DNA from: Spirochaetales bacterium Spiro_02
GTDB lineage: Bacteria > Spirochaetota > Spirochaetia > Sphaerochaetales > Sphaerochaetaceae
Assembly: GCA_001604275.1 (NCBI GenBank)
Contig: LVBD01000055.1
Span: 1 to 59,145, forward strand
DNA length: 59,145 nt
Direction: 5' to 3'
The translations under genes and the position numbers were made by a program. The notes beneath the pieces were generated by a model that did no database searches, was not told the DNA's origin, and saw only the letters and a list, made by a program, of their open reading frames with translations. Of this stretch, positions 1 to 59,145 are shown in pieces; the first letter of the stretch is position 1, and every line of letters starts with the position of its first letter.

Positions 1-191
1 AGTTCCGTTCCTTGAATTTAGGGCTTGACAACAGTAGTCAAATAAAAACTATTGACAGGCCCATTCCGCTTTATAAAAGGTCTTATCATCTTCTTGGATA
101 TTTTTTCTCAACGGATTATATTTGTTGCCAATACTCTCTTATTGAGCATCTTTTATGGTACCGCTTTGTTGTCAGCCAGAATATCATGGAT

Positions 192-1751
192 TCAATTCTT
201 TGAAACTTTAGGCATCAACACTTCAAGGGGCGTTTCCCCAGCCTTGTTTTTTATTGAAAAATCGGCACCTGAATTTCTCAATTCTTCCAGCACCACATTG
301 ATATTCTCCCGTTCGATATCATGATAGCGATCATCATTCAGGAAAGCATACCGGTTCATACGACAAAAACAATGTGCCGCCGTATTTCCATGAATATCTT
401 GGATATTCACATCCACCCCACTGGCTAGTATTTCAGACAAGCCAAGAATATCCTGCACGACATATTCCAGCAAATAATGGAGAAAAGTTTTTCCGTCATT
501 GTCCGTAGCATTCAAACGGACGCCATGGGACAAATACAAATTGAGAAATTGTCCCTGCAGAACATCATCGTGAATCCTCGGAAGGTACATCAATCCCGTC
601 ATGCCGCGTTGGTTCCGTGCATTGACGTCTACACCTGCGAGAATACAGGCTTCGGCCAAGTCAAACAATCGGCAATATGTAGCCTCCATCAAAACAGTCT
701 CACCTTTGTCACTGACACTTGTTATGGAAGCCCCATGCTCAAACGCATAGTCAATACTTTTTTTCCCTTCTGAAAATCCGAACCCGCCAAATATGAAACA
801 TGCTCGATGCAACATATGGTCGAAGCTTTTTTGTGTCAGATATGGACGGAACCTGGTCATCAAGGTATCGAACCATTGAATGTCGCCCATTGAATGAACA
901 TCGGCAAGACAATACCCCAATTCCCGATCAGTCAAAAGAGCATCAAGCCCCATATCCAAAAGGTACTGTACGACATCCCTCTTGTCGGATAGGATCGCGT
1001 ATGTGATTACGATACCGGTTCCTGTCGGAGCTGTTTCAGCTCCGTGATCAACGAGATATCGAACCAGTTCAAGATTTCCATTTGAGACTGCATTCAACAA
1101 AGGCGTACTGCCTTTTTTCACACAATTGACATCGGCTCCAGCTTCGATCAATCGTACTGCCACATCGAACAAACCGTAGGAACATATATCCAGCAAATAA
1201 TTGTAAGCGACTGCTTTTTCTATGTTCAGATACCGTGACGCGATTTCCATATATTCTTGAGCTTCGTCCAGATACCAAGACTCTGCGATCATACGGAAAT
1301 TCGTTTCAGGATACGAAAAGTCCTTGCAAGATCTCACGCAATCAAGGTATGCCCCATGCGTACGTTCCATCCATTCCGCAAAGTCATACTTGTTAAATTC
1401 ATACCAATCATTGCAAAAACAAGCGAAATACATCTCTTGGGATATTCGCTCATTCTCCGCCTGATTCTGAAAATCAATAGTCACGAATGGCCTGACAAAG
1501 TCAAGCAATTCAGATATTTCATCAAACTTCAGCACCTCCATATATGCCAAAAGCGTTGAATAATCAAGTTCGGAAAGTCCATAGTCTTTTTGGATACGAC
1601 GAAACACATCGAAAGAAGAAAGCCCCTGGATTTCCTTTCGCAAGGCATATGCGCCTGCAAGATAATATCGTTCGAACTCTTGTATTTCATTGCCGTGCAA
1701 CGTTCCCGTCAGAAAGGCATCCAACAATGCTTCACCGATAGATTTTGACAC
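192..1751 (-). CDS. Ankyrin-repeat protein
   Basis: The protein has 519 residues. From about residue 175 to the end it carries repeated ankyrin-like units, with signatures such as GSTPLLNAVSNGNLELVRYLVDHGA, split over several repeats (for example 'GETVLMEA', 'GKTFLHYLL' and 'GNTAAHCF'). The first third (about 1-170) is helical-looking and unrecognised. No signal peptide or membrane segment is visible, so it is probably a cytoplasmic protein-protein interaction scaffold. The start is GTG at 1751, chosen because AGGTG lies about 8 nt upstream. It is transcribed divergently from yaaA. Partner and function are unknown. Confidence 0.8.
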   Translation of the reverse strand: MSKSIGEALLDAFLTGTLHGNEIQEFERYYLAGAYALRKEIQGLSSFDVFRRIQKDYGLSELDYSTLLAYMEVLKFDEISELLDFVRPFVTIDFQNQAENERISQEMYFACFCNDWYEFNKYDFAEWMERTHGAYLDCVRSCKDFSYPETNFRMIAESWYLDEAQEYMEIASRYLNIEKAVAYNYLLDICSYGLFDVAVRLIEAGADVNCVKKGSTPLLNAVSNGNLELVRYLVDHGAETAPTGTGIVITYAILSDKRDVVQYLLDMGLDALLTDRELGYCLADVHSMGDIQWFDTLMTRFRPYLTQKSFDHMLHRACFIFGGFGFSEGKKSIDYAFEHGASITSVSDKGETVLMEATYCRLFDLAEACILAGVDVNARNQRGMTGLMYLPRIHDDVLQGQFLNLYLSHGVRLNATDNDGKTFLHYLLEYVVQDILGLSEILASGVDVNIQDIHGNTAAHCFCRMNRYAFLNDDRYHDIERENINVVLEELRNSGADFSIKNKAGETPLEVLMPKVSKN

Positions 1752-1877
1752 CGCTTTTCACCTCAACAACCATCCTATCATCGGAAAAAGAATATGTAAC
1801 GCTTACCTTTGGAATACAACCCTCAAAATACCATTTTACCGTTGAATTTTCTCTTTCCGCTTCCATACCTACCGTAC

Positions 1878-1906
1878 TTGTCCTCTTTTTCCGTTCCACC
1901 TACACT
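1878..1906 (+). promoter_or_regulatory. yaaA promoter, leaderless geometry
   Basis: TTGTCC (1878-1883), 17 bp spacer, TACACT (1901-1906). The yaaA ATG begins 6 nt after the -10 hexamer, so transcription should start at or next to the start codon. No Shine-Dalgarno sequence is visible. Seen in sequence; not tested. Confidence 0.5.
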
Positions 1907-1912
1907 GTTGAC

Positions 1913-2689
1913 ATGAAGATCATCATCTCCCCAGCCAAAAAGATGAGAACCGACTACGACTTTCTTGCCCCCCGAAACACCCCGGTATTCATCGACCGGG
2001 CAAAAAGACTCGTCGAATATTTGAAAGGCTTGTCCTACGACCAACTCAAGGTCTTGCTTGCATGCAACGACGAAATTGCGACCCTCAATTACGACCGGTA
2101 CCGCAGAATGGATTTGGAAGGACCCCTGACCAATCCTGCGATTCTCTCCTACGACGGCATCCAATACAAATACATGGCTCCGCAGGTCTTCGAGACAAAA
2201 TATTACGAATATATTGAACAGCATCTACGAATTCTCTCCGGACTGTACGGAATCCTCAGACCATTCGACGGCGTCGTCCCATACCGACTTGAAATGCAAG
2301 CAAAGGTGAAAACCGATTTCTGCAAGAACCTCTACGATTATTGGAATTCGGGAATCTTCACTGAACTGACCAAAAACGACAACGTTATCCTCAATCTTGC
2401 CTCCGAAGAATACTCCAAGATCGTGTCAAAATTCCTTGTAAAGGACATTACGTACATTACCTGTGTGTTCGGAGAGATGACAGAGGGAAAAGTCAAGGAG
2501 AAAGGTGTTTACGTCAAAATGGCCCGCGGCGAGATGGTACGGTTTATGGCGGAGAACAATATCACGGATCTACAGGATGTCAAACGTTTCGATCGACTGG
2601 GATTTGTCTATCGCGATAAACTGTCCGATGAGAAGGCATGGGTGTTCGTCAGAAATGGAAAGGAACATGCGGCAAACCCCATTGGATAA
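1913..2689 (+). CDS. yaaA: Peroxide stress protein YaaA (DUF328)
   Basis: The 258-residue product starts MKIIISPAKKMR, the family's hallmark N-terminus. It also has the conserved 'LSGLYGILRPFDGVVPYRLEM' region (residues about 105-125, here split as LSGLYG and LRPFDGV) and a C-terminal 'DRLGFVY' block. In E. coli YaaA lowers intracellular iron during H2O2 stress and binds DNA. The open frame extends 56 codons upstream, but the ATG at 1913 gives the usual family length and the conserved N-terminus. No Shine-Dalgarno is present and the predicted promoter sits directly against the ATG, suggesting a leaderless mRNA. A peroxide-stress role fits an anaerobe. Confidence 0.93.
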   Translation: MKIIISPAKKMRTDYDFLAPRNTPVFIDRAKRLVEYLKGLSYDQLKVLLACNDEIATLNYDRYRRMDLEGPLTNPAILSYDGIQYKYMAPQVFETKYYEYIEQHLRILSGLYGILRPFDGVVPYRLEMQAKVKTDFCKNLYDYWNSGIFTELTKNDNVILNLASEEYSKIVSKFLVKDITYITCVFGEMTEGKVKEKGVYVKMARGEMVRFMAENNITDLQDVKRFDRLGFVYRDKLSDEKAWVFVRNGKEHAANPIG

Positions 2690-2763
2690 AACCTGCAAAT
2701 TTCATAGACCGAACAGGAAAACTGATACGAGCGGACAATACGGAGACCTCGCCATCGGGCCGT

Positions 2764-2793
2764 TGCGGCGTTTGCGGTCTCGCCAACGCCGCA
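2764..2793. terminator. Long hairpin between convergent yaaA and pgmB
   Basis: Arms TGCGGCGTT (2764-2772) and AACGCCGCA (2785-2793) are perfect complements. An inner GCG/CGC stem extends the helix. It sits between two convergent genes and probably stops transcription from one or both sides, though neither side has a clean T-tract. Confidence 0.45.
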
Positions 2794-2817
2794 TATTAGC
2801 GCGTTGACGATGATCCA

Positions 2818-3480
2818 TCATCTTGCTCTCCGTATTGAAGCAGTGACAAGCTTCAATATTTCCCCGAAATTCTCCGCATGCAGGACCTCTTTTTCCAAAG
2901 AAGGATCATGCAACCGGTAGGCGATGAAATTCATCCCTCCCGCCTTGGCAGCCTCGATCCCCGACAGAGCGTCCTCGATCACGACACATCCGGAAGGCTG
3001 AACGGCCAATGACTTGGAAGCCTTCAGGAACACCTCCGGGTCAGGCTTGCTATTGGAAATCATCGCCCCATCGACTATGGCATCGAACATCCCCGTGATC
3101 CCCAGCCGATCCAAGATCAACCGTGCGTTGCGGCTTGAAGAGCCCACCGCAAGCAAAAGGCCCAACTCATGCAGCCGGACAAGGGTCGGCCTCACGTCGG
3201 AATCCAAATCGGACGGAGACATCCGCAGCAAGTATTCGCGATACCACATGTTCTTTTTGTCCATCGCATAGCGAATCGTCTCTTCCGGCAACCTAATCCC
3301 GTTATACCGGAGAATGATCTCGAAACTCTCCCGGCGACTTACCCCGCGCAACTGTTCGTTCAACGTTCGGTCGAAACCAAGCCCCAACTCGTCGCTGATC
3401 CGTTTCCACGCCAGATAATGGAACTCGTCGGTATGACACAGGACACCGTCCAAATCAAAAATACACGCCTTCACCATCAT
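2818..3480 (-). CDS. pgmB: Beta-phosphoglucomutase (HAD family)
   Basis: This 220-residue HAD hydrolase-fold protein has the nucleophile motif FDLDGVL (Asp9 and Asp11), a helical cap containing 'RRESFEIIL', then 'VGSSSRNA' and the acidic 'VVIEDALSGIEAA' motif. Beta-phosphoglucomutase converts beta-glucose-1-phosphate to glucose-6-phosphate. It is the standard partner of inverting GH65 phosphorylases. Its ATG overlaps the stop of the GH65 gene by 4 bp (ATGA), indicating translational coupling. It is the last gene of the disaccharide operon. Another sugar-phosphate HAD phosphatase is possible in principle, but the context argues strongly for PgmB. Confidence 0.92.
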   Translation of the reverse strand: MMVKACIFDLDGVLCHTDEFHYLAWKRISDELGLGFDRTLNEQLRGVSRRESFEIILRYNGIRLPEETIRYAMDKKNMWYREYLLRMSPSDLDSDVRPTLVRLHELGLLLAVGSSSRNARLILDRLGITGMFDAIVDGAMISNSKPDPEVFLKASKSLAVQPSGCVVIEDALSGIEAAKAGGMNFIAYRLHDPSLEKEVLHAENFGEILKLVTASIRRAR

Positions 3481-5903
3481 GAAATCTCCCTCGACCTGGA
3501 TGATGACGATTCTTGAGAAACATCTTCCGTAGATACACGCCGCAAAGGAAACGATTGCTCATTCGTAGACATATCCATCGGATTTCCATAGATGAATATG
3601 TTGACAGGCCATGAAACATGCCCTTCCACTGCAAGCAACCGTACGCTCACCAGCCCTCCTCCGACCTCGATACGCACCCTCCGTCCGTGAAATTTCAAAG
3701 TAAATCGGTATCCCTTCCATGCATGAGGAACCGAAGGAGACAGGAAGACACCTTCGTCTTTGATCCGCAACCCTGCGAACCCGAAAAGGATAGCCAGACA
3801 ACTCCCCCCCATGTTCGCCGTATGGATGCCGTCTTTCGTATTGCCATGTGTATCGTGTATATCGATCTCCACCGAATCGCCGAAATAATCATATGCTTCG
3901 GTTTCAAATCCCAACCGGGAAGCCATGATACTGAATATGCACGTCGACAACGACGAATCGTGAGTCGTCAATTTCTCGTAGTAACGGAACGACCTTTCCA
4001 TCACATCGCGGGAAACTTCATCTTCATACAGGAAATGCGCAAGTACCGTGTCGGCTTGCTTGCACACTTGGTATCGATACAGCGTCAACGGATGGTAATG
4101 CATCAACAGAGGAAAATCTTCAACGGGAGTCGCCGCAAGGTCCCACACTTTCTTGGAAAGGAAACTATCGTCCTGCGGCGTAATGCCAAGCTTCGCGTCA
4201 TACGGCAAATACATCGCATCGGAAGCAGCCAGGAAACCATCGAGTTCTCCATCGCTGATCCTCGTCGCTTCACGCGCTTTGCCGGCCAACCCTTTGCTTT
4301 CAAACAACCGGAAATACTTCACCGCCCAAACCAGATCGTACTTTGCGGACACGTTGGTGTAATAATTGTTGTTCACCACGCAGGTATATTCGTCAGGTCC
4401 AGTTACACAATGCAGTTCAAATTTTCCGTCGTAGAAATTGCCCAAATCATACCAGAGGCGTGCGATCTCCAATAACAATTCCAATCCCATTTTTTCCATG
4501 AAATCATCGTCGCCGGTCACCAGATAATACATGACCACGGCATACGCGATCGCTCCGTCGATATGGTATTGGGCGGTTCCTGCGGGAAAAAATCCGGAAC
4601 ACTCCTTGCCGGAAATCGTACGCCATGGAAACAAGGCTCCCTTACGATGCCCCAATGCTCTTGCGTTTTCCCGTGCCTGAGGAAGAATCGAATAGCGGTA
4701 TGCAAGCAATTGCCGGGAAAATTCAGGTTTTGTCAACGTGAACAACGGTTGCACGTACATCTCCGTATCCCAAAAGTAATGCCCCTCGTATCCTTCGCCG
4801 GACAACCCTTTCGCAGCCAGATGACTGCGGCCGTCCTTTCCCACCGATTGCAACAACTGAAAAATATTGAACGTCAAAGCTTCGCTCAAAGCCTCGTCCC
4901 CATCGATCTCGAAGTCCACGTCGCTCCAGAACGCCCGAAGATATTCCGTCTGCTCGGCATACAATCCGTCGACTCCAACTTCCACCGCGCACTCGATCAC
5001 TTTCGCCGTCTCTTGAGAGGGATCGTCATACCGCAATCCATCAGAAACCGCCGCATAACGCGTCAACGCAACAGGCCTGTCCGCTCGCCCCTGTACGGTA
5101 AAAGTACGAACGACTGCCTCAGGGAACAGTTCCTCCATTACATCGATCGCATCATCGCCTGCAGACTCTTGCCCATCGGGGCCTCCTACGGATACTTCAT
5201 CTTGTACTGCGGAGACGACAGCAATTTCGCTCGTGGCGGCATGGGTAGAAATCAAGGATCGATATCCTGTCTTTCGGTTTCCTGCACGTCGTATTGTTTC
5301 CGGTCCGGATTCCACTCGATCGACCACGATGTGCTTGAGAGACTCCGATGCGACACGCGGGTCGCTTGGATCGCTAAAATTGCACACGTCGGCACGGTGC
5401 GAAGCTACAAACTGGATTTCACAAGGTGCGTCGACTACCACCCGATACGTCATGAGAAACAGAGGAAGCCTCACGAACGAAGCCATTCGCTTCACCTCGA
5501 CGCGTACGACCTTTCCTTGAGGGCTTTTCCACACGAGCGTACGTACGGTCACGCCATCGTCCATATCGAGGATGCGACAACCTTCAACGAAACCATCGTC
5601 AAGAGGCGTGCACAGAATGCCGTCCACATACAGTTTCACATCTTGGATATCCGCGATATTGACCAGCGTTTGCTTCTCGGTAACCAATCCGTGCAACGGC
5701 TCTGCCTGGGGCATCGGCACAATATCGTACACCCCGTTGACGTACGTTCCTCTCACGGAGGCGTATCCTTGAGGATACCCTTCTTCGAACGCTCCTCGAA
5801 CTCCGATGTATCCGTTCGCATTATGGAAAAGAGTTTCGTCCAACGACAAAGCCCCATTGTCAAAAGCACGCAACTCCTTCATGAACCTATGCCGTCGATA
5901 CAT
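3477..5903 (-). CDS. Glycoside hydrolase family 65 disaccharide phosphorylase
   Basis: The 808-residue protein shows GH65 features throughout: an N-terminal beta-sandwich with 'ETLFHNANGYIGVRG' (residues about 23-37), and an (alpha/alpha)6 barrel with 'KGLSGEGYEGHYFWDTE' and 'GPDEYTCVVNNNYYTN'. The Glu near residue 505 in the last motif is the likely general acid. The 'DTHGNTKDGIHTANMGG' block is also present. Such enzymes phosphorolyse alpha-glucosides (maltose, trehalose, kojibiose, nigerose) to beta-glucose-1-phosphate. No signal peptide is present, so it acts on imported sugar. Substrate cannot be read from sequence. It abuts the upstream permease stop by one base. Met8 is an alternative start. 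Confidence 0.92.
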   Translation of the reverse strand: MYRRHRFMKELRAFDNGALSLDETLFHNANGYIGVRGAFEEGYPQGYASVRGTYVNGVYDIVPMPQAEPLHGLVTEKQTLVNIADIQDVKLYVDGILCTPLDDGFVEGCRILDMDDGVTVRTLVWKSPQGKVVRVEVKRMASFVRLPLFLMTYRVVVDAPCEIQFVASHRADVCNFSDPSDPRVASESLKHIVVDRVESGPETIRRAGNRKTGYRSLISTHAATSEIAVVSAVQDEVSVGGPDGQESAGDDAIDVMEELFPEAVVRTFTVQGRADRPVALTRYAAVSDGLRYDDPSQETAKVIECAVEVGVDGLYAEQTEYLRAFWSDVDFEIDGDEALSEALTFNIFQLLQSVGKDGRSHLAAKGLSGEGYEGHYFWDTEMYVQPLFTLTKPEFSRQLLAYRYSILPQARENARALGHRKGALFPWRTISGKECSGFFPAGTAQYHIDGAIAYAVVMYYLVTGDDDFMEKMGLELLLEIARLWYDLGNFYDGKFELHCVTGPDEYTCVVNNNYYTNVSAKYDLVWAVKYFRLFESKGLAGKAREATRISDGELDGFLAASDAMYLPYDAKLGITPQDDSFLSKKVWDLAATPVEDFPLLMHYHPLTLYRYQVCKQADTVLAHFLYEDEVSRDVMERSFRYYEKLTTHDSSLSTCIFSIMASRLGFETEAYDYFGDSVEIDIHDTHGNTKDGIHTANMGGSCLAILFGFAGLRIKDEGVFLSPSVPHAWKGYRFTLKFHGRRVRIEVGGGLVSVRLLAVEGHVSWPVNIFIYGNPMDMSTNEQSFPLRRVSTEDVSQESSSSRSREIS

Positions 5904-6749
5904 TTATTTCACCGCCCCGGCTGCGACGCCCTTGATAATGTATTTCTGTGCAGCGAAGTAGAAAATGATCACTGGGATGATCGCCATCGTCAGACCGGCC
6001 ATGGCCTGGTTCCACTGGATCGTGAACACGCCGAAGAACGAACTGGTCGAAAGGGGGATCGTCCGCAACGCCTTGTTGTTCAGCACAAGCGACGGCAGCA
6101 GGTAGTCGTTCCATATCCAGATGATATCAAGGATGATGACGGTGACCGTCGTCGGCTTGAGCATCGGAAACACGATGCGCCAGAACACTCCGAACCGGCC
6201 GCACCCGTCCAGCGTCGCCGCTTCCTCGAGCGAAACGGGAATGCTCTTGACGAACCCATGGAACAGGAACACCGCCATCGACATGCCGAATCCGATGTAC
6301 ATGAACACGATCCCCTTGTAGGTATTGAGAATCTGGATGCCCAGCGACACCTTGGACCATTTCATCATCTGCACCAGCGGCATCATCAGTGTCTGGAACG
6401 GAATGAGCATCGTAGCGACGAACGTGAAGTAGATCAGCTTGCTCAACTTGTCGTTCTTGCGGGCGATCATCCAGGCGCACATCGACGAGAACACCACGAT
6501 GAACGCCACTGAAACGACGGTGATCAGCAGCGAGTTGCCGAACGCCCGGACGAAACTCATCTTCGCAGCGGCATCGGCGTAGTTGCTCCACAGGAACGTC
6601 CTGGGAAACGCCACAGGACTCATGTACAGTTCGGCGCGGTTCTTCACCGAATTGATGAACATGATGTACAGGGGGAACAGGAAGCACAGCCCCAGCGCAA
6701 GAATCAGAACGGACAGGACGATGCGTCCGACGCGCCTTTTCACGGTCAT
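5904..6749 (-). CDS. ABC sugar permease, MalG-type
   Basis: A 281-residue inner-membrane protein with six predicted hydrophobic segments and the inner-membrane permease EAA loop ('EEAATLDGCGRFGVFWRIVFPML', about residues 185-207, key residues EAA and G-x9-P). The N-terminal 'FPLYIMFINSVKNRAELY' is typical of MalG/LacG subunits. A longer frame runs upstream in the same phase but lies inside the partner permease gene. The ATG at 6749 overlaps that gene's stop by 4 bp, which fixes the start. It works with the adjacent MalF-type permease and the binding protein. No ATPase gene is in the operon, so a shared MsmK-like ATPase elsewhere is implied. Confidence 0.93.
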   Translation of the reverse strand: MTVKRRVGRIVLSVLILALGLCFLFPLYIMFINSVKNRAELYMSPVAFPRTFLWSNYADAAAKMSFVRAFGNSLLITVVSVAFIVVFSSMCAWMIARKNDKLSKLIYFTFVATMLIPFQTLMMPLVQMMKWSKVSLGIQILNTYKGIVFMYIGFGMSMAVFLFHGFVKSIPVSLEEAATLDGCGRFGVFWRIVFPMLKPTTVTVIILDIIWIWNDYLLPSLVLNNKALRTIPLSTSSFFGVFTIQWNQAMAGLTMAIIPVIIFYFAAQKYIIKGVAAGAVK

Positions 6750-7627
6750 AGCTGCACCTCCCGTTTCTTGGTGAACGCCACCTGGGTGATCGTCACCGCG
6801 GCGATCAGCAGGAAGAACATGATCGCCTTCGCCTGCCCGTAGCCGTAGTTGTTGTATGAAAAGATTTCGTTGAAGATGTTCATGGCGAACATCTCGGTCG
6901 ACGTCCCCGGCCCGCCACCGGTCAGCGACAGGTTGATGTCGTAGATCTTGAAGCAGTTGGACAGCGAGTAGAACGTACAGATCGTCACCGACGGCATGAT
7001 CAGCGGAAGTTCGATCGAGAAGAACTTGCGCCAGGCCCCCGCCCCGTCGATCGTGGCTGCCTCCATCACTTCGTCGGGCACCGCCTGGATGCCGGTGATA
7101 TAGATGATCATCACATACCCTGCCATCTGCCAGGTGATGACTACCACCAGCGCGGCCAGCGCGGCGTTGGGCACCAGCAGCCAGTTGAAGAACAGACCGG
7201 TCAGCCCGGTACTCTCCCCGATCGCCTTGAACGCATCGGAGAGAATGAATTTCCAGATATACCCTAGGATCAGACCGCCGATCAGGTTCGGCATGAAGAA
7301 CATCGTGCGGGCGATCGTATTGACCTTGAGCTTGGACGTGACCAGCAGCGCCAGCGCCAACCCAAGCACGTTGATGCACAGGACCGCCATCACGGTGAAT
7401 ATGAGCGTGTGTAACGCCGACTGCCCGAATCGGGCGTCGGAGAACAACGCCTTGAAATTCTGCAGTCCGACGAACTTGGCAGGATTCATCGCCAGACCGT
7501 CCCATTCGACGAACGAGTACCCGATGCCGATGATGAACGGGACGATCACGACGATGATGAACGCGAACAGCGCGGGGAACACGAACAGAAAGAACAGCAG
7601 GCGCTCCCGTTTCCTATTTGTTACCAT
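6746..7627 (-). CDS. ABC sugar permease, MalF-type
   Basis: This 293-residue integral membrane protein has the N-terminal 'RLLFFLFVFPALFAFII' segment and the EAA-loop region 'EVMEAATIDGAGAWRKFFSI' (about residues 182-201), followed by 'ELPLIMPSV'. These mark the MalF/UgpA class of binding-protein-dependent permeases. Its stop overlaps the next permease start (ATGA). It lies 93 bp downstream of the binding-protein gene, the gap being filled by a strong hairpin. The binding-protein and GH65 context suggests an alpha-glucoside disaccharide as substrate. Confidence 0.93.
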   Translation of the reverse strand: MVTNRKRERLLFFLFVFPALFAFIIVVIVPFIIGIGYSFVEWDGLAMNPAKFVGLQNFKALFSDARFGQSALHTLIFTVMAVLCINVLGLALALLVTSKLKVNTIARTMFFMPNLIGGLILGYIWKFILSDAFKAIGESTGLTGLFFNWLLVPNAALAALVVVITWQMAGYVMIIYITGIQAVPDEVMEAATIDGAGAWRKFFSIELPLIMPSVTICTFYSLSNCFKIYDINLSLTGGGPGTSTEMFAMNIFNEIFSYNNYGYGQAKAIMFFLLIAAVTITQVAFTKKREVQL

Positions 7628-7653
7628 GAGGGTATCTCCATGTCTGGAAAGAA

Positions 7654-7705
7654 CCGGGATCCTCCCCCGGCCACAGGCTGCGCCTTGGACGAGAATGGAT
7701 CCCGG
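7654..7705 (-). repeat. Intercistronic stem-loop after the binding-protein gene
   Basis: Perfect 9-bp arms CCGGGATCC (7654-7662) and GGATCCCGG (7697-7705) enclose a loop that can form a second small stem. It lies in the transcript between the binding-protein gene and the first permease gene. Such elements usually stabilise the upstream mRNA segment or attenuate read-through, giving more binding protein than permease. Confidence 0.6.
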
Positions 7706-7720
7706 ACATATGCGAAACCG

Positions 7721-8941
7721 CTACTTCTTCAGCCTCGACTGATAGGCATTGTCGATGCGGTTGACGAAATCGATGCCGCTCATCGATGGGGTGGTGAAGA
7801 ATTCCTGGGTGATCGGAGCGAAATCGGTATCGATGATGTTCATCGGCCAGTCGTTGAACGTCCACGGCAACGTATTGCCCGCCCCGGCGGCCTTCGCGAC
7901 ATCCGCGGACAGCGGATCGAGCGAATCGGTCGGAATGTTACTGGTGGCGGGAACGAAACCGAACTGGTTCACGATATAGTCCATCCCCTTGTCGGAGGTG
8001 TACAGCCAGTCGAGGAACTTGATCGCCGCTTCCTGCTGCGCCGCGGGGACCTGTGAATTGACGACCCAGTAGTACGGGACCGATACGGAAATCTTCTGGT
8101 TGCCGAGCAACGGAACGCCCTTCAGGCTCATGTCGAACGAAACCGAATAATCCTTGAACATACCGTAGCACCAGTTGCCCTGATGGATCATCGCTGTCTT
8201 GCCGGTGGCGAAGTCGCCGCAGGACCGATCGTAGTTGATCTCCATCGGGTTGACGCAATACGAACGGATCAGCTCCATCAACTGGGCGAACGCCTGGAAC
8301 TCCTTCTGGTCGGCAAGCCGCACGCCGCCCTGCTCATACGAGGCGCGGAATACGTCAGGATCGTCCATGATGGCGAACGGAGTATTCAGCAGGTGTCCGA
8401 TCAGGAAGTAGGACTCCTGGCTCAGACCGAGCGGATTGGACACCTTGCCCTTCAAGCTCTTGATCGCATTGAAGAACGCCTCCTGGGAGGCCAAGTCGGA
8501 ATCCTTGACCAGTGCGTCATCGACAACCAGACCAAAGCCCTCGACGCTGTACGGAACACCCACGCTCTTGCCGTCGATCTTCAGCGCCATGGAATCGGCG
8601 ATGTACTGCTGGACGGCCCCCGAACCGATGTCCGCAAGATACGCCTTGAACATGTCGGCCTCGGCGCCCTTGCTCACGGAGAACAACGTCGGAACTTCGT
8701 CGCCGGCCAGCTTCAGCCGCAACTGGGCGCGATAGTCGTCGCCGGTGGTCTCCCATATCTCCACCTTGATTCCCGTCTCGGCGGTGAAATCCTCCGCGGC
8801 CCGTTCCAGCGAATCGGTGATCTCCACCTTCGATTGGAAGATGATGATTTTCGTTTCGTCAGCTTTCTTTTCCGCGCTGCCAGATGCGAACAACGGCATC
8901 GTCATCAGCGCTACAAGCAACACGACTGCGATTTTCTTCAT
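7721..8941 (-). CDS. Extracellular sugar-binding protein (ABC, family 1)
   Basis: A 406-residue secreted protein. The start at 8941 gives the signal peptide MKKIAVVLLVALMTMPLFA followed by SGSAEKK, and AAGGAG sits 9 nt upstream. The longer in-frame start 13 codons earlier would spoil the signal peptide. There is no lipobox Cys, so a soluble periplasmic form is expected. The mature part looks like MalE/UgpB family 1 binding proteins ('FTAETGIKVEIWETTGDDYRAQLRLKLAGDEVPTLF', with the usual cluster-A motifs). It delivers substrate to the two permeases downstream. Confidence 0.9.
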   Translation of the reverse strand: MKKIAVVLLVALMTMPLFASGSAEKKADETKIIIFQSKVEITDSLERAAEDFTAETGIKVEIWETTGDDYRAQLRLKLAGDEVPTLFSVSKGAEADMFKAYLADIGSGAVQQYIADSMALKIDGKSVGVPYSVEGFGLVVDDALVKDSDLASQEAFFNAIKSLKGKVSNPLGLSQESYFLIGHLLNTPFAIMDDPDVFRASYEQGGVRLADQKEFQAFAQLMELIRSYCVNPMEINYDRSCGDFATGKTAMIHQGNWCYGMFKDYSVSFDMSLKGVPLLGNQKISVSVPYYWVVNSQVPAAQQEAAIKFLDWLYTSDKGMDYIVNQFGFVPATSNIPTDSLDPLSADVAKAAGAGNTLPWTFNDWPMNIIDTDFAPITQEFFTTPSMSGIDFVNRIDNAYQSRLKK

Positions 8942-8994
8942 AATTGCCTTCTCCTTTGTATGGTTGGTTATGATTTTCATAAATCGTTCAACTA

Positions 8995-9025
8995 ATTATC
9001 AGAGCGACAATGAGGATTCTGTCAA
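8995..9025 (-). promoter_or_regulatory. Promoter of the GH65/ABC operon
   Basis: On the minus strand TTGACA (9020-9025) is followed after 19 bp by GATAAT (8995-9000). It lies about 55 nt upstream of the binding-protein start codon. The spacer is slightly long, which is common in regulator-controlled promoters. The LacI-type palindrome at 9074-9086 lies about 50 bp upstream of the -35. Confidence 0.5.
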
Positions 9026-9073
9026 GAAAAAATTTATATTAAGTTGCTTTATAATGATTTACTGCGATTATTC

Positions 9074-9086
9074 AGTAAATTTTACA
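9074..9086 (-). promoter_or_regulatory. Candidate LacI-family operator upstream of the disaccharide operon
   Basis: The minus strand reads TGTAAAATTTACT, 12 of 13 bases identical to the perfect palindrome TGTAAAATTTACA in front of the lacI-type gene (10120-10132). Two near-identical palindromes flanking this regulator gene point to its own binding site. Confidence 0.55.
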
Positions 9087-9121
9087 TAAAAAGTAGTATT
9101 TTTCAACATAAATTGCGTTTA

Positions 9122-10099
9122 TCAACGCACAGAAGATGAAGCGACGGAGGTTCGTTCGATCAGTTTCGCCGTAATGCGGAACGTCTCCTTGTTCATCTCC
9201 CCCTCGATATTGCCCACCAGCGCCTGTGCGGCGAGATATCCGCGCTCGTAGTCGGGAATGTCGATCGTGGTGATACCGTTGTATTCGGCGATCGCATTGT
9301 TGTCGAACCCGGTCACGGAAATGTCGCGCCCCACGACGAGCCCGTTGGCGTTGAACGTCCGGATCGCCCCCATGGCCATATTGTCGTTTGCACAGACGAG
9401 TACCTGGGGCCGCGATTCGGTCAGCAACAGGATCTGGGCCGCCCTGATGCCGCTGTTCTCATGCCAGTCCCCGGCGATATACCCGTCCCGGGTGAACGTG
9501 ATGCCGTTGCCCTCCAGCGCATCGAGGAACGCCTGATAACGCTCCCGGTTGTCGGCGGTGTTCTCGATCCCGCCGAGGAACGAAAAACGGGTAAAGCCTC
9601 GTTTCGCAAGAGAATCGACCAATGAATACATCGGGTCGTAGTTGTTGACGAGGATGCTTTTTACATATGGATTGTCCAATATCCGATCGAGGACGACGAT
9701 CGGATAGTCCGCCGCCGCCTTCCTGTCGAGGATTTCGCTAGGAAGTTTGCCATCCAAGGCGATGCAGCCGCTGGTCATGGCGGGATGCATGTATTTCTCG
9801 CACACTCGGCCGGTACAGATCAGCAGGTCGTAGTCATGGGCATCGGCGTAGTCATGGATTCCATGGATCACCTCCAGATAGAACGACCGGTCGAAATCGC
9901 TGAACGTGAACAGCAAGGTCTTCGGCTTGCCCGTCTTCAGGTTCTTTCCGATGATGTTCGGATGGTAGTCATACTGCTTGCAGATCGCGAGGACGCGATC
10001 TTTCGTTGCCGGCCCCACGTTGGTCCTGCCATTGAGCACATTCGATACGGTCGCCGGCGATACGCCCGCCAGCTGCGCGATTTCCTTGACGCCTATCAT
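9122..10099 (-). CDS. LacI-family transcriptional repressor of the disaccharide operon
   Basis: A 325-residue regulator with an N-terminal LacI helix-turn-helix ('VKEIAQLAGVSPATVSNVLNGRTNVGPATKDRVL', residues 4-37) and a periplasmic-binding-protein-like effector domain ('SVTGFDNNAIAEY', about residue 260). The ATG at 10099 gives the standard family N-terminus. GGAGG stands only 1 nt before it, too close for a normal Shine-Dalgarno. A promoter-like pair places the transcription start near the ATG, so the mRNA may be leaderless. It lies immediately upstream of the ABC/GH65 operon, and shared palindromes support local control and autoregulation. Confidence 0.9.
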   Translation of the reverse strand: MIGVKEIAQLAGVSPATVSNVLNGRTNVGPATKDRVLAICKQYDYHPNIIGKNLKTGKPKTLLFTFSDFDRSFYLEVIHGIHDYADAHDYDLLICTGRVCEKYMHPAMTSGCIALDGKLPSEILDRKAAADYPIVVLDRILDNPYVKSILVNNYDPMYSLVDSLAKRGFTRFSFLGGIENTADNRERYQAFLDALEGNGITFTRDGYIAGDWHENSGIRAAQILLLTESRPQVLVCANDNMAMGAIRTFNANGLVVGRDISVTGFDNNAIAEYNGITTIDIPDYERGYLAAQALVGNIEGEMNKETFRITAKLIERTSVASSSVR

Positions 10100-10105
10100 G
10101 CCTCC

Positions 10106-10133
10106 AGTATGCTGTGTTCTGTAAAATTTACAA
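10106..10133 (-). promoter_or_regulatory. lacI-type gene promoter, leaderless geometry
   Basis: Minus strand: TTGTAA (10128-10133), 16 bp, CATACT (10106-10111), then 6 nt and the ATG. The operator palindrome at 10120-10132 covers the -35 and part of the spacer, as expected for autorepression. Confidence 0.4.
10120..10132 (+). promoter_or_regulatory. Perfect 13-bp palindrome, candidate LacI-family operator
   Basis: TGTAAAATTTACA is a perfect palindrome around a central base, located just upstream of the regulator gene and repeated at 9074-9086. A related half (ACTGGATTTTACA) follows at about 10143-10155. Confidence 0.55.
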
Positions 10134-10150
10134 CACAAATTTACTGGATT

Positions 10151-10621
10151 TTACAAAGTTTCCGGCAGAAGCTCCGCGCCGATCGGGTGGTTCCAGTCGC
10201 ATACCGGAACTTTGTCCAGCATCAGACGTGCGAACTCTGGGTCGGAAAACGGCGTAGTCAGTTCGGGCTCCAAGCACCAGGTGAGCTTGTACAGCTTCTT
10301 GTCCAGCAGGTTGACGCTTACCCCGCGGTATGTATCGTCGGCCACCTTGGAACCATCGTCAAGCACGACATACTCGGCATCCTCATACATGACGCGTCGG
10401 CGCGCCGTCCACCAGGCGGACGCTTCGGTGACCGAAGGCGCATCCAGCAACAGGAACGCCTTCCCTCCTTCTTGCTCCTGCGATAGCAGCGAGGCAAGGT
10501 CGCGACACGATGCGATATCTTCCGTCGAAAGATCGACCGCCACCGGAAACTCTTTGGCCAGCGGCTGAGACAAGAACGCATCCAATCCCGTACGGTTCAA
10601 TTGTCGTAGTGTGTATTTCAT
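10151..10621 (-). CDS. Uncharacterised protein
   Basis: A 156-residue protein, MKYTLRQLNRTGLDAFLSQP..., with no family I recognise. It has no signal peptide or membrane segment. It is mildly acidic, with a Trp pair in 'EASAWWTARRRVM' and two Cys. The start at ATG 10621 is preferred over GTG 10627 because a promoter-like pair places the RNA start at the ATG. No Shine-Dalgarno is present. It ends about 50 bp upstream of the lacI-type start on the same strand. It is divergent from the gene at 10743. Confidence 0.55.
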   Translation of the reverse strand: MKYTLRQLNRTGLDAFLSQPLAKEFPVAVDLSTEDIASCRDLASLLSQEQEGGKAFLLLDAPSVTEASAWWTARRRVMYEDAEYVVLDDGSKVADDTYRGVSVNLLDKKLYKLTWCLEPELTTPFSDPEFARLMLDKVPVCDWNHPIGAELLPETL

Positions 10622-10627
10622 GTCCAC

Positions 10628-10656
10628 AAGATACTGGAAAAATCACAAAAGGGCAA
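10628..10656 (-). promoter_or_regulatory. Promoter with leaderless geometry before the 10151-10621 gene
   Basis: Minus strand: TTGCCC (10651-10656), exactly 17 bp, TATCTT (10628-10633), then 6 nt (GTGGAC) and the ATG at 10621. The arrangement matches that in front of yaaA and ligA. Confidence 0.5.
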
Positions 10657-10742
10657 AACCTCTTGAAAGTAGGAGAAAAATATTGCAGAACGTACCGGTA
10701 TCCACTACGCTTGATAGCGATATCAAGGAAAGGAAGCGGACC

Positions 10743-12062
10743 ATGACCAAAGACACTCTCTATGCCCTGGCGTTCAGGTTCAAGAAAACGGAACTTTGGA
10801 ACAAGTTGTTGGAACAACAACTGTTCGCCGTCAAGTTCTCGGACGGAACGATCGGATACTGTTCCGTGATGGGCTCCCAAGGCATCCATCTTTCTCTGGG
10901 CATCTATCTGGGAACCGAAGGACTCGCTTCCTTTCGAAAAATCAGCAACAAGATGCAACCGAAACTGACGCTTCGAGACTATGAACTGTTGCTCAGCCAG
11001 AAATGTCTCCAATGTTCATTCGAGGGAAAGGAGGAGCTGTCGCCCCAGGAAGCGAAAGAGGTGCGAGCCTATGCGAAAGCGCACGGCATCCCGTTGAAAG
11101 GATCGAACGCATACCCCCAGTTCTCATGGTTCGAACCCAGCAAGGTTCCCTGGCATGTCGATCTGCCCGTGCATTTCATATACCTGCGGGAGGCGTTGCT
11201 GGCAACGCTGGACATTGCGGCGAAACTGCAGGCGGACACCGCGCATGCCCTCGGCTTTACGGAAAACATCGACTCCGGTCCCATTCCGTTGTTGAGCGTC
11301 GGAGACGACGGCGTCGTATGGAGCACTACAGAACTGCCGGAAGACAAGAACCCGGAGTATCCATCCCCCCGGATCGAAGACGAGATACTGACCGCAAAAG
11401 TCCGCGCACTGCCTCGTTCGGCGCAATCGTTGTTGTGCGACGTGGCCATGCTCCCGCGTCCGGAACGGGATGTGGAAGCGGAGAAAGCCAGCGGATACCG
11501 GAAGAAAGAACCCATGGTCGCCCCGTTCTACCCATACATGCTGCTGGCAGTCGACCAAGCGTCCGGCGCCATCCTGACGGCGCATGTGATCAAGGACTAC
11601 GGCGCTGAGAGCGACCAATTGGTCAGGAACCTGATGGAGCGCTTCGTCGAGATAGGCTCCCTACCTGGGACGATCCTCCTGAAGGACGAAAGGACCGAAG
11701 CGCTTCTCAAACCGATGGCCAGGCTGCTGGGAGTCAAGCTCCAGCGCAAGAAACGGATCAAGGAACTTGAGGAAGCGGAAGACGACCTGTTCGACTATCT
11801 GCTGGGGCAGGACGAAGAAGCCATGGACGACGAAGACTCTTTCGCCGGATACGAAGAAGACCTCGCCCTCGATATGGACCAGTTCGGCGACTATTTCGAC
11901 GCTTTGGGCAACCCTGTCGCAAGACTGGAGTCGACGAAGGACAGCGACATCGATCCGTTGTCTCCCCGATTCATCGAATCGGTGCTATCGATGGTTCAGC
12001 AGGGAAAGCTTCCGCCTGAATTCCTCGAAATGGTGCTGAATTCCGATCATGACGCAGACTGA
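10743..12062 (+). CDS. Uncharacterised protein resembling DUF7309/DUF6930 proteins
   Basis: A 439-residue cytoplasmic protein. The N-terminal region ('LYALAFRFKKTELWNKL', 'GYCSVMGSQGIHLSLGIYLG') resembles the DUF7309 type and the central part ('LLAVDQASGAILTAHVI', about residues 260-290) the DUF6930 type. This is recalled from family appearance and not searched. The C-terminus is strongly acidic ('DEEAMDDEDSFAGYEEDL'). The start at 10743 follows AAGGAAG. The frame is open for 44 codons more but without a start signal. The last 16 bp overlap the convergent msrC-like gene. Function unknown. Confidence 0.7.
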   Translation: MTKDTLYALAFRFKKTELWNKLLEQQLFAVKFSDGTIGYCSVMGSQGIHLSLGIYLGTEGLASFRKISNKMQPKLTLRDYELLLSQKCLQCSFEGKEELSPQEAKEVRAYAKAHGIPLKGSNAYPQFSWFEPSKVPWHVDLPVHFIYLREALLATLDIAAKLQADTAHALGFTENIDSGPIPLLSVGDDGVVWSTTELPEDKNPEYPSPRIEDEILTAKVRALPRSAQSLLCDVAMLPRPERDVEAEKASGYRKKEPMVAPFYPYMLLAVDQASGAILTAHVIKDYGAESDQLVRNLMERFVEIGSLPGTILLKDERTEALLKPMARLLGVKLQRKKRIKELEEAEDDLFDYLLGQDEEAMDDEDSFAGYEEDLALDMDQFGDYFDALGNPVARLESTKDSDIDPLSPRFIESVLSMVQQGKLPPEFLEMVLNSDHDAD

Positions 12063-12610
12063 TACGGAAACAGCTTCTCACCGAGCACGTTCGCCACGCG
12101 TTCTACGAAGGATGCGTCATCGACTTCGAAACGGCCTGCAAGGGGGCTGTCCAAGTCAATGACCCCGACTACAGCCTGAGAGGGATCGCCGATAGCTCCG
12201 CCCGGACGGGGATCTCCCCCGAGGAAGATCGGAACCACCAGTTCGCTGCGGGACGCCGAATCGCAGGAGATATGGCCGGCGAAAGCATGGACATCGGCAA
12301 CCACCTGGGGAAGACCGGTCGAAGCCGCCGTCCCGCACACCCCTTTGCCGAATGGAATCGACGTGCAGGCCGGCAATCCTTGGAACGGCCCCAGCCGCAG
12401 AATCGGAATATCCCCGTCATCATCACGAAGATAGAATCCCGCCCAGTTCAAGTCGGGCAGATACCACCACAGCAAGGCGGCGGCATTCGCCAGACCGCAG
12501 TATCGGAGCGCGACCGATCCTTCGGAAGGATCGAGCAACGCCCCGAGCGTCTGGAGAAAGGTTTCATCGTCGATGCGCTTGTCACCGAGACGGGAAAACG
12601 GTTCGAACAT
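12047..12610 (-). CDS. msrC: Free methionine-(R)-sulfoxide reductase (GAF domain)
   Basis: The 187-residue GAF-domain enzyme reduces free Met-R-sulfoxide. Family signatures are 'NWAGFYL', 'LGPFQGLPACTSIPFGKGVCG' and 'GHISCDSASRSELVVP' (each with its conserved Cys). With the chosen start the three Cys fall at 82, 92 and 116, almost the positions of the E. coli enzyme (84, 94, 118). ATG 12610 is chosen because GGAGG lies 5 nt upstream; the frame continues 14 codons further. It follows the hydrogenase gene on the same strand and overlaps the convergent gene's 3' end by 16 bp. It fits oxidative-damage repair. Confidence 0.92.
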   Translation of the reverse strand: MFEPFSRLGDKRIDDETFLQTLGALLDPSEGSVALRYCGLANAAALLWWYLPDLNWAGFYLRDDDGDIPILRLGPFQGLPACTSIPFGKGVCGTAASTGLPQVVADVHAFAGHISCDSASRSELVVPIFLGGDPRPGGAIGDPSQAVVGVIDLDSPLAGRFEVDDASFVERVANVLGEKLFPYQSAS

Positions 12611-12727
12611 CTGGACCTCCGGCACCGGGGGACGTCCCGGATCATCACCCATGGAAAAAAATCGCTCCGGCAGGCGTTCGGAAGGAACATGTAAAAGACG
12701 CTCCGGACACCATGTCGGAAACGAATC

Positions 12728-14239
12728 TTATGATTTCGACGGCATCTTCGACGCAGGCGTCGAACCGCCAGCCGCCGGCCTGCCTCCCAGGACGGAAGCC
12801 GCCACCTTTCCCGCCGGGATGCCGCTGCCGCTACGCAGCCGCATCGCAAGCGCAGGCTTGACGATCGTCCCCGGACCGGCGATACAGCCTCCTTCACAGC
12901 ACATGACCTCGACGAGGTCCGCATCGGGAGCCTTGCGCTCCCATGTTTTCATCAATCGCACGGACTTCTTGTCCAACCCGTTGACGGGCAACGTCCTGAT
13001 ATCCTCCTGCGACACCCGATGCAGCACGCATCCCGCCACACCCGTGCTACAGGCGAACTCGCGGCAGTCTGAGAATGACGACGTATCTCCGAGATCGACC
13101 GCCTCCATTTCACGGACATCGATATCTCTGGCGATGAACAAAGCCGCAAGCTCGCTGAAATTGATCACGCCGTCCACTTCCGGCGTCCTGGCCGCCTCCA
13201 CACGTTTCGCCAGACAAGGACCGATGAACACCCGTCTGCTCTGGGGATCCCGCTCCTTGCAGAGCTTGGCGGTATACGCCATCGGCGTCAGAGCCGTGGA
13301 ATGCCGCTCCTTCAGAAACGGCAGATGCTTGTTGATCAGCTCCATGTATGCAGGACAGCAACTGGTCGTCATGTATCCCTTGCCTTGCTCCTTGCGTTCG
13401 ACCACTTCCTCGGCCTCATGGATCGAAGTAACCTCCGCTCCTTCCGCGACTTCGACGACATCGGTGAATCCGAGCTTGAGCAGCGCCGCCTTGATCTGCG
13501 CAAGAGATCCGGGGAACTGTCCCTCGATCGCCGGGGCGACCATCGCGGTCACCTTTTCCCCGTTCTTGAGCATCTTCGCCACCGGCATCAGGCCGCTGCG
13601 CTCCACGATAGCTCCGAACGGACACGAACGGGCGCATTTACCGCAACTGATGCACATCTTGTGGTCGATCTCGACAAAACCCTGTTCATTCTTCTTGACA
13701 GCACCCACGGGACAGGCGTCCTCGCATGGAACTGGGATATGAACCACGGCATGGAACGGACAGACTTCCATGCACTTGCCGCAACGGATGCACCGGTCCT
13801 CCAGGATATGAGCTTGCCCGTTGATGAACACGATGGCGTCCTTCGGGCAGTTCGCGAGACATGGACGGGCGAAACACCCCCTGCAGGCATCGGAAATCCG
13901 GTACTGGTCCTGGGGACACCCGGAACAACCGGTAATGATCGTCGTCAGCACCGGCACCGCCGGAGGATCTTCATCCATGATTTCCTGTACATACTCGGCC
14001 AAAGGCTTCATTTCGTCATCGAACCGCTCGATATCGATCCCCAGCAACGCCATGATCCGATAGCGGACCATCGCCCGTTCCTTATAGATGCAGCATCGAT
14101 TGGGAATCCTATCCTTGGGGATGATGAGGAACGGCAGCTTGTCGGCGTCCGCCTCAAGCCGATCGTCAAAGAACAATCTCAGAACATCGGTATCGATGCG
14201 CCGCTTCATCAGCGTATACTGATTGTTCAATTCAAGCAT
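12728..14239 (-). CDS. Monomeric [FeFe] hydrogenase, catalytic-type (HfsD-like)
   Basis: A 503-residue iron-sulfur protein. Cys-rich ferredoxin motifs occupy residues 105-206, among them CIRCGKCMEVCP (150-161) and CISCGKCARSCP (196-207). The H-cluster loops follow: TSCCPA (292-297), GPCLAK (341-346) and MCCEGGC (446-452). Likely H-cluster ligands are Cys295, 342, 448 and 452, and the proton-shuttle Cys294 is retained, so it should be active in H2 chemistry. The second loop has GPC instead of the usual MPC. It overlaps the 2Fe-2S gene upstream by 8 bp. Gene order matches hfs clusters of Thermoanaerobacterium. Confidence 0.9.
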   Translation of the reverse strand: MLELNNQYTLMKRRIDTDVLRLFFDDRLEADADKLPFLIIPKDRIPNRCCIYKERAMVRYRIMALLGIDIERFDDEMKPLAEYVQEIMDEDPPAVPVLTTIITGCSGCPQDQYRISDACRGCFARPCLANCPKDAIVFINGQAHILEDRCIRCGKCMEVCPFHAVVHIPVPCEDACPVGAVKKNEQGFVEIDHKMCISCGKCARSCPFGAIVERSGLMPVAKMLKNGEKVTAMVAPAIEGQFPGSLAQIKAALLKLGFTDVVEVAEGAEVTSIHEAEEVVERKEQGKGYMTTSCCPAYMELINKHLPFLKERHSTALTPMAYTAKLCKERDPQSRRVFIGPCLAKRVEAARTPEVDGVINFSELAALFIARDIDVREMEAVDLGDTSSFSDCREFACSTGVAGCVLHRVSQEDIRTLPVNGLDKKSVRLMKTWERKAPDADLVEVMCCEGGCIAGPGTIVKPALAMRLRSGSGIPAGKVAASVLGGRPAAGGSTPASKMPSKS

Positions 14240-14513
14240 TCACAGCCTCCTCGAGGAGCTTGCAGAAACGATCCTGGTTCACACTGCCATAGATCTTTCC
14301 GTTGATGGAAACGAACGGTGGCTTGGAATCGACATCCGCGACCTCGGCCTTCGCGTTCTTGCATGAGTCCAGACAGGAACTTCCCTCGATCTCGCATCCG
14401 GAAAGCACCTCGGGATCGAGAAAATCATTGTACAGGAGCAAATCGGCGCCACCTTGGACAAAGCATGCCGTACCGACGCAAATCTTCACTTCCACTTTCT
14501 TCTTCTTGTTCAT
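14232..14513 (-). CDS. Thioredoxin-like [2Fe-2S] ferredoxin
   Basis: A 93-residue protein of the NuoE/HymA-like thioredoxin-fold 2Fe-2S family. Four Cys occur in the typical spacing: Cys12-x4-Cys17 and Cys47-x3-Cys51. It probably passes electrons to the hydrogenase whose gene overlaps its end by 8 bp. AGGAG stands 6 nt before the ATG. It is a paralogue of the 85-residue protein that starts the operon. Confidence 0.88.
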   Translation of the reverse strand: MNKKKKVEVKICVGTACFVQGGADLLLYNDFLDPEVLSGCEIEGSSCLDSCKNAKAEVADVDSKPPFVSINGKIYGSVNQDRFCKLLEEAVNA

Positions 14514-14680
14514 ATGCTTCTCCTACTCATCATTGATCCTATACGTACGATAGGTAACTCCTTTGTCGGACCAACGGAAAGGCCCTTCGTGCCATGCCCG
14601 CCTTTCTGCCGCCCCGCCGCTATTTCGTTGCCCGATGATGCCGCCGCCATATCCGGCCCCGCACCGTCGCAATACACATC

Positions 14681-15874
14681 CTACAGATACTCCAGCGAAG
14701 TCTCCTTGAGATAATTCTGTTCCAAAGCGGTACGGATCCTCCCGATGATCGTCCGTCTGATACCTATCTCCACCGGAATGCTCGGATCCTGATGCGCCTC
14801 GTTGATCTTCGTTCCCACGATGAAATGGACCTGGTCGCTATCCAGCAGAATATCGACGAACCGACGCACCGCATCATCGGGCAGCTCTGATGTGGGGATC
14901 TTTTTTTCCAGAACCGTCGCAACCTTGCTGAGTGTCAGCATTCCTTCGGTGACCAGATCCACCCCATCCATCGTGGAACACGGAGGAACGTCCGGCGACC
15001 AGGAATGCATGTCCACCTTGATCCTTTTGCCGAACAGCCGGGATACGATCTGCGCGGTCGTCCCGCCGGAAATGATCTTCCGCCCTTCGAACGCCTTCAG
15101 TTTCTCACCGAGCACTTCGTCCTTTTCCTGAGTGAACGGGGGGCCGGTGACGATCACAGCCCGACGAGGCCTGCGCACATACACCACAACGCAGGTAATG
15201 TCGTCCTGCGATACCAGTCCGTCCAGCGCATACGCCTTACGGACGATCGCCCGGGACAGGTCCCTCGAGGAAACGTTCGCGTTCGCTTCGATCTGCCCCT
15301 TGATGAACCGCCTCGCACCGTCGAGCCGCCATCCGAGCGGCAGGCTCCTTCCCAGCCCAGACTGTGTCACCCCGTCGGTGAACATTACCAGTCGATCGCC
15401 CACGGCGAGCCGGAACTGCGACTGGGAAAGGATTTCCTTCTTGAATGCCCCCTCGCGCTGCAAGTCGATCAAGTTCCGCGACCATTCGAGCGGTTCAGCA
15501 CCGGCAAAATGCAACGCCTGGGGATTATCGTATTCGACGAGTTGCACCTCGATATCGTCTCGCGAAGGAAACCTGATATCGGCGATGGTGAACGTCGAAT
15601 AACTGATCTTCCGCTCCTTGCATACCGGTAGCGTATTCATGATGATCTTCGCCGAATGCGTCAGATTGATCGGACTGAAACTCAGCTTGTGCGCCATGTG
15701 TGCGGTCAGGCTGGCAAGCACGTTCGCCTTGACCCCGCTGCCAAGTCCGTCGCTGAGCGTGCAGACGATCTGGTTGTTGTCCGGGTTGCGGGAGAGGAGG
15801 AACACGTCGCCGCCGATTTTCTGGTCATGTTTGTAGATCTGCGAATAATCCACATCAATGAATATGTCGTTCAT
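14681..15874 (-). CDS. SpoIIE/PP2C-type serine phosphatase of the hydrogenase cluster (HfsC-like)
   Basis: This 397-residue protein starts MNDIFIDVDYSQIYKHDQKIGGD. It has a PP2C/SpoIIE catalytic core with 'CTLSDGLGSGVKANVLAS' (residues about 38-55) and 'RLVMFTDGVTQSGLG', plus a C-terminal domain of about 150 residues not recognised. Its ATG overlaps the HydS-like gene stop by 4 bp, so the two are coupled and the long upstream frame is only a shadow. Phosphatases of this kind accompany sensory [FeFe] hydrogenases (group C3), suggesting H2 or redox sensing is relayed by protein dephosphorylation. The target is not in the window. Confidence 0.88.
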   Translation of the reverse strand: MNDIFIDVDYSQIYKHDQKIGGDVFLLSRNPDNNQIVCTLSDGLGSGVKANVLASLTAHMAHKLSFSPINLTHSAKIIMNTLPVCKERKISYSTFTIADIRFPSRDDIEVQLVEYDNPQALHFAGAEPLEWSRNLIDLQREGAFKKEILSQSQFRLAVGDRLVMFTDGVTQSGLGRSLPLGWRLDGARRFIKGQIEANANVSSRDLSRAIVRKAYALDGLVSQDDITCVVVYVRRPRRAVIVTGPPFTQEKDEVLGEKLKAFEGRKIISGGTTAQIVSRLFGKRIKVDMHSWSPDVPPCSTMDGVDLVTEGMLTLSKVATVLEKKIPTSELPDDAVRRFVDILLDSDQVHFIVGTKINEAHQDPSIPVEIGIRRTIIGRIRTALEQNYLKETSLEYL

Positions 15875-17742
15875 GTCAGATCCTGCTGCTCGTCGGGCAA
15901 GAAGCCATCCTCGGAATCGGTTCCGGGCACCTTGAACGCATCGATCAGCGAATTGAGCATGATCTCCGTCTCCGCCGCGTTCTCGCCCAACAAGGAAGCG
16001 ATCTGCTGGACCGTCTCCAGACTTTTCTGAATCACATCCTCGGCCTTCTTGACGACAGTCTCGCGCCGCACGGTCGGAGAGGTGATATCCTCGAAGATCG
16101 CTCCGACCAGCCGCTGCTTCTCGACGACGAAGAACGTCACCCGCAGGAACTTGTCCTGATAATGGAGACGGTACTGACCTGGCTTCGATGTATGGAACTG
16201 TTCTCGGAACTGCTCGTAGAACGGTACGAACCGCTCCAGCGGCAATCCGCTGATCAGGTTGATGATCTCGCTCTCGATCGAATAGTCGATATCTCCGAAC
16301 AAATGGAGGAACCCGACGTTGCAGTCGACGATCTTCAGGTCCTCGTCGACCATAACCACTCCCATGGGAATGGTCCTCAGCAAAACATCGATCTTGCTCT
16401 GCGCCTCCTTGCGCATCTTCGTGACGCACATCTCCGGCTCAGCCATCCCCTCCAGATAGGCAACGGCCATATCGCGGCACGTATTGTAGCCGCATCCGCC
16501 GCAGTTCAGTTCATCGGCCTTCGAAACCTTGCCCAGATCCTTGAGCGCCTGATCGATCTGCGCATCGCTGAACTTCGCCTTCAGTTCGGCGGGAAGGAAC
16601 CCTGTAGGAGGATATTCGCTTCTTCGATCACCGCGGACCAGCAGGTCATAGCCCTTATCCAGCAGCTTGTCCAGAAACTGCGCAGGAGGAACGAACAGCT
16701 TGTCGGCCTGTGCGGTAATCCGAGTCTTCGTATAGCGGGCGGACAACGATTTCTTCGCCGCAGGAGATCTGCCTTTCGAAGCCCCCGGGCCGTTGACGCA
16801 GCCGCCTTCGCAGTTCAGCAGTTCGAGAAAGTCATTATATACGTCCATCTCGAGGGTCCCGCCCTCGCCCCTGACCTCCTGCCGAGGCAGTTCGTCCAGC
16901 ACGTCGATCACCTGGTCCACGCCGCTGATCGCTACGGCATGATCCTGGAATGCGTCCTCCCCCCACATCAGCGAGGCGATCATGCCGCCCTCGACCGGAT
17001 ACAGCGTCGTCTTGCCTGCTGGAGCGGGGACGAAATCGGGAACGGAAATCTTGCCGGCTTCGATGCCATCGACCATCTCGTCAAGGAAAACACCTTCGCG
17101 CTCCAGCCATTGCCGCAATTCTCCGAAGGTAAGGGCGAAATCGGGAAAGCCGGGAGTCGTATCGGCCTCGACTTTCTTGGCGATGCACGGACCGACGAAC
17201 ACGATCCCGATGTCCTCGCCGTAGAGTTCTCGCAAATATGCGCAGTGGCACTGAAGCGGAGATGGCACATGGGACAAATTGCCGACGAGTTGCGGATAAT
17301 ACTTGCGGACCAGCTCGACCACCGACGGACAGGCGGTGGAAATCCACGGACAGACTCCGCCGTTGCGCTTCGCATATAGATCGACGGAAGCCGATACCAA
17401 CGCGGCTCCGATCGCCGTTTCCGATACTCCGGAAAATCCGAGCCGCATCAACGCGGCAAGCACGGCATCCCCCTGCCCGGCGAATTCCGCCGCATAGGAA
17501 GGGGCGATCGAGCACAGCACGCGCTTGCCGCCTCTCAGGAACATCTGCACACGCGCGATATCATCACGGACTTTCTTGGCATGATTCGGGCAGACATCGA
17601 CGCAATGCCCGCAGAAAACGCAACGATCCTTGATGACGACGGCGCTGCCGTCCTTCACCTGGATCGCCTTGACCGGGCAGGAACGGACGCATTTGTAGCA
17701 GTCCCTGCACTGAGTCAGCTCTGTGTAAATCGGATAGACCAT
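15871..17742 (-). CDS. Sensory [FeFe] hydrogenase with PAS domain (HydS/HfsB-like)
   Basis: A 623-residue multidomain protein. It has two [4Fe-4S] motifs (Cys12/15/18/22 and Cys41/44/47/51), an H-cluster domain with TACP (136-139), GPCIAKK (185-190) and NCEGGC (310-315), an extra Fe-S motif CGGCGYNTC (414-422) with Cys439, and a PAS domain (about 450-560). The proton-shuttle Cys of the TSCCP loop is replaced by Ala137, as in sensory hydrogenases such as Thermotoga HydS. A sensing role is therefore more likely than bulk H2 turnover. It is followed by the phosphatase with a 4-bp overlap. Confidence 0.9.
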   Translation of the reverse strand: MVYPIYTELTQCRDCYKCVRSCPVKAIQVKDGSAVVIKDRCVFCGHCVDVCPNHAKKVRDDIARVQMFLRGGKRVLCSIAPSYAAEFAGQGDAVLAALMRLGFSGVSETAIGAALVSASVDLYAKRNGGVCPWISTACPSVVELVRKYYPQLVGNLSHVPSPLQCHCAYLRELYGEDIGIVFVGPCIAKKVEADTTPGFPDFALTFGELRQWLEREGVFLDEMVDGIEAGKISVPDFVPAPAGKTTLYPVEGGMIASLMWGEDAFQDHAVAISGVDQVIDVLDELPRQEVRGEGGTLEMDVYNDFLELLNCEGGCVNGPGASKGRSPAAKKSLSARYTKTRITAQADKLFVPPAQFLDKLLDKGYDLLVRGDRRSEYPPTGFLPAELKAKFSDAQIDQALKDLGKVSKADELNCGGCGYNTCRDMAVAYLEGMAEPEMCVTKMRKEAQSKIDVLLRTIPMGVVMVDEDLKIVDCNVGFLHLFGDIDYSIESEIINLISGLPLERFVPFYEQFREQFHTSKPGQYRLHYQDKFLRVTFFVVEKQRLVGAIFEDITSPTVRRETVVKKAEDVIQKSLETVQQIASLLGENAAETEIMLNSLIDAFKVPGTDSEDGFLPDEQQDLT

Positions 17743-17790
17743 ACACTCCTCCCGGATCGTCCTCCCGCGGCACGGCGGCGAAGGAATGTC

Positions 17791-18048
17791 CTACTTTGTA
17801 GCAGCCTTGTTCAGCGCCTCGACCAGCAGATCGACTACGCAATTCGGATCTACACCTGAGTAGGAGACATCCCCGACCTTGATGTTCGGACCTTTCGAGC
17901 ATGCTCCCAGACAGAGATGCCCTACCAGATCCACACGGTCTTCCAGATTGTTTTCAGAGATATAGTTCTCCAGATTCGCCAGAGCTTGCGAGTTTCCCCT
18001 AGCGAAACAGGAACTGCCCATGCACAGTTCCACCGTCACTTTCTCCAT
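17791..18048 (-). CDS. Thioredoxin-like [2Fe-2S] ferredoxin (HfsA-like)
   Basis: First gene of the hydrogenase operon, 85 residues. The cluster ligands are Cys9-x4-Cys14 and Cys46-x3-Cys50 ('CMGSSC' and 'CLGACSKGP'), as in the thioredoxin-fold ferredoxins related to NuoE. The start at 18048 is set by GAGGAG 10 nt upstream; the open frame continues 44 codons upstream without support. It is presumably the electron donor or acceptor of the HydS-like protein encoded 48 bp downstream. Confidence 0.87.
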   Translation of the reverse strand: MEKVTVELCMGSSCFARGNSQALANLENYISENNLEDRVDLVGHLCLGACSKGPNIKVGDVSYSGVDPNCVVDLLVEALNKAATK

Positions 18049-18112
18049 CGCCGACACACTCCTCGCATACCGGGAGGTCCTTTCGCACACGAACCCGCCG
18101 GTATCCATATCA

Positions 18113-18141
18113 AGGATATAGCACTGGTTTTGAAAAGTCAA
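18113..18141 (-). promoter_or_regulatory. Promoter of the hydrogenase operon
   Basis: Minus strand: TTGACT (18136-18141), 17 bp, TATCCT (18113-18118), about 65 nt upstream of the first ferredoxin gene. TATCCT recurs as a -10 at two other promoters in the window. Confidence 0.5.
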
Positions 18142-18445
18142 CAAAAGTCTATAGATTGCCGATATAAATGCTATTATCACTAGTTAATTACAATATTTTG
18201 CAGTAATTTATCAGTTTAATGTGATTATAGTAATTTTATTATGACAATATTGGCAATATCTGTGACAATCGTTCCTTCAATAGCTTCTCGTTCGCCTTTG
18301 GAGAAGAGGATGTGAAGACGGAATACCGACGGAATCGGAACTATCATGTCGTTTCAAATCGGGACGATGGTCGCGACAGAAGTCGCCGACCGATATATGA
18401 CTACTTGCGCCACATCCGCCGAACGACATCGGCGGAGCATTCCAC
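18142..18445. other. AT-rich intergenic region between rex and the hydrogenase operon
   Basis: About 300 bp without a credible gene. The part 18160-18270 is very AT-rich, with short repeats such as ACAATATT (18191 and about 18245) and TGACAAT (about 18242 and 18263). The end nearer rex has the hairpin TCCGCCG/CGGCGGA (18415-18436). Regulator sites for the operon may lie here, but no canonical Rex operator was found. Confidence 0.4.
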
Positions 18446-19162
18446 TCAGAGCTGGCCGGGATCTTCTTCTTCCTCAAAACTGTCCACACCCTCACCGGCC
18501 ATCATGCGCCGCAACTTCGCGGACAGAACTGCGAAGCTCGTCGCAAGATCCGTCCGCTGCAGGACGACACCCGGCGGAAGCTTCAGATCTTTCGGAGCGA
18601 AGTTCCAGATCGCTCGGATGCCGCATTTGACCAGAAGTTCCGCCACTGCCTGCGCCTGATTGGCAGGGACAGCAATGACAGCGATATTGATCCTGTTCTC
18701 CTTGATGAACATCTGCAGCTTCTCAAGCGGCAGGATCTCGACCTCGCCCAGTTTCTGTCCGCACTTCTGCGGATCGCGGTCGAACATGGCGACGATCCGC
18801 AGGCCGTAGGACTCGAAGCCCTCGTACCGGGCGAGAGCCGACCCAAGATGCCCCGCTCCGACGATCAGCGCATCGGTCGAATTGTCCCAGCCAAGGCAAT
18901 GAGTGATCGCACCGAGCAAGGAACGGATCTCGAAACCGACTTTCGGACGCCCCTCCACGCCGGTGGCCGACATATCCTTACGGACCTGTATCGGCTTCAG
19001 TCCAAGCTCTTCGGCGAGTTTCGTCGCGGACACCCATTCGTGCCCGGCCTCCTCATACTGCCGGAGAATTCTCAGATAGGACGGGAACCTCTTGATCGTA
19101 GGAATCGATATGGAAGACCTCAGTTCGATCTCCCGCTTCTTTGTTCTATCGACATGACTCAT
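18446..19162 (-). CDS. rex: Redox-sensing transcriptional repressor Rex
   Basis: A 238-residue NADH/NAD+-responsive repressor. The N-terminal winged helix contains 'VSATKLAEELGLKPIQVRKD' (about 44-63). The Rossmann domain has 'LIVGAGHLGSALARY' (about 98-112), 'VAMFDRDP' and 'AVIAVPANQAQ'. The C-terminal helix ('DLATSFAVLSAKL') is the domain-swap segment. Rex usually represses fermentation, hydrogenase and NADH-disposal genes when NAD+ is high. Here it lies directly upstream of the hydrogenase operon, same strand, and 15 bp downstream of ispH, so it is probably cotranscribed with ispH. Confidence 0.95.
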   Translation of the reverse strand: MSHVDRTKKREIELRSSISIPTIKRFPSYLRILRQYEEAGHEWVSATKLAEELGLKPIQVRKDMSATGVEGRPKVGFEIRSLLGAITHCLGWDNSTDALIVGAGHLGSALARYEGFESYGLRIVAMFDRDPQKCGQKLGEVEILPLEKLQMFIKENRINIAVIAVPANQAQAVAELLVKCGIRAIWNFAPKDLKLPPGVVLQRTDLATSFAVLSAKLRRMMAGEGVDSFEEEEDPGQL

Positions 19163-19177
19163 TCGAACTACCCCTCT

Positions 19178-20038
19178 TCACATCCGATTCAGACGGTCCT
19201 CGACTGCGCCGATCACATCTTCCGGAGAAGACGCTCCGGCGGTCAATCCGACGCAACGATACCGACGCAATTCATCGGTCAACTCGTCGACGGTCTCGAT
19301 CATATACACCGCGGCGCCCCTGTTTTCCGCAATCTTTCCAAGCGCCTGCGTGTTGGCGCTTTGGGGACTTCCGACCACGACTACGGCATCGCAGAACTCG
19401 CACAGCCGAACAACGGCGTTCCGTCGTACCGTCGAACTCGGACAGATGCGATTGCCGACCACCACCTTCCTGTCCTGGAATCTCGATGCGATTGCCGCAT
19501 ACATTACCTTGCTTTCAGCCTCGGGGAACGTAGTCTGGATCATGACAAGCAACGGAACGCCGTCAGGAACCCGCTCAAGATCCTCGGGCCGCTCGACCAC
19601 AGTGGAAGGCACGACCCGGCCAGGTTGCAACTCGCAACCGGCGAGCGCCAACGTCTCATGGTGGCCATGCAAGCTGATGATCACGACATGCAACCCCTCC
19701 ATCCCGGCCTTCCGGATCATCCGCTGAGATCGCGCGACCGTCGGGCATGTCCCGTCGACCAGGATGAAACCGGCGGAATTAAACGCTCTGCGCACGGCAT
19801 CGGAAACACCGTGGGCCCGGATCACGACACAGCCAGGGGCGTGCCCCTCCGGTCCGTCGATGATCCGCAACCCTTTTCGCTCAAAGGCCTCCATCACCTG
19901 CTGATTATGGATGAACGCTCCATACGAATAGGCAGGGACACCACGCTCGGCGGCCAGCGCAAGACAGGAATCCACCTGCCCAATGGCAAAGGAAACCCCG
20001 TTGCAGAATCCCATCGTCGTCGCCTTCAACACCTTCAT
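19178..20038 (-). CDS. ispH: 4-hydroxy-3-methylbut-2-enyl diphosphate reductase
   Basis: A 286-residue last enzyme of the MEP isoprenoid pathway, making IPP and DMAPP from HMBPP with an oxygen-sensitive Fe-S cluster. The three cluster Cys are visible at 12 (FCNGV), 98 (DGTCP) and 199 (ICPSST). The substrate-binding residues are in 'FIHN' (His44), 'RAHG' (His76) and 'HGHHET' (Glu128). Length is normal. It heads a likely two-gene unit with rex. Confidence 0.95.
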   Translation of the reverse strand: MKVLKATTMGFCNGVSFAIGQVDSCLALAAERGVPAYSYGAFIHNQQVMEAFERKGLRIIDGPEGHAPGCVVIRAHGVSDAVRRAFNSAGFILVDGTCPTVARSQRMIRKAGMEGLHVVIISLHGHHETLALAGCELQPGRVVPSTVVERPEDLERVPDGVPLLVMIQTTFPEAESKVMYAAIASRFQDRKVVVGNRICPSSTVRRNAVVRLCEFCDAVVVVGSPQSANTQALGKIAENRGAAVYMIETVDELTDELRRYRCVGLTAGASSPEDVIGAVEDRLNRM

Positions 20039-20141
20039 CCGACCGGTACCTACCTTATCAGCGTTCTTTCATCCTAATGTACGACGGAGCCGCACGACTA
20101 GGCAAGCCTCCCACCCCGGCCTCTCCCGCCCCATGGAAACG

Positions 20142-20183
20142 AAAAGGGCCGTCGACGAAGTCCTTCGACTCATACGACAGCCC
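20142..20183 (-). terminator. Terminator of secDF
   Basis: Arms GGGCCGTCG (20146-20154) and CGACAGCCC (20175-20183) pair over 9 bp with one wobble. On the minus strand the hairpin is followed by TTTT (20145-20142). It lies 27 bp beyond the secF stop. Confidence 0.7.
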
Positions 20184-20209
20184 CTCATGATTTTTCATTT
20201 GCAACGGAG

Positions 20210-21532
20210 TTATTTCTTCTGCTGCCGCTTGCCTTTGAGTTTCCGTTCAACGACCGGAATCTCCACGACCTTGGGAGATTCGACGAGCTCGGCATCGACG
20301 ACCGACGAGGTCTCCGCAAGGCTCTCCTTGCCGGTGTCCGGCCCCTTTCCGCCGTTTTTCTTGCCTTGGGCCTTATTGATCCAGTACAGGAACGCGGGGG
20401 AGATGAAGTTCGACGAATAAGTACCGACCACGACACCGAACACCAGCTCGATGGCGAACAGCCTGATATCACCGGAAGTCATGATGGCCAACGGCAGAAT
20501 CGCCAGGATCGTCGTCAGAGAACTGAACGTAGTCCTTCGCAACGACTGCGTCACGCTCATGTCGATCAATATCGGCATCGAAGACTCCTTGTTCAGTCCC
20601 ACATTCTCACGGATCCTATCGAAGATGACGATCGTATTGTTCAACGAGTAACCGATGATCGTCAGCACTGCGGCGATCGTCGTACTGGAGATTTCGAGCT
20701 GGAACACCAGGATGAAGCTCAGCAAAAGCAGCACATCGTGGAACAGGCCGACCAACGCGGAAACCGCATATGCGAAACGGAAGCGGATCCAGACATAGGC
20801 CATGATCAACGCCATGGCGATCAGCACCGCGATGACGGAACTGGATACCAACGACGAAGAGAACTTCGGGCCGACGAAATCGTTCTGCAGAATGACGACT
20901 TCATCCGCGCCGAACGCATCTCCGAGCAGCTGCGAGACCTTCTCCTCCATCGATGCCTGGGTATCGCCTTCCTCGGTACCAAGGCGGACCTGGAATACAG
21001 CATTGGAGGAAGATCCGACAGTCTGGACCTTGACATTGCCCAACGATGCGAGAGCATCGCGCATATCGTTGATCGAGACATCGACCGTATCGGTACTGAA
21101 ATTCAGATTTTTCGGCGCCGCGCTCAGCTTTGCGGGAAACCCGAAACCGGAGAGAAGATTCCGGGTCAGCAACCCGCCGTCGACCGCGACGGCATCGATT
21201 TTGTCGATATCGTTCAATCCCTTGACGAGATCCGTGGAGGTCGGATAAGCCGAAGAAGCGAATCTATGCGTCGCCACACCGGATGCGCCTCGCACCTCCA
21301 GCACCAGCGTATCGCCGGAAATGGAGAGCGTAGCGTCGTCGTTGCCGGAATATGAAACCGACAACCCCACGGGAGCGATCTGGATCCGCTGGCTCAAGCC
21401 GCTGTCGAAGTCGATTCCGGTATTGAACCCGCCGAACACGACGGCGGCGACGATACCGGCGGCCAATAGGACCAAGGACATGGCTACCGCATAGAAACGG
21501 AATTTGATGACAGGAACTTTCTTGTTGGCCAT
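20210..21532 (-). CDS. secF: Protein translocase subunit SecF
   Basis: A 440-residue membrane protein with an N-terminal segment, a periplasmic P1-like domain and five C-terminal helices carrying 'SLNNTIVIFDRIREN' (about 273-287), the family signature. It uses the proton or sodium gradient to help complete Sec export. Its gene starts 1 bp after secD. The C-terminal tail after the last helix (about 45 residues, ending in KLKGKRQQKK) is basic and longer than in E. coli SecF. The periplasmic loop is also large (about 150 residues). Confidence 0.95.
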   Translation of the reverse strand: MANKKVPVIKFRFYAVAMSLVLLAAGIVAAVVFGGFNTGIDFDSGLSQRIQIAPVGLSVSYSGNDDATLSISGDTLVLEVRGASGVATHRFASSAYPTSTDLVKGLNDIDKIDAVAVDGGLLTRNLLSGFGFPAKLSAAPKNLNFSTDTVDVSINDMRDALASLGNVKVQTVGSSSNAVFQVRLGTEEGDTQASMEEKVSQLLGDAFGADEVVILQNDFVGPKFSSSLVSSSVIAVLIAMALIMAYVWIRFRFAYAVSALVGLFHDVLLLLSFILVFQLEISSTTIAAVLTIIGYSLNNTIVIFDRIRENVGLNKESSMPILIDMSVTQSLRRTTFSSLTTILAILPLAIMTSGDIRLFAIELVFGVVVGTYSSNFISPAFLYWINKAQGKKNGGKGPDTGKESLAETSSVVDAELVESPKVVEIPVVERKLKGKRQQKK

Positions 21533-21533
21533 T

Positions 21534-23261
21534 TTAGTTCTTCCTCCAGCTGATATGCAGCTTGGCGTTCGGCTTGTCCGTCACCGTCGCATCGAATACC
21601 AGATGCGCGACGAACAAAGCGGTGAACAACGAGCTGACGATACCGATCGCCAACGTATTGGCGAAGCCTCTGACGGCGCTGGTCCCGAGCTGGGAAAGCA
21701 CCAAGGCCGCGATGATCGTGGTGATGTTGGAGTCCATGATCGTCCAGAAAGCCTTGCCGAAACCGGCTTTGACCGAAGCCTGCGAAGTCTTGCCAGCCGC
21801 CCGTTCTTCCTTGATGCGCTCAAAGATGATGACATTGGCGTCCACCGCCATGCCCAACGTCAGGATCAGACCGGCAATGCTGGTCAGCGTTAGCGTAAAG
21901 TTGAACGCCGACAGGATGGCGAGCATGATAACCAGGTTGAAGATCAGCGCGATATCCGCCACAAGGCCGCTCCAAGCATAGAAGACGACCATAAACACTA
22001 CTACAAGCACCAACCCGATGAAGATAGCCGTCAGACCTGTGGATACCGCATCTTCGCCCAACGAGGCTCCGACCGCCTGCTGGCTGGAAACTACCAATTC
22101 AATCGGAAGCGCGGCGGTCCTGAGCACTACGGCCAGATCCGCGGCTTCGTCTACGGAGAATCCGGAAATCTGCACGTTGTTGCGGATTCCTTCGGTGATC
22201 GTCGCCATCGCCTTCACCTTGCCGTCCATCACCACCGCCATCGTATCGTTGACATGCGTGGAAGTCAGCTTGTAGAAGATGTCGCCTCCAACGCTGTCAA
22301 GCTGGAAGTTGACGACCGGGCGTCCGGTGATCCCATCGGTGGAGGTCGTGGCCTGCTCGAGATGGATGCCGTCGAGGCCGATCTCTTCGTTCAGGACGAC
22401 AAACCGTTCCAATTCGTCGATGCCATAGGCGTCACTGACGTAGTAACCGGCGGCGATCTTGCCTGCCGGCAGGAAATCAGGTTGCTTGATCGCGCCTTCG
22501 TCGGTATAGACCTCGGAAGGATTCTCAGCGAAATAGGTATTCAGCTGGTCGGTCAGTTCGGTGTCGACGATCTGGAACGTCAGGGAACCTTTGCCCCTGA
22601 GGAACGAATTCACCCGTTCTGGGTCGGCGGCGCCGGGAATCTCGATCAGGATCTGGTCGGCACCCTGCAGCCGGATATCGGGTTCGGACACGCCGAACTG
22701 GTCAATGCGGTTCTGGAGGATCTCGATATCCTGATTGATCAGCGTCGTAACTTCGGAAGCGGAGACAGTCCGGCCGACCTTCGCCTCATAGGCGTCGACA
22801 TCGGCGTCGAGCAGGATGCTCATGCCGCCGCGCAGGTCGAGACCAAGCTGCAGAACCTTGGCCCCAAGAGCTTTGAGGTCGAGCAACTGGGTGCGATGCT
22901 GGTTCTCAAGAGCGTCGAACATCGCCTGTTCATTGACAAACGCATAGAAGACATCTTCGACGGTCCATGTCTTGGGGACCGGCTTCTTCATTGCTTTGTA
23001 GTTGGTCTTCGCGACGGACTTGAGGAAGCTCAATTCCTCAGGAACGACTGCCGTCGGATTGCTCCGGACCAACTCCTTCAATTCCCGCAACTCACGCGAA
23101 GCCTGTCCGCGGGAGTACTCCTTGATCTGCGCATTCGAGCCTGTTGCCAGTTCCTTGGCCGACTGCGGCACGAACCCGTACCACTTGATGGTAGGATACA
23201 GGAAGAACCCGCAGACTACCAGGACCAGAAGAACGATGATCAAGCGCCCTCGTTTTTTCAT
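21534..23261 (-). CDS. secD: Protein translocase subunit SecD
   Basis: A 575-residue partner of SecF. Conserved features are 'LGLDLRGGMSILL' (about residues 137-149), the P1 head domain and the C-terminal helices with 'LTLGMAVDANVIIFERIKEE' (about 494-513). GAGAGAATC before the ATG provides a modest ribosome site. It lies downstream of yajC with a hairpin in the 113-bp gap, and 1 bp from secF. Confidence 0.96.
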   Translation of the reverse strand: MKKRGRLIIVLLVLVVCGFFLYPTIKWYGFVPQSAKELATGSNAQIKEYSRGQASRELRELKELVRSNPTAVVPEELSFLKSVAKTNYKAMKKPVPKTWTVEDVFYAFVNEQAMFDALENQHRTQLLDLKALGAKVLQLGLDLRGGMSILLDADVDAYEAKVGRTVSASEVTTLINQDIEILQNRIDQFGVSEPDIRLQGADQILIEIPGAADPERVNSFLRGKGSLTFQIVDTELTDQLNTYFAENPSEVYTDEGAIKQPDFLPAGKIAAGYYVSDAYGIDELERFVVLNEEIGLDGIHLEQATTSTDGITGRPVVNFQLDSVGGDIFYKLTSTHVNDTMAVVMDGKVKAMATITEGIRNNVQISGFSVDEAADLAVVLRTAALPIELVVSSQQAVGASLGEDAVSTGLTAIFIGLVLVVVFMVVFYAWSGLVADIALIFNLVIMLAILSAFNFTLTLTSIAGLILTLGMAVDANVIIFERIKEERAAGKTSQASVKAGFGKAFWTIMDSNITTIIAALVLSQLGTSAVRGFANTLAIGIVSSLFTALFVAHLVFDATVTDKPNAKLHISWRKN

Positions 23262-23322
23262 GATTCTCTCCAGATAACTAGACTAAATATCCAATGCCCT
23301 CCCGGTGTCCAAGCAAAACGAG

Positions 23323-23346
23323 ATTGCCGCCGGGCTTGGCGGCAAT
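23323..23346 (-). terminator. Intercistronic hairpin between yajC and secD
   Basis: Perfect 9-bp arms ATTGCCGCC (23323-23331) and GGCGGCAAT (23338-23346) with a 6-nt loop. On the minus strand it is followed by CTCGTTTTG, a weak U-run, so partial termination or mRNA processing is likely. It would let YajC be made in excess of SecDF. Confidence 0.5.
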
Positions 23347-23374
23347 GCGTTGTTCATAGACACGAGGCGGTCAG

Positions 23375-23887
23375 TTATTTTTCTTCGGAAGCAGCCGCTT
23401 CGGAGGGATTCTCCTCCGTCTTGGCAGGAGCCTCTTCTTCAACCACGACTTCCTCGACTACATCGACAGCGTCATCAGCGCCTTTATTTTTTTTGCCTTT
23501 CTTGGCGGGAGCCTCGACCTTCTCGACTTTTTCATCGGCCGTCTTCTTCTTGGCGGGCTGGGCAGCCTCTGCTTTCTTGTCGATGACGGCGGAAATCGCG
23601 TTCTTAGCAAATTCGATGCGGGTATTGTCATCCACCTTCACAATGATGGAAGACTCCTTCACCGAAACGACCGTTCCGCGGATTCCTCCGATGGATTGGA
23701 CCTTGTCGCCTTTCTTGATGGCGGCGAGCATGTCCTTGGTCTCCCTGTCCCGCTTCTTCTGCGGCCTGATGATCAAGAAATAGAAAATCAAGATGATGAG
23801 TCCGAACGTCACGAACGTCATCATCATGGACCCGCTGGTGCTGCCATCGGCAGCGGGAGCCGCCATAGCCGTCAATAGTGCATGCAT
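23375..23887 (-). CDS. yajC: Preprotein translocase subunit YajC with long charged tail
   Basis: Residues 20-110 are a normal YajC: one membrane helix ('FVTFGLIILIFYFLIIRPQKKRDRE', key element RPQKK) and 'GDKVQSIGGIRGTVVSVKE'. The remaining 60 residues form a Lys/Glu/Ala-rich low-complexity tail, roughly doubling the protein's usual size. It accompanies SecDF in the usual order. AGGAT lies 8 nt before the ATG. Confidence 0.93.
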   Translation of the reverse strand: MHALLTAMAAPAADGSTSGSMMMTFVTFGLIILIFYFLIIRPQKKRDRETKDMLAAIKKGDKVQSIGGIRGTVVSVKESSIIVKVDDNTRIEFAKNAISAVIDKKAEAAQPAKKKTADEKVEKVEAPAKKGKKNKGADDAVDVVEEVVVEEEAPAKTEENPSEAAASEEK

Positions 23888-24128
23888 GTGTCAAATCCTC
23901 GCTTTGAAATACAGGGCGGTCGTTCCATCGGAGGAATCGGGAACCCCGGTGCAACGCAACGGCTTTGTCCGAATCCCGTCCAAACGATCCCGATGGGGTT
24001 CGCCCCTTGGGGGAATCCCCGAGGACAAACGCACCCAATTTCCATAAGTACCGTTAAAAGTATCACGTTACCACCGATATAGTCAAGTTTGACCTACCGT
24101 CGGCAACCGATACAGCCAATATAAAATA

Positions 24129-24153
24129 AGCCGCGGGGACAAGCTCCGCGGCT
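24129..24153 (-). terminator. groEL terminator
   Basis: Arms AGCCGCGG (24129-24136) and CCGCGGCT (24146-24153) are perfect. On the minus strand the stem is followed by TATTTTATATT. It begins 28 bp past the groEL stop. Confidence 0.75.
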
Positions 24154-24180
24154 CGAAAAAATATCTCGACGCAAAAAGGC

Positions 24181-25812
24181 TTACATCATGCCGCCCATAC
24201 CGCCGGCAGCCGGATTCGGGGCCGGTTCCGGAGCTGGGATATCGGTGACTGCGCATTCGGTGGTCAGAATCAGCGCGGCGATGGACGCTGCGTTCTGCAA
24301 AGCGGAACGGGCGACCTTCGCGGGATCGATGATTCCGGCGGCCATCATGTTGGTCCACTGCATCAGATTGGCATCGAAACCGACGCCGGATTCCGCATTC
24401 TTGCACTTGTCGGCGATGATCGAACCATCCAGCCCTGCGTTCTCGGCGATCTGGCGGATCGGTTCCTCAAGCGCGCGGCGGACAATCTTGTACCCGACCT
24501 GCTCCTCGTCGGAGAGCTTGGACAGATCCTTCGCCTCGAGAGCCTTGGCGGCCTGCACCAACGTTACGCCGCCGCCGGGAATCACACCCTCTTCGATTGC
24601 GGCGCGGGTGGCGCTCAGCGCATCCTCGACACGATGCTTCTTTTCCTTCAGCTCGACTTCGGTGGCGGCACCGACATTGACTACCGCAACGCCGCCGGCC
24701 AGCTTGGCAAGCCGTTCCTGCAGTTTCTCGCGGTCGTAGTCGCTGGTGGTATCGGCGATCTGCACCTTGATCTGCGCCACACGATCCTTAATGTCGGCCT
24801 GCTTGCCGGCGCCATTGATGATCGTGGTATTCTCCTTCTCGACCTTGACGCTCTTGGCGCGACCGAGCTGGGAAAGATCGGCGTTCTCAAGCTTCAGGCC
24901 GAGCTCTTCGCTGATTACCTGACCACCGGTAAGGATCGCGATATCTTCGAGCATCGCTTTACGACGATCTCCGAAACCGGGAGCCTTGACCGCCACTACA
25001 TTGAGAATGCCGCGAATACTGTTGACGACCAACGTAGCGAGCGCTTCGCCGTCCACATCCTCGGCGATGATCAACAACGGCTTGCCGGACTGGGCGACTT
25101 TCTCGAGAACCGGAAGCAATTCCTTCATGTTGGAGATCTTCTTGTCGTAGATCAGGATGAACGGATCATCCAGCACGGCGGTCATGGTATCGCGGTTGTT
25201 GCAGAAATAGGCGGACAGATAGCCGCGGTCGAACTGCATGCCCTCGACGAACTCGGTGGTCGTTTCGATGGTCTTGGACTCCTCGACGGTAATGACGCCG
25301 TCCTTGCCGACCTTCTCCATCGCGTTGGCGATCTCGTCGCCGATGGTCCTGTCGTTGTTGGCGCTGATGGAAGCGACCTGTGCGATCTCCTCCTTGTCCT
25401 TGATGATCTTCGCCTGCTTCTTGATTTCGGCCACGGCATCAATGACGGCTTTGTCGATCCCTCTGCGGATTCCCATCGGATTCACTCCAGCGGCGACGCT
25501 CTTCATGCCTTCCTTCGTGATGGACCAAGCCAGTACGGTTGCGGTCGTGGTTCCGTCCCCTGCGACATCGTTCGTCTTGGTGGCGACTTCCTTCAACAGT
25601 TGCGCGCCCATGTTCTCAAACGGGTCTTCCAATTCAATTTCACGAGCAACGGAAACACCGTCCTTGGTCACCGTTGGAGCTCCGAACTTCTTGTCCAGCA
25701 GAACCAGGCGGCCCTTCGGCCCCAAGGTAGTCATGACCGCACGAGAAATCTTCTCCACGCCCGTGACGAGCGATTTACGGGCTTCTTCATTAAACTGAAG
25801 TTGTTTTGCCAT
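24181..25812 (-). CDS. groL: Chaperonin GroEL (60 kDa)
   Basis: A 543-residue chaperonin: '[14 protein letters not shown]' (about 86-99, ATP binding), '[14 protein letters not shown]' in the apical domain, 'GGGVTLVQA' (about 413-421) and the flexible Gly-Gly-Met tail GGMGGMM. It folds proteins in the cytosol with GroES. No groES gene is adjacent, so it is transcribed alone, as in several spirochaetes. GAGAGGA precedes the ATG. The upstream region lacks the HrcA/CIRCE inverted repeat. Confidence 0.98.
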
Positions 25813-25855
25813 GTGTATATCCTCTCTTTAATGAAATAATGAGTGTGTTTTTCAG

Positions 25856-25873
25856 CCTGCCAATTGTGGCAGG
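25856..25873. promoter_or_regulatory. Inverted repeat over the groEL -10 region
   Basis: CCTGCCA (25856-25862), ATTG, TGGCAGG (25867-25873) is a perfect 7-bp inverted repeat. The predicted -10 lies inside it. It could bind a repressor or form a hairpin at the mRNA 5' end. It is not the CIRCE sequence. Confidence 0.5.
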
Positions 25874-25891
25874 ACGCGCAGATACTGTCAA
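25863..25891 (-). promoter_or_regulatory. groEL promoter
   Basis: Minus strand: TTGACA (25886-25891), 17 bp, CACAAT (25863-25868), about 50 nt upstream of the start codon. The -35 is perfect and the -10 weak, consistent with regulated expression. Confidence 0.5.
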
Positions 25892-26009
25892 CGGGTACCT
25901 CCGCCGCAATGTAAAATACAAATAAAGTTCCGGATTATCAAGAAGAATTTTTACAAACCATGGTTTCACGCGACTTTCCCCGGTGTTTTGTCAAAACGAA
26001 CGACCTCCG

Positions 26010-26867
26010 CTACACGATCAGCGCCAGACCGCCGGCGATGAGAACGCCGAACAGATTGCTGAACAAGTTCACAATGTCGTTGTCAAACCATCGGATACCC
26101 CGGGACAGTTCCAGACGCCGCCCGTCGACATACTCGTGCTCGGTCAGCCGCTTGCTCTCGTCGTCCCAATAATGCGCCTGGACCAAGGCCCCGAGCAGAC
26201 TGTCCAGCAGACAGCCGGAAAATCCCCCGACGGTCACCAGCGAGGCGTACGCCACCCATGAAGAGAACCCACGGGCTTCGAACGCGGCGAAACATCCGAG
26301 CCAGAACACAGCGATCAGAGCCGCGCCGGCAAGCCCTCCCAGCGTACCGAGAACAGACACTCCTCCTGACAGTCCGGGAGCAACGGGTCGCATCGTCAGA
26401 ATGGACACGGGATTCTTCCTGGACAGAATCCCTATCTCTCCCGCCCAAGTGTCGGAAGCCGCCTCGGCGACCCCTGCGCCGAACATTACCAGCACCAATG
26501 GGCTCGGAGCCACGGCATACAGCATCGCGGTGATAGTGGAGGCCCCACCGTTGGCCACGACCTGCATCCAATCCCGAGCTCCGCTCTTTTTCTGGATACC
26601 GTCGATGCCTCGAGCACGATGGATTCTTTTCGAGAATTTCCCGATCACAGCCGCAGAAAGAAAGAACAGCAGCATCACCGCAAGTCCGTCGAAACCGAGG
26701 AACCAGACGATGCACACACCTTCCGCCCATGCCGCGATCGCACCGCTGACAGTCAGCTGCCCCGCCTTCCATGCGAGAAACCCGATCAGAGCCATCGACA
26801 GACACACGAATACCAATGACCAGGGAAATGGCAGAGTAAGCAGCAAGGCGTCCAAAGGCGCTAGCAT
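26010..26867 (-). CDS. DUF92 integral membrane protein (VTE6-like prenyl-phosphate kinase)
   Basis: A 285-residue membrane protein with about seven hydrophobic segments. DUF92 motifs include 'LTVSGAIAAWAEG' (about 40-52), 'QVVANGGAST' (about 102-111), 'AEAASDTWAGEIG' (about 136-148) and a C-terminal 'FDNDIVNLFSNLFGVLIAGG'. The best-studied member, plant VTE6, phosphorylates phytyl-phosphate to phytyl-diphosphate. Its start overlaps the upstream dolichol-kinase-like gene by 7 bp. ATG 26867 gives the normal N-terminus; the frame continues far upstream as a shadow. The substrate here is unknown; a prenyl or polyprenyl phosphate is inferred. Confidence 0.82.
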   Translation of the reverse strand: MLAPLDALLLTLPFPWSLVFVCLSMALIGFLAWKAGQLTVSGAIAAWAEGVCIVWFLGFDGLAVMLLFFLSAAVIGKFSKRIHRARGIDGIQKKSGARDWMQVVANGGASTITAMLYAVAPSPLVLVMFGAGVAEAASDTWAGEIGILSRKNPVSILTMRPVAPGLSGGVSVLGTLGGLAGAALIAVFWLGCFAAFEARGFSSWVAYASLVTVGGFSGCLLDSLLGALVQAHYWDDESKRLTEHEYVDGRRLELSRGIRWFDNDIVNLFSNLFGVLIAGGLALIV

Positions 26868-27532
26868 AGAACGGCCACCCACAGCGCCACGCCGAGCGGA
26901 ACAGTCATATTGTCCAGTCCCAGCGGGGTCGCCGCCTCCAGGAACGCACCCACCACCCCGGTCGTCACAACGACGAGGACACGATAGGCGCGGTCGGATA
27001 TCGGAATGAACAAGAATGCGATGGCGGCGACGACGAGGAACATCACCAAAGTACCGAGCCATGTCTTGCCGCCCGTGAGGAACGGAAGCTTCCGTCTTCC
27101 CCATGCGTGGCCGATGATCGCGGCCAACCCGTCGCCGTACCCCATGGACAGTACTCCGACCATCGCGGCGAACGGCGCCAGCTTCCCCCCGTAGACCAGC
27201 AGGACCAGAACCAACAGCGAAATAGGAAAGTAGATCAGCCCGTAGTTGCGCTTCTTGTCATCCATCCCCAGAAACCCACCGTATCCACCGAACGTCAGGA
27301 TGCTATTGAGGATGATGAACACGACCGGTCCCACGACCGCATATCGCACGTCATTCATCCAGGCAAGAAGGATGAACCACCAGTTGGATACCCCGATGTG
27401 GATGAACTTGCGAACGATTTCAGACGAAAGGCGCGTAAAGCGCCGCAGGAGGACCGCTACGGCGATGATCAATCCAAGGAAAAGAAACGAAATGATAAGA
27501 CCGGATATATTGCTGTCCATGGACTGTATCAT
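26861..27532 (-). CDS. Dolichol/phytol kinase-like membrane protein (VTE5-like)
   Basis: A 223-residue protein with about six hydrophobic segments. 'SEIVRKFIHIGVSNWW' near residue 40 and 'MGYGDGLAAIIGHAWGRRKLP' followed by 'GGKTWLGTLVMF' (about 128-160) are typical of the CTP-dependent dolichol/phytol kinase family. The start is uncertain: TTG 27565 has poor signals, ATG 27532 (used) follows GAGGG closely, and ATG 27520 is also possible. Its end overlaps the DUF92 gene, so the two products probably act in sequence on one lipid alcohol. Confidence 0.82.
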   Translation of the reverse strand: MIQSMDSNISGLIISFLFLGLIIAVAVLLRRFTRLSSEIVRKFIHIGVSNWWFILLAWMNDVRYAVVGPVVFIILNSILTFGGYGGFLGMDDKKRNYGLIYFPISLLVLVLLVYGGKLAPFAAMVGVLSMGYGDGLAAIIGHAWGRRKLPFLTGGKTWLGTLVMFLVVAAIAFLFIPISDRAYRVLVVVTTGVVGAFLEAATPLGLDNMTVPLGVALWVAVLC

Positions 27533-27604
27533 GCCCTCAATTCGCCAGAAAAGCAAGATTCGCAACTTCCCGATCTTTTTTTTGTTTTTGACAAGGTCGT
27601 CAAG

Positions 27605-27633
27605 TTGACAGGATGCACGCGCCGTGATACCGT
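27605..27633 (+). promoter_or_regulatory. Promoter of the RRM protein gene
   Basis: TTGACA (27605-27610), 17 bp, TACCGT (27628-27633). It would leave a leader of about 155 nt that is U-rich in its first half. Confidence 0.4.
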
Positions 27634-27763
27634 TCAGATGCTTTAGTTTTTGTTCGCTGCAGCTAGTTCTTTTTCCTATCTTTCGTTTGCGCGTTACTGA
27701 GTCGTTTTCCCGCAGACAGGTTTTGGTTCGAGCATGCCGCCAATTAAAGCAATATACAAGGAT

Positions 27764-27780
27764 ACAGGCCCAGAGCCTGT
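27764..27780 (+). promoter_or_regulatory. Hairpin just upstream of the RRM gene ribosome site
   Basis: ACAGGC (27764-27769), CCAGA, GCCTGT (27775-27780), immediately before GAAGGATG, the ribosome site of the 27796 gene. It may modulate translation in a temperature- or protein-dependent way. Confidence 0.45.
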
Positions 27781-27795
27781 GAAGGATGCTTTTCT

Positions 27796-28071
27796 ATGGC
27801 AAAGAAAATTTATGTTGGTAACATGAGTTACAACACCACCGAAGAAGAACTTCGGGACCTGTTCGCACAGTTCGGTACCGTACTTAGCGCAAACATCATC
27901 ATTGACCGCGAGACTCGTCGCCCCAAGGGCTTCGGTTTCGTCGAAATCGAAGAAGACTCCGCAGCCGACGCCGCGATCTCCCAGCTTGATGGCAAGGAGT
28001 TCGGTGGACGCAACCTCCGCGTGAACGAAGCGATCGCGAAGACTCGTCCTTCCCGCGGCTACCGCGACTAA
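27796..28071 (+). CDS. RRM-type RNA-binding protein
   Basis: A 91-residue single RNA-recognition-motif protein. RNP2 is IYVGNM (5-10) and RNP1 is KGFGFVEI (44-51), with the aromatic residues that stack on RNA present. Bacterial proteins of this size (Rbp family of cyanobacteria and spirochaetes) are often cold-induced. A long U-rich leader with a hairpin next to the ribosome site suggests post-transcriptional control. It is divergent from the lipid-kinase pair and followed by its own terminator. Confidence 0.95.
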   Translation: MAKKIYVGNMSYNTTEEELRDLFAQFGTVLSANIIIDRETRRPKGFGFVEIEEDSAADAAISQLDGKEFGGRNLRVNEAIAKTRPSRGYRD

Positions 28072-28109
28072 TCACCGTTATACAAAGACCCAAGACTCAG
28101 TAATGGGAC

Positions 28110-28137
28110 GGGACCGGCTATCACCGGTTCCGTTTTC
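28110..28137 (+). terminator. Terminator of the RRM gene
   Basis: GGGACCGG (28110-28117), 6-nt loop, CCGGTTCC (28124-28131), then GTTTTC. Eight pairs with one wobble. Confidence 0.75.
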
Positions 28138-28535
28138 ATCCTCCCCCCCCCAACGCCCATTCATTTGTTTTCAACTTATTATATTATATATAGTTATCAA
28201 CACGCACCCCTAATCGATTGCTACATGATTGCTCGGTCATTACTGCATGATTGCTCGGTCATTGCTCACACCCACTATACATTCACATACTGACAGTAAT
28301 ATTATATTACCTCTAGTAATAATACTTATGCATTTTATGCATTTTCAAAAAACCGGGCACATGGACGGATCCTCACAAGCCATGCGAAGCAGGTTTTGGC
28401 ACTTCCGTCCGGCTAGGAGTCTTGTCCACCTTTTTTGGCATGCACGGCAAATCGAAAACGAGGAATACCAGGGCAAAGTCAATCAGGTAGAAATTCAGGA
28501 TGCTCGGACCGAACAGGCAACCGTTCAGCCCCGAT
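28138..28535. other. Gene-free region with tandem repeat and AT-rich stretch
   Basis: About 400 bp between the RRM terminator and the SLC13-type gene end. It contains a run of nine C (about 28143-28151), the AT-rich stretch 28173-28195, the two-copy repeat at 28224-28263, the palindrome GTAATATTATATTAC (about 28297-28311) and a TGCATTTTA duplication (about 28328-28345). No convincing ORF or structural RNA was recognised. Confidence 0.5.
28224..28263 (+). repeat. Two-copy 18-bp direct repeat, 22-bp period
   Basis: CATGATTGCTCGGTCATT occurs at 28224-28241 and 28246-28263, with a partial related unit (ATTGCTAC) just before. Two copies only, so not a CRISPR array. Such iterons can bind a protein or be a short tandem duplication. 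Confidence 0.8.
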
Positions 28536-29741
28536 CTACCAAAGCACCCGCTGGCACAGCCACAGCGCCGCCACGAACAACAGATTCACCCAGGAGAACA
28601 CAAGCAGATACTTCCCGACCCCGGAGGTCATCTCGGGATGCTGCGCATGGAAGGCGGCATAGTACTTATAGGAAATGACGCTCGCCAGACTGGCGATCAG
28701 CGTGCCGCACCCTCCAGCGTTCACGCCGAGCAACAGCTGGATACCGTCATCGGTGAACCGCGACAGCAAGAGTGTCGCAGGAACGTTGCTGATGATCTGG
28801 CTTGCCAGCAGCGATGTCTCGAACACCCTCCCCTCCAGCAGTCGTCCGAACCAGGAAGCCAAGGAATCCATCGCCGACAGATTGCCGATAAAGACGAAGA
28901 AGCCTACGAAAGTCAGGAGCAACGACCAGTCGATCTTCAGATACAACTCCCTGTCGGGAAGCATGGCCAGGACGACGACTACCAGGGCGATGTACCAGGG
29001 AATGATCGAAAACACAGCGCACAGCGACAGAATGAACAAAGCGCAATATCGGACGACCGCCCATGCGGAGATCGCTCCGTATGATCCGGGCGCGATCCCT
29101 TCTCCCCCGTTCGGAAGCCCGGAGACGACGGACGGATCCGCCGACACAGCCCCATCGCGAAGCAATATCACAAGCAACGCAGCAAGCAGAACGGCCCCTA
29201 CGATGGCGAACGGCAGCATCGTGGAAAAGAACGTTCCGACGGAGAAGCCATACCGGTTGTAGATATACAAATTCTGAGGATTTCCTACCGGAGTCAGCGC
29301 CGACCCGATGTTCGCCGCCACCGTCTGGAGCACCACCACCGGCAGAATCGCCTTCGGCCTGCCGTCGGCCAGATAGACGGCGATGACGAACGGCACGAAC
29401 GTGATCAACGCAACATCGTTGGTAATCGCCATGGAGACGAAGAATGTCAGGAACACCAAGGAAAAACCGATTCCACGAACTCCATGGACCCGCTTCAGCA
29501 ACGCGGAGGCAAGGCGGACGAAAACCCGCTGCTTGCGAAGCCCCACCACGACAAGCATCAGCGCAGTCAGACAACCGAGCACCTTCCAGTCCACGGACGC
29601 CACGAGAGACGATACTGAAAACGGCACAAAAAAAGACGACGCCACCGCAAGGAACAACGCCGCCATGAGAACGGGCTCGCGCTTGCAGAACGATGCAAGA
29701 CGGGCCCGCAGCCGGACACTACCAGGCACGGCCGCCACCAC
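28536..29741 (-). CDS. SLC13/ArsB-type anion permease
   Basis: A 401-residue membrane protein with about 10 hydrophobic segments. Two inverted-repeat signatures of the ion-transporter (CitT/ArsB/NhaD) superfamily are visible: 'AITNDVALITFVPF' (about 105-118) and 'ISNVPATLLLS' (about 312-322), plus 'GSALTPVGNPQN'. Substrate unknown (dicarboxylate, arsenite, Na+/H+ are all possible). The start overlaps the DUF2207 gene by 23 bp. Several GTG codons (29741, 29738, 29729) are candidates; GGAGG directly precedes 29741, so 29729 has the better spacing. Confidence 0.85.
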   Translation of the reverse strand: MVAAVPGSVRLRARLASFCKREPVLMAALFLAVASSFFVPFSVSSLVASVDWKVLGCLTALMLVVVGLRKQRVFVRLASALLKRVHGVRGIGFSLVFLTFFVSMAITNDVALITFVPFVIAVYLADGRPKAILPVVVLQTVAANIGSALTPVGNPQNLYIYNRYGFSVGTFFSTMLPFAIVGAVLLAALLVILLRDGAVSADPSVVSGLPNGGEGIAPGSYGAISAWAVVRYCALFILSLCAVFSIIPWYIALVVVVLAMLPDRELYLKIDWSLLLTFVGFFVFIGNLSAMDSLASWFGRLLEGRVFETSLLASQIISNVPATLLLSRFTDDGIQLLLGVNAGGCGTLIASLASVISYKYYAAFHAQHPEMTSGVGKYLLVFSWVNLLFVAALWLCQRVLW

Positions 29742-31620
29742 CTCCGAAGCCGCCCCCGGCGAAACCGGAAGAACCGAACGACGAACCGCCGAACCTCATA
29801 CCGGGATTGTGCGGACTCGTGCTATGCCCCATCGCCGCTCCTCGGGCAGTACTGAACGAATTATTCCATCTCCGAGCCAAAGCGCTGTAGAACATCGCGT
29901 CCCACACAAGACTTCCTCCCGCATACCATGTCGGAGGCTTCATGGTGATCGAACTGAACTTCTTCGCCCACGTGTCCTCGAGTCCCAGCACGATCGCGTA
30001 CGACAACACATGATAGAAGACCATCGGATCGTGGTCGATCATCATCCGGAGCCGATCCATCTCCACCTTGTCGATGAATTCGCGCAAGCCGAGAACCTGC
30101 TCCAGCATCTCCTGCCCGTATGCGCTTCGCTTATGGGTGATCTGCGACAGGAACATGATCGCGGAAATGGAGAAAACCTGGATTCCGGCGCAACCAAACA
30201 CCCACGCCGGAGAAATCTCGCTGTTGAACAGCAACGAAGCGACGACGAGCACGACATATTCGACGATCATCAGTACGCCGAAAACGATGATCAGCGCGAT
30301 GTTCGCCGCTCGCGAACGGAGATACCATTTGCGCATCAGCGACCAACTGAACGTAGCCCCGACGAACATGGCCACGGCTCCGCAGACAAGCAGCAACAGG
30401 GTCAGGACATCCATGTAGTTGACAGTCATGGCCACCGCATAACCGAGGGCGGGGATGACTGCCAGCGCTCCGCAAACCAACGAGACGCCGGACGACTTTC
30501 TATCGGTCAACGCCCGCTCGCCGGTATAATAGGAAGCCACGTTCCGCTTCGTTCCTTCGATATGACGGCCGAACGATCCCTCCAGGTCATCCATAGTCAC
30601 CACGCCGTCATTGCCGCAGGAGAAAAACTTTTCGAACAGCTGCGCCTCGTGGGCCGTCGCGCCGGCAGGTTCCTTGACCCGGGTGAACACATAGCTCTTC
30701 TTCCGCCCCGTCTCCCCGATCGTCAGGCACCCTTTGTCCGCCCAATAGAAGATCATGGCGGTGACATCCTTGTCATCGACTACGCCATCGGACAGGTATC
30801 CCACGTCCATCGGGGTCAAGCCGTCGGGAGCCTCGTACCGAGCCATGATGATCGGTTCGTCGTCCCGCCCCCAGCGCAACCAGAGGAAGAACGCCGCCGC
30901 GACGGACAGAGCGGTCCCGATCATGAACACGGCGCAGGCCACGGCGGTCCAGTCGTGGATCTGGCGCGTCCCGACGAAATATCCGTCAGGGAGTTGGACG
31001 CGCAGCGTCAGCGCTTCTCCGGGCATCAGATCCGTAGCTCCACCGGTCACCGTCAGCAGATCGTCAGACACCGCGTTCCAAGCATCGCGTGATCCTTCGG
31101 ATCCCCACACGCCTCTGGTCAAGAAAACATAATCCGTATCGATCCGCTGGGGAAAGGAAACCTGGAACGAGAATGTTTCAATCGGAACCTGCCATCCTTC
31201 CCCGACCAAGTTCAGATAGAACTCGTCATAATCATAATGGCCGTCGTCCCCCGGATCATAGCGATACTGGATATCGTAGCGCTTGGTTCCGACCACCGTC
31301 CGGTCAGCATCCCCGATCTGGAGGGAGACATACTGTCTGCTGCGCTGCACCTGCGCCGGATCACTGACATGGATATCGGAAACCTGTACCTGGTTCGCTC
31401 CGTAACCGACGGGAATTTCGCGGATAATGCCATGCCGAGGAGCGTTGAAATCGACATACAGCGTTTCGTGGATCGTATAGACCCCATTCATCCCGACTTG
31501 CACATCGACATCGTATCTGTCGATGACATAGTCGTATGAAGCTGCCGACAGCCCCACAGAAAGACTTACGCAGACGATTAGCGCAAGCAGCGCCTTGCCG
31601 GCCGTCGTAGTTCTTGCCAT
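29719..31620 (-). CDS. DUF2207 membrane protein
   Basis: A 633-residue protein with a signal sequence (residues 1-27), an extracytoplasmic domain beginning 'YDYVIDRYDVDVQVGMNGVYTIHETL' (key pattern D-V-x-V-x-x-x-G), a membrane helix near residue 225, more helices around 380-490, and a Gly-rich C-terminus (SGFAGGGFGGGGG). This layout is the DUF2207 family, almost always next to LemA, as here (8 bp). Its exact role is unknown; an envelope function is assumed. Confidence 0.88.
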   Translation of the reverse strand: MARTTTAGKALLALIVCVSLSVGLSAASYDYVIDRYDVDVQVGMNGVYTIHETLYVDFNAPRHGIIREIPVGYGANQVQVSDIHVSDPAQVQRSRQYVSLQIGDADRTVVGTKRYDIQYRYDPGDDGHYDYDEFYLNLVGEGWQVPIETFSFQVSFPQRIDTDYVFLTRGVWGSEGSRDAWNAVSDDLLTVTGGATDLMPGEALTLRVQLPDGYFVGTRQIHDWTAVACAVFMIGTALSVAAAFFLWLRWGRDDEPIIMARYEAPDGLTPMDVGYLSDGVVDDKDVTAMIFYWADKGCLTIGETGRKKSYVFTRVKEPAGATAHEAQLFEKFFSCGNDGVVTMDDLEGSFGRHIEGTKRNVASYYTGERALTDRKSSGVSLVCGALAVIPALGYAVAMTVNYMDVLTLLLLVCGAVAMFVGATFSWSLMRKWYLRSRAANIALIIVFGVLMIVEYVVLVVASLLFNSEISPAWVFGCAGIQVFSISAIMFLSQITHKRSAYGQEMLEQVLGLREFIDKVEMDRLRMMIDHDPMVFYHVLSYAIVLGLEDTWAKKFSSITMKPPTWYAGGSLVWDAMFYSALARRWNNSFSTARGAAMGHSTSPHNPGMRFGGSSFGSSGFAGGGFGGGGGRAW

Positions 31621-31628
31621 GCCGGATC

Positions 31629-32180
31629 CTAGAACTTTACTTCCACGCGAGCGCGGGCTGCTTCTTCAATGGCGAGATACGGCTGCTTCTCAAAGTGTCC
31701 GAGCCGGGCGAATATCGACGACGGAAATACCTCGACGACCGTGTTGAACTGCTTGATCACCGCATTATAGTACTTGCGGGCGTTGAGCAGCTCCACCTCG
31801 ATTTTCGAAAGCTGGTTCTGCAGGTCGATGAAACCCTGGTTCGCCTTGAGATCCGGATACGATTCGGCGAGTGCGAACAGGCTCTTGAGCGTGGCGGAGA
31901 AACTCTTGTCCGCGGCATCCTTCTCTTCGATGGTGGTGGCGGACATTGCCCGGTTACGGGCATCTATGACGGCAGTCAGCGTCTCCCGTTCGTGTGCGGC
32001 GTATCCCTTGACCGTTTCGACAAGGTTCGGCACCAGATCGTAGCGCTGCTTCAGATGCGCATCGATCGCTGCGAACGCTTCCTCCCCCTGGTTCCTCAAT
32101 CTGACCAGACGGTTGTGTACGCTGATCGCGTACAGAGCGATGATGACGATAAGCGCGAGAATGATCCAAATCGCGGCCAT
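31629..32180 (-). CDS. lemA: LemA family protein
   Basis: A 183-residue protein with one N-terminal membrane helix (3-20) and a long helical domain: 'YDLVPNLVETVKGYAAHE' (about 47-64), 'NARKYYNAVIKQFN' (about 133-146) and 'FPSSIFARL'. The N-terminal part is typically outside the cytoplasm. Its function is not settled; pairing with DUF2207 is widespread. AGGAGGAG lies before the ATG. First gene of a three-gene unit. Confidence 0.94.
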   Translation of the reverse strand: MAAIWIILALIVIIALYAISVHNRLVRLRNQGEEAFAAIDAHLKQRYDLVPNLVETVKGYAAHERETLTAVIDARNRAMSATTIEEKDAADKSFSATLKSLFALAESYPDLKANQGFIDLQNQLSKIEVELLNARKYYNAVIKQFNTVVEVFPSSIFARLGHFEKQPYLAIEEAARARVEVKF

Positions 32181-32328
32181 GGGCTACTCCTCCTCGTACG
32201 ATGTTCTTCGTATGCTAGATGATACGTCCAATGTCCCGTCGCAGTCTAGTGGTCGGCTCTTGCCGGCCATCCGGCGCCGGTCCCCGACGAATCGGGCGGA
32301 CCACCCCGCCGAGGCAAGGTAATTGTCC

Positions 32329-32357
32329 TTGCTTTTACCGTTCCGGTACTGTATATT
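32329..32357 (+). promoter_or_regulatory. argR promoter
   Basis: TTGCTT (32329-32334), 17 bp, TATATT (32352-32357). The ARG box at 32371-32384 lies just past the expected transcription start. Confidence 0.65.
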
Positions 32358-32370
32358 TATCCACGTAGGA

Positions 32371-32384
32371 TGAATAATTATTCT
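32371..32384 (+). promoter_or_regulatory. ARG box (ArgR operator)
   Basis: TGAATAATTATTCT matches the ArgR consensus palindrome TGAATNNNNATTCA at all but the last base. It sits 14-27 nt after the -10 of argR, a position that would block transcription, so ArgR probably represses itself. Confidence 0.75.
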
Positions 32385-32419
32385 AGTTTCAAATATATGC
32401 AGAATAGGAGAACTCGACC

Positions 32420-32890
32420 ATGAGGGAACGTCACAATAGATTGTCGGTCGTCAAGGAAATGATCAAGAACAATCGAATCGACAATCAGGACACGTTGCTT
32501 GAGATGTTGCGCAAGGAAGGATACTCGGTGACACAGGCGACCCTGTCGAGAGACTTGAAGATGCTCAAAGTCGGCAAGATTTCCGACGGCTGGTCAGGGT
32601 ACTACTATGCGCTCCCCGAAAACGATCTGATCTCCGAGTCCGAGAAAAGCTACATACAGGACGTGCGCAGAGGAATCCTTTCCATCGAATTCAGCGGCAA
32701 TTTCGGAGTCATCAAGACACGCCCCGGCCACGCGAACAGCGTGGGCATCGCCCTTGACGTCCTGGCTATCCCGGAAATTCTGGGAACGCTCGCCGGAGAC
32801 GACACCATATTCGTCATCCTCAGGGAAGGCATGACGAAGGAAGACCTCCAGGAAAGTTTCAAGACAAGGATCCCCGAGATCGAAGAATGA
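32420..32890 (+). CDS. argR: Arginine repressor ArgR
   Basis: A 156-residue regulator. The winged-helix domain (1-70) has 'DTLLEMLRKEGYSVTQATLSRDLKML', the typical ArgR recognition helix (key residues SVTQATLSRDL). The C-terminal hexamerisation and arginine-binding domain has 'PGHANSVGIALD' (about 101-112) and 'GTLAGDDTIFVI' (about 121-132), with the two Asp that contact arginine. It is preceded by AGGAG and by a self-operator. No arginine biosynthesis gene is in the window. Confidence 0.95.
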   Translation: MRERHNRLSVVKEMIKNNRIDNQDTLLEMLRKEGYSVTQATLSRDLKMLKVGKISDGWSGYYYALPENDLISESEKSYIQDVRRGILSIEFSGNFGVIKTRPGHANSVGIALDVLAIPEILGTLAGDDTIFVILREGMTKEDLQESFKTRIPEIEE

Positions 32891-32902
32891 GCCTTCGCAT
32901 GA

Positions 32903-32932
32903 TTGCCTAGATGCGTTTCGTTGTACTACACT
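32903..32932 (+). promoter_or_regulatory. pgi promoter
   Basis: TTGCCT (32903-32908), 18 bp, TACACT (32927-32932), about 125 nt upstream of pgi. The argR stop is only 12 nt before, so read-through may also contribute. Confidence 0.4.
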
Positions 32933-33058
32933 GGCGTGGGGAACCTGTTCTCCGCGCCAGATGCACGTATCCGGAGAAACGGTCGCAGAAACACCGGCGC
33001 ATAGGTTCCCGCCGTCGGATCACGCCCGAACGACAACAGGACCATCGGAGGAGAAAAA

Positions 33059-34645
33059 ATGGAAATGGACTATCGGAACCTTGACCAGACCGAGGCATTC
33101 GCCGCATTGACGAAAATGGCGCCCGCCGACATTCGCACCGGACTTTCCGCGAAAAGGATCGCGTCGTACGCGGTACCGGCGGGAGCAGGGCTGACCTATC
33201 GGTACGCGACCATGCCCGTCTCGTCCGAGCACCTTGCGCTGTTCCAGGCGCTCGCCGACGAGCAGCGCCTCATCGAAAAATACCGGTCGCTGCTGGCAGG
33301 AGAGATCATCAATACGGGAGAAAAGCGACTGGTGCTTCACCATCTGACACGCGGACGGGTCCTGGGCGCCGGAACCATCGTCATGGCCGACGGAGAGGAA
33401 AAAGGCGAATTCTATGCCGGCCAGATGGAACGCATCAGGATATTCTCACAGGCGGTGAGAGAAGGGACGATCGTCGGATCAACCGGCAAGGCGTTCAAGA
33501 CGGTCGTCCAGATCGGCATCGGCGGCAGCGACCTCGGGCCGAGGGCACTGCACCTTGCGCTACAAGGATGGGCACGAGCCGAAGAAATCCCGCAGCTTGA
33601 AGCACGTTTCATTTCGAACGTCGACCCGGATGATGCCGCCCAAGTGCTCGATGGCATCGATTTCGAAACGGCTTTGTTCATCCTCGTATCCAAAAGCGGA
33701 ACCACGCAGGAAACGCTGACAAACAGGGACCTCGTCCTGCAGGCGATGGAGCGATCCGGAATACCGGGGCTCGATCCCGCGAAACATCTGGTGGCGGTCA
33801 CCAGCAAGACCAGTCCCCTCGCTTCATCGAAAGCGGTGCTGGATTCGTTCTTCATCGACGACTACATCGGAGGCCGATATTCTTCGACGAGCGCGGTCGG
33901 AGGCGTGGTAATCTCCACGGCACTCGGATACGATACGTTCAAACGCTTGCTCGAAGGAGCCCATGAAGCCGACATCCTGGCGCTGGAAACCGGCATAACC
34001 GCCAATGCGGCGTTGCTGGACGCCTTGATTGGCATCTATCTGCGCAACGTACTCGGATGCACCTGCACAGCGATACTTCCCTATTCCCAGGCTCTGAGCC
34101 GTTTCCCCGCCCATCTGCAGCAGCTCGACATGGAAAGCAACGGAAAGCATGTGAACCGGTACGGCGAACCGGTGGAATATCCCACCGGCCCGGTGATCTT
34201 CGGAGAACCAGGAACCAACGGCCAGCACTCGTTCTACCAGCTGCTTCACCAGGGAACCGATGTCATTCCGTTGCAGTTCATCGGCTTCAAGGAATCCCAG
34301 CGCGGCAAGGACATCGTTACCGCTGGCTCCTCCAGCCAGAAGAAGCTCGACGCCAATCTCGTTGCCCAGATCGTGGCGTTCGCCAGAGGCAAGGACGACG
34401 ACAACCCGAACAAGCGGTTCGCAGGCAACAGATGGTCATCACTACTGAACGCAGACAGGCTCACCCCGGAAACGCTCGGCGCGCTGCTCGCCCACTACGA
34501 GAACAAAGTGATGTTCCAGGGCTTCGCATGGAATCTCAATTCGTTCGACCAGGAAGGGGTACAGCTCGGGAAAGTGCTGGCGAAACAGGTGCTCGCAGGA
34601 TGCGGCGGAGATGAAATTCTCAAAGCATTCGCCGATTTGTTCTGA
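33059..34645 (+). CDS. pgi: Glucose-6-phosphate isomerase
   Basis: A 528-residue glycolytic enzyme interconverting G6P and F6P. Motifs: 'IGIGGSDLGPRALHLAL' (about 151-167), 'VSKSGTTQETLTNR' (about 211-224), 'GGRYSSTSAVG' (about 271-281) and 'QLDMESNGKHV' (about 352-362, catalytic Glu). It receives G6P from the GH65/PgmB route and feeds Pfk. GGAGGAG stands 6 nt before the ATG. Confidence 0.97.
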   Translation: MEMDYRNLDQTEAFAALTKMAPADIRTGLSAKRIASYAVPAGAGLTYRYATMPVSSEHLALFQALADEQRLIEKYRSLLAGEIINTGEKRLVLHHLTRGRVLGAGTIVMADGEEKGEFYAGQMERIRIFSQAVREGTIVGSTGKAFKTVVQIGIGGSDLGPRALHLALQGWARAEEIPQLEARFISNVDPDDAAQVLDGIDFETALFILVSKSGTTQETLTNRDLVLQAMERSGIPGLDPAKHLVAVTSKTSPLASSKAVLDSFFIDDYIGGRYSSTSAVGGVVISTALGYDTFKRLLEGAHEADILALETGITANAALLDALIGIYLRNVLGCTCTAILPYSQALSRFPAHLQQLDMESNGKHVNRYGEPVEYPTGPVIFGEPGTNGQHSFYQLLHQGTDVIPLQFIGFKESQRGKDIVTAGSSSQKKLDANLVAQIVAFARGKDDDNPNKRFAGNRWSSLLNADRLTPETLGALLAHYENKVMFQGFAWNLNSFDQEGVQLGKVLAKQVLAGCGGDEILKAFADLF

Positions 34646-34670
34646 GTTGCATCATTTTTCTAAGAAACCA

Positions 34671-34703
34671 GGTCATCGCACAAAAATGTGATGGCCGTTT
34701 TTT
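34671..34703 (+). terminator. pgi terminator
   Basis: GGTCATCGCA (34671-34680), 6-nt loop, TGTGATGGCC (34687-34696), followed by GTTTTTT. A classic intrinsic terminator. Confidence 0.85.
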
Positions 34704-34905
34704 ATAATACCAGAAAGACTTATCAAAACATCCCGCAATGTCGTTACCGATATAAAACACGCATTTCCCGACCGAACCCACGACAGGAACGCATTGAATC
34801 GAAAATGATTCGAAAGCACAGCTACATTCAGCATCATCGCAGAACGTCGAAGATAAACACACTCACGATAATGTTACAGTTTTCACATGATTAGCACACA
34901 GGGAT
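34704..34905. other. Intergenic spacer after pgi
   Basis: About 200 bp between the pgi terminator and the terminator downstream of pfk. Nothing recognisable: no conserved ORF, no structural RNA, no clear repeat. Confidence 0.5.
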
Positions 34906-34946
34906 AAAAAAACCCCCTCAGGAAAAGGAGGTTAAACCTGAGGGGG
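34906..34946 (-). terminator. Strong terminator downstream of pfk
   Basis: Perfect 10-bp arms CCCCCTCAGG (34913-34922) and CCTGAGGGGG (34937-34946). On the minus strand they are followed by seven T (34912-34906). The 14-nt loop carries an ACCTCCTT sequence. Confidence 0.85.
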
Positions 34947-35025
34947 AACAAAAGGAGGTTAGAAAAATTCCGATGTTGCAACTCATATACCCAACGGGTG
35001 CTATGGTTGGTGTCGTTCTCTTTCT
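34906..35025 (-). ncRNA. Candidate small RNA or pfk 3' UTR with two anti-SD-like motifs
   Basis: On the minus strand TTGATT (35055-35060), 17 bp, TATTTT (35032-35037) form a promoter-like pair, and the strong terminator at 34906-34946 ends a transcript of about 120 nt. TAACCTCCTTTT occurs twice (complement of 34950-34961 and 34923-34934), the second copy in the terminator loop. ACCUCCUU equals the anti-Shine-Dalgarno of 16S rRNA, so the RNA could mask ribosome sites. It may instead be processed from the pfk mRNA. There is no conserved ORF. Confidence 0.4.
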
Positions 35026-35113
35026 GCCAAAAAAATACAGATATCACCTAAAAGAATCAAGGCCTTTCATAAAATTTTCATATAATATTTTTGCTGATTG
35101 TATACCGTTTTTC

Positions 35114-36454
35114 TCATCCTTTCGGGTTTTTCATCGAAAACGGCTGTCTGGTGTTCTCTAGAACGTCTCTCCACAACGATCCCTCGAGATCCACGTGGTT
35201 CCTTTCGGAAACCGCTACCTTGATGGGGATATGAACGAACTGGTTGTTCACCAGAGACACGAGCGCCTGCGTTTTTCCCGCCATCGCCGCATGAACCGCA
35301 TGGGCGCCGAGCCTTGCGCAATAGATCGAATCGTTCGGGTTGGCCGGAGCGCTGCGGATGATATAGCTCGGGTCGATGTACTTGATGTTGCACTGGATTC
35401 CCTCGCGCTTGAAGAACGCCTTGATCTGATCCTTGAGAAACAGCCCGATGTCCTGGTATTTCACGTTTCCGGAAGCATCCCGCTCGTTCGTCGGAGGAAC
35501 AAGGTCCTGTCCAGCTCCCTCGGCGACGAGGATCACCGCATGCCCTCTATCAAGAATCCTGTGTTTCAGGTGCTCCAGCAGTCCGTTCGCTCCTTCCAGA
35601 TCGAACGGATTCTCGGGAATCAGGCAGAAGTTGACATCGCTTTGCGCGAGGGAAGTGTGCGCCGCGATAAAGCCGGACTCCCTGCCCATGACCTTGACCA
35701 TACCGATGCCGTTGATCGAATTCTTAGCCTCGACATGGGCGCCCCGCACGGAAGGAACCGCCATGGCGACCGCGGTATCGAAACCGAACGAACTCTGGAT
35801 GAACGACAGGTCGTTGTCGATCGTCTTGGGGATTCCCACCACAGCGATCTTCAGTCCACGCTTCTTGATCTCTTCACCGATATCATATGCGCCGCGCAAC
35901 GTTCCGTCGCCGCCGATCGTCACCAATATGTTGATGTTCAGCCGTTCCAAAGAATCGACGATCTCCTCCACCTGCTTGCCGCCGCCACGTGCGGAACCAA
36001 GAATCGTGCCGCCTTTCTCCTGAATATCGTCCACCACATCGGGATCGAGGGGAATCAACGGATACGGACTGTTCTCCAGCAACCCCTGGTAGCCGAACTG
36101 GATGCCGCTGATCCTCCGTACGCCATACCGATACCAGAAGCATCGCACCACAGCGCGGATCACGTTGTTCAGCCCCGGGCATATGCCACCGCAGGTGCAG
36201 ATGGCCGCATGGACATGGGCGGGATTAAAATACAGTTTGGACCGAGGCCCGGCGAGCTCCACAGTATCCTCATGGAGCGGAACCGGATGCCCGTCCTTGC
36301 CTGCGACAGTCTGGATACTGTACAGGATACGGTCGTCGTCACTCACATAGTCGGCCATTCCATCGCCCTGATAGGTCGACATCATGATCGGGGAAGGAAT
36401 CTTCGCCTCTCCGAGATTCGGAATGGAAAAGTCATAAATTGTATCATTGCCCAC
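35114..36454 (-). CDS. 6-phosphofructokinase, ATP-type of the GGDG/PKTIDND subgroup
   Basis: A 446-residue phosphofructokinase. Key motifs are 'GGICPGLNN' (about 89-97), GGDGTLRGA (181-189) and PKTIDNDL (209-216). Gly in GGDG favours ATP as donor, while the Lys of PKTIDND is shared by PPi-dependent and plant-type enzymes, so the phosphoryl donor should be tested. The start is GTG 36454, set by AGAGGAGG 6 nt upstream; an earlier ATG (36502) overlaps the regulator's stop but lacks a ribosome site. Last gene of the ligA operon. Confidence 0.9.
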   Translation of the reverse strand: MGNDTIYDFSIPNLGEAKIPSPIMMSTYQGDGMADYVSDDDRILYSIQTVAGKDGHPVPLHEDTVELAGPRSKLYFNPAHVHAAICTCGGICPGLNNVIRAVVRCFWYRYGVRRISGIQFGYQGLLENSPYPLIPLDPDVVDDIQEKGGTILGSARGGGKQVEEIVDSLERLNINILVTIGGDGTLRGAYDIGEEIKKRGLKIAVVGIPKTIDNDLSFIQSSFGFDTAVAMAVPSVRGAHVEAKNSINGIGMVKVMGRESGFIAAHTSLAQSDVNFCLIPENPFDLEGANGLLEHLKHRILDRGHAVILVAEGAGQDLVPPTNERDASGNVKYQDIGLFLKDQIKAFFKREGIQCNIKYIDPSYIIRSAPANPNDSIYCARLGAHAVHAAMAGKTQALVSLVNNQFVHIPIKVAVSERNHVDLEGSLWRDVLENTRQPFSMKNPKG

Positions 36455-36498
36455 GGTACGCCTCCTCTGTGCGTCATGCAAAGAGCCATGCATGCGCA

Positions 36499-36891
36499 TC
36501 AATGCACATGCGCTGAACCCTCTTCAATATCGTCTACGGTTTCAAGAAGTTTTGCAAGACCCGACTTGAATTCTCCGAACGGACCTTCCACCAGGTCCTT
36601 CGCTTTCGTCTGGAATGCCCGATAGAGCTCGACGAAGCTTCTTCCGAACGGAGTCAGCGTGGCTCCGTCATGGGCAGCCCCACCCTTCTTTCTCACGAGG
36701 ACGGGAACTCCGAGCCGCGCCTCAAGGTTCCGGATCATGCCGTAGGCCTTTGAATAGGAAATGCCCAGCACCGCCGCGCTTTTTCGCAGAGAGCCTTCCG
36801 TCTCGATACGCTCCAGAATCCACAGAACGCCGATGCCCATGAATTTATCCCCTTCCTCATCCACCAGATAGAGCTTGACCTTTACTTCCAT
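36499..36891 (-). CDS. ModE-like winged-helix regulator
   Basis: A 130-residue protein with the ModE N-terminal DNA-binding domain: 'LERIETEGSLRKSAAVLGISYSKAYGMIRNLEARLGVPVLVRKKGG' (about residues 26-72; key elements GSLRKSA and SYSKAY). No molybdate-binding (MOP) domain follows, only a short helical tail. Such stand-alone forms are common and may not sense molybdate. ATG 36891 is used because GGAGG lies 5 nt upstream, and it overlaps the aminotransferase end by 10 bp. Ten residues from the end it becomes acidic. Confidence 0.87.
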   Translation of the reverse strand: MEVKVKLYLVDEEGDKFMGIGVLWILERIETEGSLRKSAAVLGISYSKAYGMIRNLEARLGVPVLVRKKGGAAHDGATLTPFGRSFVELYRAFQTKAKDLVEGPFGEFKSGLAKLLETVDDIEEGSAHVH

Positions 36892-38177
36892 GTTTCCTCC
36901 GCAGCCGTGAAGATGACATCCACCAGATCGTCGATATCGTCGCATTCGACGCTACAGTAGGCTACCCGCAACGTCCGTCCGGAAAGGGCCACCGTTCCGA
37001 CCTGATAGTGGTCCAGCAACCGCAACCGCAGCGCTTCCGCATTTCCTGCGCACCTGAACGACATGAAATACCCGGAATTGAACGGGTACGGAACCAAGGC
37101 GCGGGAATCGGAATGGCGGCGCAGCGCCTCGCGGAACTTCCGGTACCTCCGCTCCATCTCCTCCCGTGCGCATTCGTGGTCGGCCTGGTATGTGGCGCCG
37201 CGCTCCATGGCACGGATCAACAGCGACTGCCCGGGCCTGTCGCAACTCGACACCGTACCGCGGATCGCACCGAGGGTCTTCTGCCCCAACGCCTCGACGG
37301 CGGCTTCGGACAACCCCTTGCCGCCGAACGTCAGGAAGCCCAGCCGGAAGCCCCACACCATGTCCTCCTTGGTCGCGGCGTCGCATTTGACCGCAAGGAG
37401 GTTCTCATGGGCGTTCGCCAGATAGGCGAAGGGCGATTCCATGCAGGTATCCGCTTCATAAAACAGTCCGAAATACGCATCGTCGCAGAGGACGAGAAGC
37501 TGCATCCCCTGATCGGCGAGACCGACCAACGCCTCCGCGATGCGCCGCATTTCCGATACGGACGGCGTGTAGCCTGTCGGATTGTTAGGAAAATTGAGCA
37601 GCAGCCTTGCCTGCTCCCCGCACCCGGCCAGCGCGGCCCGCATCCCGTCCACATTGAAACGCATGTCCCTATCGAACAGCTCGAACGTCCTCACTTCGGC
37701 TTGGCAGAGATCGGAGAGAATCAGATCGTAATTGTCCCAGCGCAAATCGGGGATCACGACACGATCCCCCGGCCCGACGAACATCATCGAGGCAAGAGAG
37801 ATCGCATGGGTCAAACCGGCCGTGACGACCGGCGTCGATATGCGGCAGGACTGCAACGACGGGTTCTTAGCCAGCATCGAAGCTCGCCACAGTTCCCGAA
37901 GACGGGGGTCGCCTCCCACCGGAGCATAGTTGAAGATCTCGTTCGGAGAGAACGCTCCCGGAACGAACTGATCATAAATATCGCGAAGGAACATCGTCTG
38001 GCCAAAGCTCATCGCAACTCCGGCAGTGGCGTTATGCCTGCCGGAACATCGCTGTGCCTGGGCGCATTGGGCGATGATTCCTTTCGGGAAATACATCCGT
38101 CGTCCGAACGGGGAAAGCATCGCCTCGGCGACCGTCCCTTCCATGGCAGCATTCAACGCAACCGCAAGTTCATGCAT
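36882..38177 (-). CDS. Aminotransferase class I/II (PLP-dependent)
   Basis: A 431-residue fold-type I enzyme. 'NFPNNPTGYTPS' (about 194-205) is the classical PLP-site motif, 'CDDAYFGLFY' holds the cofactor-binding Asp and Tyr, and the Schiff-base Lys is probably in 'CDAATKEDMVWGFR' (about 265-278; Lys-Glu-Asp replaces the usual Ser-Lys-x-x). An Arg near the C-terminus (in 'GRTLRVAYC') binds the substrate carboxylate. Substrate unknown. It starts 15 bp after ligA. Confidence 0.88.
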   Translation of the reverse strand: MHELAVALNAAMEGTVAEAMLSPFGRRMYFPKGIIAQCAQAQRCSGRHNATAGVAMSFGQTMFLRDIYDQFVPGAFSPNEIFNYAPVGGDPRLRELWRASMLAKNPSLQSCRISTPVVTAGLTHAISLASMMFVGPGDRVVIPDLRWDNYDLILSDLCQAEVRTFELFDRDMRFNVDGMRAALAGCGEQARLLLNFPNNPTGYTPSVSEMRRIAEALVGLADQGMQLLVLCDDAYFGLFYEADTCMESPFAYLANAHENLLAVKCDAATKEDMVWGFRLGFLTFGGKGLSEAAVEALGQKTLGAIRGTVSSCDRPGQSLLIRAMERGATYQADHECAREEMERRYRKFREALRRHSDSRALVPYPFNSGYFMSFRCAGNAEALRLRLLDHYQVGTVALSGRTLRVAYCSVECDDIDDLVDVIFTAAEETWK

Positions 38178-38192
38178 CGTTCAGTCCTCCCG

Positions 38193-40361
38193 TCAATGCT
38201 CGTCGAACAGCCCGGGAAGCATGGCATCTTCCGCATCCGACGCCGCCACCGGTTTCTTTCCCTCTATCGGTTTCCCCGGTTGTGTTTCCGGGTGATCATC
38301 GGCAAGCATTTGCAGGAACCGCGCCTCGTCTACGATGTCCACCCCCAGCGCCTCCGCTTGGGCGAGCTTGCTTCCCGCTCCGTCGCCTGCAAGCAGATGT
38401 GTCGTCTTTCCGGTGACGGAGCCGACGGTACGCCCCCCCCGCTTCTCAACTTCTTCCATGGCCAGAGAACGGGGGACGAAATGTTCGAACGACCCGGTCA
38501 CGCACCAGACCTGTCCGGCGAAAGTCTGGGACAGAGACGTCGGCTTCGGCTCGTCCTCTTCAAAACAAAGGCCCGATTCTCGCAATCTCGCTATACGGAT
38601 ACGCATCTGTGGATCATTCAGGCCATCAATCAAAAGTCTAGCTGTCTTCTCTCCGATCTGCTTGATCGCCACTAAGCGCTCCATGTCGTCGCGATCGGCG
38701 ATCTCCAGCAACTGATCCATCGACCGGATCCCGTCGGCGACGAGCAGATCGACCGCCTTCTTGCCGAACTCAGGAATCCCCAGCGAAACCAATACATTAC
38801 GAAACGGCTTTCCCTTGCTTTTCTCCACCCCGTCGATGATCAAGGATATCTTGCGGTCACCGAAACCAGGTTCTCCGCCGAGTACCGTGCGATAATCGAT
38901 CGCATAGATGTCCGGCACGTCCTTGAGCAGCCCTTTTGCGATCAGCACCGACGCAGTTTCGGGACCGAAGTTCTCGATATCCATCTGCCCTTTGCCGATG
39001 AAGAAATAGACTCGTCCAGCGATCTGGTCGGGACATTCGTAGTTCGGACAGAACGTATGCGCACCCCGCTGGACAAGCGGCGAACCGCATGTCGGGCAGG
39101 CATGGGGCATTCGCCACGTCGCATTGCCCAGCTCGTTCTTCTCGACGACCCGTTCGACAGCGGGAATGACGTCCCCGCGCTTCGATACTGAAACGATGTC
39201 TCCGACAGCCAGTTCCAGCATGTCCACATAATCCTGATTGTGCAAGGTGATGTTCGACACAGTGGACCCCCCGACGAACACAGGCTTGACCCGGGCCAAC
39301 GGGGTGACTCTGCCGGTACGGCCGATCTGGACATCGATGCTCTCAACGACGGTCTGCGCCTCGGGCGCTTCGAACTTATAGGCGATCGCCCATCGCGGAT
39401 GATGCTCGGTATAGCCGAACACCTCTCTGACGGAGATCTCGTTCACCTTGACCACCAGCCCGTCGATTTCATACGCGAGGGACTTTCGCGCTTCGGTACG
39501 GCGCACGATATATGCCGGTATCTCGTCGAACGACCCGGCGACCCCGTCCAAACCGGCCCGCTCCAGCCGTTCCCGGGCCTCCCGAGCATCCTTGCAGAAC
39601 AGCCCCAGCGTCGGATTGACCCGAAAGCCATATCGTTTCAATGCGGAAAGAATCTGCACATGGTCCTCGAACGGTTCGGCCCCATCCGCCCAGAACCCTT
39701 CATAAACGAAGATCTGCAAGGGAACTTTCGCGGCCTCGCTGCTCTTGATGCGCCGTACCGTACCGGCGGCCAGATTGCGAGGGTTCGCGTACGGAGTTTC
39801 CAATTCTTTGTTGATCGCCTCGAAATCGGCTCTCGGCAGGTACACCTCTCCTCTGACGGCGATATCGATCGGCTCCGTCAGCCGCAACGGAACCGAAGCG
39901 ATCGTCCTGATGTTCGCCGTCACCTCGTTTCCGACGAACCCGTTGCCACGGGTCACGGCACGCACCAACACGCCCTGCTCATAATAGAGGACCATCGACA
40001 CTCCGTCGATCTTCTCTTCGACCACGAACGACAGACCGCGATTCTCCTTGGTCTCGCTTTTCGCGATCCATCCCAGCACCGCGTCGGCGCTGTAGGCTTT
40101 GTCGAGGCTGAGCACCGGAATCGTATGCCGGACCTCGGGGAAATCGCTGGTCAAGTCGCTGCCGACCCGCTGCGTCGGAGAATCGGAAGTCTTCAGGGCG
40201 GGATGCTCCGCCTCCAATTCCACAAGCCGATCGAACAGACGATCGTATTGCGCATCGTCGACCAATGGCCGGCCGTCGACGTAATATGCCTTCTGATAGG
40301 TTCGCAGCAACTCGGAAAGCCGGGCGACTTCCTGTGCCGGTGAAGTGTCGCTATGATTCAT
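38193..40361 (-). CDS. ligA: NAD+-dependent DNA ligase LigA
   Basis: A 722-residue ligase. Adenylation site Lys117 in EEKIDGVSM, an OB fold, a four-Cys zinc finger (CPTCG...CPNYEC, about 426-448), helix-hairpin-helix repeats and a C-terminal BRCT domain (about 610-690). About 30 residues follow BRCT, ending in GLFDEH, longer than usual. The ATG has no Shine-Dalgarno, and a promoter-like pair ends 6 nt before it. First gene of the operon with the aminotransferase, the ModE-like regulator and pfk. Confidence 0.97.
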   Translation of the reverse strand: MNHSDTSPAQEVARLSELLRTYQKAYYVDGRPLVDDAQYDRLFDRLVELEAEHPALKTSDSPTQRVGSDLTSDFPEVRHTIPVLSLDKAYSADAVLGWIAKSETKENRGLSFVVEEKIDGVSMVLYYEQGVLVRAVTRGNGFVGNEVTANIRTIASVPLRLTEPIDIAVRGEVYLPRADFEAINKELETPYANPRNLAAGTVRRIKSSEAAKVPLQIFVYEGFWADGAEPFEDHVQILSALKRYGFRVNPTLGLFCKDAREARERLERAGLDGVAGSFDEIPAYIVRRTEARKSLAYEIDGLVVKVNEISVREVFGYTEHHPRWAIAYKFEAPEAQTVVESIDVQIGRTGRVTPLARVKPVFVGGSTVSNITLHNQDYVDMLELAVGDIVSVSKRGDVIPAVERVVEKNELGNATWRMPHACPTCGSPLVQRGAHTFCPNYECPDQIAGRVYFFIGKGQMDIENFGPETASVLIAKGLLKDVPDIYAIDYRTVLGGEPGFGDRKISLIIDGVEKSKGKPFRNVLVSLGIPEFGKKAVDLLVADGIRSMDQLLEIADRDDMERLVAIKQIGEKTARLLIDGLNDPQMRIRIARLRESGLCFEEDEPKPTSLSQTFAGQVWCVTGSFEHFVPRSLAMEEVEKRGGRTVGSVTGKTTHLLAGDGAGSKLAQAEALGVDIVDEARFLQMLADDHPETQPGKPIEGKKPVAASDAEDAMLPGLFDEH

Positions 40362-40367
40362 GCCCCT

Positions 40368-40396
40368 ATCCTACCGATTAACTGTGCGAGGTGCAA
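40368..40396 (-). promoter_or_regulatory. ligA operon promoter, leaderless geometry
   Basis: Minus strand: TTGCAC (40391-40396), exactly 17 bp, TAGGAT (40368-40373), then 6 nt (AGGGGC) and the ligA ATG. Same architecture as the yaaA and 10151-10621 genes. Confidence 0.5.
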
Positions 40397-40437
40397 GAAA
40401 AGAACGCTTCGACGCATCATCAAAATCCTACAACCAA

Positions 40438-40466
40438 TTGCCGATATCCCATCGACATGCTATCCT
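40438..40466 (+). promoter_or_regulatory. Promoter of the XDH-like operon
   Basis: TTGCCG (40438-40443), 17 bp, TATCCT (40461-40466), with a leader of about 27 nt to the ATG at 40500. TTGCCG and TATCCT recur identically at the rubredoxin promoter. Confidence 0.6.
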
Positions 40467-40499
40467 TTGGCACAGGAACTATCCGGAGATTCCCACACG

Positions 40500-42686
40500 A
40501 TGGCAGAAAAGAAAGCGACACCGATCAACAAAATGAACAACCTCCACGGAATCATCATCCGTTCGACTGTGGACGAAGGACAGATCGTGGACATCCAGCT
40601 GCCGAAAATGGACAGCCATTTCCTCATCATCGCCGCCAGGGACATCCCCGGCAACAACCGCATCCAGATACTCGACAACCAGATGCCGTTGCTCGCTTCA
40701 TCGCAGATATCGTACAAAGGACAGCCGATACTGGCGTTGTTCGGCCATGATTTCGAATCGGTGGAGCTGACCGCGCGGGAAATCCAAATATCATACAAAC
40801 TTCCTCCGTCGGTCGCCGCCGCGGCCGCTTCCGTCGTACCGCCCCAGGAGGGAGAACCGGCTCCGACTTCTGACGGCCGGATCGCGCCTCCGCAGACGGT
40901 ACCCGCTCCTACCGGAGAAAAGTCCGAAGCGGAGCAGGAACCCTCCACTGCCCCCGCCGACGCTCCGGAGCCTCCGCGGCAGACCGTACAAACCGCACAA
41001 TCCGTACCGAGCGCGTCGTCCGCATCGAAAGACAAACGGAAGGTGGCGCTGAACGTTCCCCCCCGGACTCACGGCTGGGGCGACGTGAACGCGGTCTTCG
41101 CCCAGGAGGGGATCAAGATCTTTCAGAAGACCTATACGTTCCGCTCCACGCATAGCAGCACGAGTTCGATCATCAAGGTCTCCGCTACGAAAGTAGACGA
41201 CATGATGCATATCGACGCCCCCACCCAATGGCCGTTCCATCTGCGCGACACGGTCAGCGAGACCGTATCGATCCCCAAAAAGAAAATCGTCGTCCACCAG
41301 CAGCAATACTTCGCTCCATACGATGAAAAGCTCATCGAGCCGACGATATTGGCCTGTCTTGCCTCGATGGCTGCCAACATCACGGGCTTTTCCGTGGAGA
41401 TCCAGAGCCAACAGCCATCGATCTCTCCCGAAATCCTGATACTCAGAAAAAGCGCGATGGACAAATACGGCAAACCGCTGGCGGAACGGATCGATGTCAC
41501 CGTGGATCAAGGTGCGTTCCCGCTATTCAGCAACGAACTGATGAACCAGCTGATCGCAGGCCTTGTCCCCCTGTATCCGCTTCAGGCGATGCAGATCAAG
41601 ATCACCATCCTTACCAGTGCCACGCCTCCCGCCCATTTTTTCGGAGACCTTGGCTATGCAAGAGCCACAGCGAGCACCGAAGGTCACTATTCCCTGCTTG
41701 CCAGGGCGGCGGGGATGAATCCCGCCGACTGGCGGATGAAGTATCTCGGGGAGTATCCGCAGCGGACAGCCCAGATCGCGAGTGTCAGATTCTCCCGTCT
41801 GAAGGAGATGCTGACCGCCATCTGCGAAAAGAGCGACTTCCAGCGCAAGCATGCGACCTATGAGATACAACGAAGCCAGAAGCTCAGGATATCGACCTTC
41901 CTCAACTACTCCCGAGGAATCGGAATCGCCTGCGGAGCCGGCATCAGCGGATTCAGCGGCTCTTTCCCTCAAGGCAGCCAGTTCTCCGTCCAAGTCAAAC
42001 TGGATGCGAACGACAAGACACATCTCAACACGTCGTTCCCGACGAAATCCTCAAGTGCAAGCGTATGGAAGGCCATCGTCGCCAGGGAGCTGGATGTGGA
42101 CGACGACGATGTCGATTTCATCGAGGACCCCATGGAGATCGTCGACAGTGGTCCGGTCGTTCTCTCGCGGAACATCGGACGGCTGCCGCTGCTGTTCGAG
42201 AAAGCCTGCGCCACGGTCAAGTCCCAGCGGTTCATCGAACCGTTGCCGATCGTCGCCTCGTGCAGTTCGAAAAGTACCGTTTCATCAGGATCCCAGTTCT
42301 ACAGCGACAGCTGGGCGGCGCTCGTGCTGGAGCTGGAGATCGACACGATCTCGCTGCAACCGGTCATCAGACACGCGTGGGCTTCGTTCGACTTCGGCTA
42401 TGTGCATGATGAACAGGCGCTCCGGTCGAAAGTGCACAACATCATCGTCAGGACGCTCGTCGAGAACGGAGCTCAGCTGAGCAAAAAGAAAAACAACGAG
42501 TTCTCCATGGACATCGAAATCTCGACGCAGAGCAAGGGGGAGCCGATTTCGATCAGTTCCGTTCTCCACGGGCTGGTCATTTCGGCACTGGGAAACGCCA
42601 TCATCCAGGCGCTGGACGCCGACATCCCCTACATGCCCGTCGCCGCGGAAGATGTGCTCGATGCGATCAGAGGAGGCGAAGCATGA
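40500..42686 (+). CDS. Divergent xanthine-dehydrogenase-like large subunit
   Basis: A 728-residue protein in the place of a molybdopterin subunit. Residues about 15-105 match the aldehyde-oxidase/XDH a/b hammerhead domain ('YKGQPILALFG' for the usual Y-x-G-Q-P-V). A Pro/Ala/Glu-rich linker of about 65 residues follows (about 110-175), unusual in this family. The rest aligns in outline with the cofactor-binding domain ('GDVNAVFA', 'APTQWPFHLRD', 'KGEPISIS' near the end), but the GG-x-FG-x-K motif is replaced by 'QQQYFAPYDEK'. Molybdopterin binding is doubtful. The start follows CGGAGA. Stop overlaps the next gene by 4 bp. Confidence 0.82.
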   Translation: MAEKKATPINKMNNLHGIIIRSTVDEGQIVDIQLPKMDSHFLIIAARDIPGNNRIQILDNQMPLLASSQISYKGQPILALFGHDFESVELTAREIQISYKLPPSVAAAAASVVPPQEGEPAPTSDGRIAPPQTVPAPTGEKSEAEQEPSTAPADAPEPPRQTVQTAQSVPSASSASKDKRKVALNVPPRTHGWGDVNAVFAQEGIKIFQKTYTFRSTHSSTSSIIKVSATKVDDMMHIDAPTQWPFHLRDTVSETVSIPKKKIVVHQQQYFAPYDEKLIEPTILACLASMAANITGFSVEIQSQQPSISPEILILRKSAMDKYGKPLAERIDVTVDQGAFPLFSNELMNQLIAGLVPLYPLQAMQIKITILTSATPPAHFFGDLGYARATASTEGHYSLLARAAGMNPADWRMKYLGEYPQRTAQIASVRFSRLKEMLTAICEKSDFQRKHATYEIQRSQKLRISTFLNYSRGIGIACGAGISGFSGSFPQGSQFSVQVKLDANDKTHLNTSFPTKSSSASVWKAIVARELDVDDDDVDFIEDPMEIVDSGPVVLSRNIGRLPLLFEKACATVKSQRFIEPLPIVASCSSKSTVSSGSQFYSDSWAALVLELEIDTISLQPVIRHAWASFDFGYVHDEQALRSKVHNIIVRTLVENGAQLSKKKNNEFSMDIEISTQSKGEPISISSVLHGLVISALGNAIIQALDADIPYMPVAAEDVLDAIRGGEA

Positions 42687-43228
42687 AAATCGAATGCACC
42701 ATAGACGGCAAGCATCTCTCCCTATCGGTGAACTCGAACAAGCCGCTTTCGCTGATCCTCATGGAGGAAGCGGGCAATCAGTCCCTCAACAGCAGATGTA
42801 GGGGGAACAACTGCGGCAACTGCATTGTCCTGCTCAATGGGGAGGCCGTCCTATCCTGCATGATTCCCGCGTTCCGGCTACGGGGGGCGGATATCAAGAC
42901 ATTCGACAGCTTCCAGAAGACCAGGGCTTGCCACGATATCGAACGAGCCTATGCCGCTACGGGCAGCAAGCCCTGCCCAAATTGCTATGCCGCCAAGACG
43001 CTGATCATCGAATCCATCCTCCAGGGGCTGGAACGTCCCGACGATAGCCAGCCGTTCCCGCTGCCAGCCCGCGGGCGCGTGCAGAACCTGACCGAAGAGC
43101 TCGATCCCGAGAACATCATCCAGGAACTGGAACTCAACCGATGCCGATGCATGGATTCCGCAGAACTTCTGCAGATCGTGAACATCGCCGCGGGATACAG
43201 GAGGCGCAGACGTGTACGAAGGAATTAG
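42683..43228 (+). CDS. XDH-like [2Fe-2S] subunit
   Basis: A 181-residue protein with both clusters of xanthine dehydrogenase small subunits: plant-type Cys39-x4-Cys44-x2-Cys47-x11-Cys59, and Cys98-x2-Cys101 with Cys154-x-Cys156. All eight ligands are intact, which suggests real electron transfer despite the degenerate partner. The C-terminus is Arg-rich (RRRRRVRR). GAGGAGG stands before the ATG; ends overlap both neighbours. Confidence 0.9.
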   Translation: MKIECTIDGKHLSLSVNSNKPLSLILMEEAGNQSLNSRCRGNNCGNCIVLLNGEAVLSCMIPAFRLRGADIKTFDSFQKTRACHDIERAYAATGSKPCPNCYAAKTLIIESILQGLERPDDSQPFPLPARGRVQNLTEELDPENIIQELELNRCRCMDSAELLQIVNIAAGYRRRRRVRRN

Positions 43229-44096
43229 ATCTCCGGCGATCCACACCCCGCGGTCCGTCAGTGAATTCATATCCACAGCTTCCCATTATCCCCACGCGGT
43301 CATCTGGGCCGGCGGAACCTATATCATGGGAAGGCCGAACTACTACCCGTCGGACGGACTTACCGACATCATCTATCTTGGCGAAATCGCCGACCTGAAG
43401 AAGATCACCAGGAACGACCGGTTCATCGAAATCGGTTCGATGGTGACCGCCAGCCAGTTGCTCAACGCAGGAAAACTCGTCCTGTCCGATGTGCTGTTGG
43501 ACACCCTGAGCAAGGTCGGGTCGAAAATCGTCCGAAAGCAGATTACGATCGGAGGGGCGCTGTGTACGCCGGACATCAGGCTGGTTCTCCCCGGCTCCTT
43601 GGCAATTCTCGATGCGATCGTCGAAGTGAAGCAGATACAGGGCAACAAGACGATCAACCGCTGGATCCCCGTTTCCCGTCTGTACGATAAGGATGGCCAG
43701 TTGCTTCTGACTGGAATGAATCTGATCACCAGAGTGCGGATCGGTCTGGAGACCGGAAATTTTCAGCGCTTCATGATGGTCGACAGTCCCGTCCACGATC
43801 CCAAGCGTTGCGTCATTTTCGCCTTCCAGTGCACGAAAGGGCAGAGCAACATGTCCAAGGCGCATTTCTGCTTCACGTTCCCGACTGCCGGTTTCCACAT
43901 CAGCAGGGAGTTGGAGACGCAGCTTTCCGGCCAGCCCCTTCCGGTTCCCCCGCAACGGATCAACCGGCTGTCCTTCGCGCTGACTTCGGAAATCCACAAG
44001 ATGCATCCGCAGGTCACCGACTTGCAACTGGAACGCTGTCGCAGAATGTTCGAAGCAGTGTTCCATGAGCTGAATACCGAGGTATTGGAAGAATAG
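43212..44096 (+). CDS. XDH-like FAD-binding subunit
   Basis: A 294-residue protein of the CoxM/XdhB type. 'IWAGGTYIMGRPNYYP' (about 34-49) corresponds to the AGGTD flavin loop, with Tyr for Asp. 'KQITIGGALCTPD' (about 112-124) corresponds to the second FAD loop, and the C-terminal CO-dehydrogenase-flavoprotein domain follows. The GTG start is fixed by GGAGG 8 nt upstream. It overlaps the Fe-S subunit by 17 bp. The altered flavin loop leaves FAD binding uncertain. Confidence 0.85.
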   Translation: MYEGIRSPAIHTPRSVSEFISTASHYPHAVIWAGGTYIMGRPNYYPSDGLTDIIYLGEIADLKKITRNDRFIEIGSMVTASQLLNAGKLVLSDVLLDTLSKVGSKIVRKQITIGGALCTPDIRLVLPGSLAILDAIVEVKQIQGNKTINRWIPVSRLYDKDGQLLLTGMNLITRVRIGLETGNFQRFMMVDSPVHDPKRCVIFAFQCTKGQSNMSKAHFCFTFPTAGFHISRELETQLSGQPLPVPPQRINRLSFALTSEIHKMHPQVTDLQLERCRRMFEAVFHELNTEVLEE

Positions 44097-44277
44097 CGAG
44101 ATCGTGCCGTCGATGTCCGATCCGTTTTTCCGGCGACAACGGTCTACCCCCATCCAGCCATGATATGCTACAATGGCCGATAAGCCGAACCGCCATGTGG
44201 GTCGTCCATGGAATGCGCCGGACAGCCGGCGCAGGACAGCAGGACGAACAGGAACGGCTCCAGGAGTACAACAGGCA

Positions 44278-47200
44278 ATGTCCCAATTCGTTCATCTGCA
44301 CAATCATACCGATTATTCGCTACTCGACGGAGCGGCGAAAATCTCCAAGTACGTGGAGAAGGCCAAGGAATTCGGCATGACGTCCCTGGCGATCACCGAC
44401 CATGGCAACATGTTCGGCGCTCTGCGATTCTACCGTGCATGCAAGGCCGCTGATATCAACCCGATCGTCGGCTGTGAATTCTATGTCAATCCGGAAAGCC
44501 ATCGCCAGCGTGGAACGGTGGCGGGAGGAAGCCGGAACTACCATCTGGTGTTGCTCGCCATGAACGAGAAAGGCTATCACAACCTGATGGAGCTCAACTC
44601 CATCGCCTACACCGAAGGCTATTACTACAAGCCGAGAATCGACGACCAGCTGATCACCGAGCACCAGGAAGGATTGATCTGTCTATCGGCCTGCCTTGCC
44701 GGTGAAATTTCGCAGCTTGTCCTCAACGAGCAGTACGACCGGGCGTTGGAACGGGTCAACTGGTTCAAGTCGGTCTTCGACGACGGACGGTATTATATCG
44801 AAGTGCAGGACCATGGGCTGCCGGAGCAGCACAGGATCAATCCGATCCTCAAGCGTCTGTCAGAACAGACCGGCGTACCGTTGGTCGCCACCAACGACAT
44901 CCACTACATCAACCAGGACGACGCGAACGCCCAGGACATTTTGTTGTGTATCGGCACCAACTCAAAGAAGAACGACGCCGACCGGATGCGCTTTCCCACC
45001 CAGGAATTCTATATGAAAAGCCCCCAGCAGATGGAGGAGCTGTTTTCCTGGTGTCCGGAGGCGGTGGAGAATACGGCCAGGATCGCGCAACGGTGCAACC
45101 TAGAGATCCATTTCCCAGGCCCGCTGCTCCCTATCTTCGAAGTTCCGGAAGGGTTCGACGACACGTCGGACTACCTGCGGCATCTTGCATCGGAAGGGCT
45201 GATCCGAAGATACGGGGAAGCCACGCCGGAACTGACCCAGCGGCTCGACTACGAACTGGACACCATCATCAAGATGGACTTCCAGGGCTACTTCCTGATC
45301 GTCCGCGACTACATCTACTGGGCGAAAACCCATGGAATTCCCGTCGGTCCCGGCCGAGGTTCCGGCGCCGGCTCGCTGGTCGCATACTGCATAGACATCA
45401 CCGACGTGGATCCGATCAAGTACAATCTGCTGTTCGAACGGTTCCTGAACCCTGAACGCGTATCGATGCCGGACTTCGACATCGACTTCTGCTTCGAACG
45501 GCGACAGGAAGTCATCGACTACGTGACGGAGCACTACGGCATAGAACGCGTCGCGCAGATAGCGACCTTCGGAACGCTCAAGGCGAAAGCGGTGGTCAAG
45601 GATGTGGCGCGGGTGCTCGACATTCCGTTCGACGAATCGAACCAGATCTGCAAATTGATCCCCGATGATCCGAAGATGACCTTGGACAAAGCGATGGAGA
45701 TGAGCCCGGAACTGAAGGAGAAGGCTGAATCCGGCGGAATCTATGGGGAGCTGTTCGATGTTGCCAAGCGAATCGAGGGAATGAACCGTCACACGTCGAC
45801 GCATGCCGCCGGAGTGGTGATCGGCAAGGAAGCCCTGATAAACTATGTTCCGCTGTACCGAGACCCGAAGACCGGGGCCATTTCCACGCAATATACGATG
45901 GATCTGATCGAGGACTGCGGGCTGGTCAAGATGGACTTCCTCGGGCTCAAGACGCTGACGCTGATCAAGCATACCGTCGACCTGATCCGCAAGCGGGAGC
46001 CGGACTTCGATATCGAAAAGATATCCGACACCGACGGCCCGACCTTCAAGATGCTCTGCGATGGAGAAAGCGCCTGCGTGTTCCAGTTCGAAAGTCCCGG
46101 CATGCAGCGGATCCTGCGCGACGCGCAACCGAGCAGCATCGAGGACCTTGTAGCATTGAACGCCCTGTATCGGCCGGGACCGATGGCGTACATCCCCCAG
46201 TTCGTCGAATGCAAGCACGGCAGAAAGCCGATCACCTATGCCGATCCGGATCTGGAGGACGAGCTGAAGACGACCTATGGCGTCATCGTCTATCAGGAAC
46301 AAGTCATGAAGGTGGCCCAGATCATAGCCGGATATACCCTCGGCGGAGCCGACATCCTGCGCAGGATCATGGGCAAGAAGAAAAAGGACAAGCTGGCGGA
46401 GGAGAAAGTCAAGTTCATAGCCGGAGCGAAAAAACTCGGTCGGGATCCGAAACATGCGGCCGAGATATTCGAGATGCTCGAACCGTTCGCCGGCTATGGA
46501 TTCAACAAATCGCATGCGGTGGCCTACTCGGTCGTCGCCTATCAGACAGCGTTTCTCAAGGCGAACTACCCCGCCGAATTCATGGCGGCGAACCTGACCA
46601 ACGAAATCAACAACCCGGATAAGTTCACCGAATACCTGCTCAAGGCGAAGGACATGGGGCTGGAGATCCTGCCGCCGACGATCAACTTCTCCGACAAGCA
46701 CTTCAACGTCGTAGACGGCAAGATCGTCTACGGACTGGCAGGAATCAAGAACGTCGGCGAAGGGGTCGTGGAACTGATCGTCAAGGAACGCGAAGAACAC
46801 GGCCCCTACAAGGACTTCATGGATTTCCTCATGCGTGTCGATGCAAAGGCGATCAACTCGAAACTATTGGAATCGCTGATCCATGCCGGAGCGTTCGATG
46901 CTTTGGGAACAAACCGTCCGACGTTGATCAACAATCTCGAAGCTGCGGTCAAATTCGTACAGAAACGACGTGAAGCCCAGGCCTATGGGCAATGTTCGCT
47001 GTTCGATGCGGAAGAAGAAGCCGCGATGGACGTATTCGACATGGTCCCCGCACCTGACTTCGGAATCATGGAGAAACTCGAGAAAGAGAAGAGCCTGCTC
47101 GGATTCTACATATCCGGCCATCCGCTCGACCTGTACAAGGATGCGTTCAAGCGGTGCGTCACCGTCGATATCGGACATACCGACCGGTTGCCGAAGAACA

Positions 47201-47775
47201 GGACCTGCGCATTGATCGCCATGGTCACGAGCCTGCGGGAGTTCATTACCCAGAAAGGTTCGAAGATGGCGTTCCTTGCCTTGACGGACTTCAACGGAAC
47301 CATCGACGCCACGGTATTCCCGAAAACATGGGAAAGGATCGGCCCCCAGATCCAAGTGGACGGAATCTACGGCTTCAAAGGCAAATTCGACAACAACCGG
47401 GATACCGAGAAATATTCGTTCCTCATCGACGAGGTGGTCGACCCAAACTCGCTCGAACCGGAAGCGGTACGGGAAGCCCATATCTCGTTGCAGAAAGAGA
47501 TGTGCACCCCGGTGGCGCTGAGGGAACTGATGGATCTGTGCCTGTCCTATCAAGGATCCTGTTCGATGCTCCTCCATGTATCGGAGAGCTTCCAGTCCCA
47601 GGACCCGGCGCCTTCTGCGGACGAAGATCCGTCGAAGCCGCAGGAAACCCTGCAGGAAATCCAGAAGGAATGCGCGATAGTCCAGGCCGGCAGGGAGTTC
47701 TCGGTCAGATATTCCGAGGACTTCCTCGAAGAGTTGCGGCGGCTGCCGCTGGTCAGATCCGCATGGTACAACTGA
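44278..47775 (+). CDS. dnaE: DNA polymerase III alpha subunit
   Basis: The replicative polymerase, 1165 residues. The PHP domain begins at once (MSQFVHLHNHTDYSLLDGA, metal-site His7/His9). Catalytic Asp residues are in 'MPDFDIDFCFERRQEV' (about 397-412) with another in the palm at 'AFAGYGFNKSHAVAYS'-region motif. The tail has an OB fold (about 990-1070). The frame is open 35 codons upstream but the ATG at 44278 starts the PHP domain correctly; AGGAG lies 12 nt before it. Confidence 0.97.
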   Translation: MSQFVHLHNHTDYSLLDGAAKISKYVEKAKEFGMTSLAITDHGNMFGALRFYRACKAADINPIVGCEFYVNPESHRQRGTVAGGSRNYHLVLLAMNEKGYHNLMELNSIAYTEGYYYKPRIDDQLITEHQEGLICLSACLAGEISQLVLNEQYDRALERVNWFKSVFDDGRYYIEVQDHGLPEQHRINPILKRLSEQTGVPLVATNDIHYINQDDANAQDILLCIGTNSKKNDADRMRFPTQEFYMKSPQQMEELFSWCPEAVENTARIAQRCNLEIHFPGPLLPIFEVPEGFDDTSDYLRHLASEGLIRRYGEATPELTQRLDYELDTIIKMDFQGYFLIVRDYIYWAKTHGIPVGPGRGSGAGSLVAYCIDITDVDPIKYNLLFERFLNPERVSMPDFDIDFCFERRQEVIDYVTEHYGIERVAQIATFGTLKAKAVVKDVARVLDIPFDESNQICKLIPDDPKMTLDKAMEMSPELKEKAESGGIYGELFDVAKRIEGMNRHTSTHAAGVVIGKEALINYVPLYRDPKTGAISTQYTMDLIEDCGLVKMDFLGLKTLTLIKHTVDLIRKREPDFDIEKISDTDGPTFKMLCDGESACVFQFESPGMQRILRDAQPSSIEDLVALNALYRPGPMAYIPQFVECKHGRKPITYADPDLEDELKTTYGVIVYQEQVMKVAQIIAGYTLGGADILRRIMGKKKKDKLAEEKVKFIAGAKKLGRDPKHAAEIFEMLEPFAGYGFNKSHAVAYSVVAYQTAFLKANYPAEFMAANLTNEINNPDKFTEYLLKAKDMGLEILPPTINFSDKHFNVVDGKIVYGLAGIKNVGEGVVELIVKEREEHGPYKDFMDFLMRVDAKAINSKLLESLIHAGAFDALGTNRPTLINNLEAAVKFVQKRREAQAYGQCSLFDAEEEAAMDVFDMVPAPDFGIMEKLEKEKSLLGFYISGHPLDLYKDAFKRCVTVDIGHTDRLPKNRTCALIAMVTSLREFITQKGSKMAFLALTDFNGTIDATVFPKTWERIGPQIQVDGIYGFKGKFDNNRDTEKYSFLIDEVVDPNSLEPEAVREAHISLQKEMCTPVALRELMDLCLSYQGSCSMLLHVSESFQSQDPAPSADEDPSKPQETLQEIQKECAIVQAGREFSVRYSEDFLEELRRLPLVRSAWYN

Positions 47776-47816
47776 CCCGGCTCCGATCGAACATGGCCGC
47801 ATCGGAAAACCTCGCT

Positions 47817-47845
47817 TTGCCATCCGGCTCTTCCTGTCGTATATT
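47817..47845 (+). promoter_or_regulatory. Promoter before yggT-recG
   Basis: TTGCCA (47817-47822), 17 bp, TATATT (47840-47845), 27 nt before the yggT start. Well-matched sigma-70-type promoter. Confidence 0.6.
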
Positions 47846-47872
47846 GGAAGAAGATAAGGAGATCATGGAACC

Positions 47873-48514
47873 ATGGAAATCGTGACCCCGCCGCCATCCA
47901 GTTTCCTCATGACGTTGGCGAACATCGCGGCGACGTTGCTGTCGCTCTATTCGTTGCTGATCTGGATACGGATCATCCTGACATGGATCCGCGTTCCGGG
48001 AAGCCAATGGAACGGAGGCGGCAATCCGTTCGTGAACTTCCTATCGAAGATCGTCGATCCGTACCTCAATCTGTTCCAGGGGTTCACGGCTCTCAAGCGG
48101 TCGCATATCGATTTTACCCCGCTGGTCGCCATGGCGGTCCTGAGCATCGTCCAGAGTCTCCTGCGGATTTTCGGAGCATATGGGAGGCTGACGCTCGGTC
48201 TGGCGCTCGGCCTCGTGGTGAAGACATTGTGGAGCTATATCTTCTCCTTGTTCTTCTGGTTCTTCATGGCGATGCTCGCCATCCGTCTGATCTTCTGCTA
48301 TCGAAGGAGCCCCAATTCGATCCAATACATCAGAATGCTGGACTCGATGCTCGGAGGGATCCTCAACCGGGTGCAGAAAGTGTTTTTCGGCGGAAAGCCG
48401 ACGAACGACCGGAATCTCGTCATCACGTCCCTGATCGTAGTCATCGTCCTGTACATCATCGCCGGCATCGTGGTGAACCTGGCCGTCGGTGCGTTGGCGA
48501 AACTACCGATATAG
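47873..48514 (+). CDS. YggT family membrane protein
   Basis: A 213-residue protein with two YggT units, each with membrane helices: 'LLIWIRIILTWIRVPG' (about 27-42) with 'FLSKIVDPYLNLFQGF', and a second 'AMLAIRLIFCYRRSP' region (about 135-149), plus a last helix. YggT proteins relate to osmotic tolerance and division-linked envelope processes in other bacteria; the role here is not known. AAGGAG lies 11 nt before the ATG. 37 bp to recG. Confidence 0.88.
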   Translation: MEIVTPPPSSFLMTLANIAATLLSLYSLLIWIRIILTWIRVPGSQWNGGGNPFVNFLSKIVDPYLNLFQGFTALKRSHIDFTPLVAMAVLSIVQSLLRIFGAYGRLTLGLALGLVVKTLWSYIFSLFFWFFMAMLAIRLIFCYRRSPNSIQYIRMLDSMLGGILNRVQKVFFGGKPTNDRNLVITSLIVVIVLYIIAGIVVNLAVGALAKLPI

Positions 48515-48551
48515 GCGCCCGCGCCTGACAGCTTGCAGGCAGGAGGAACGG

Positions 48552-50660
48552 ATGTTCATCAGAGAGCTCAAGCAAAGCGTCACTACCTTGCACGGCGTCG
48601 GAAAAAGCGCTGCGAACGGGTATGAGGCGCTCAGCATCCGGACGCTCTCCGACCTGCTGCTTCTCGCCCCTCGGGCATGGGAGGACCGAAGCACAGTCAT
48701 GCCGTTAGGCAAAATCCGCGAACAACCGGACGGAACCTATGCGAATACGTTCGTTGAAGTTGTTTCCCATTCGTTCTTCGGCGGACGGAAAGCCGGCAAA
48801 CGCACATTGAAGATCATTGTCAGGGATATCAGCGGCGAGGGGGACGGAAGGCTTTCCCTCCTTTGCTTCGGTCGGAATTTTCTGGAAAAGACCCTACGAG
48901 TGGGTCGCAGATACTACCTATACGGCGCGGTGACGCGGCACATGACGGAACTGCAGTCATCCCAATTCGAAATGACTCCGCTACCCGACGACGGTTCAGA
49001 TCCTCCGAACTTCGGCGAAATCCTGCCGATCTACCCGCTGGCGGGGGCGCTGAGCCAGCGGATCATCCGCAGGGATATCCGAGCTGTTCTCGCAGCGAAT
49101 CGATTCGACGACGAACTTCCCCAGTACCTTATGGACAAATATCAGCTGATCGACACCGACTCTGCGATCAGAACCTGGCATTATCCGCATGCGACAGCGG
49201 ACATTACGGCGGCACGAAGAACGCTGGCGTTCACCGAACTGATGTATCTTCAGCTCGTGGCCCGACGACGTACGTTCAGCTCGCCGGGAAACGTGCGTAC
49301 GGTATCGGAACGGATTGTCTTGGCGGCGAAAGCTCTTGAAGAAACGTTCGTCGCTTCCCTGCCGTTTTCCTTGACCGCAGACCAACGCACCGTACTGCAG
49401 GAAATCAAGCGGGATCTCGACGCACCTGTACCGATGAACAGGTTGCTGCAAGGCGACGTCGGAAGCGGCAAGACGCTAGTGGCATGGATATCCGCGCTCC
49501 ATGTCATAGCAGGCGGCCAGCAAGTCGCGTTCATGGCCCCGACGGAACTGCTAGCACGCCAGCATGCGGAACATGCCGCGCAACTGCTGGAACCTCTGGG
49601 CGTACGCATCGCGTTCCTGACCGGTTCGGTCAAGACCAAGGAACGCAAGCTTCTGCTCGAAGCGCTCGCAAAAGGAAACATCGATATCCTGATCGGCACC
49701 CATGCGCTGTTTTCGAAAGAGGTGGAGTTCAAGTCGTTGCGGTACATCATCATCGACGAACAGCATCGCTTCGGCGTCGAGCAGCGGATGGCGATGCTGG
49801 ACAAGGGCCGGACCCCGGACGTCCTGCTCATGACCGCCACTCCGATCCCACGGACACTGGCGCTGACCGTCTTCGGCGACCTGAACGTCTCAACGATCCA
49901 TACGATGCCCGCAGGAAGATTGCCGATCATCACCCACCTGGTAGCCGACAAGAGTCGGCAGAGGATGTATCAGGCGGTCGGCGTGGAGTTCGAACGCGGA
50001 CATCAGGCATATTTCGTCTACCCTCGCATCGACGACAGCGGAGAGAGCGATCTTCGGGATGTGACCAACATGTATGAATATCTTTCCGGAACCATCTACC
50101 CGGGCGTCCCCTCCGCTTTGATCCACAGCAAGCTCCCCGAGGAGGAAAAAGTCGACATCCTACTGCGATTCCGAACCGGACAGCTTCGGTATCTGGTCTC
50201 GACCAGCGTGGTGGAAGTCGGCATCGACATTCCCAACGCCACCTGTATGGTCATCGAACATGCCGACCGATTCGGGCTATCGGCGCTCCATCAATTGCGC
50301 GGACGCGTCGGACGAAGCGATATCCAGTCGTATTGCTTTCTTGTCTATGGGGACGACCTGTCCGATGATGCGAAGCTACGCCTGAAGGTGATGCGGGAAT
50401 CGACCGACGGTTTCCATATCGCGGAGCAGGACTTGTTGATCCGGGGCCCCGGAGAGATCACCGGAACAAAACAGTCAGGATTCCTCCGGCTGCACTTCGC
50501 CAGCCTGACCGAGGATCTGCCGATGATCCAGGCGGCCAGAACAGAAGCTGATCGGATACTCGCGGACGATCCCGGCTTCATCCTTGCGTCGAACAGCGTC
50601 ATCCGCCGTGTCTTCGCGCAAGCCCCTCCCTTCGACGAAGAAACGACGGAGGTGTCATGA
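48552..50660 (+). CDS. recG: ATP-dependent DNA helicase RecG
   Basis: A 702-residue branch-migration helicase for stalled-fork rescue. A wedge/OB domain (about 1-180) is followed by the helicase core: Walker A GDVGSGKT (about 303-310), 'DEQHRFGVEQR' (about 404-414), 'TATPIPRTLALTVFGDL' (about 431-447) and the TRG-type motif in 'VVEVGIDIPNATCMVIEHADRFGLSALHQLRGRVGR' (key RGRVGR). ATG 48552 is preceded by AGGAGG 5 nt upstream. Confidence 0.97.
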   Translation: MFIRELKQSVTTLHGVGKSAANGYEALSIRTLSDLLLLAPRAWEDRSTVMPLGKIREQPDGTYANTFVEVVSHSFFGGRKAGKRTLKIIVRDISGEGDGRLSLLCFGRNFLEKTLRVGRRYYLYGAVTRHMTELQSSQFEMTPLPDDGSDPPNFGEILPIYPLAGALSQRIIRRDIRAVLAANRFDDELPQYLMDKYQLIDTDSAIRTWHYPHATADITAARRTLAFTELMYLQLVARRRTFSSPGNVRTVSERIVLAAKALEETFVASLPFSLTADQRTVLQEIKRDLDAPVPMNRLLQGDVGSGKTLVAWISALHVIAGGQQVAFMAPTELLARQHAEHAAQLLEPLGVRIAFLTGSVKTKERKLLLEALAKGNIDILIGTHALFSKEVEFKSLRYIIIDEQHRFGVEQRMAMLDKGRTPDVLLMTATPIPRTLALTVFGDLNVSTIHTMPAGRLPIITHLVADKSRQRMYQAVGVEFERGHQAYFVYPRIDDSGESDLRDVTNMYEYLSGTIYPGVPSALIHSKLPEEEKVDILLRFRTGQLRYLVSTSVVEVGIDIPNATCMVIEHADRFGLSALHQLRGRVGRSDIQSYCFLVYGDDLSDDAKLRLKVMRESTDGFHIAEQDLLIRGPGEITGTKQSGFLRLHFASLTEDLPMIQAARTEADRILADDPGFILASNSVIRRVFAQAPPFDEETTEVS

Positions 50661-50820
50661 ATACGCTGCACACGATGTTCTCGTTGTGGGTACGTCGTAG
50701 TTTTTCGATACTCCAAGCATGAGTTTCCGGCATCGTGTTGCATAATCCGCAGACTTTCCGTATCATCGTCTTTGACAGTTTTCCAAAAAAGTGACAGGAA
50801 CGAATGGGGAGGATGCGCTC

Positions 50821-51387
50821 ATGAGAATAACCGGCGGACTCTATCGCGGAAGAACGATTCAGTGCCCCCCAGGAATCATCAGGCCCGCGATGGACCGCAT
50901 GCGGGAATCCCTGTTCTCGATTCTCGGCGACATCGCGGGATGCTCGTTCCTCGACCTGTTCTCCGGCAGCGGATGCGTCGGCATCGAAGCCGCATCCCGC
51001 GGAGCGGAACCGGTGCATCTGGTGGAAATGGATCGGGGCAAGAAGCCGGTGATTCGCAAGAACATCGGTTTCGTCGAATCCCAGATCAAGCTGTTCATGA
51101 CGAATGTAAACCATTTCATCCCCACGGCGAAAATCCAGTATGACTTCGTATATGCCGACCCGCCGTTTCCGATGTCGGGAAAAGTGGCGCTCGCCCAATC
51201 CATCGACCGAGCGAACCTCGTCAAGAACGAAGGACTGTTCATTATCCATTACCCGGCGGAAGAACAAAAAGGATGGCCGCAACAGATCGGAGAGTTGGCG
51301 TTTCTCGATGAACGGGCATACGGCAGAAGCCTGCTGCGTTTCTATCGCAGGACGAATGCTGCGCAATCCGAACCAGTGCAGGAATAA
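50821..51387 (+). CDS. rsmD: 16S rRNA (guanine966-N2)-methyltransferase
   Basis: A 188-residue SAM-dependent enzyme. 'MRITGGLYRGRTI' and 'RPAMDRMRESLFSIL' are typical of RsmD at the N-terminus. The SAM site is 'FLDLFSGSGCVGIEAASRGA' (about 44-63) and the catalytic motif is DPPF (about 119-122). ATG 50821 is preferred over 50791 because GAGGAT lies 6 nt upstream and MRI is the family's start. Confidence 0.93.
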   Translation: MRITGGLYRGRTIQCPPGIIRPAMDRMRESLFSILGDIAGCSFLDLFSGSGCVGIEAASRGAEPVHLVEMDRGKKPVIRKNIGFVESQIKLFMTNVNHFIPTAKIQYDFVYADPPFPMSGKVALAQSIDRANLVKNEGLFIIHYPAEEQKGWPQQIGELAFLDERAYGRSLLRFYRRTNAAQSEPVQE

Positions 51388-51402
51388 AAGCAAGGAGCGT
51401 AT

Positions 51403-52233
51403 ATGTTCACGATCAACGACGACAATGTCTATCAATCGGATTTCACCACGTACACATACAATACCGACGCCCACTACCATGCCCGTCTCGCCTTCTACTT
51501 CCAGATGTTGCAGGAAGCGGCCGGACATCATGCGGCATTGAAAGGATGCAGCATTCCCCAGCTCAACACGGAGGGTAGGACATGGGTGGTCACACGAACG
51601 AAAATGGATGTGCGCCGCTACGCGCCATGGCCGGAGCAACTGTTTCTGGAGACGTGGGCTCAGCCGGGATACAAGCTCCACTTTCCTCGCGGAACCGCTG
51701 TGCATGACGCACAGGGCGAAGCGATCCTCACGGCCATGTCGTGGTGGGCGGTTCTCGACATCGAGCACAACTTCCGTCCGGTCCGCCCCCAGGAGATTAC
51801 CGATCGCATCGGTTCTCCCTCCTCCGCCGATTCCCGCCACTTCTTCGACCCTGCATTGGCCAAACGGGTTCCGTACGAAGATGTTCCGGTAATCGACCTA
51901 TATACATTCAAACCACAGATCAGCTATCTCGACACCGACTTCAACAAGCATGTGAACAACATCTCCTACATCGGATGGATGATCGATTCCCTGCCCGTGC
52001 CATTCCTCGATGCATACAAGGTCGCACAGATCGACGTATCATGGTTGCACCAGACCTTTCGGGACGACGACATCCTCGTCTACACAGGGGCGACAGATTC
52101 TCGGGAAATGGAAAAGGAACGCCCGGTTCTGCACCATAAGATCCAACGGACCGAACCGGACGGCTCGACGACAAAAGTCTGGGAAGCCACTACCGTGTGG
52201 GCCCCCCGGTCGGCCCTCTTCAAGGGGATCTGA
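51403..52233 (+). CDS. Acyl-ACP thioesterase (FatA/FatB-type)
   Basis: A 276-residue double hot-dog thioesterase that frees fatty acids from acyl carrier protein. 'DTDFNKHVNNISYIGWM' (about 178-194) holds the catalytic Asn/His region. The N-terminal hot-dog carries 'ARLAFYFQMLQEAAGHHA'. First gene of a tight thioesterase-fabZ-fabV unit (2 and 29 bp gaps). In anaerobes such enzymes supply or recycle fatty acids for membrane lipids. Confidence 0.9.
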   Translation: MFTINDDNVYQSDFTTYTYNTDAHYHARLAFYFQMLQEAAGHHAALKGCSIPQLNTEGRTWVVTRTKMDVRRYAPWPEQLFLETWAQPGYKLHFPRGTAVHDAQGEAILTAMSWWAVLDIEHNFRPVRPQEITDRIGSPSSADSRHFFDPALAKRVPYEDVPVIDLYTFKPQISYLDTDFNKHVNNISYIGWMIDSLPVPFLDAYKVAQIDVSWLHQTFRDDDILVYTGATDSREMEKERPVLHHKIQRTEPDGSTTKVWEATTVWAPRSALFKGI

Positions 52234-52235
52234 CA

Positions 52236-52697
52236 ATGCGCATTGAAGAAATTCTTCCTCACCGCGAACCATTTCTCTTTGTCGATGAACTGGAACATGC
52301 CGATACACGAAGAACTGTCGGTATTCATCGCTTCCGCCTTGATGAATACTATTTCCGAGGCCATTTCCAGGGATATCCGGTCGTTCCCGGAGTTCTGTTG
52401 ATCGAACTGATGGCGCAAACCGGCGGAGCCGGACTTGCTCAAGCAGGCCTGCTCCCCCCTCAGGCGCCGTTCTTTCTCGGTACGGTGGACAAAGCGAAAT
52501 TCCGCCATCAAGTCAAACCGAACGATATCGCCCGTGTCGAAGTGGACAACATCCGTATCACGGAACATACCGTACGGCAAAGCGGCAAGGTGTTCGTCGC
52601 CGGAACGCTCTGTGCGGAAGCGACTTGGATGTGCATGATCGGAACGCGTCCGAAAGTCCCCGTCCCTTCCGCTTCAGCGGAATCGCCCGACGCCTAG
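52236..52697 (+). CDS. fabZ: 3-hydroxyacyl-ACP dehydratase FabZ
   Basis: A 153-residue hot-dog dehydratase of type II fatty-acid synthesis. 'ILPHREPFLFVD' (6-17) and 'FRGHFQGYPVVPGVLLIE' (40-57) include the catalytic pair His43 and Glu57. The start ATG at 52236 follows AAGGGG; the open frame begins 13 codons earlier. Supplies the substrate of the FabV reductase encoded next. Confidence 0.95.
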   Translation: MRIEEILPHREPFLFVDELEHADTRRTVGIHRFRLDEYYFRGHFQGYPVVPGVLLIELMAQTGGAGLAQAGLLPPQAPFFLGTVDKAKFRHQVKPNDIARVEVDNIRITEHTVRQSGKVFVAGTLCAEATWMCMIGTRPKVPVPSASAESPDA

Positions 52698-52726
52698 CGA
52701 CGCATCGACACGAACAGGAGCATGCC

Positions 52727-53926
52727 ATGCTGATTCAAAAGAAAATCCTTCACAACGTATCGTTGACCGCACATCCGCAAGGATGCGCCCGGTATGTGCA
52801 CGACGAGATCGCATGGACCCGACGTGCAGCGACCGGCGCAATTTCGGGATATGTTCCGTACGATATGGAACATGCCCCCGAACGGGTGCTGGTCCTCGGA
52901 GGTTCGACCGGCTACGGCATGGCCAGCAGAATTGTCGCGGCGTTCGCAGGAAACGCGGCCACGATCAATGTCTCGGTGGAACGCCAGCCGGCGGAAAAAA
53001 AGACAGCCACACCGGGCTGGTACGCCTCACGGGTCTTCGAACAAGAAGCACAGCGTCAGGGCTTGTTCGCACGTTCGATACACGCTGATGCATTTTCCTC
53101 CGAAACCAAACGGATGACGATCGATTTGATCAAGGAACATCTGCAAACGGTGGATCTCGTGATATATAGCCTCGCATCTCCGTTCCGTACCGACCCCGAG
53201 ACCGGGACCGTCTATCGTTCCGTCCTCAAGCCGATCGGCGCACCGTTCTCAGCGCTTTCCGTAGATACCGGTACGGGAATCATCGAGAACGCTTCATTCG
53301 AACCTGCCGATGAACTACAGATAGCCGAGACGATCAAGGTCATGGGGGGAGAAGACTGGTTGCTTTGGATCAAGGCTCTCAAGGAGGGCGGTTGTCTTGC
53401 GCCGAAGGCAAAGACGGTGGCGTATTCCTACATAGGCCCGCATCTGACCTACCCAATCTATCGGGAAGGAACCATCGGAAAAGCGAAGGAGGATTTGGAA
53501 CGGACTGCTTCGGTCATTGCCGATACCATCGGCGTACCGGCCTACATCTCGGTGAACAAAGCGTTGGTCACCCGGGCCAGCGCGGTCATTCCCGTCGTAC
53601 CCTTGTATATCTCGATCCTCTATCAGGTGATGGAGGAACGCGGACTGCACGAGTCATGCATCGAGCAGATGTACCGCCTCTTCTCGACGAACCTGACCTC
53701 CGACGCACCGACACAACTCGATGCAGAAGGAAGAATCCGCATGGACGACAGGGAGATGCTTCCTGAAGTTCAGCGGGAAGTGGAAGCACGCTGGAACCGG
53801 CAGATCGTCGGACAGCCGGCCATCGATGGAGATCTTAGGACGTTCAACCGTGACTACGACAGGATCCATGGCTTCGGCTACGATGACATCGATTATACAA
53901 AAGACATTTCTCCTACGGAAATCTAG
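52727..53926 (+). CDS. fabV: Trans-2-enoyl-ACP/CoA reductase (FabV/TER family)
   Basis: A 399-residue NADH-dependent reductase. NAD loop 'VLGGSTGYGMASRI' (56-69). Active-site region 'YSYIGPHLTYPIYREGTIGKAKEDLE' (233-258, written here as its key parts YSYIGP, TYPIY and GKAKEDLE) has the Tyr-x8-Lys spacing (Tyr245, Lys254). Treponema denticola TER (397 residues) belongs to this family and reduces crotonyl-CoA. The FabZ neighbour favours a fatty-acid role here. AGGAG sits 6 nt before the ATG. Confidence 0.94.
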   Translation: MLIQKKILHNVSLTAHPQGCARYVHDEIAWTRRAATGAISGYVPYDMEHAPERVLVLGGSTGYGMASRIVAAFAGNAATINVSVERQPAEKKTATPGWYASRVFEQEAQRQGLFARSIHADAFSSETKRMTIDLIKEHLQTVDLVIYSLASPFRTDPETGTVYRSVLKPIGAPFSALSVDTGTGIIENASFEPADELQIAETIKVMGGEDWLLWIKALKEGGCLAPKAKTVAYSYIGPHLTYPIYREGTIGKAKEDLERTASVIADTIGVPAYISVNKALVTRASAVIPVVPLYISILYQVMEERGLHESCIEQMYRLFSTNLTSDAPTQLDAEGRIRMDDREMLPEVQREVEARWNRQIVGQPAIDGDLRTFNRDYDRIHGFGYDDIDYTKDISPTEI

Positions 53927-53980
53927 GGGACTGCGAACGACTACGGCACCGCTTTTCGATACATTCGGCAGCTGTTTCGC

Positions 53981-54187
53981 TCAATAATGGGGAGGACGGC
54001 GATTCGGCCGAGGACCGTCCCCCGCCTCTTCGATCAGATCCTCGACTTTCTTCGTCAGAATTTCCAGCCGCTGCTCCAGCAGAGCCTGTTCCTTCCGCTG
54101 CTCGACCACGATCGCATTCAACTCATCCACCGTCGCTTCCAGAAAAGAAAGTTTCATTTCTATCGTGACCAAGACTGCATCGTCCAT
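53981..54187 (-). CDS. slyX: SlyX family protein
   Basis: A 68-residue, mostly coiled-coil protein: 'IEMKLSFLEATVDELNAIV' with heptad hydrophobics through 'LLEQRLEILTKKVEDLIEEAG', then 'RRPPHY', the usual SlyX ending. Function unknown. ATG 54187 has GGAGG 7 nt upstream. It is convergent with fabV and divergent from the WYL regulator. Confidence 0.85.
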   Translation of the reverse strand: MDDAVLVTIEMKLSFLEATVDELNAIVVEQRKEQALLEQRLEILTKKVEDLIEEAGDGPRPNRRPPHY

Positions 54188-54279
54188 ATCGCTACCTCCG
54201 CGCGTCATCGTATCCTACCATGGACAGGACATGTTGTCAGTGGTTTCGGCAATTGTTGCAAAGTATGTCTCATTTTCCC

Positions 54280-54307
54280 TTGCGGCACAAGAAAAACATG
54301 GTATACT
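54280..54307 (+). promoter_or_regulatory. Promoter of the WYL regulator
   Basis: TTGCGG (54280-54285), 16 bp, TATACT (54302-54307). The decamer TTGTTGCAAA occurs on both sides (54253-54262 and 54318-54327). Confidence 0.55.
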
Positions 54308-54320
54308 GAACATGATTTTG

Positions 54321-54336
54321 TTGCAAATTGGTGCAA
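54321..54336 (+). promoter_or_regulatory. Inverted repeat in the WYL regulator leader
   Basis: TTGCA (54321-54325), 6 nt, TGCAA (54332-54336), just downstream of the expected transcription start. Candidate autoregulatory operator. Confidence 0.4.
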
Positions 54337-54356
54337 TGCCGGAAAAAGAGGTACTC

Positions 54357-55325
54357 ATGAAAGGCGAACGCGTAGCGCAACTTGAATTGCTTCTCCATTC
54401 CCACCCTGAAGGACTGCGACGGGCGGAAATAGCGAGGAGGCTAGGTGTGCATAGATCCACGATCAGCAGATACGTGGATGAACTGAAGCAATACATCGAC
54501 ATATACGAAGACAACAACCTGATCAAGATCAAGGAGCGGGAAGGCGACGAAAACATCGCCCTGAGCATATACGAGAGCCTCGCATTCAACATGTCCGCGG
54601 AAATTCTCGCGAACAATGCGGAATTCCAGAATCCGCATCTCGCCTCCGGTCTCCGAAAAATTGCGATGAACATGCGCTCCTATGCGCCGAAGATCAGCGA
54701 CAACATCATCCAGGTCGCGGAATCGATCGATCGGGAGGCACAGCGGAAAAAGGAGAACGGACAGTTCAATTCGATTCTGGAAGTGCTGATCGACGCATGG
54801 GTGTCCGGAAGGATCGTCAGGATCACCCATACGCAGAACGGAGAGCAGACGGAGACGGAACTGGCCCCCTATTTCATCGGTTTTAGGGAAGAGGAGAACG
54901 GCAGGAATCCGATCAGCGTCACCGGCCGGCTTCGCCATACCACGGAAATCGGAACGATCGACATCAGCACGATCACCGCCGCGACGATTCTCAACGAAAC
55001 CTATACGATCCCCGACAACCTCAAGCCGTTCCGCCATCCCGACAAGCCGGACGGATACGAAAGCATCGACATGATTCCGCTGGTTCTGAAACTCAAGGAG
55101 AAATCGGCCCTCAACGCCTTCCGCAACCTCGTCCACGGCACCCCGAAGCTCGAAAAAGGTCAGAACGGGGACATGCTCTGCACGATGGATGTCGAGAATT
55201 CCATCGAGCTGATGCTCCGGATCATACAATGCGGAGATGACGTGGAAATCCTAGGACCAGAACAATATAGAAAGAAATTCTGCAAAGAATTGAAGAAAAT
55301 ACTCAATATCTATGAACAAGTATAG
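54357..55325 (+). CDS. WYL-domain transcriptional regulator
   Basis: A 322-residue protein. The N-terminal HTH_11-type domain ('EIARRLGVHRSTISRYVDEL', about 22-41) is followed by a WYL-like ligand-binding domain (about 150-250; 'DAWVSGRIVRITH', 'APYFIGFREEE') and a WCX-like C-terminus. WYL domains often bind nucleic acid or small ligands in stress and defence control. ATG 54357 has GAGG upstream; ATG 54312 in the same frame, 4 nt after the -10, would add 15 residues. Target genes are unknown; rubredoxin follows 66 bp later but has its own promoter. Confidence 0.85.
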   Translation: MKGERVAQLELLLHSHPEGLRRAEIARRLGVHRSTISRYVDELKQYIDIYEDNNLIKIKEREGDENIALSIYESLAFNMSAEILANNAEFQNPHLASGLRKIAMNMRSYAPKISDNIIQVAESIDREAQRKKENGQFNSILEVLIDAWVSGRIVRITHTQNGEQTETELAPYFIGFREEENGRNPISVTGRLRHTTEIGTIDISTITAATILNETYTIPDNLKPFRHPDKPDGYESIDMIPLVLKLKEKSALNAFRNLVHGTPKLEKGQNGDMLCTMDVENSIELMLRIIQCGDDVEILGPEQYRKKFCKELKKILNIYEQV

Positions 55326-55354
55326 TTGCCGAGCTCACCGGATGAGTGTATCCT
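55326..55354 (+). promoter_or_regulatory. Rubredoxin promoter
   Basis: TTGCCG (55326-55331), 17 bp, TATCCT (55349-55354). It starts at the WYL stop codon and leads to a 37-nt leader. Confidence 0.65.
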
Positions 55355-55391
55355 ATGAGTATCTTGGAAACAGACAATACGGAGGAATACT

Positions 55392-55553
55392 ATGAAAAAG
55401 TATGTTTGCGACCTGTGTGGCTATGTGTACGATCCCGCTGAAGGCGATCCGGACGGTGGAATCCAGCCGGGAACCGCGTTCGAAGATATTCCGGACGACT
55501 GGGTATGCCCGATCTGCGGAGCCTCCAAGAGTGATTTCTCACCGCTGGACTAG
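55392..55553 (+). CDS. Rubredoxin
   Basis: A 53-residue protein. Iron ligands are in '[14 protein letters not shown]' (Cys6 and Cys9) and '[11 protein letters not shown]' (Cys39 and Cys42), with the conserved Tyr/Trp/Phe core. It carries electrons in the cytoplasm of anaerobes, usually to rubrerythrin, superoxide reductase or rubredoxin-oxygen oxidoreductase, none of which is in the window. GGAGG stands 6 nt before the ATG. It has its own promoter and terminator. Confidence 0.96.
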
Positions 55554-55578
55554 ACCGTCTTGATCATGACTCGATAGA

Positions 55579-55625
55579 AGAGACCGTTTCTCATTCGCTC
55601 GACGGATGATGCGACGGTCTCTTTT
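55579..55625 (+). terminator. Rubredoxin terminator
   Basis: AGAGACCGT (55579-55587) and ACGGTCTCT (55614-55622), perfect 9-bp arms around a 26-nt loop, then TTT. It lies between convergent genes and may also serve the MFS gene. Confidence 0.6.
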
Positions 55626-55643
55626 CACATCTTGTTTGTTTGA

Positions 55644-56954
55644 TTATTCCAGATGCACGATCTCTTTCTTCACCGCGGCCTGGAGACGCTCGTCTTCGGT
55701 GACGATGGTCGGAGATTCCTTGATCGCCGAAAGAAGGAACACGCCTCCTACCGCGAGGAAATGTATCAGCAGCAGCTCCAGCCGAAGATAGGCGCCCCCA
55801 CCGACTGTCGCGAACAAGACCATGAACACGCAAACGAACGAAGAACAAGCGGAGAAGAGACTTTGCGTCGCGGTCTCCGGGACCGGACGGCTCAATTCCG
55901 CCGCATATTGGAGCCCGAGCGGTCCCGCACCCATCAGGAAGAACCCGAGGATGCCGGCGCCGACAAATGCGACGACCTGAGGGGAAAGCACCCAGAACGA
56001 AAAGAACGAAGGAAACGTAAGCGGCAGTCCGCCACAAATGGCGCCGATGCCGCAGACGACCATGATCCGGCGTCGCCTGCGCACCCGATCGCTGATCGCG
56101 GGTATCGCCAGAGCCCCCGCTATCCCTCCGCTGAACAGAACCACCCCCAGCAACGCATTGGAATCTTCGATTCCTACCAGAGCGCCGACTCCATCGATCT
56201 TGATCGCAAGATTGATGAAATACCCCCAGCCGAAACTGAAGACCGCAAGCAACCCGAGCAACGACCGATTGCGGAACATGTTCTTGTACGATGACCGGAA
56301 GTTCAAGGAAACGGCAGGCTCGAATGAAGCGGGCGTCGGAGGCTGTTCCCTGATCAACAGACCGGCGACAAGCGCCATTGCGGCGCAAACGATGCCATAG
56401 ACCTGCATCATTCCATCGATTCCAGTGCCATAGTCGCCTGCGCCGAAATCCGTACCGACGAACAGAGGGGAGAATACCATCACCAAGCCGAGAGCCAGAT
56501 ACTGGGAGAACGCGACCATGCCGGAAGCGAATCCTCGATCGCGAAGGGGGAACCACCGCATCGTGACCGTCGTAATTCCATTGAAAATCAATGGACGAGC
56601 GAACGCCAACAGAATCTGGAACCCAATGACCGATGCAAAGTCGGCTGCATACAGCCATTTGCCGATACTACCGACCACCACCATGGCTGCGGCGATCCGA
56701 AGTCTGACCGTAATGCCGAATTTCTCGATGAAGAACGAAGCCGGAATGCTCATGACCACGAATACGATCAGATAGACGAGAGCAAGAAAATCGACGTTCA
56801 CGAACGAGGAAGGATCGAACTGCCCATGATAGAAAATATCGGCAGCTCTGACGACAGGCGCCAGCGCCATCCAATGGAGATCGACGGAAAGCACCAGTAG
56901 CATCAAAGAAACGAGTATAAGCCATCTATATCTGTATGCCCGGACACTTTTCAT
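55644..56954 (-). CDS. Major facilitator superfamily transporter
   Basis: A 436-residue protein with about 12 membrane helices. The first-half motif 'FFIEKFGITVRLRIAAAMVVVG' (about 80-101) and the second-half 'ISDRVRRRRRIMVVCG' (about 275-290) are typical MFS loop-2-3 and loop-8-9 elements. The tail is soluble. Overall appearance is like FLVCR-type carriers, but the substrate is unknown. ATG 56954 is used; the frame extends 47 codons upstream without signals. TTGGAG and TATATA about 40 nt upstream could be its promoter. Confidence 0.87.
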   Translation of the reverse strand: MKSVRAYRYRWLILVSLMLLVLSVDLHWMALAPVVRAADIFYHGQFDPSSFVNVDFLALVYLIVFVVMSIPASFFIEKFGITVRLRIAAAMVVVGSIGKWLYAADFASVIGFQILLAFARPLIFNGITTVTMRWFPLRDRGFASGMVAFSQYLALGLVMVFSPLFVGTDFGAGDYGTGIDGMMQVYGIVCAAMALVAGLLIREQPPTPASFEPAVSLNFRSSYKNMFRNRSLLGLLAVFSFGWGYFINLAIKIDGVGALVGIEDSNALLGVVLFSGGIAGALAIPAISDRVRRRRRIMVVCGIGAICGGLPLTFPSFFSFWVLSPQVVAFVGAGILGFFLMGAGPLGLQYAAELSRPVPETATQSLFSACSSFVCVFMVLFATVGGGAYLRLELLLIHFLAVGGVFLLSAIKESPTIVTEDERLQAAVKKEIVHLE

Positions 56955-57113
56955 GGCTTCAACCGTACTCCACTCGAATATATATAGGTACCATACCCAT
57001 TCTACTCCAATAGCCTCCCCTCTGTATAGGACAATCCATCCATCTGGATGCTTCGGCGAAAAACTGGTATGTTTTCGGCATCCGTAAAACAACACCCCCG
57101 GGAAGGAGCCATG

Positions 57114-57917
57114 ATGAACGACACGCTGACGACAATTTTCAACAGACGGACCATCCGGGCGTACGACGACCGTCCCATCGATCCAAAGGATCTCGAACTA
57201 CTCAAGGAAGCCACGCTACGGGCACCGTCCGCAGGAAACATGATGTACTACTCCGTTATAGAAGCGAAGGATCAGACGGTCAAGGACAAGCTGGCCGTTT
57301 TCTGCGACAACCAGCCGATGATCGCGAAAGCACCGCTTGTCTGGGTATTCCTCGCCGATACGCAGAAATGGGTGAACTACTTTCATGAAGGAGGTTCGGT
57401 CGCCCGTGGAATCGCCGAAGGCACCGCAACATGGAGAAAGCCAGGTCTCGGAGACATGCACCTATGCATCCAGGATGCGATCATCGCAGCCCAGACGGCG
57501 GTCATTGCCGCACAGTCCTTAGGAATCGGTTCCTGTTATATCGGGGACATCATCGAGCGATACGAAGACGTACGGGATCTGCTGGGACTCAAGCAGTATA
57601 CGATTCCGGCCTGCATGGTCATCTTCGGCTATCCGAAGAACCCAGGAAACAATGTCGAATTGAAAAAGCGGAGTCCCGCTTCGAGCATCTTCATGACCGA
57701 TCGCTACCGCGATCTCCATCTGGAGGATCTCAAGACGGCCTACGGACCGATGGAAGAGGAGATGCGCCGCCACAACCGGCTTCCGTTCGGCAATACGGGA
57801 TCCATCGCCGACTATTACTATTTCCGTAAGTACTCCAGCTCGTTCATGGAAGAGATGAACCGTTCGACAAAGGCGTTCATGCAACACTGGGACGGACCTG
57901 AGGAGACTCTCGGATAG
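57114..57917 (+). CDS. Nitroreductase family protein
   Basis: A 267-residue FMN-dependent oxidoreductase-fold protein. 'IFNRRTIRAYDDRPI' (about 8-22) and 'LRAPSAGNMMYYSV' (about 35-48) give the FMN-binding Arg and Ser. 'AQSLGIGSCYIGDI' and 'GYPKNP' also fit. AAGGAG lies 2 nt before ATG 57111 and 5 nt before ATG 57114; the latter is used. Possible role: reduction of nitro compounds, quinones or flavins with NAD(P)H. Divergent from the MFS gene. Confidence 0.9.
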   Translation: MNDTLTTIFNRRTIRAYDDRPIDPKDLELLKEATLRAPSAGNMMYYSVIEAKDQTVKDKLAVFCDNQPMIAKAPLVWVFLADTQKWVNYFHEGGSVARGIAEGTATWRKPGLGDMHLCIQDAIIAAQTAVIAAQSLGIGSCYIGDIIERYEDVRDLLGLKQYTIPACMVIFGYPKNPGNNVELKKRSPASSIFMTDRYRDLHLEDLKTAYGPMEEEMRRHNRLPFGNTGSIADYYYFRKYSSSFMEEMNRSTKAFMQHWDGPEETLG

Positions 57918-57976
57918 AAATAAACGACCCAATAGCCGTATGAAGAACGTTTTCTCCAAGGCCGGGCAACGGGCGG

Positions 57977-58921
57977 CTACGATTTCGCAGTCGTCGGCTG
58001 ACCACAGTCGGGACAGAAACGTGCGGCGATCGGAAGGGAGGACCCGCAAAACGAACACCGTCCCACCGATTTTTCAGCATGTATTTCAGGTTTATGACCG
58101 TAGGAAAAGGACGAGGAAGAATCGTCGTCTCTCGATCCAGTCACGATGCCGATCGAGTAGGAGCTCGCCTGGTTCTCAGATTCGGAAAGCTGCCTAAGCG
58201 TCGCCAGACAACGGACGATATCGTCATCGTTGATCCGAAGCGTATCAAGACTGAAAGCACTCATCGCAAAACCATATGCCTTCAGATCCTGCTCGATCGC
58301 ATGCTTGATATACTGGGACATAAGCGGATATGACAATTCAGTGACAGTCGTCCGTCGATCATGGATCGCACGCTCCACGTTCGTCTTCAATCGCCTGTTG
58401 ACAATATTCCTGCAAAGCCCCAGCATCTTGTCGGCATCGATCGTGGCACCCTTCCCGATGGCCAGCATCTTGGCGAACAAGACCGAAATCTCCATAGGCA
58501 CCAAGGTCAACCGTCCGAACAGATACAGACGATACTCGATCAGACAGACAGGATCCTTCACATACAGGGGACCTCTGCTGGTACCGAAATACAACGACCA
58601 CTGGACCGCTGTACTGAGGAAGAAGAGCTCTACATCGACAGGAGAATCATCCATCGCCGGGATTTTTCTCGACAGTTCCGGAAACGAACTGAGAACAATC
58701 GGATACTCCCCCGTCGAAAGACAATCATACAGACGCCCGTCTTTGACGATGGCTCCGACCTGATCTTCACCAACTATCAGCCGGTCGACGGAATCTTCCA
58801 AGGCCGGACAAATCCGCGCTATCCGCAAAGGGCCAGGATGGTGATAGCTGAACCATTTTCCAGCATCACCTTTGCAAGGCCCCGAAACAATCTCACCCAA
58901 TTCCTTCTCCTTACCCCACAC
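57977..58921 (-). CDS. SPFH-domain protein with C-terminal zinc ribbon (YdjI-like)
   Basis: A protein of up to 314 residues. The middle (about 60-245) resembles the SPFH/virion-core-like YdjI proteins ('LIVGEDQVGAIVKDG', 'DLKAYGFAMSAFSLDTLRINDDD'). After a Ser-rich linker comes a zinc ribbon with C-x2-C pairs (CSFCG and CPDCG). Such proteins are membrane-associated scaffolds in other bacteria. The start is unclear: GTG 58921 has no ribosome site, whereas TTG 58900 has AAGGAG 6 nt upstream and may be the real one. Confidence 0.78.
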   Translation of the reverse strand: MWGKEKELGEIVSGPCKGDAGKWFSYHHPGPLRIARICPALEDSVDRLIVGEDQVGAIVKDGRLYDCLSTGEYPIVLSSFPELSRKIPAMDDSPVDVELFFLSTAVQWSLYFGTSRGPLYVKDPVCLIEYRLYLFGRLTLVPMEISVLFAKMLAIGKGATIDADKMLGLCRNIVNRRLKTNVERAIHDRRTTVTELSYPLMSQYIKHAIEQDLKAYGFAMSAFSLDTLRINDDDIVRCLATLRQLSESENQASSYSIGIVTGSRDDDSSSSFSYGHKPEIHAEKSVGRCSFCGSSLPIAARFCPDCGQPTTAKS

Positions 58922-59145
58922 AGCGCCATGCTGTGAATTACAAGCTCATTTCGCGATGGTAGTATTTGTTTTCTCTGAGGTGTCTAGCGGAACAAGCACA
59001 TGTGACTCATTGCTGGAGATACACAAAATCGCTCTATCAGTATTCAATATCTTAAGAGCAATCGATATTTCTTGTCAAATCCACGATCACGTATACTTAA
59101 GTTCGCAATTTGACAGTAGATTGAAATTGGTCATGAGAAGACCCA

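Follow-up and report, generated by a model that had tools for sequence, protein, structure and literature searches.

A xanthine-dehydrogenase-like complex conserved across Spirochaetia that has probably ceased to work as a molybdoenzyme

Introduction

A three-gene complex named "xanthine dehydrogenase" (XDH) is conserved in the class Spirochaetia, including relatives of the agents of Lyme disease and syphilis. One copy lies in the stretch of 59,145 nucleotides analyzed here (hereafter, the window), and an earlier note on this DNA described its large subunit as devoid of recognizable molybdopterin motifs. The note proposed that retained electron wiring around a degenerate active site served a different cofactor or substrate, or a non-catalytic electron-transfer complex. 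Is this trio still a molybdenum enzyme and, if not, what do its members share across the class? The sequence argues against a molybdenum XDH, and the search for a function is therefore redirected.

Results

An XDH-type trio at a conserved locus

The overlapping set of large, [2Fe-2S] and FAD-type genes listed in the earlier note is present at 40500–44096, with 4 bp shared by the large and FeS ORFs and 17 bp by the FeS and FAD ORFs (Table 1). The large-subunit start was placed at the ATG at 40500 rather than at 40353 because the order consensus begins MAE. The same large–FeS–FAD order is found at loci of Sphaerochaetales and of the class Spirochaetia. The LigA-like gene is a divergent neighbor of the trio in most Sphaerochaetales loci and lies near it in Borrelia-like genomes too, and a DnaE-like gene follows downstream on the same strand in Sphaerochaetales loci and in 12 of 40 other loci. 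The large subunit was detected in 138 of the 139 genomes of the order; this near-universal presence, along with the conserved neighbors, ruled out a horizontally acquired local oddity.

Table 1 Features of the trio, its motifs and its neighbors in the window
Feature	Position	Strand	Basis
DNA ligase LigA-like neighbor	38193..40361	-	identity by sight
Large (molybdopterin-type) subunit, 728 aa	40500..42686	+	fold of XDH large subunits, molybdopterin motifs missing
Ala/Pro/Glu-rich linker, about residues 113-185, lineage-specific insertion	40836..41054	+	spacing vs orthologues; low pLDDT
Degenerate GGxFGxK site, YFAPYDEK, residues 270-277	41307..41330	+	MAFFT and hhalign vs canonical XDHs
Degenerate AFRGFG site, HFFGDLG, residues 379-385	41634..41654	+	alignment to canonical XDHs
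Degenerate catalytic-Glu site, EPISISSVL, residues 681-689; Ser687 at canonical Glu	42540..42566	+	alignment to canonical XDHs
[2Fe-2S] subunit, 181 aa	42683..43228	+	Pfam Fer2 25.2 bits; PDB 4zoh_C E 3.9e-11
Cluster-1 (N-terminal, ferredoxin-type) Cys 39, 44, 47, 59	42797..42859	+	
Cluster-2 (C-terminal) Cys 98, 101, 154, 156	42974..43150	+	
FAD-type subunit, 294 aa, GTG start	43212..44096	+	Pfam FAD_binding_5 71.4 bits
FAD motif AGGTY, residues 33-37	43308..43322	+	
FAD motif IGGA, residues 113-116	43548..43559	+	
Glu138, derived residue of FAD subunit	43623..43625	+	
DNA polymerase III alpha (DnaE)-like neighbor, downstream	44173..47775	+	identity by sight

Kinship with XDHs does not arise by chance, given 63.7 bits to MoCoBD_1, 71.4 bits to FAD_binding_5 and a profile–profile E of 6.8e-47 between the large subunit and canonical XDHs. 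Pfam matches of the large subunit (MoCoBD_1 about 63.7–66 bits, hammerhead 32.9 bits) agree with its single-chain AF2 model (pLDDT 86.9, pTM 0.86), in which the hammerhead and MoCoBD domains adopt the XDH fold (VIA against PDB XDH/AOR structures: Z 35.0 for 1dgj and 33.8 for 1jro_B, aligned over 619–628 residues; 619–632 residues in the whole comparison, with Z up to 35.0). The FAD subunit likewise has the family fold (AF2 pLDDT 89.0; Foldseek 4zoh_B, E 4.8e-16; VIA Z 26.2 to both 1jro_A and 3nvv_B). The structure comparison recovered a full XDH fold for both chains, modeled singly; the large one has no molybdopterin motifs.

All eight cysteines that the earlier note assigned to the small subunit were found, and they align with the canonical XDH cysteines (alignment of 40 order members), predicting two [2Fe-2S] sites; Fer2_2 gave no Pfam match in the window FeS subunit despite the cluster-2 cysteines being in place. 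The FAD subunit carries the AGGT and IGG motifs. Its AGGTY in place of AGGTD, also pointed out earlier, is present but minor: conservation in this motif lies in G-G-T, and the residue that follows varies in the family; a loss of FAD binding at this site is unsupported.

Loss of the molybdenum site

The trio shares its three subunit types with the three-subunit xanthine oxidase family (R. capsulatus XDH 1jro, nicotinate dehydrogenase 3hrd, 4-hydroxybenzoyl-CoA reductase 1rm6, CO dehydrogenase 1n61), as well as the fold of the large and FAD subunits over their full length, the eight FeS cysteines and the FAD motifs. Unlike that family, however, the window complex lacks GGxFGxK, as already claimed, and AFRGFG, GQG and the catalytic Glu are gone as well. 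In the alignment to canonical XDHs, GxGE is replaced by SISSVL. Searching the window protein and 82 order members in the alignment for GGx[FY]G or RG[FY]G gave no match at any position. None of the 61 class members compared has GGxFG or RGFG, whereas all four canonical comparison XDHs from other classes have both. Nor do the canonical motifs sit at shifted positions, a possibility that would have undercut the claim: a regex search of all orthologues gave no GGxFG or RGFG. The same genome also encodes canonical XDH paralogues (L001–L003). Their large subunits are homologous to that of the window trio (profile E 6.8e-47), but they keep GGxFG and reach 229–258 bits to MoCoBD_1, compared with about 66 for the window protein. 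Outside the window protein, GxGE survives in only some of the class members, which suggests, from sequence, that a catalytic remnant persists there and counts against a complete loss of enzymatic function.

The Pro/Ala/Glu-rich linker described earlier is real, with 91 residues separating K100 from W192, and is predicted to be disordered (AF2 pLDDT <50 at residues 124–179). The orthologue median is, however, 18 residues, and the insertion is confined to the lineage, which rules it out as a key to function. Derived residues common across the class include P583 and Q703 of the large subunit and Glu138 of the FAD subunit, the latter in every divergent and Borrelia-like protein compared, with Arg or Ile in canonical ones; these would mark a new constraint.

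Distribution across the class and Moco biosynthesis

FeS profile matches were obtained in 256 of 393 phylum genomes. Nearly all class genomes examined carry the three genes, among them a T. pallidum-like genome of 1.14 Mb and chromosomes of the Borrelia-like type, and genomes down to 0.9–1.1 Mb keep the trio with open frames. The window trio has the gene order of the Spirochaetia group, and is separated from canonical XDHs with GGxFG and RGFG lost: it is part of a class-wide complex and not a local oddity. In a tree rooted on four canonical trios (base-of-class support 0.81), a single loss of GGxFG accounts for all 61 class members (Dollo count), with deep nodes that are weakly supported and loss counts that could move by one or two.

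The earlier observation that the window holds no molybdopterin-synthesis gene has little meaning alone, but MoaA, MoaC and MoeA are also absent from the whole window genome (G000), which is 99.7% complete. Normal Moco pathways were not seen in close relatives either, MoaC being found in 11 and MoeA in 2 of the 139 genomes of the order. Across the class, most trio carriers lack the pathway: MoaA was found in 6 and MoeA in 4 of the 37 genomes tested (33/37 without MoeA). The degenerate gene is the sole MoCoBD_1 match in 18 class genomes, of which 16 have neither MoaA nor MoeA; the other two (G437 and G315) have both.

Repeated loss of the redox centers

Although the window protein and most of its relatives keep all eight cysteines and the FAD motifs, the class as a whole shows at least five losses of the cluster-1 cysteines and at least two each of cluster 2 and the FAD motif. 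Even the relative sampled nearest to the window protein (L041, of genome G077) is affected, with seven of the eight cysteines lost, and the FAD AGG motif is missing from Borrelia-like genomes and L251. The "retained electron wiring" of the earlier note is therefore true of the window protein but does not form the core of the family. Similarly, its reading of an XDH-type complex with a degenerate Mo site, probably non-canonical or non-catalytic, stands, but electron transfer with a new cofactor, which could apply to the window protein by itself, is inadequate as a general function because the trio survives in lineages without those sites. The C-terminal CxxC...CxC site is, as judged from the sequences, the most durable redox element of the family. 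The class thereby provides, within one complex, a natural gradient of cofactor loss, on which one can test directly what subunits and residues remain necessary after the redox centers have disappeared.

At the far end of this series, B. burgdorferi bb0554–bb0556 ("xdhACB", putative xanthine dehydrogenase/CO-dehydrogenase-like) is a probable orthologous trio. In 4 of 5 Borrelia-like genomes the gene order agrees and each of the three subunits has a significant profile match. In contrast to the window proteins, the Borrelia-like proteins have lost the cluster-1 cysteines and FAD motifs; four cluster-2 cysteines survive, and MoCoBD_1 no longer matches the large subunits. These copies, the poorest in redox sites, are under purifying selection (dN/dS 0.09–0.47). 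Phelan 2023 (Microbiology 169:001286) is a further reference for bb0554–bb0556, and a published Borrelia paper calls the complex, in its title, critical in ticks and mice. Published transposon screens connect these probable homologues with resistance to peroxide and with survival in ticks, a phenotype reported for Borrelia only (PMC5333916, PMC6516651).

An intermediate state is seen in the T. pallidum-like trio (G194, L238), in which the molybdopterin motifs are lost as in the window and the cluster-1 cysteines are lost too, with FAD motifs kept. This trio would correspond to the TP0079–TP0081 region.

Discussion

On balance, we favor a class-wide "pseudo-xanthine dehydrogenase" that has stopped acting as a molybdoenzyme and whose core role is most likely that of a scaffold or of a regulatory or sensor complex. 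An XDH-fold heterotrimer would have been inherited throughout Spirochaetia, with a single loss of the molybdopterin site from its large subunit that would date to the base of the class or earlier. The complex would then perform no molybdenum-based hydroxylation, its shared role would be independent of the internal electron chain, and flavin and/or FeS centers would be optional structural or redox-sensing elements of the assembled scaffold or sensor, either role being compatible with the sequences. The fuller history, a molybdoenzyme turned at the base of Spirochaetia into a near-universal non-enzymatic complex that kept its architecture and shed its redox centers stepwise, down to Borrelia-like copies without a recognizable Moco, FAD or cluster-1 site, seems to us roughly an even call. 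The label "putative xanthine dehydrogenase" is doubtful, and a molybdenum XDH is unlikely in any of these lineages.

The retention of eight cysteines and FAD motifs in most members may mean that a redox function persists in most lineages, which counts against our proposal. It is the starting point of a less probable but still substantial alternative: a working flavin/iron–sulfur oxidoreductase in most lineages, with another ligand in the former molybdopterin-dinucleotide pocket, e.g., a nucleotide sugar from the upstream pathway, and with secondary degeneration wherever sites are lost. Several non-Sphaerochaetales members keep the catalytic Glu motif, a FlaA1-like dehydratase occurs at 25 of 40 trio loci, and a DegT aminotransferase lies immediately upstream in 24 of 40, overlapping the trio or within 20 bp in 22 of these 24. 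However, the trio is also kept where no DegT relative was detected at E 1e-10, namely in G000, in G077 and in five genomes of the Borrelia-like type, so that an obligate tie to the dehydratase/aminotransferase pathway was rejected as a general account. The five separate cluster-1 losses, that in the window protein's closest sampled relative included, left the complex in place.

A diverged but genuine molybdenum hydroxylase, binding molybdopterin via other residues and salvaging Moco, appears improbable. It would fit the XDH fold over the whole length and the two genomes in which MoaA and MoeA accompany the degenerate gene and no second MoCoBD_1 protein is encoded, and salvage is conceivable because genomes without MoaA, MoaC and MoeA still carry other XDHs with canonical motifs. 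Against it, every motif that contacts the dinucleotide or the pterin has been lost, and Sphaerochaetales have lost the catalytic Glu too; in 16 class genomes the trio supplies the only MoCoBD_1 protein, and both MoaA and MoeA are missing; and the Borrelia-like proteins are ones that MoCoBD_1 no longer recognizes. The proteins have diverged strongly and have lost ligand residues repeatedly, which could also be taken for the decay of a functionless relic, a reading to which we give very little credence: conservation in nearly every genome of the order, open frames in the smallest genomes, the dN/dS values, which together rule out a pseudogene, and the Borrelia transposon phenotypes (PMC5333916, PMC6516651) all oppose it.

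As for the role of the proposed scaffold or sensor, it would probably lie in envelope or oxidative-stress homeostasis, because Borrelia screens show peroxide and tick phenotypes and most other lineages couple the trio to a nucleotide-sugar dehydratase and an aminotransferase. In the T. pallidum-like genome, a nucleotide-sugar dehydratase and a DegT aminotransferase precede the trio.

Genes, domains and fold of the trio

The three overlapping XDH-like genes reported in the earlier note at 40500-44096 were found there as ORFs and through their Pfam domains, with matches to MoCoBD_1 (63.7 bits), the hammerhead domain, Fer2, and FAD_binding_5. Scores against NCBIfam equivalogs of real XDHs were far under cut-offs (e.g., 52 bits vs 849.5). 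Modelled with AF2, the large subunit (pLDDT 86.9, pTM 0.86) displayed a complete XDH/AOR fold: Foldseek matched it to 1jro_B (E 6e-39), and VIA comparison with XDH/AOR structures gave Z 33-35 across some 620-630 residues (~16% identity). The FAD subunit model was also a whole XDH-type fold (pLDDT 89.0, Z 26.2 to 1jro_A). The trio belongs to the XDH fold superfamily through descent, and its membership in the spirochaete trio comes from gene order and derived losses. Separately, G+C is 0.43 at window positions 1-2000 vs 0.50-0.60 elsewhere in the window.

Genes of the XDH-like trio
Feature	Length	Position	Strand	Basis
Large subunit	728 aa	40500-42686	+	ORF
[2Fe-2S] subunit	181 aa	42683-43228	+	ORF, overlaps large-subunit gene
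FAD-type subunit	294 aa	43212-44096	+	ORF, overlaps FeS gene

Molybdenum site and cofactor supply

Motif positions were located with MAFFT and a full-length profile–profile alignment (E 6.8e-47) against canonical XDHs. Both place YFAPYDEK at the GGxFGxK position, in agreement with the reported absence of that motif, HFFGDLG at AFRGFG, and SISSVL at the catalytic-Glu motif, while GQG is not present in the aligned protein. Canonical motifs at shifted positions would offer another explanation; neither GGx[FY]G nor RG[FY]G was found anywhere along the sequences of 82 Sphaerochaetales members, and GGx[FY]G is kept in all three canonical paralogues of the Spiro_02 genome. By these alignments, the molybdenum site is lost, and because the tested defining features fail, we would not class the trio as a molybdenum hydroxylase. 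Two other reported peculiarities held only in part: the Pro/Ala/Glu-rich linker exists (91 residues, disordered in the model) but is lineage-specific (median in orthologues, 18), and AGGTY does differ from AGGTD, but the residue after G-G-T varies across the family and is thus no evidence of lost FAD.

The absence of Moco genes noted for the window extends to the whole genome, in which MoaA, MoaC, and MoeA were not found, and most trio carriers of the order are also without synthesis genes (MoaC 11/139, MoeA 2/139). Among 37 class genomes, MoaA was detected in six, one of them under cut-off, and MoeA in four. In 18 class genomes, the degenerate gene was the sole MoCoBD_1 match; 16 of them were missing both MoaA and MoeA, and G437 and G315 have both genes. 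Moco salvage is conceivable despite the missing synthesis genes, a question that applies equally to the canonical XDHs of Spiro_02. We consider it very probable that the class trio performs no Moco catalysis, and lean towards a core function that does not depend on electron transfer within the complex.

MoCoBD_1 itself was detected in 139/139 order genomes vs 11 for MoaC and 2 for MoeA. Three XDH large subunits of Spiro_02 (L001, L002, L003) carry GGxFG motifs, yet the genome has no MoaA, MoaC, or MoeA; for these and like XDHs of the order, either Moco is salvaged or the enzymes are also unusual. L002 (454-3330) is a 958-aa XDH-like fusion whose N-terminal FeS domain is without cluster Cys, with the molybdopterin motif GGxYG kept.

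Distribution and gene order

The trio is a class-wide complex, for which a limited literature search found no published description of the class-wide pattern. A large-subunit orthologue was detected in 138/139 order genomes, in large-FeS-FAD order at nearly every locus read (L025 is interrupted by a contig end), and the named relatives are Sphaerochaetaceae. Many other families of the class carry this trio with its gene order unchanged; examples include a T. pallidum-like genome (single contig, 1,139,633 bp) and five Borrelia-like chromosomes (0.90-0.92 Mb). The FeS-subunit profile matched 256/393 phylum genomes, a count to which canonical paralogues contribute. In the Borrelia-like genomes, the trio is flanked by ligA on one side and on the other by genes interpreted as ptsI, crr, htpG, and gnd; one large subunit (L241) had no profile match and was therefore assigned from position alone. 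Gene order and published description indicate that this trio is probably bb0554-bb0556, of which a tick screen recovered bb0554 and bb0555 (PMC6516651). Published screens associate these probable homologues with resistance to peroxide and survival in ticks (PMC5333916, PMC6516651).

Neighbours in Sphaerochaetales are LigA and DnaE. In the rest of the class (neither Sphaerochaetales nor Borrelia-like), 40 loci were counted, and in 24 of them the gene immediately upstream encodes a DegT aminotransferase; 22 of these overlap or are no more than 20 bp away. A FlaA1-like dehydratase accompanies 25 of the loci, and a NusG-like protein 15. Obligate coupling to a dehydratase/aminotransferase pathway was rejected: no DegT relative was found in Spiro_02, G077 (the genome that carries the closest sampled relative of the window protein), or the five Borrelia-like genomes, so the pathway is not required to keep the trio. 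A NusG-like/FlaA1-like nucleotide-sugar dehydratase/DegT cluster is directly upstream of the trio at L238, L244-L248, L257, L264-L271, and other loci, its DegT gene often overlapping the large-subunit gene.

Stepwise loss and retained constraint

Site losses were scored per trio on a tree rooted with four canonical trios (three from other phylum classes, one archaeal); weak support for its deep nodes makes the counts approximate. A single loss of GGxFG falls at the base of the class or before it, whereas cluster-1 Cys disappeared on five or more occasions (L238 with L263; the Borrelia-like clade; L244; L266; L041). Cluster 2 went missing, wholly or by half, at least twice (L041; L244 with L250) and is otherwise the most durable site, retained even in Borrelia-like proteins. 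L041, which pairs with the window protein (support 0.84), keeps 1/8 cluster Cys in its FeS subunit. The FAD AGG motif is gone from Borrelia-like proteins and L251.

Purifying selection acts on the Borrelia-like copies (dN/dS 0.09-0.47). Some positions are constrained in the divergent clade alone: at FAD-subunit position 138, every divergent or Borrelia-like protein examined has Glu where canonical proteins have Arg or Ile, and large-subunit P583 and Q703 are strongly conserved. Such clade-specific positions look like gained constraint rather than mere decay.

Borrelia-like FeS homologues (L239-L242, L277) keep the cluster-2 CxxC...CxC Cys, with every cluster-1 Cys gone. Borreliae are reported to use little iron, which makes zinc a possible occupant of these cluster-2 Cys.
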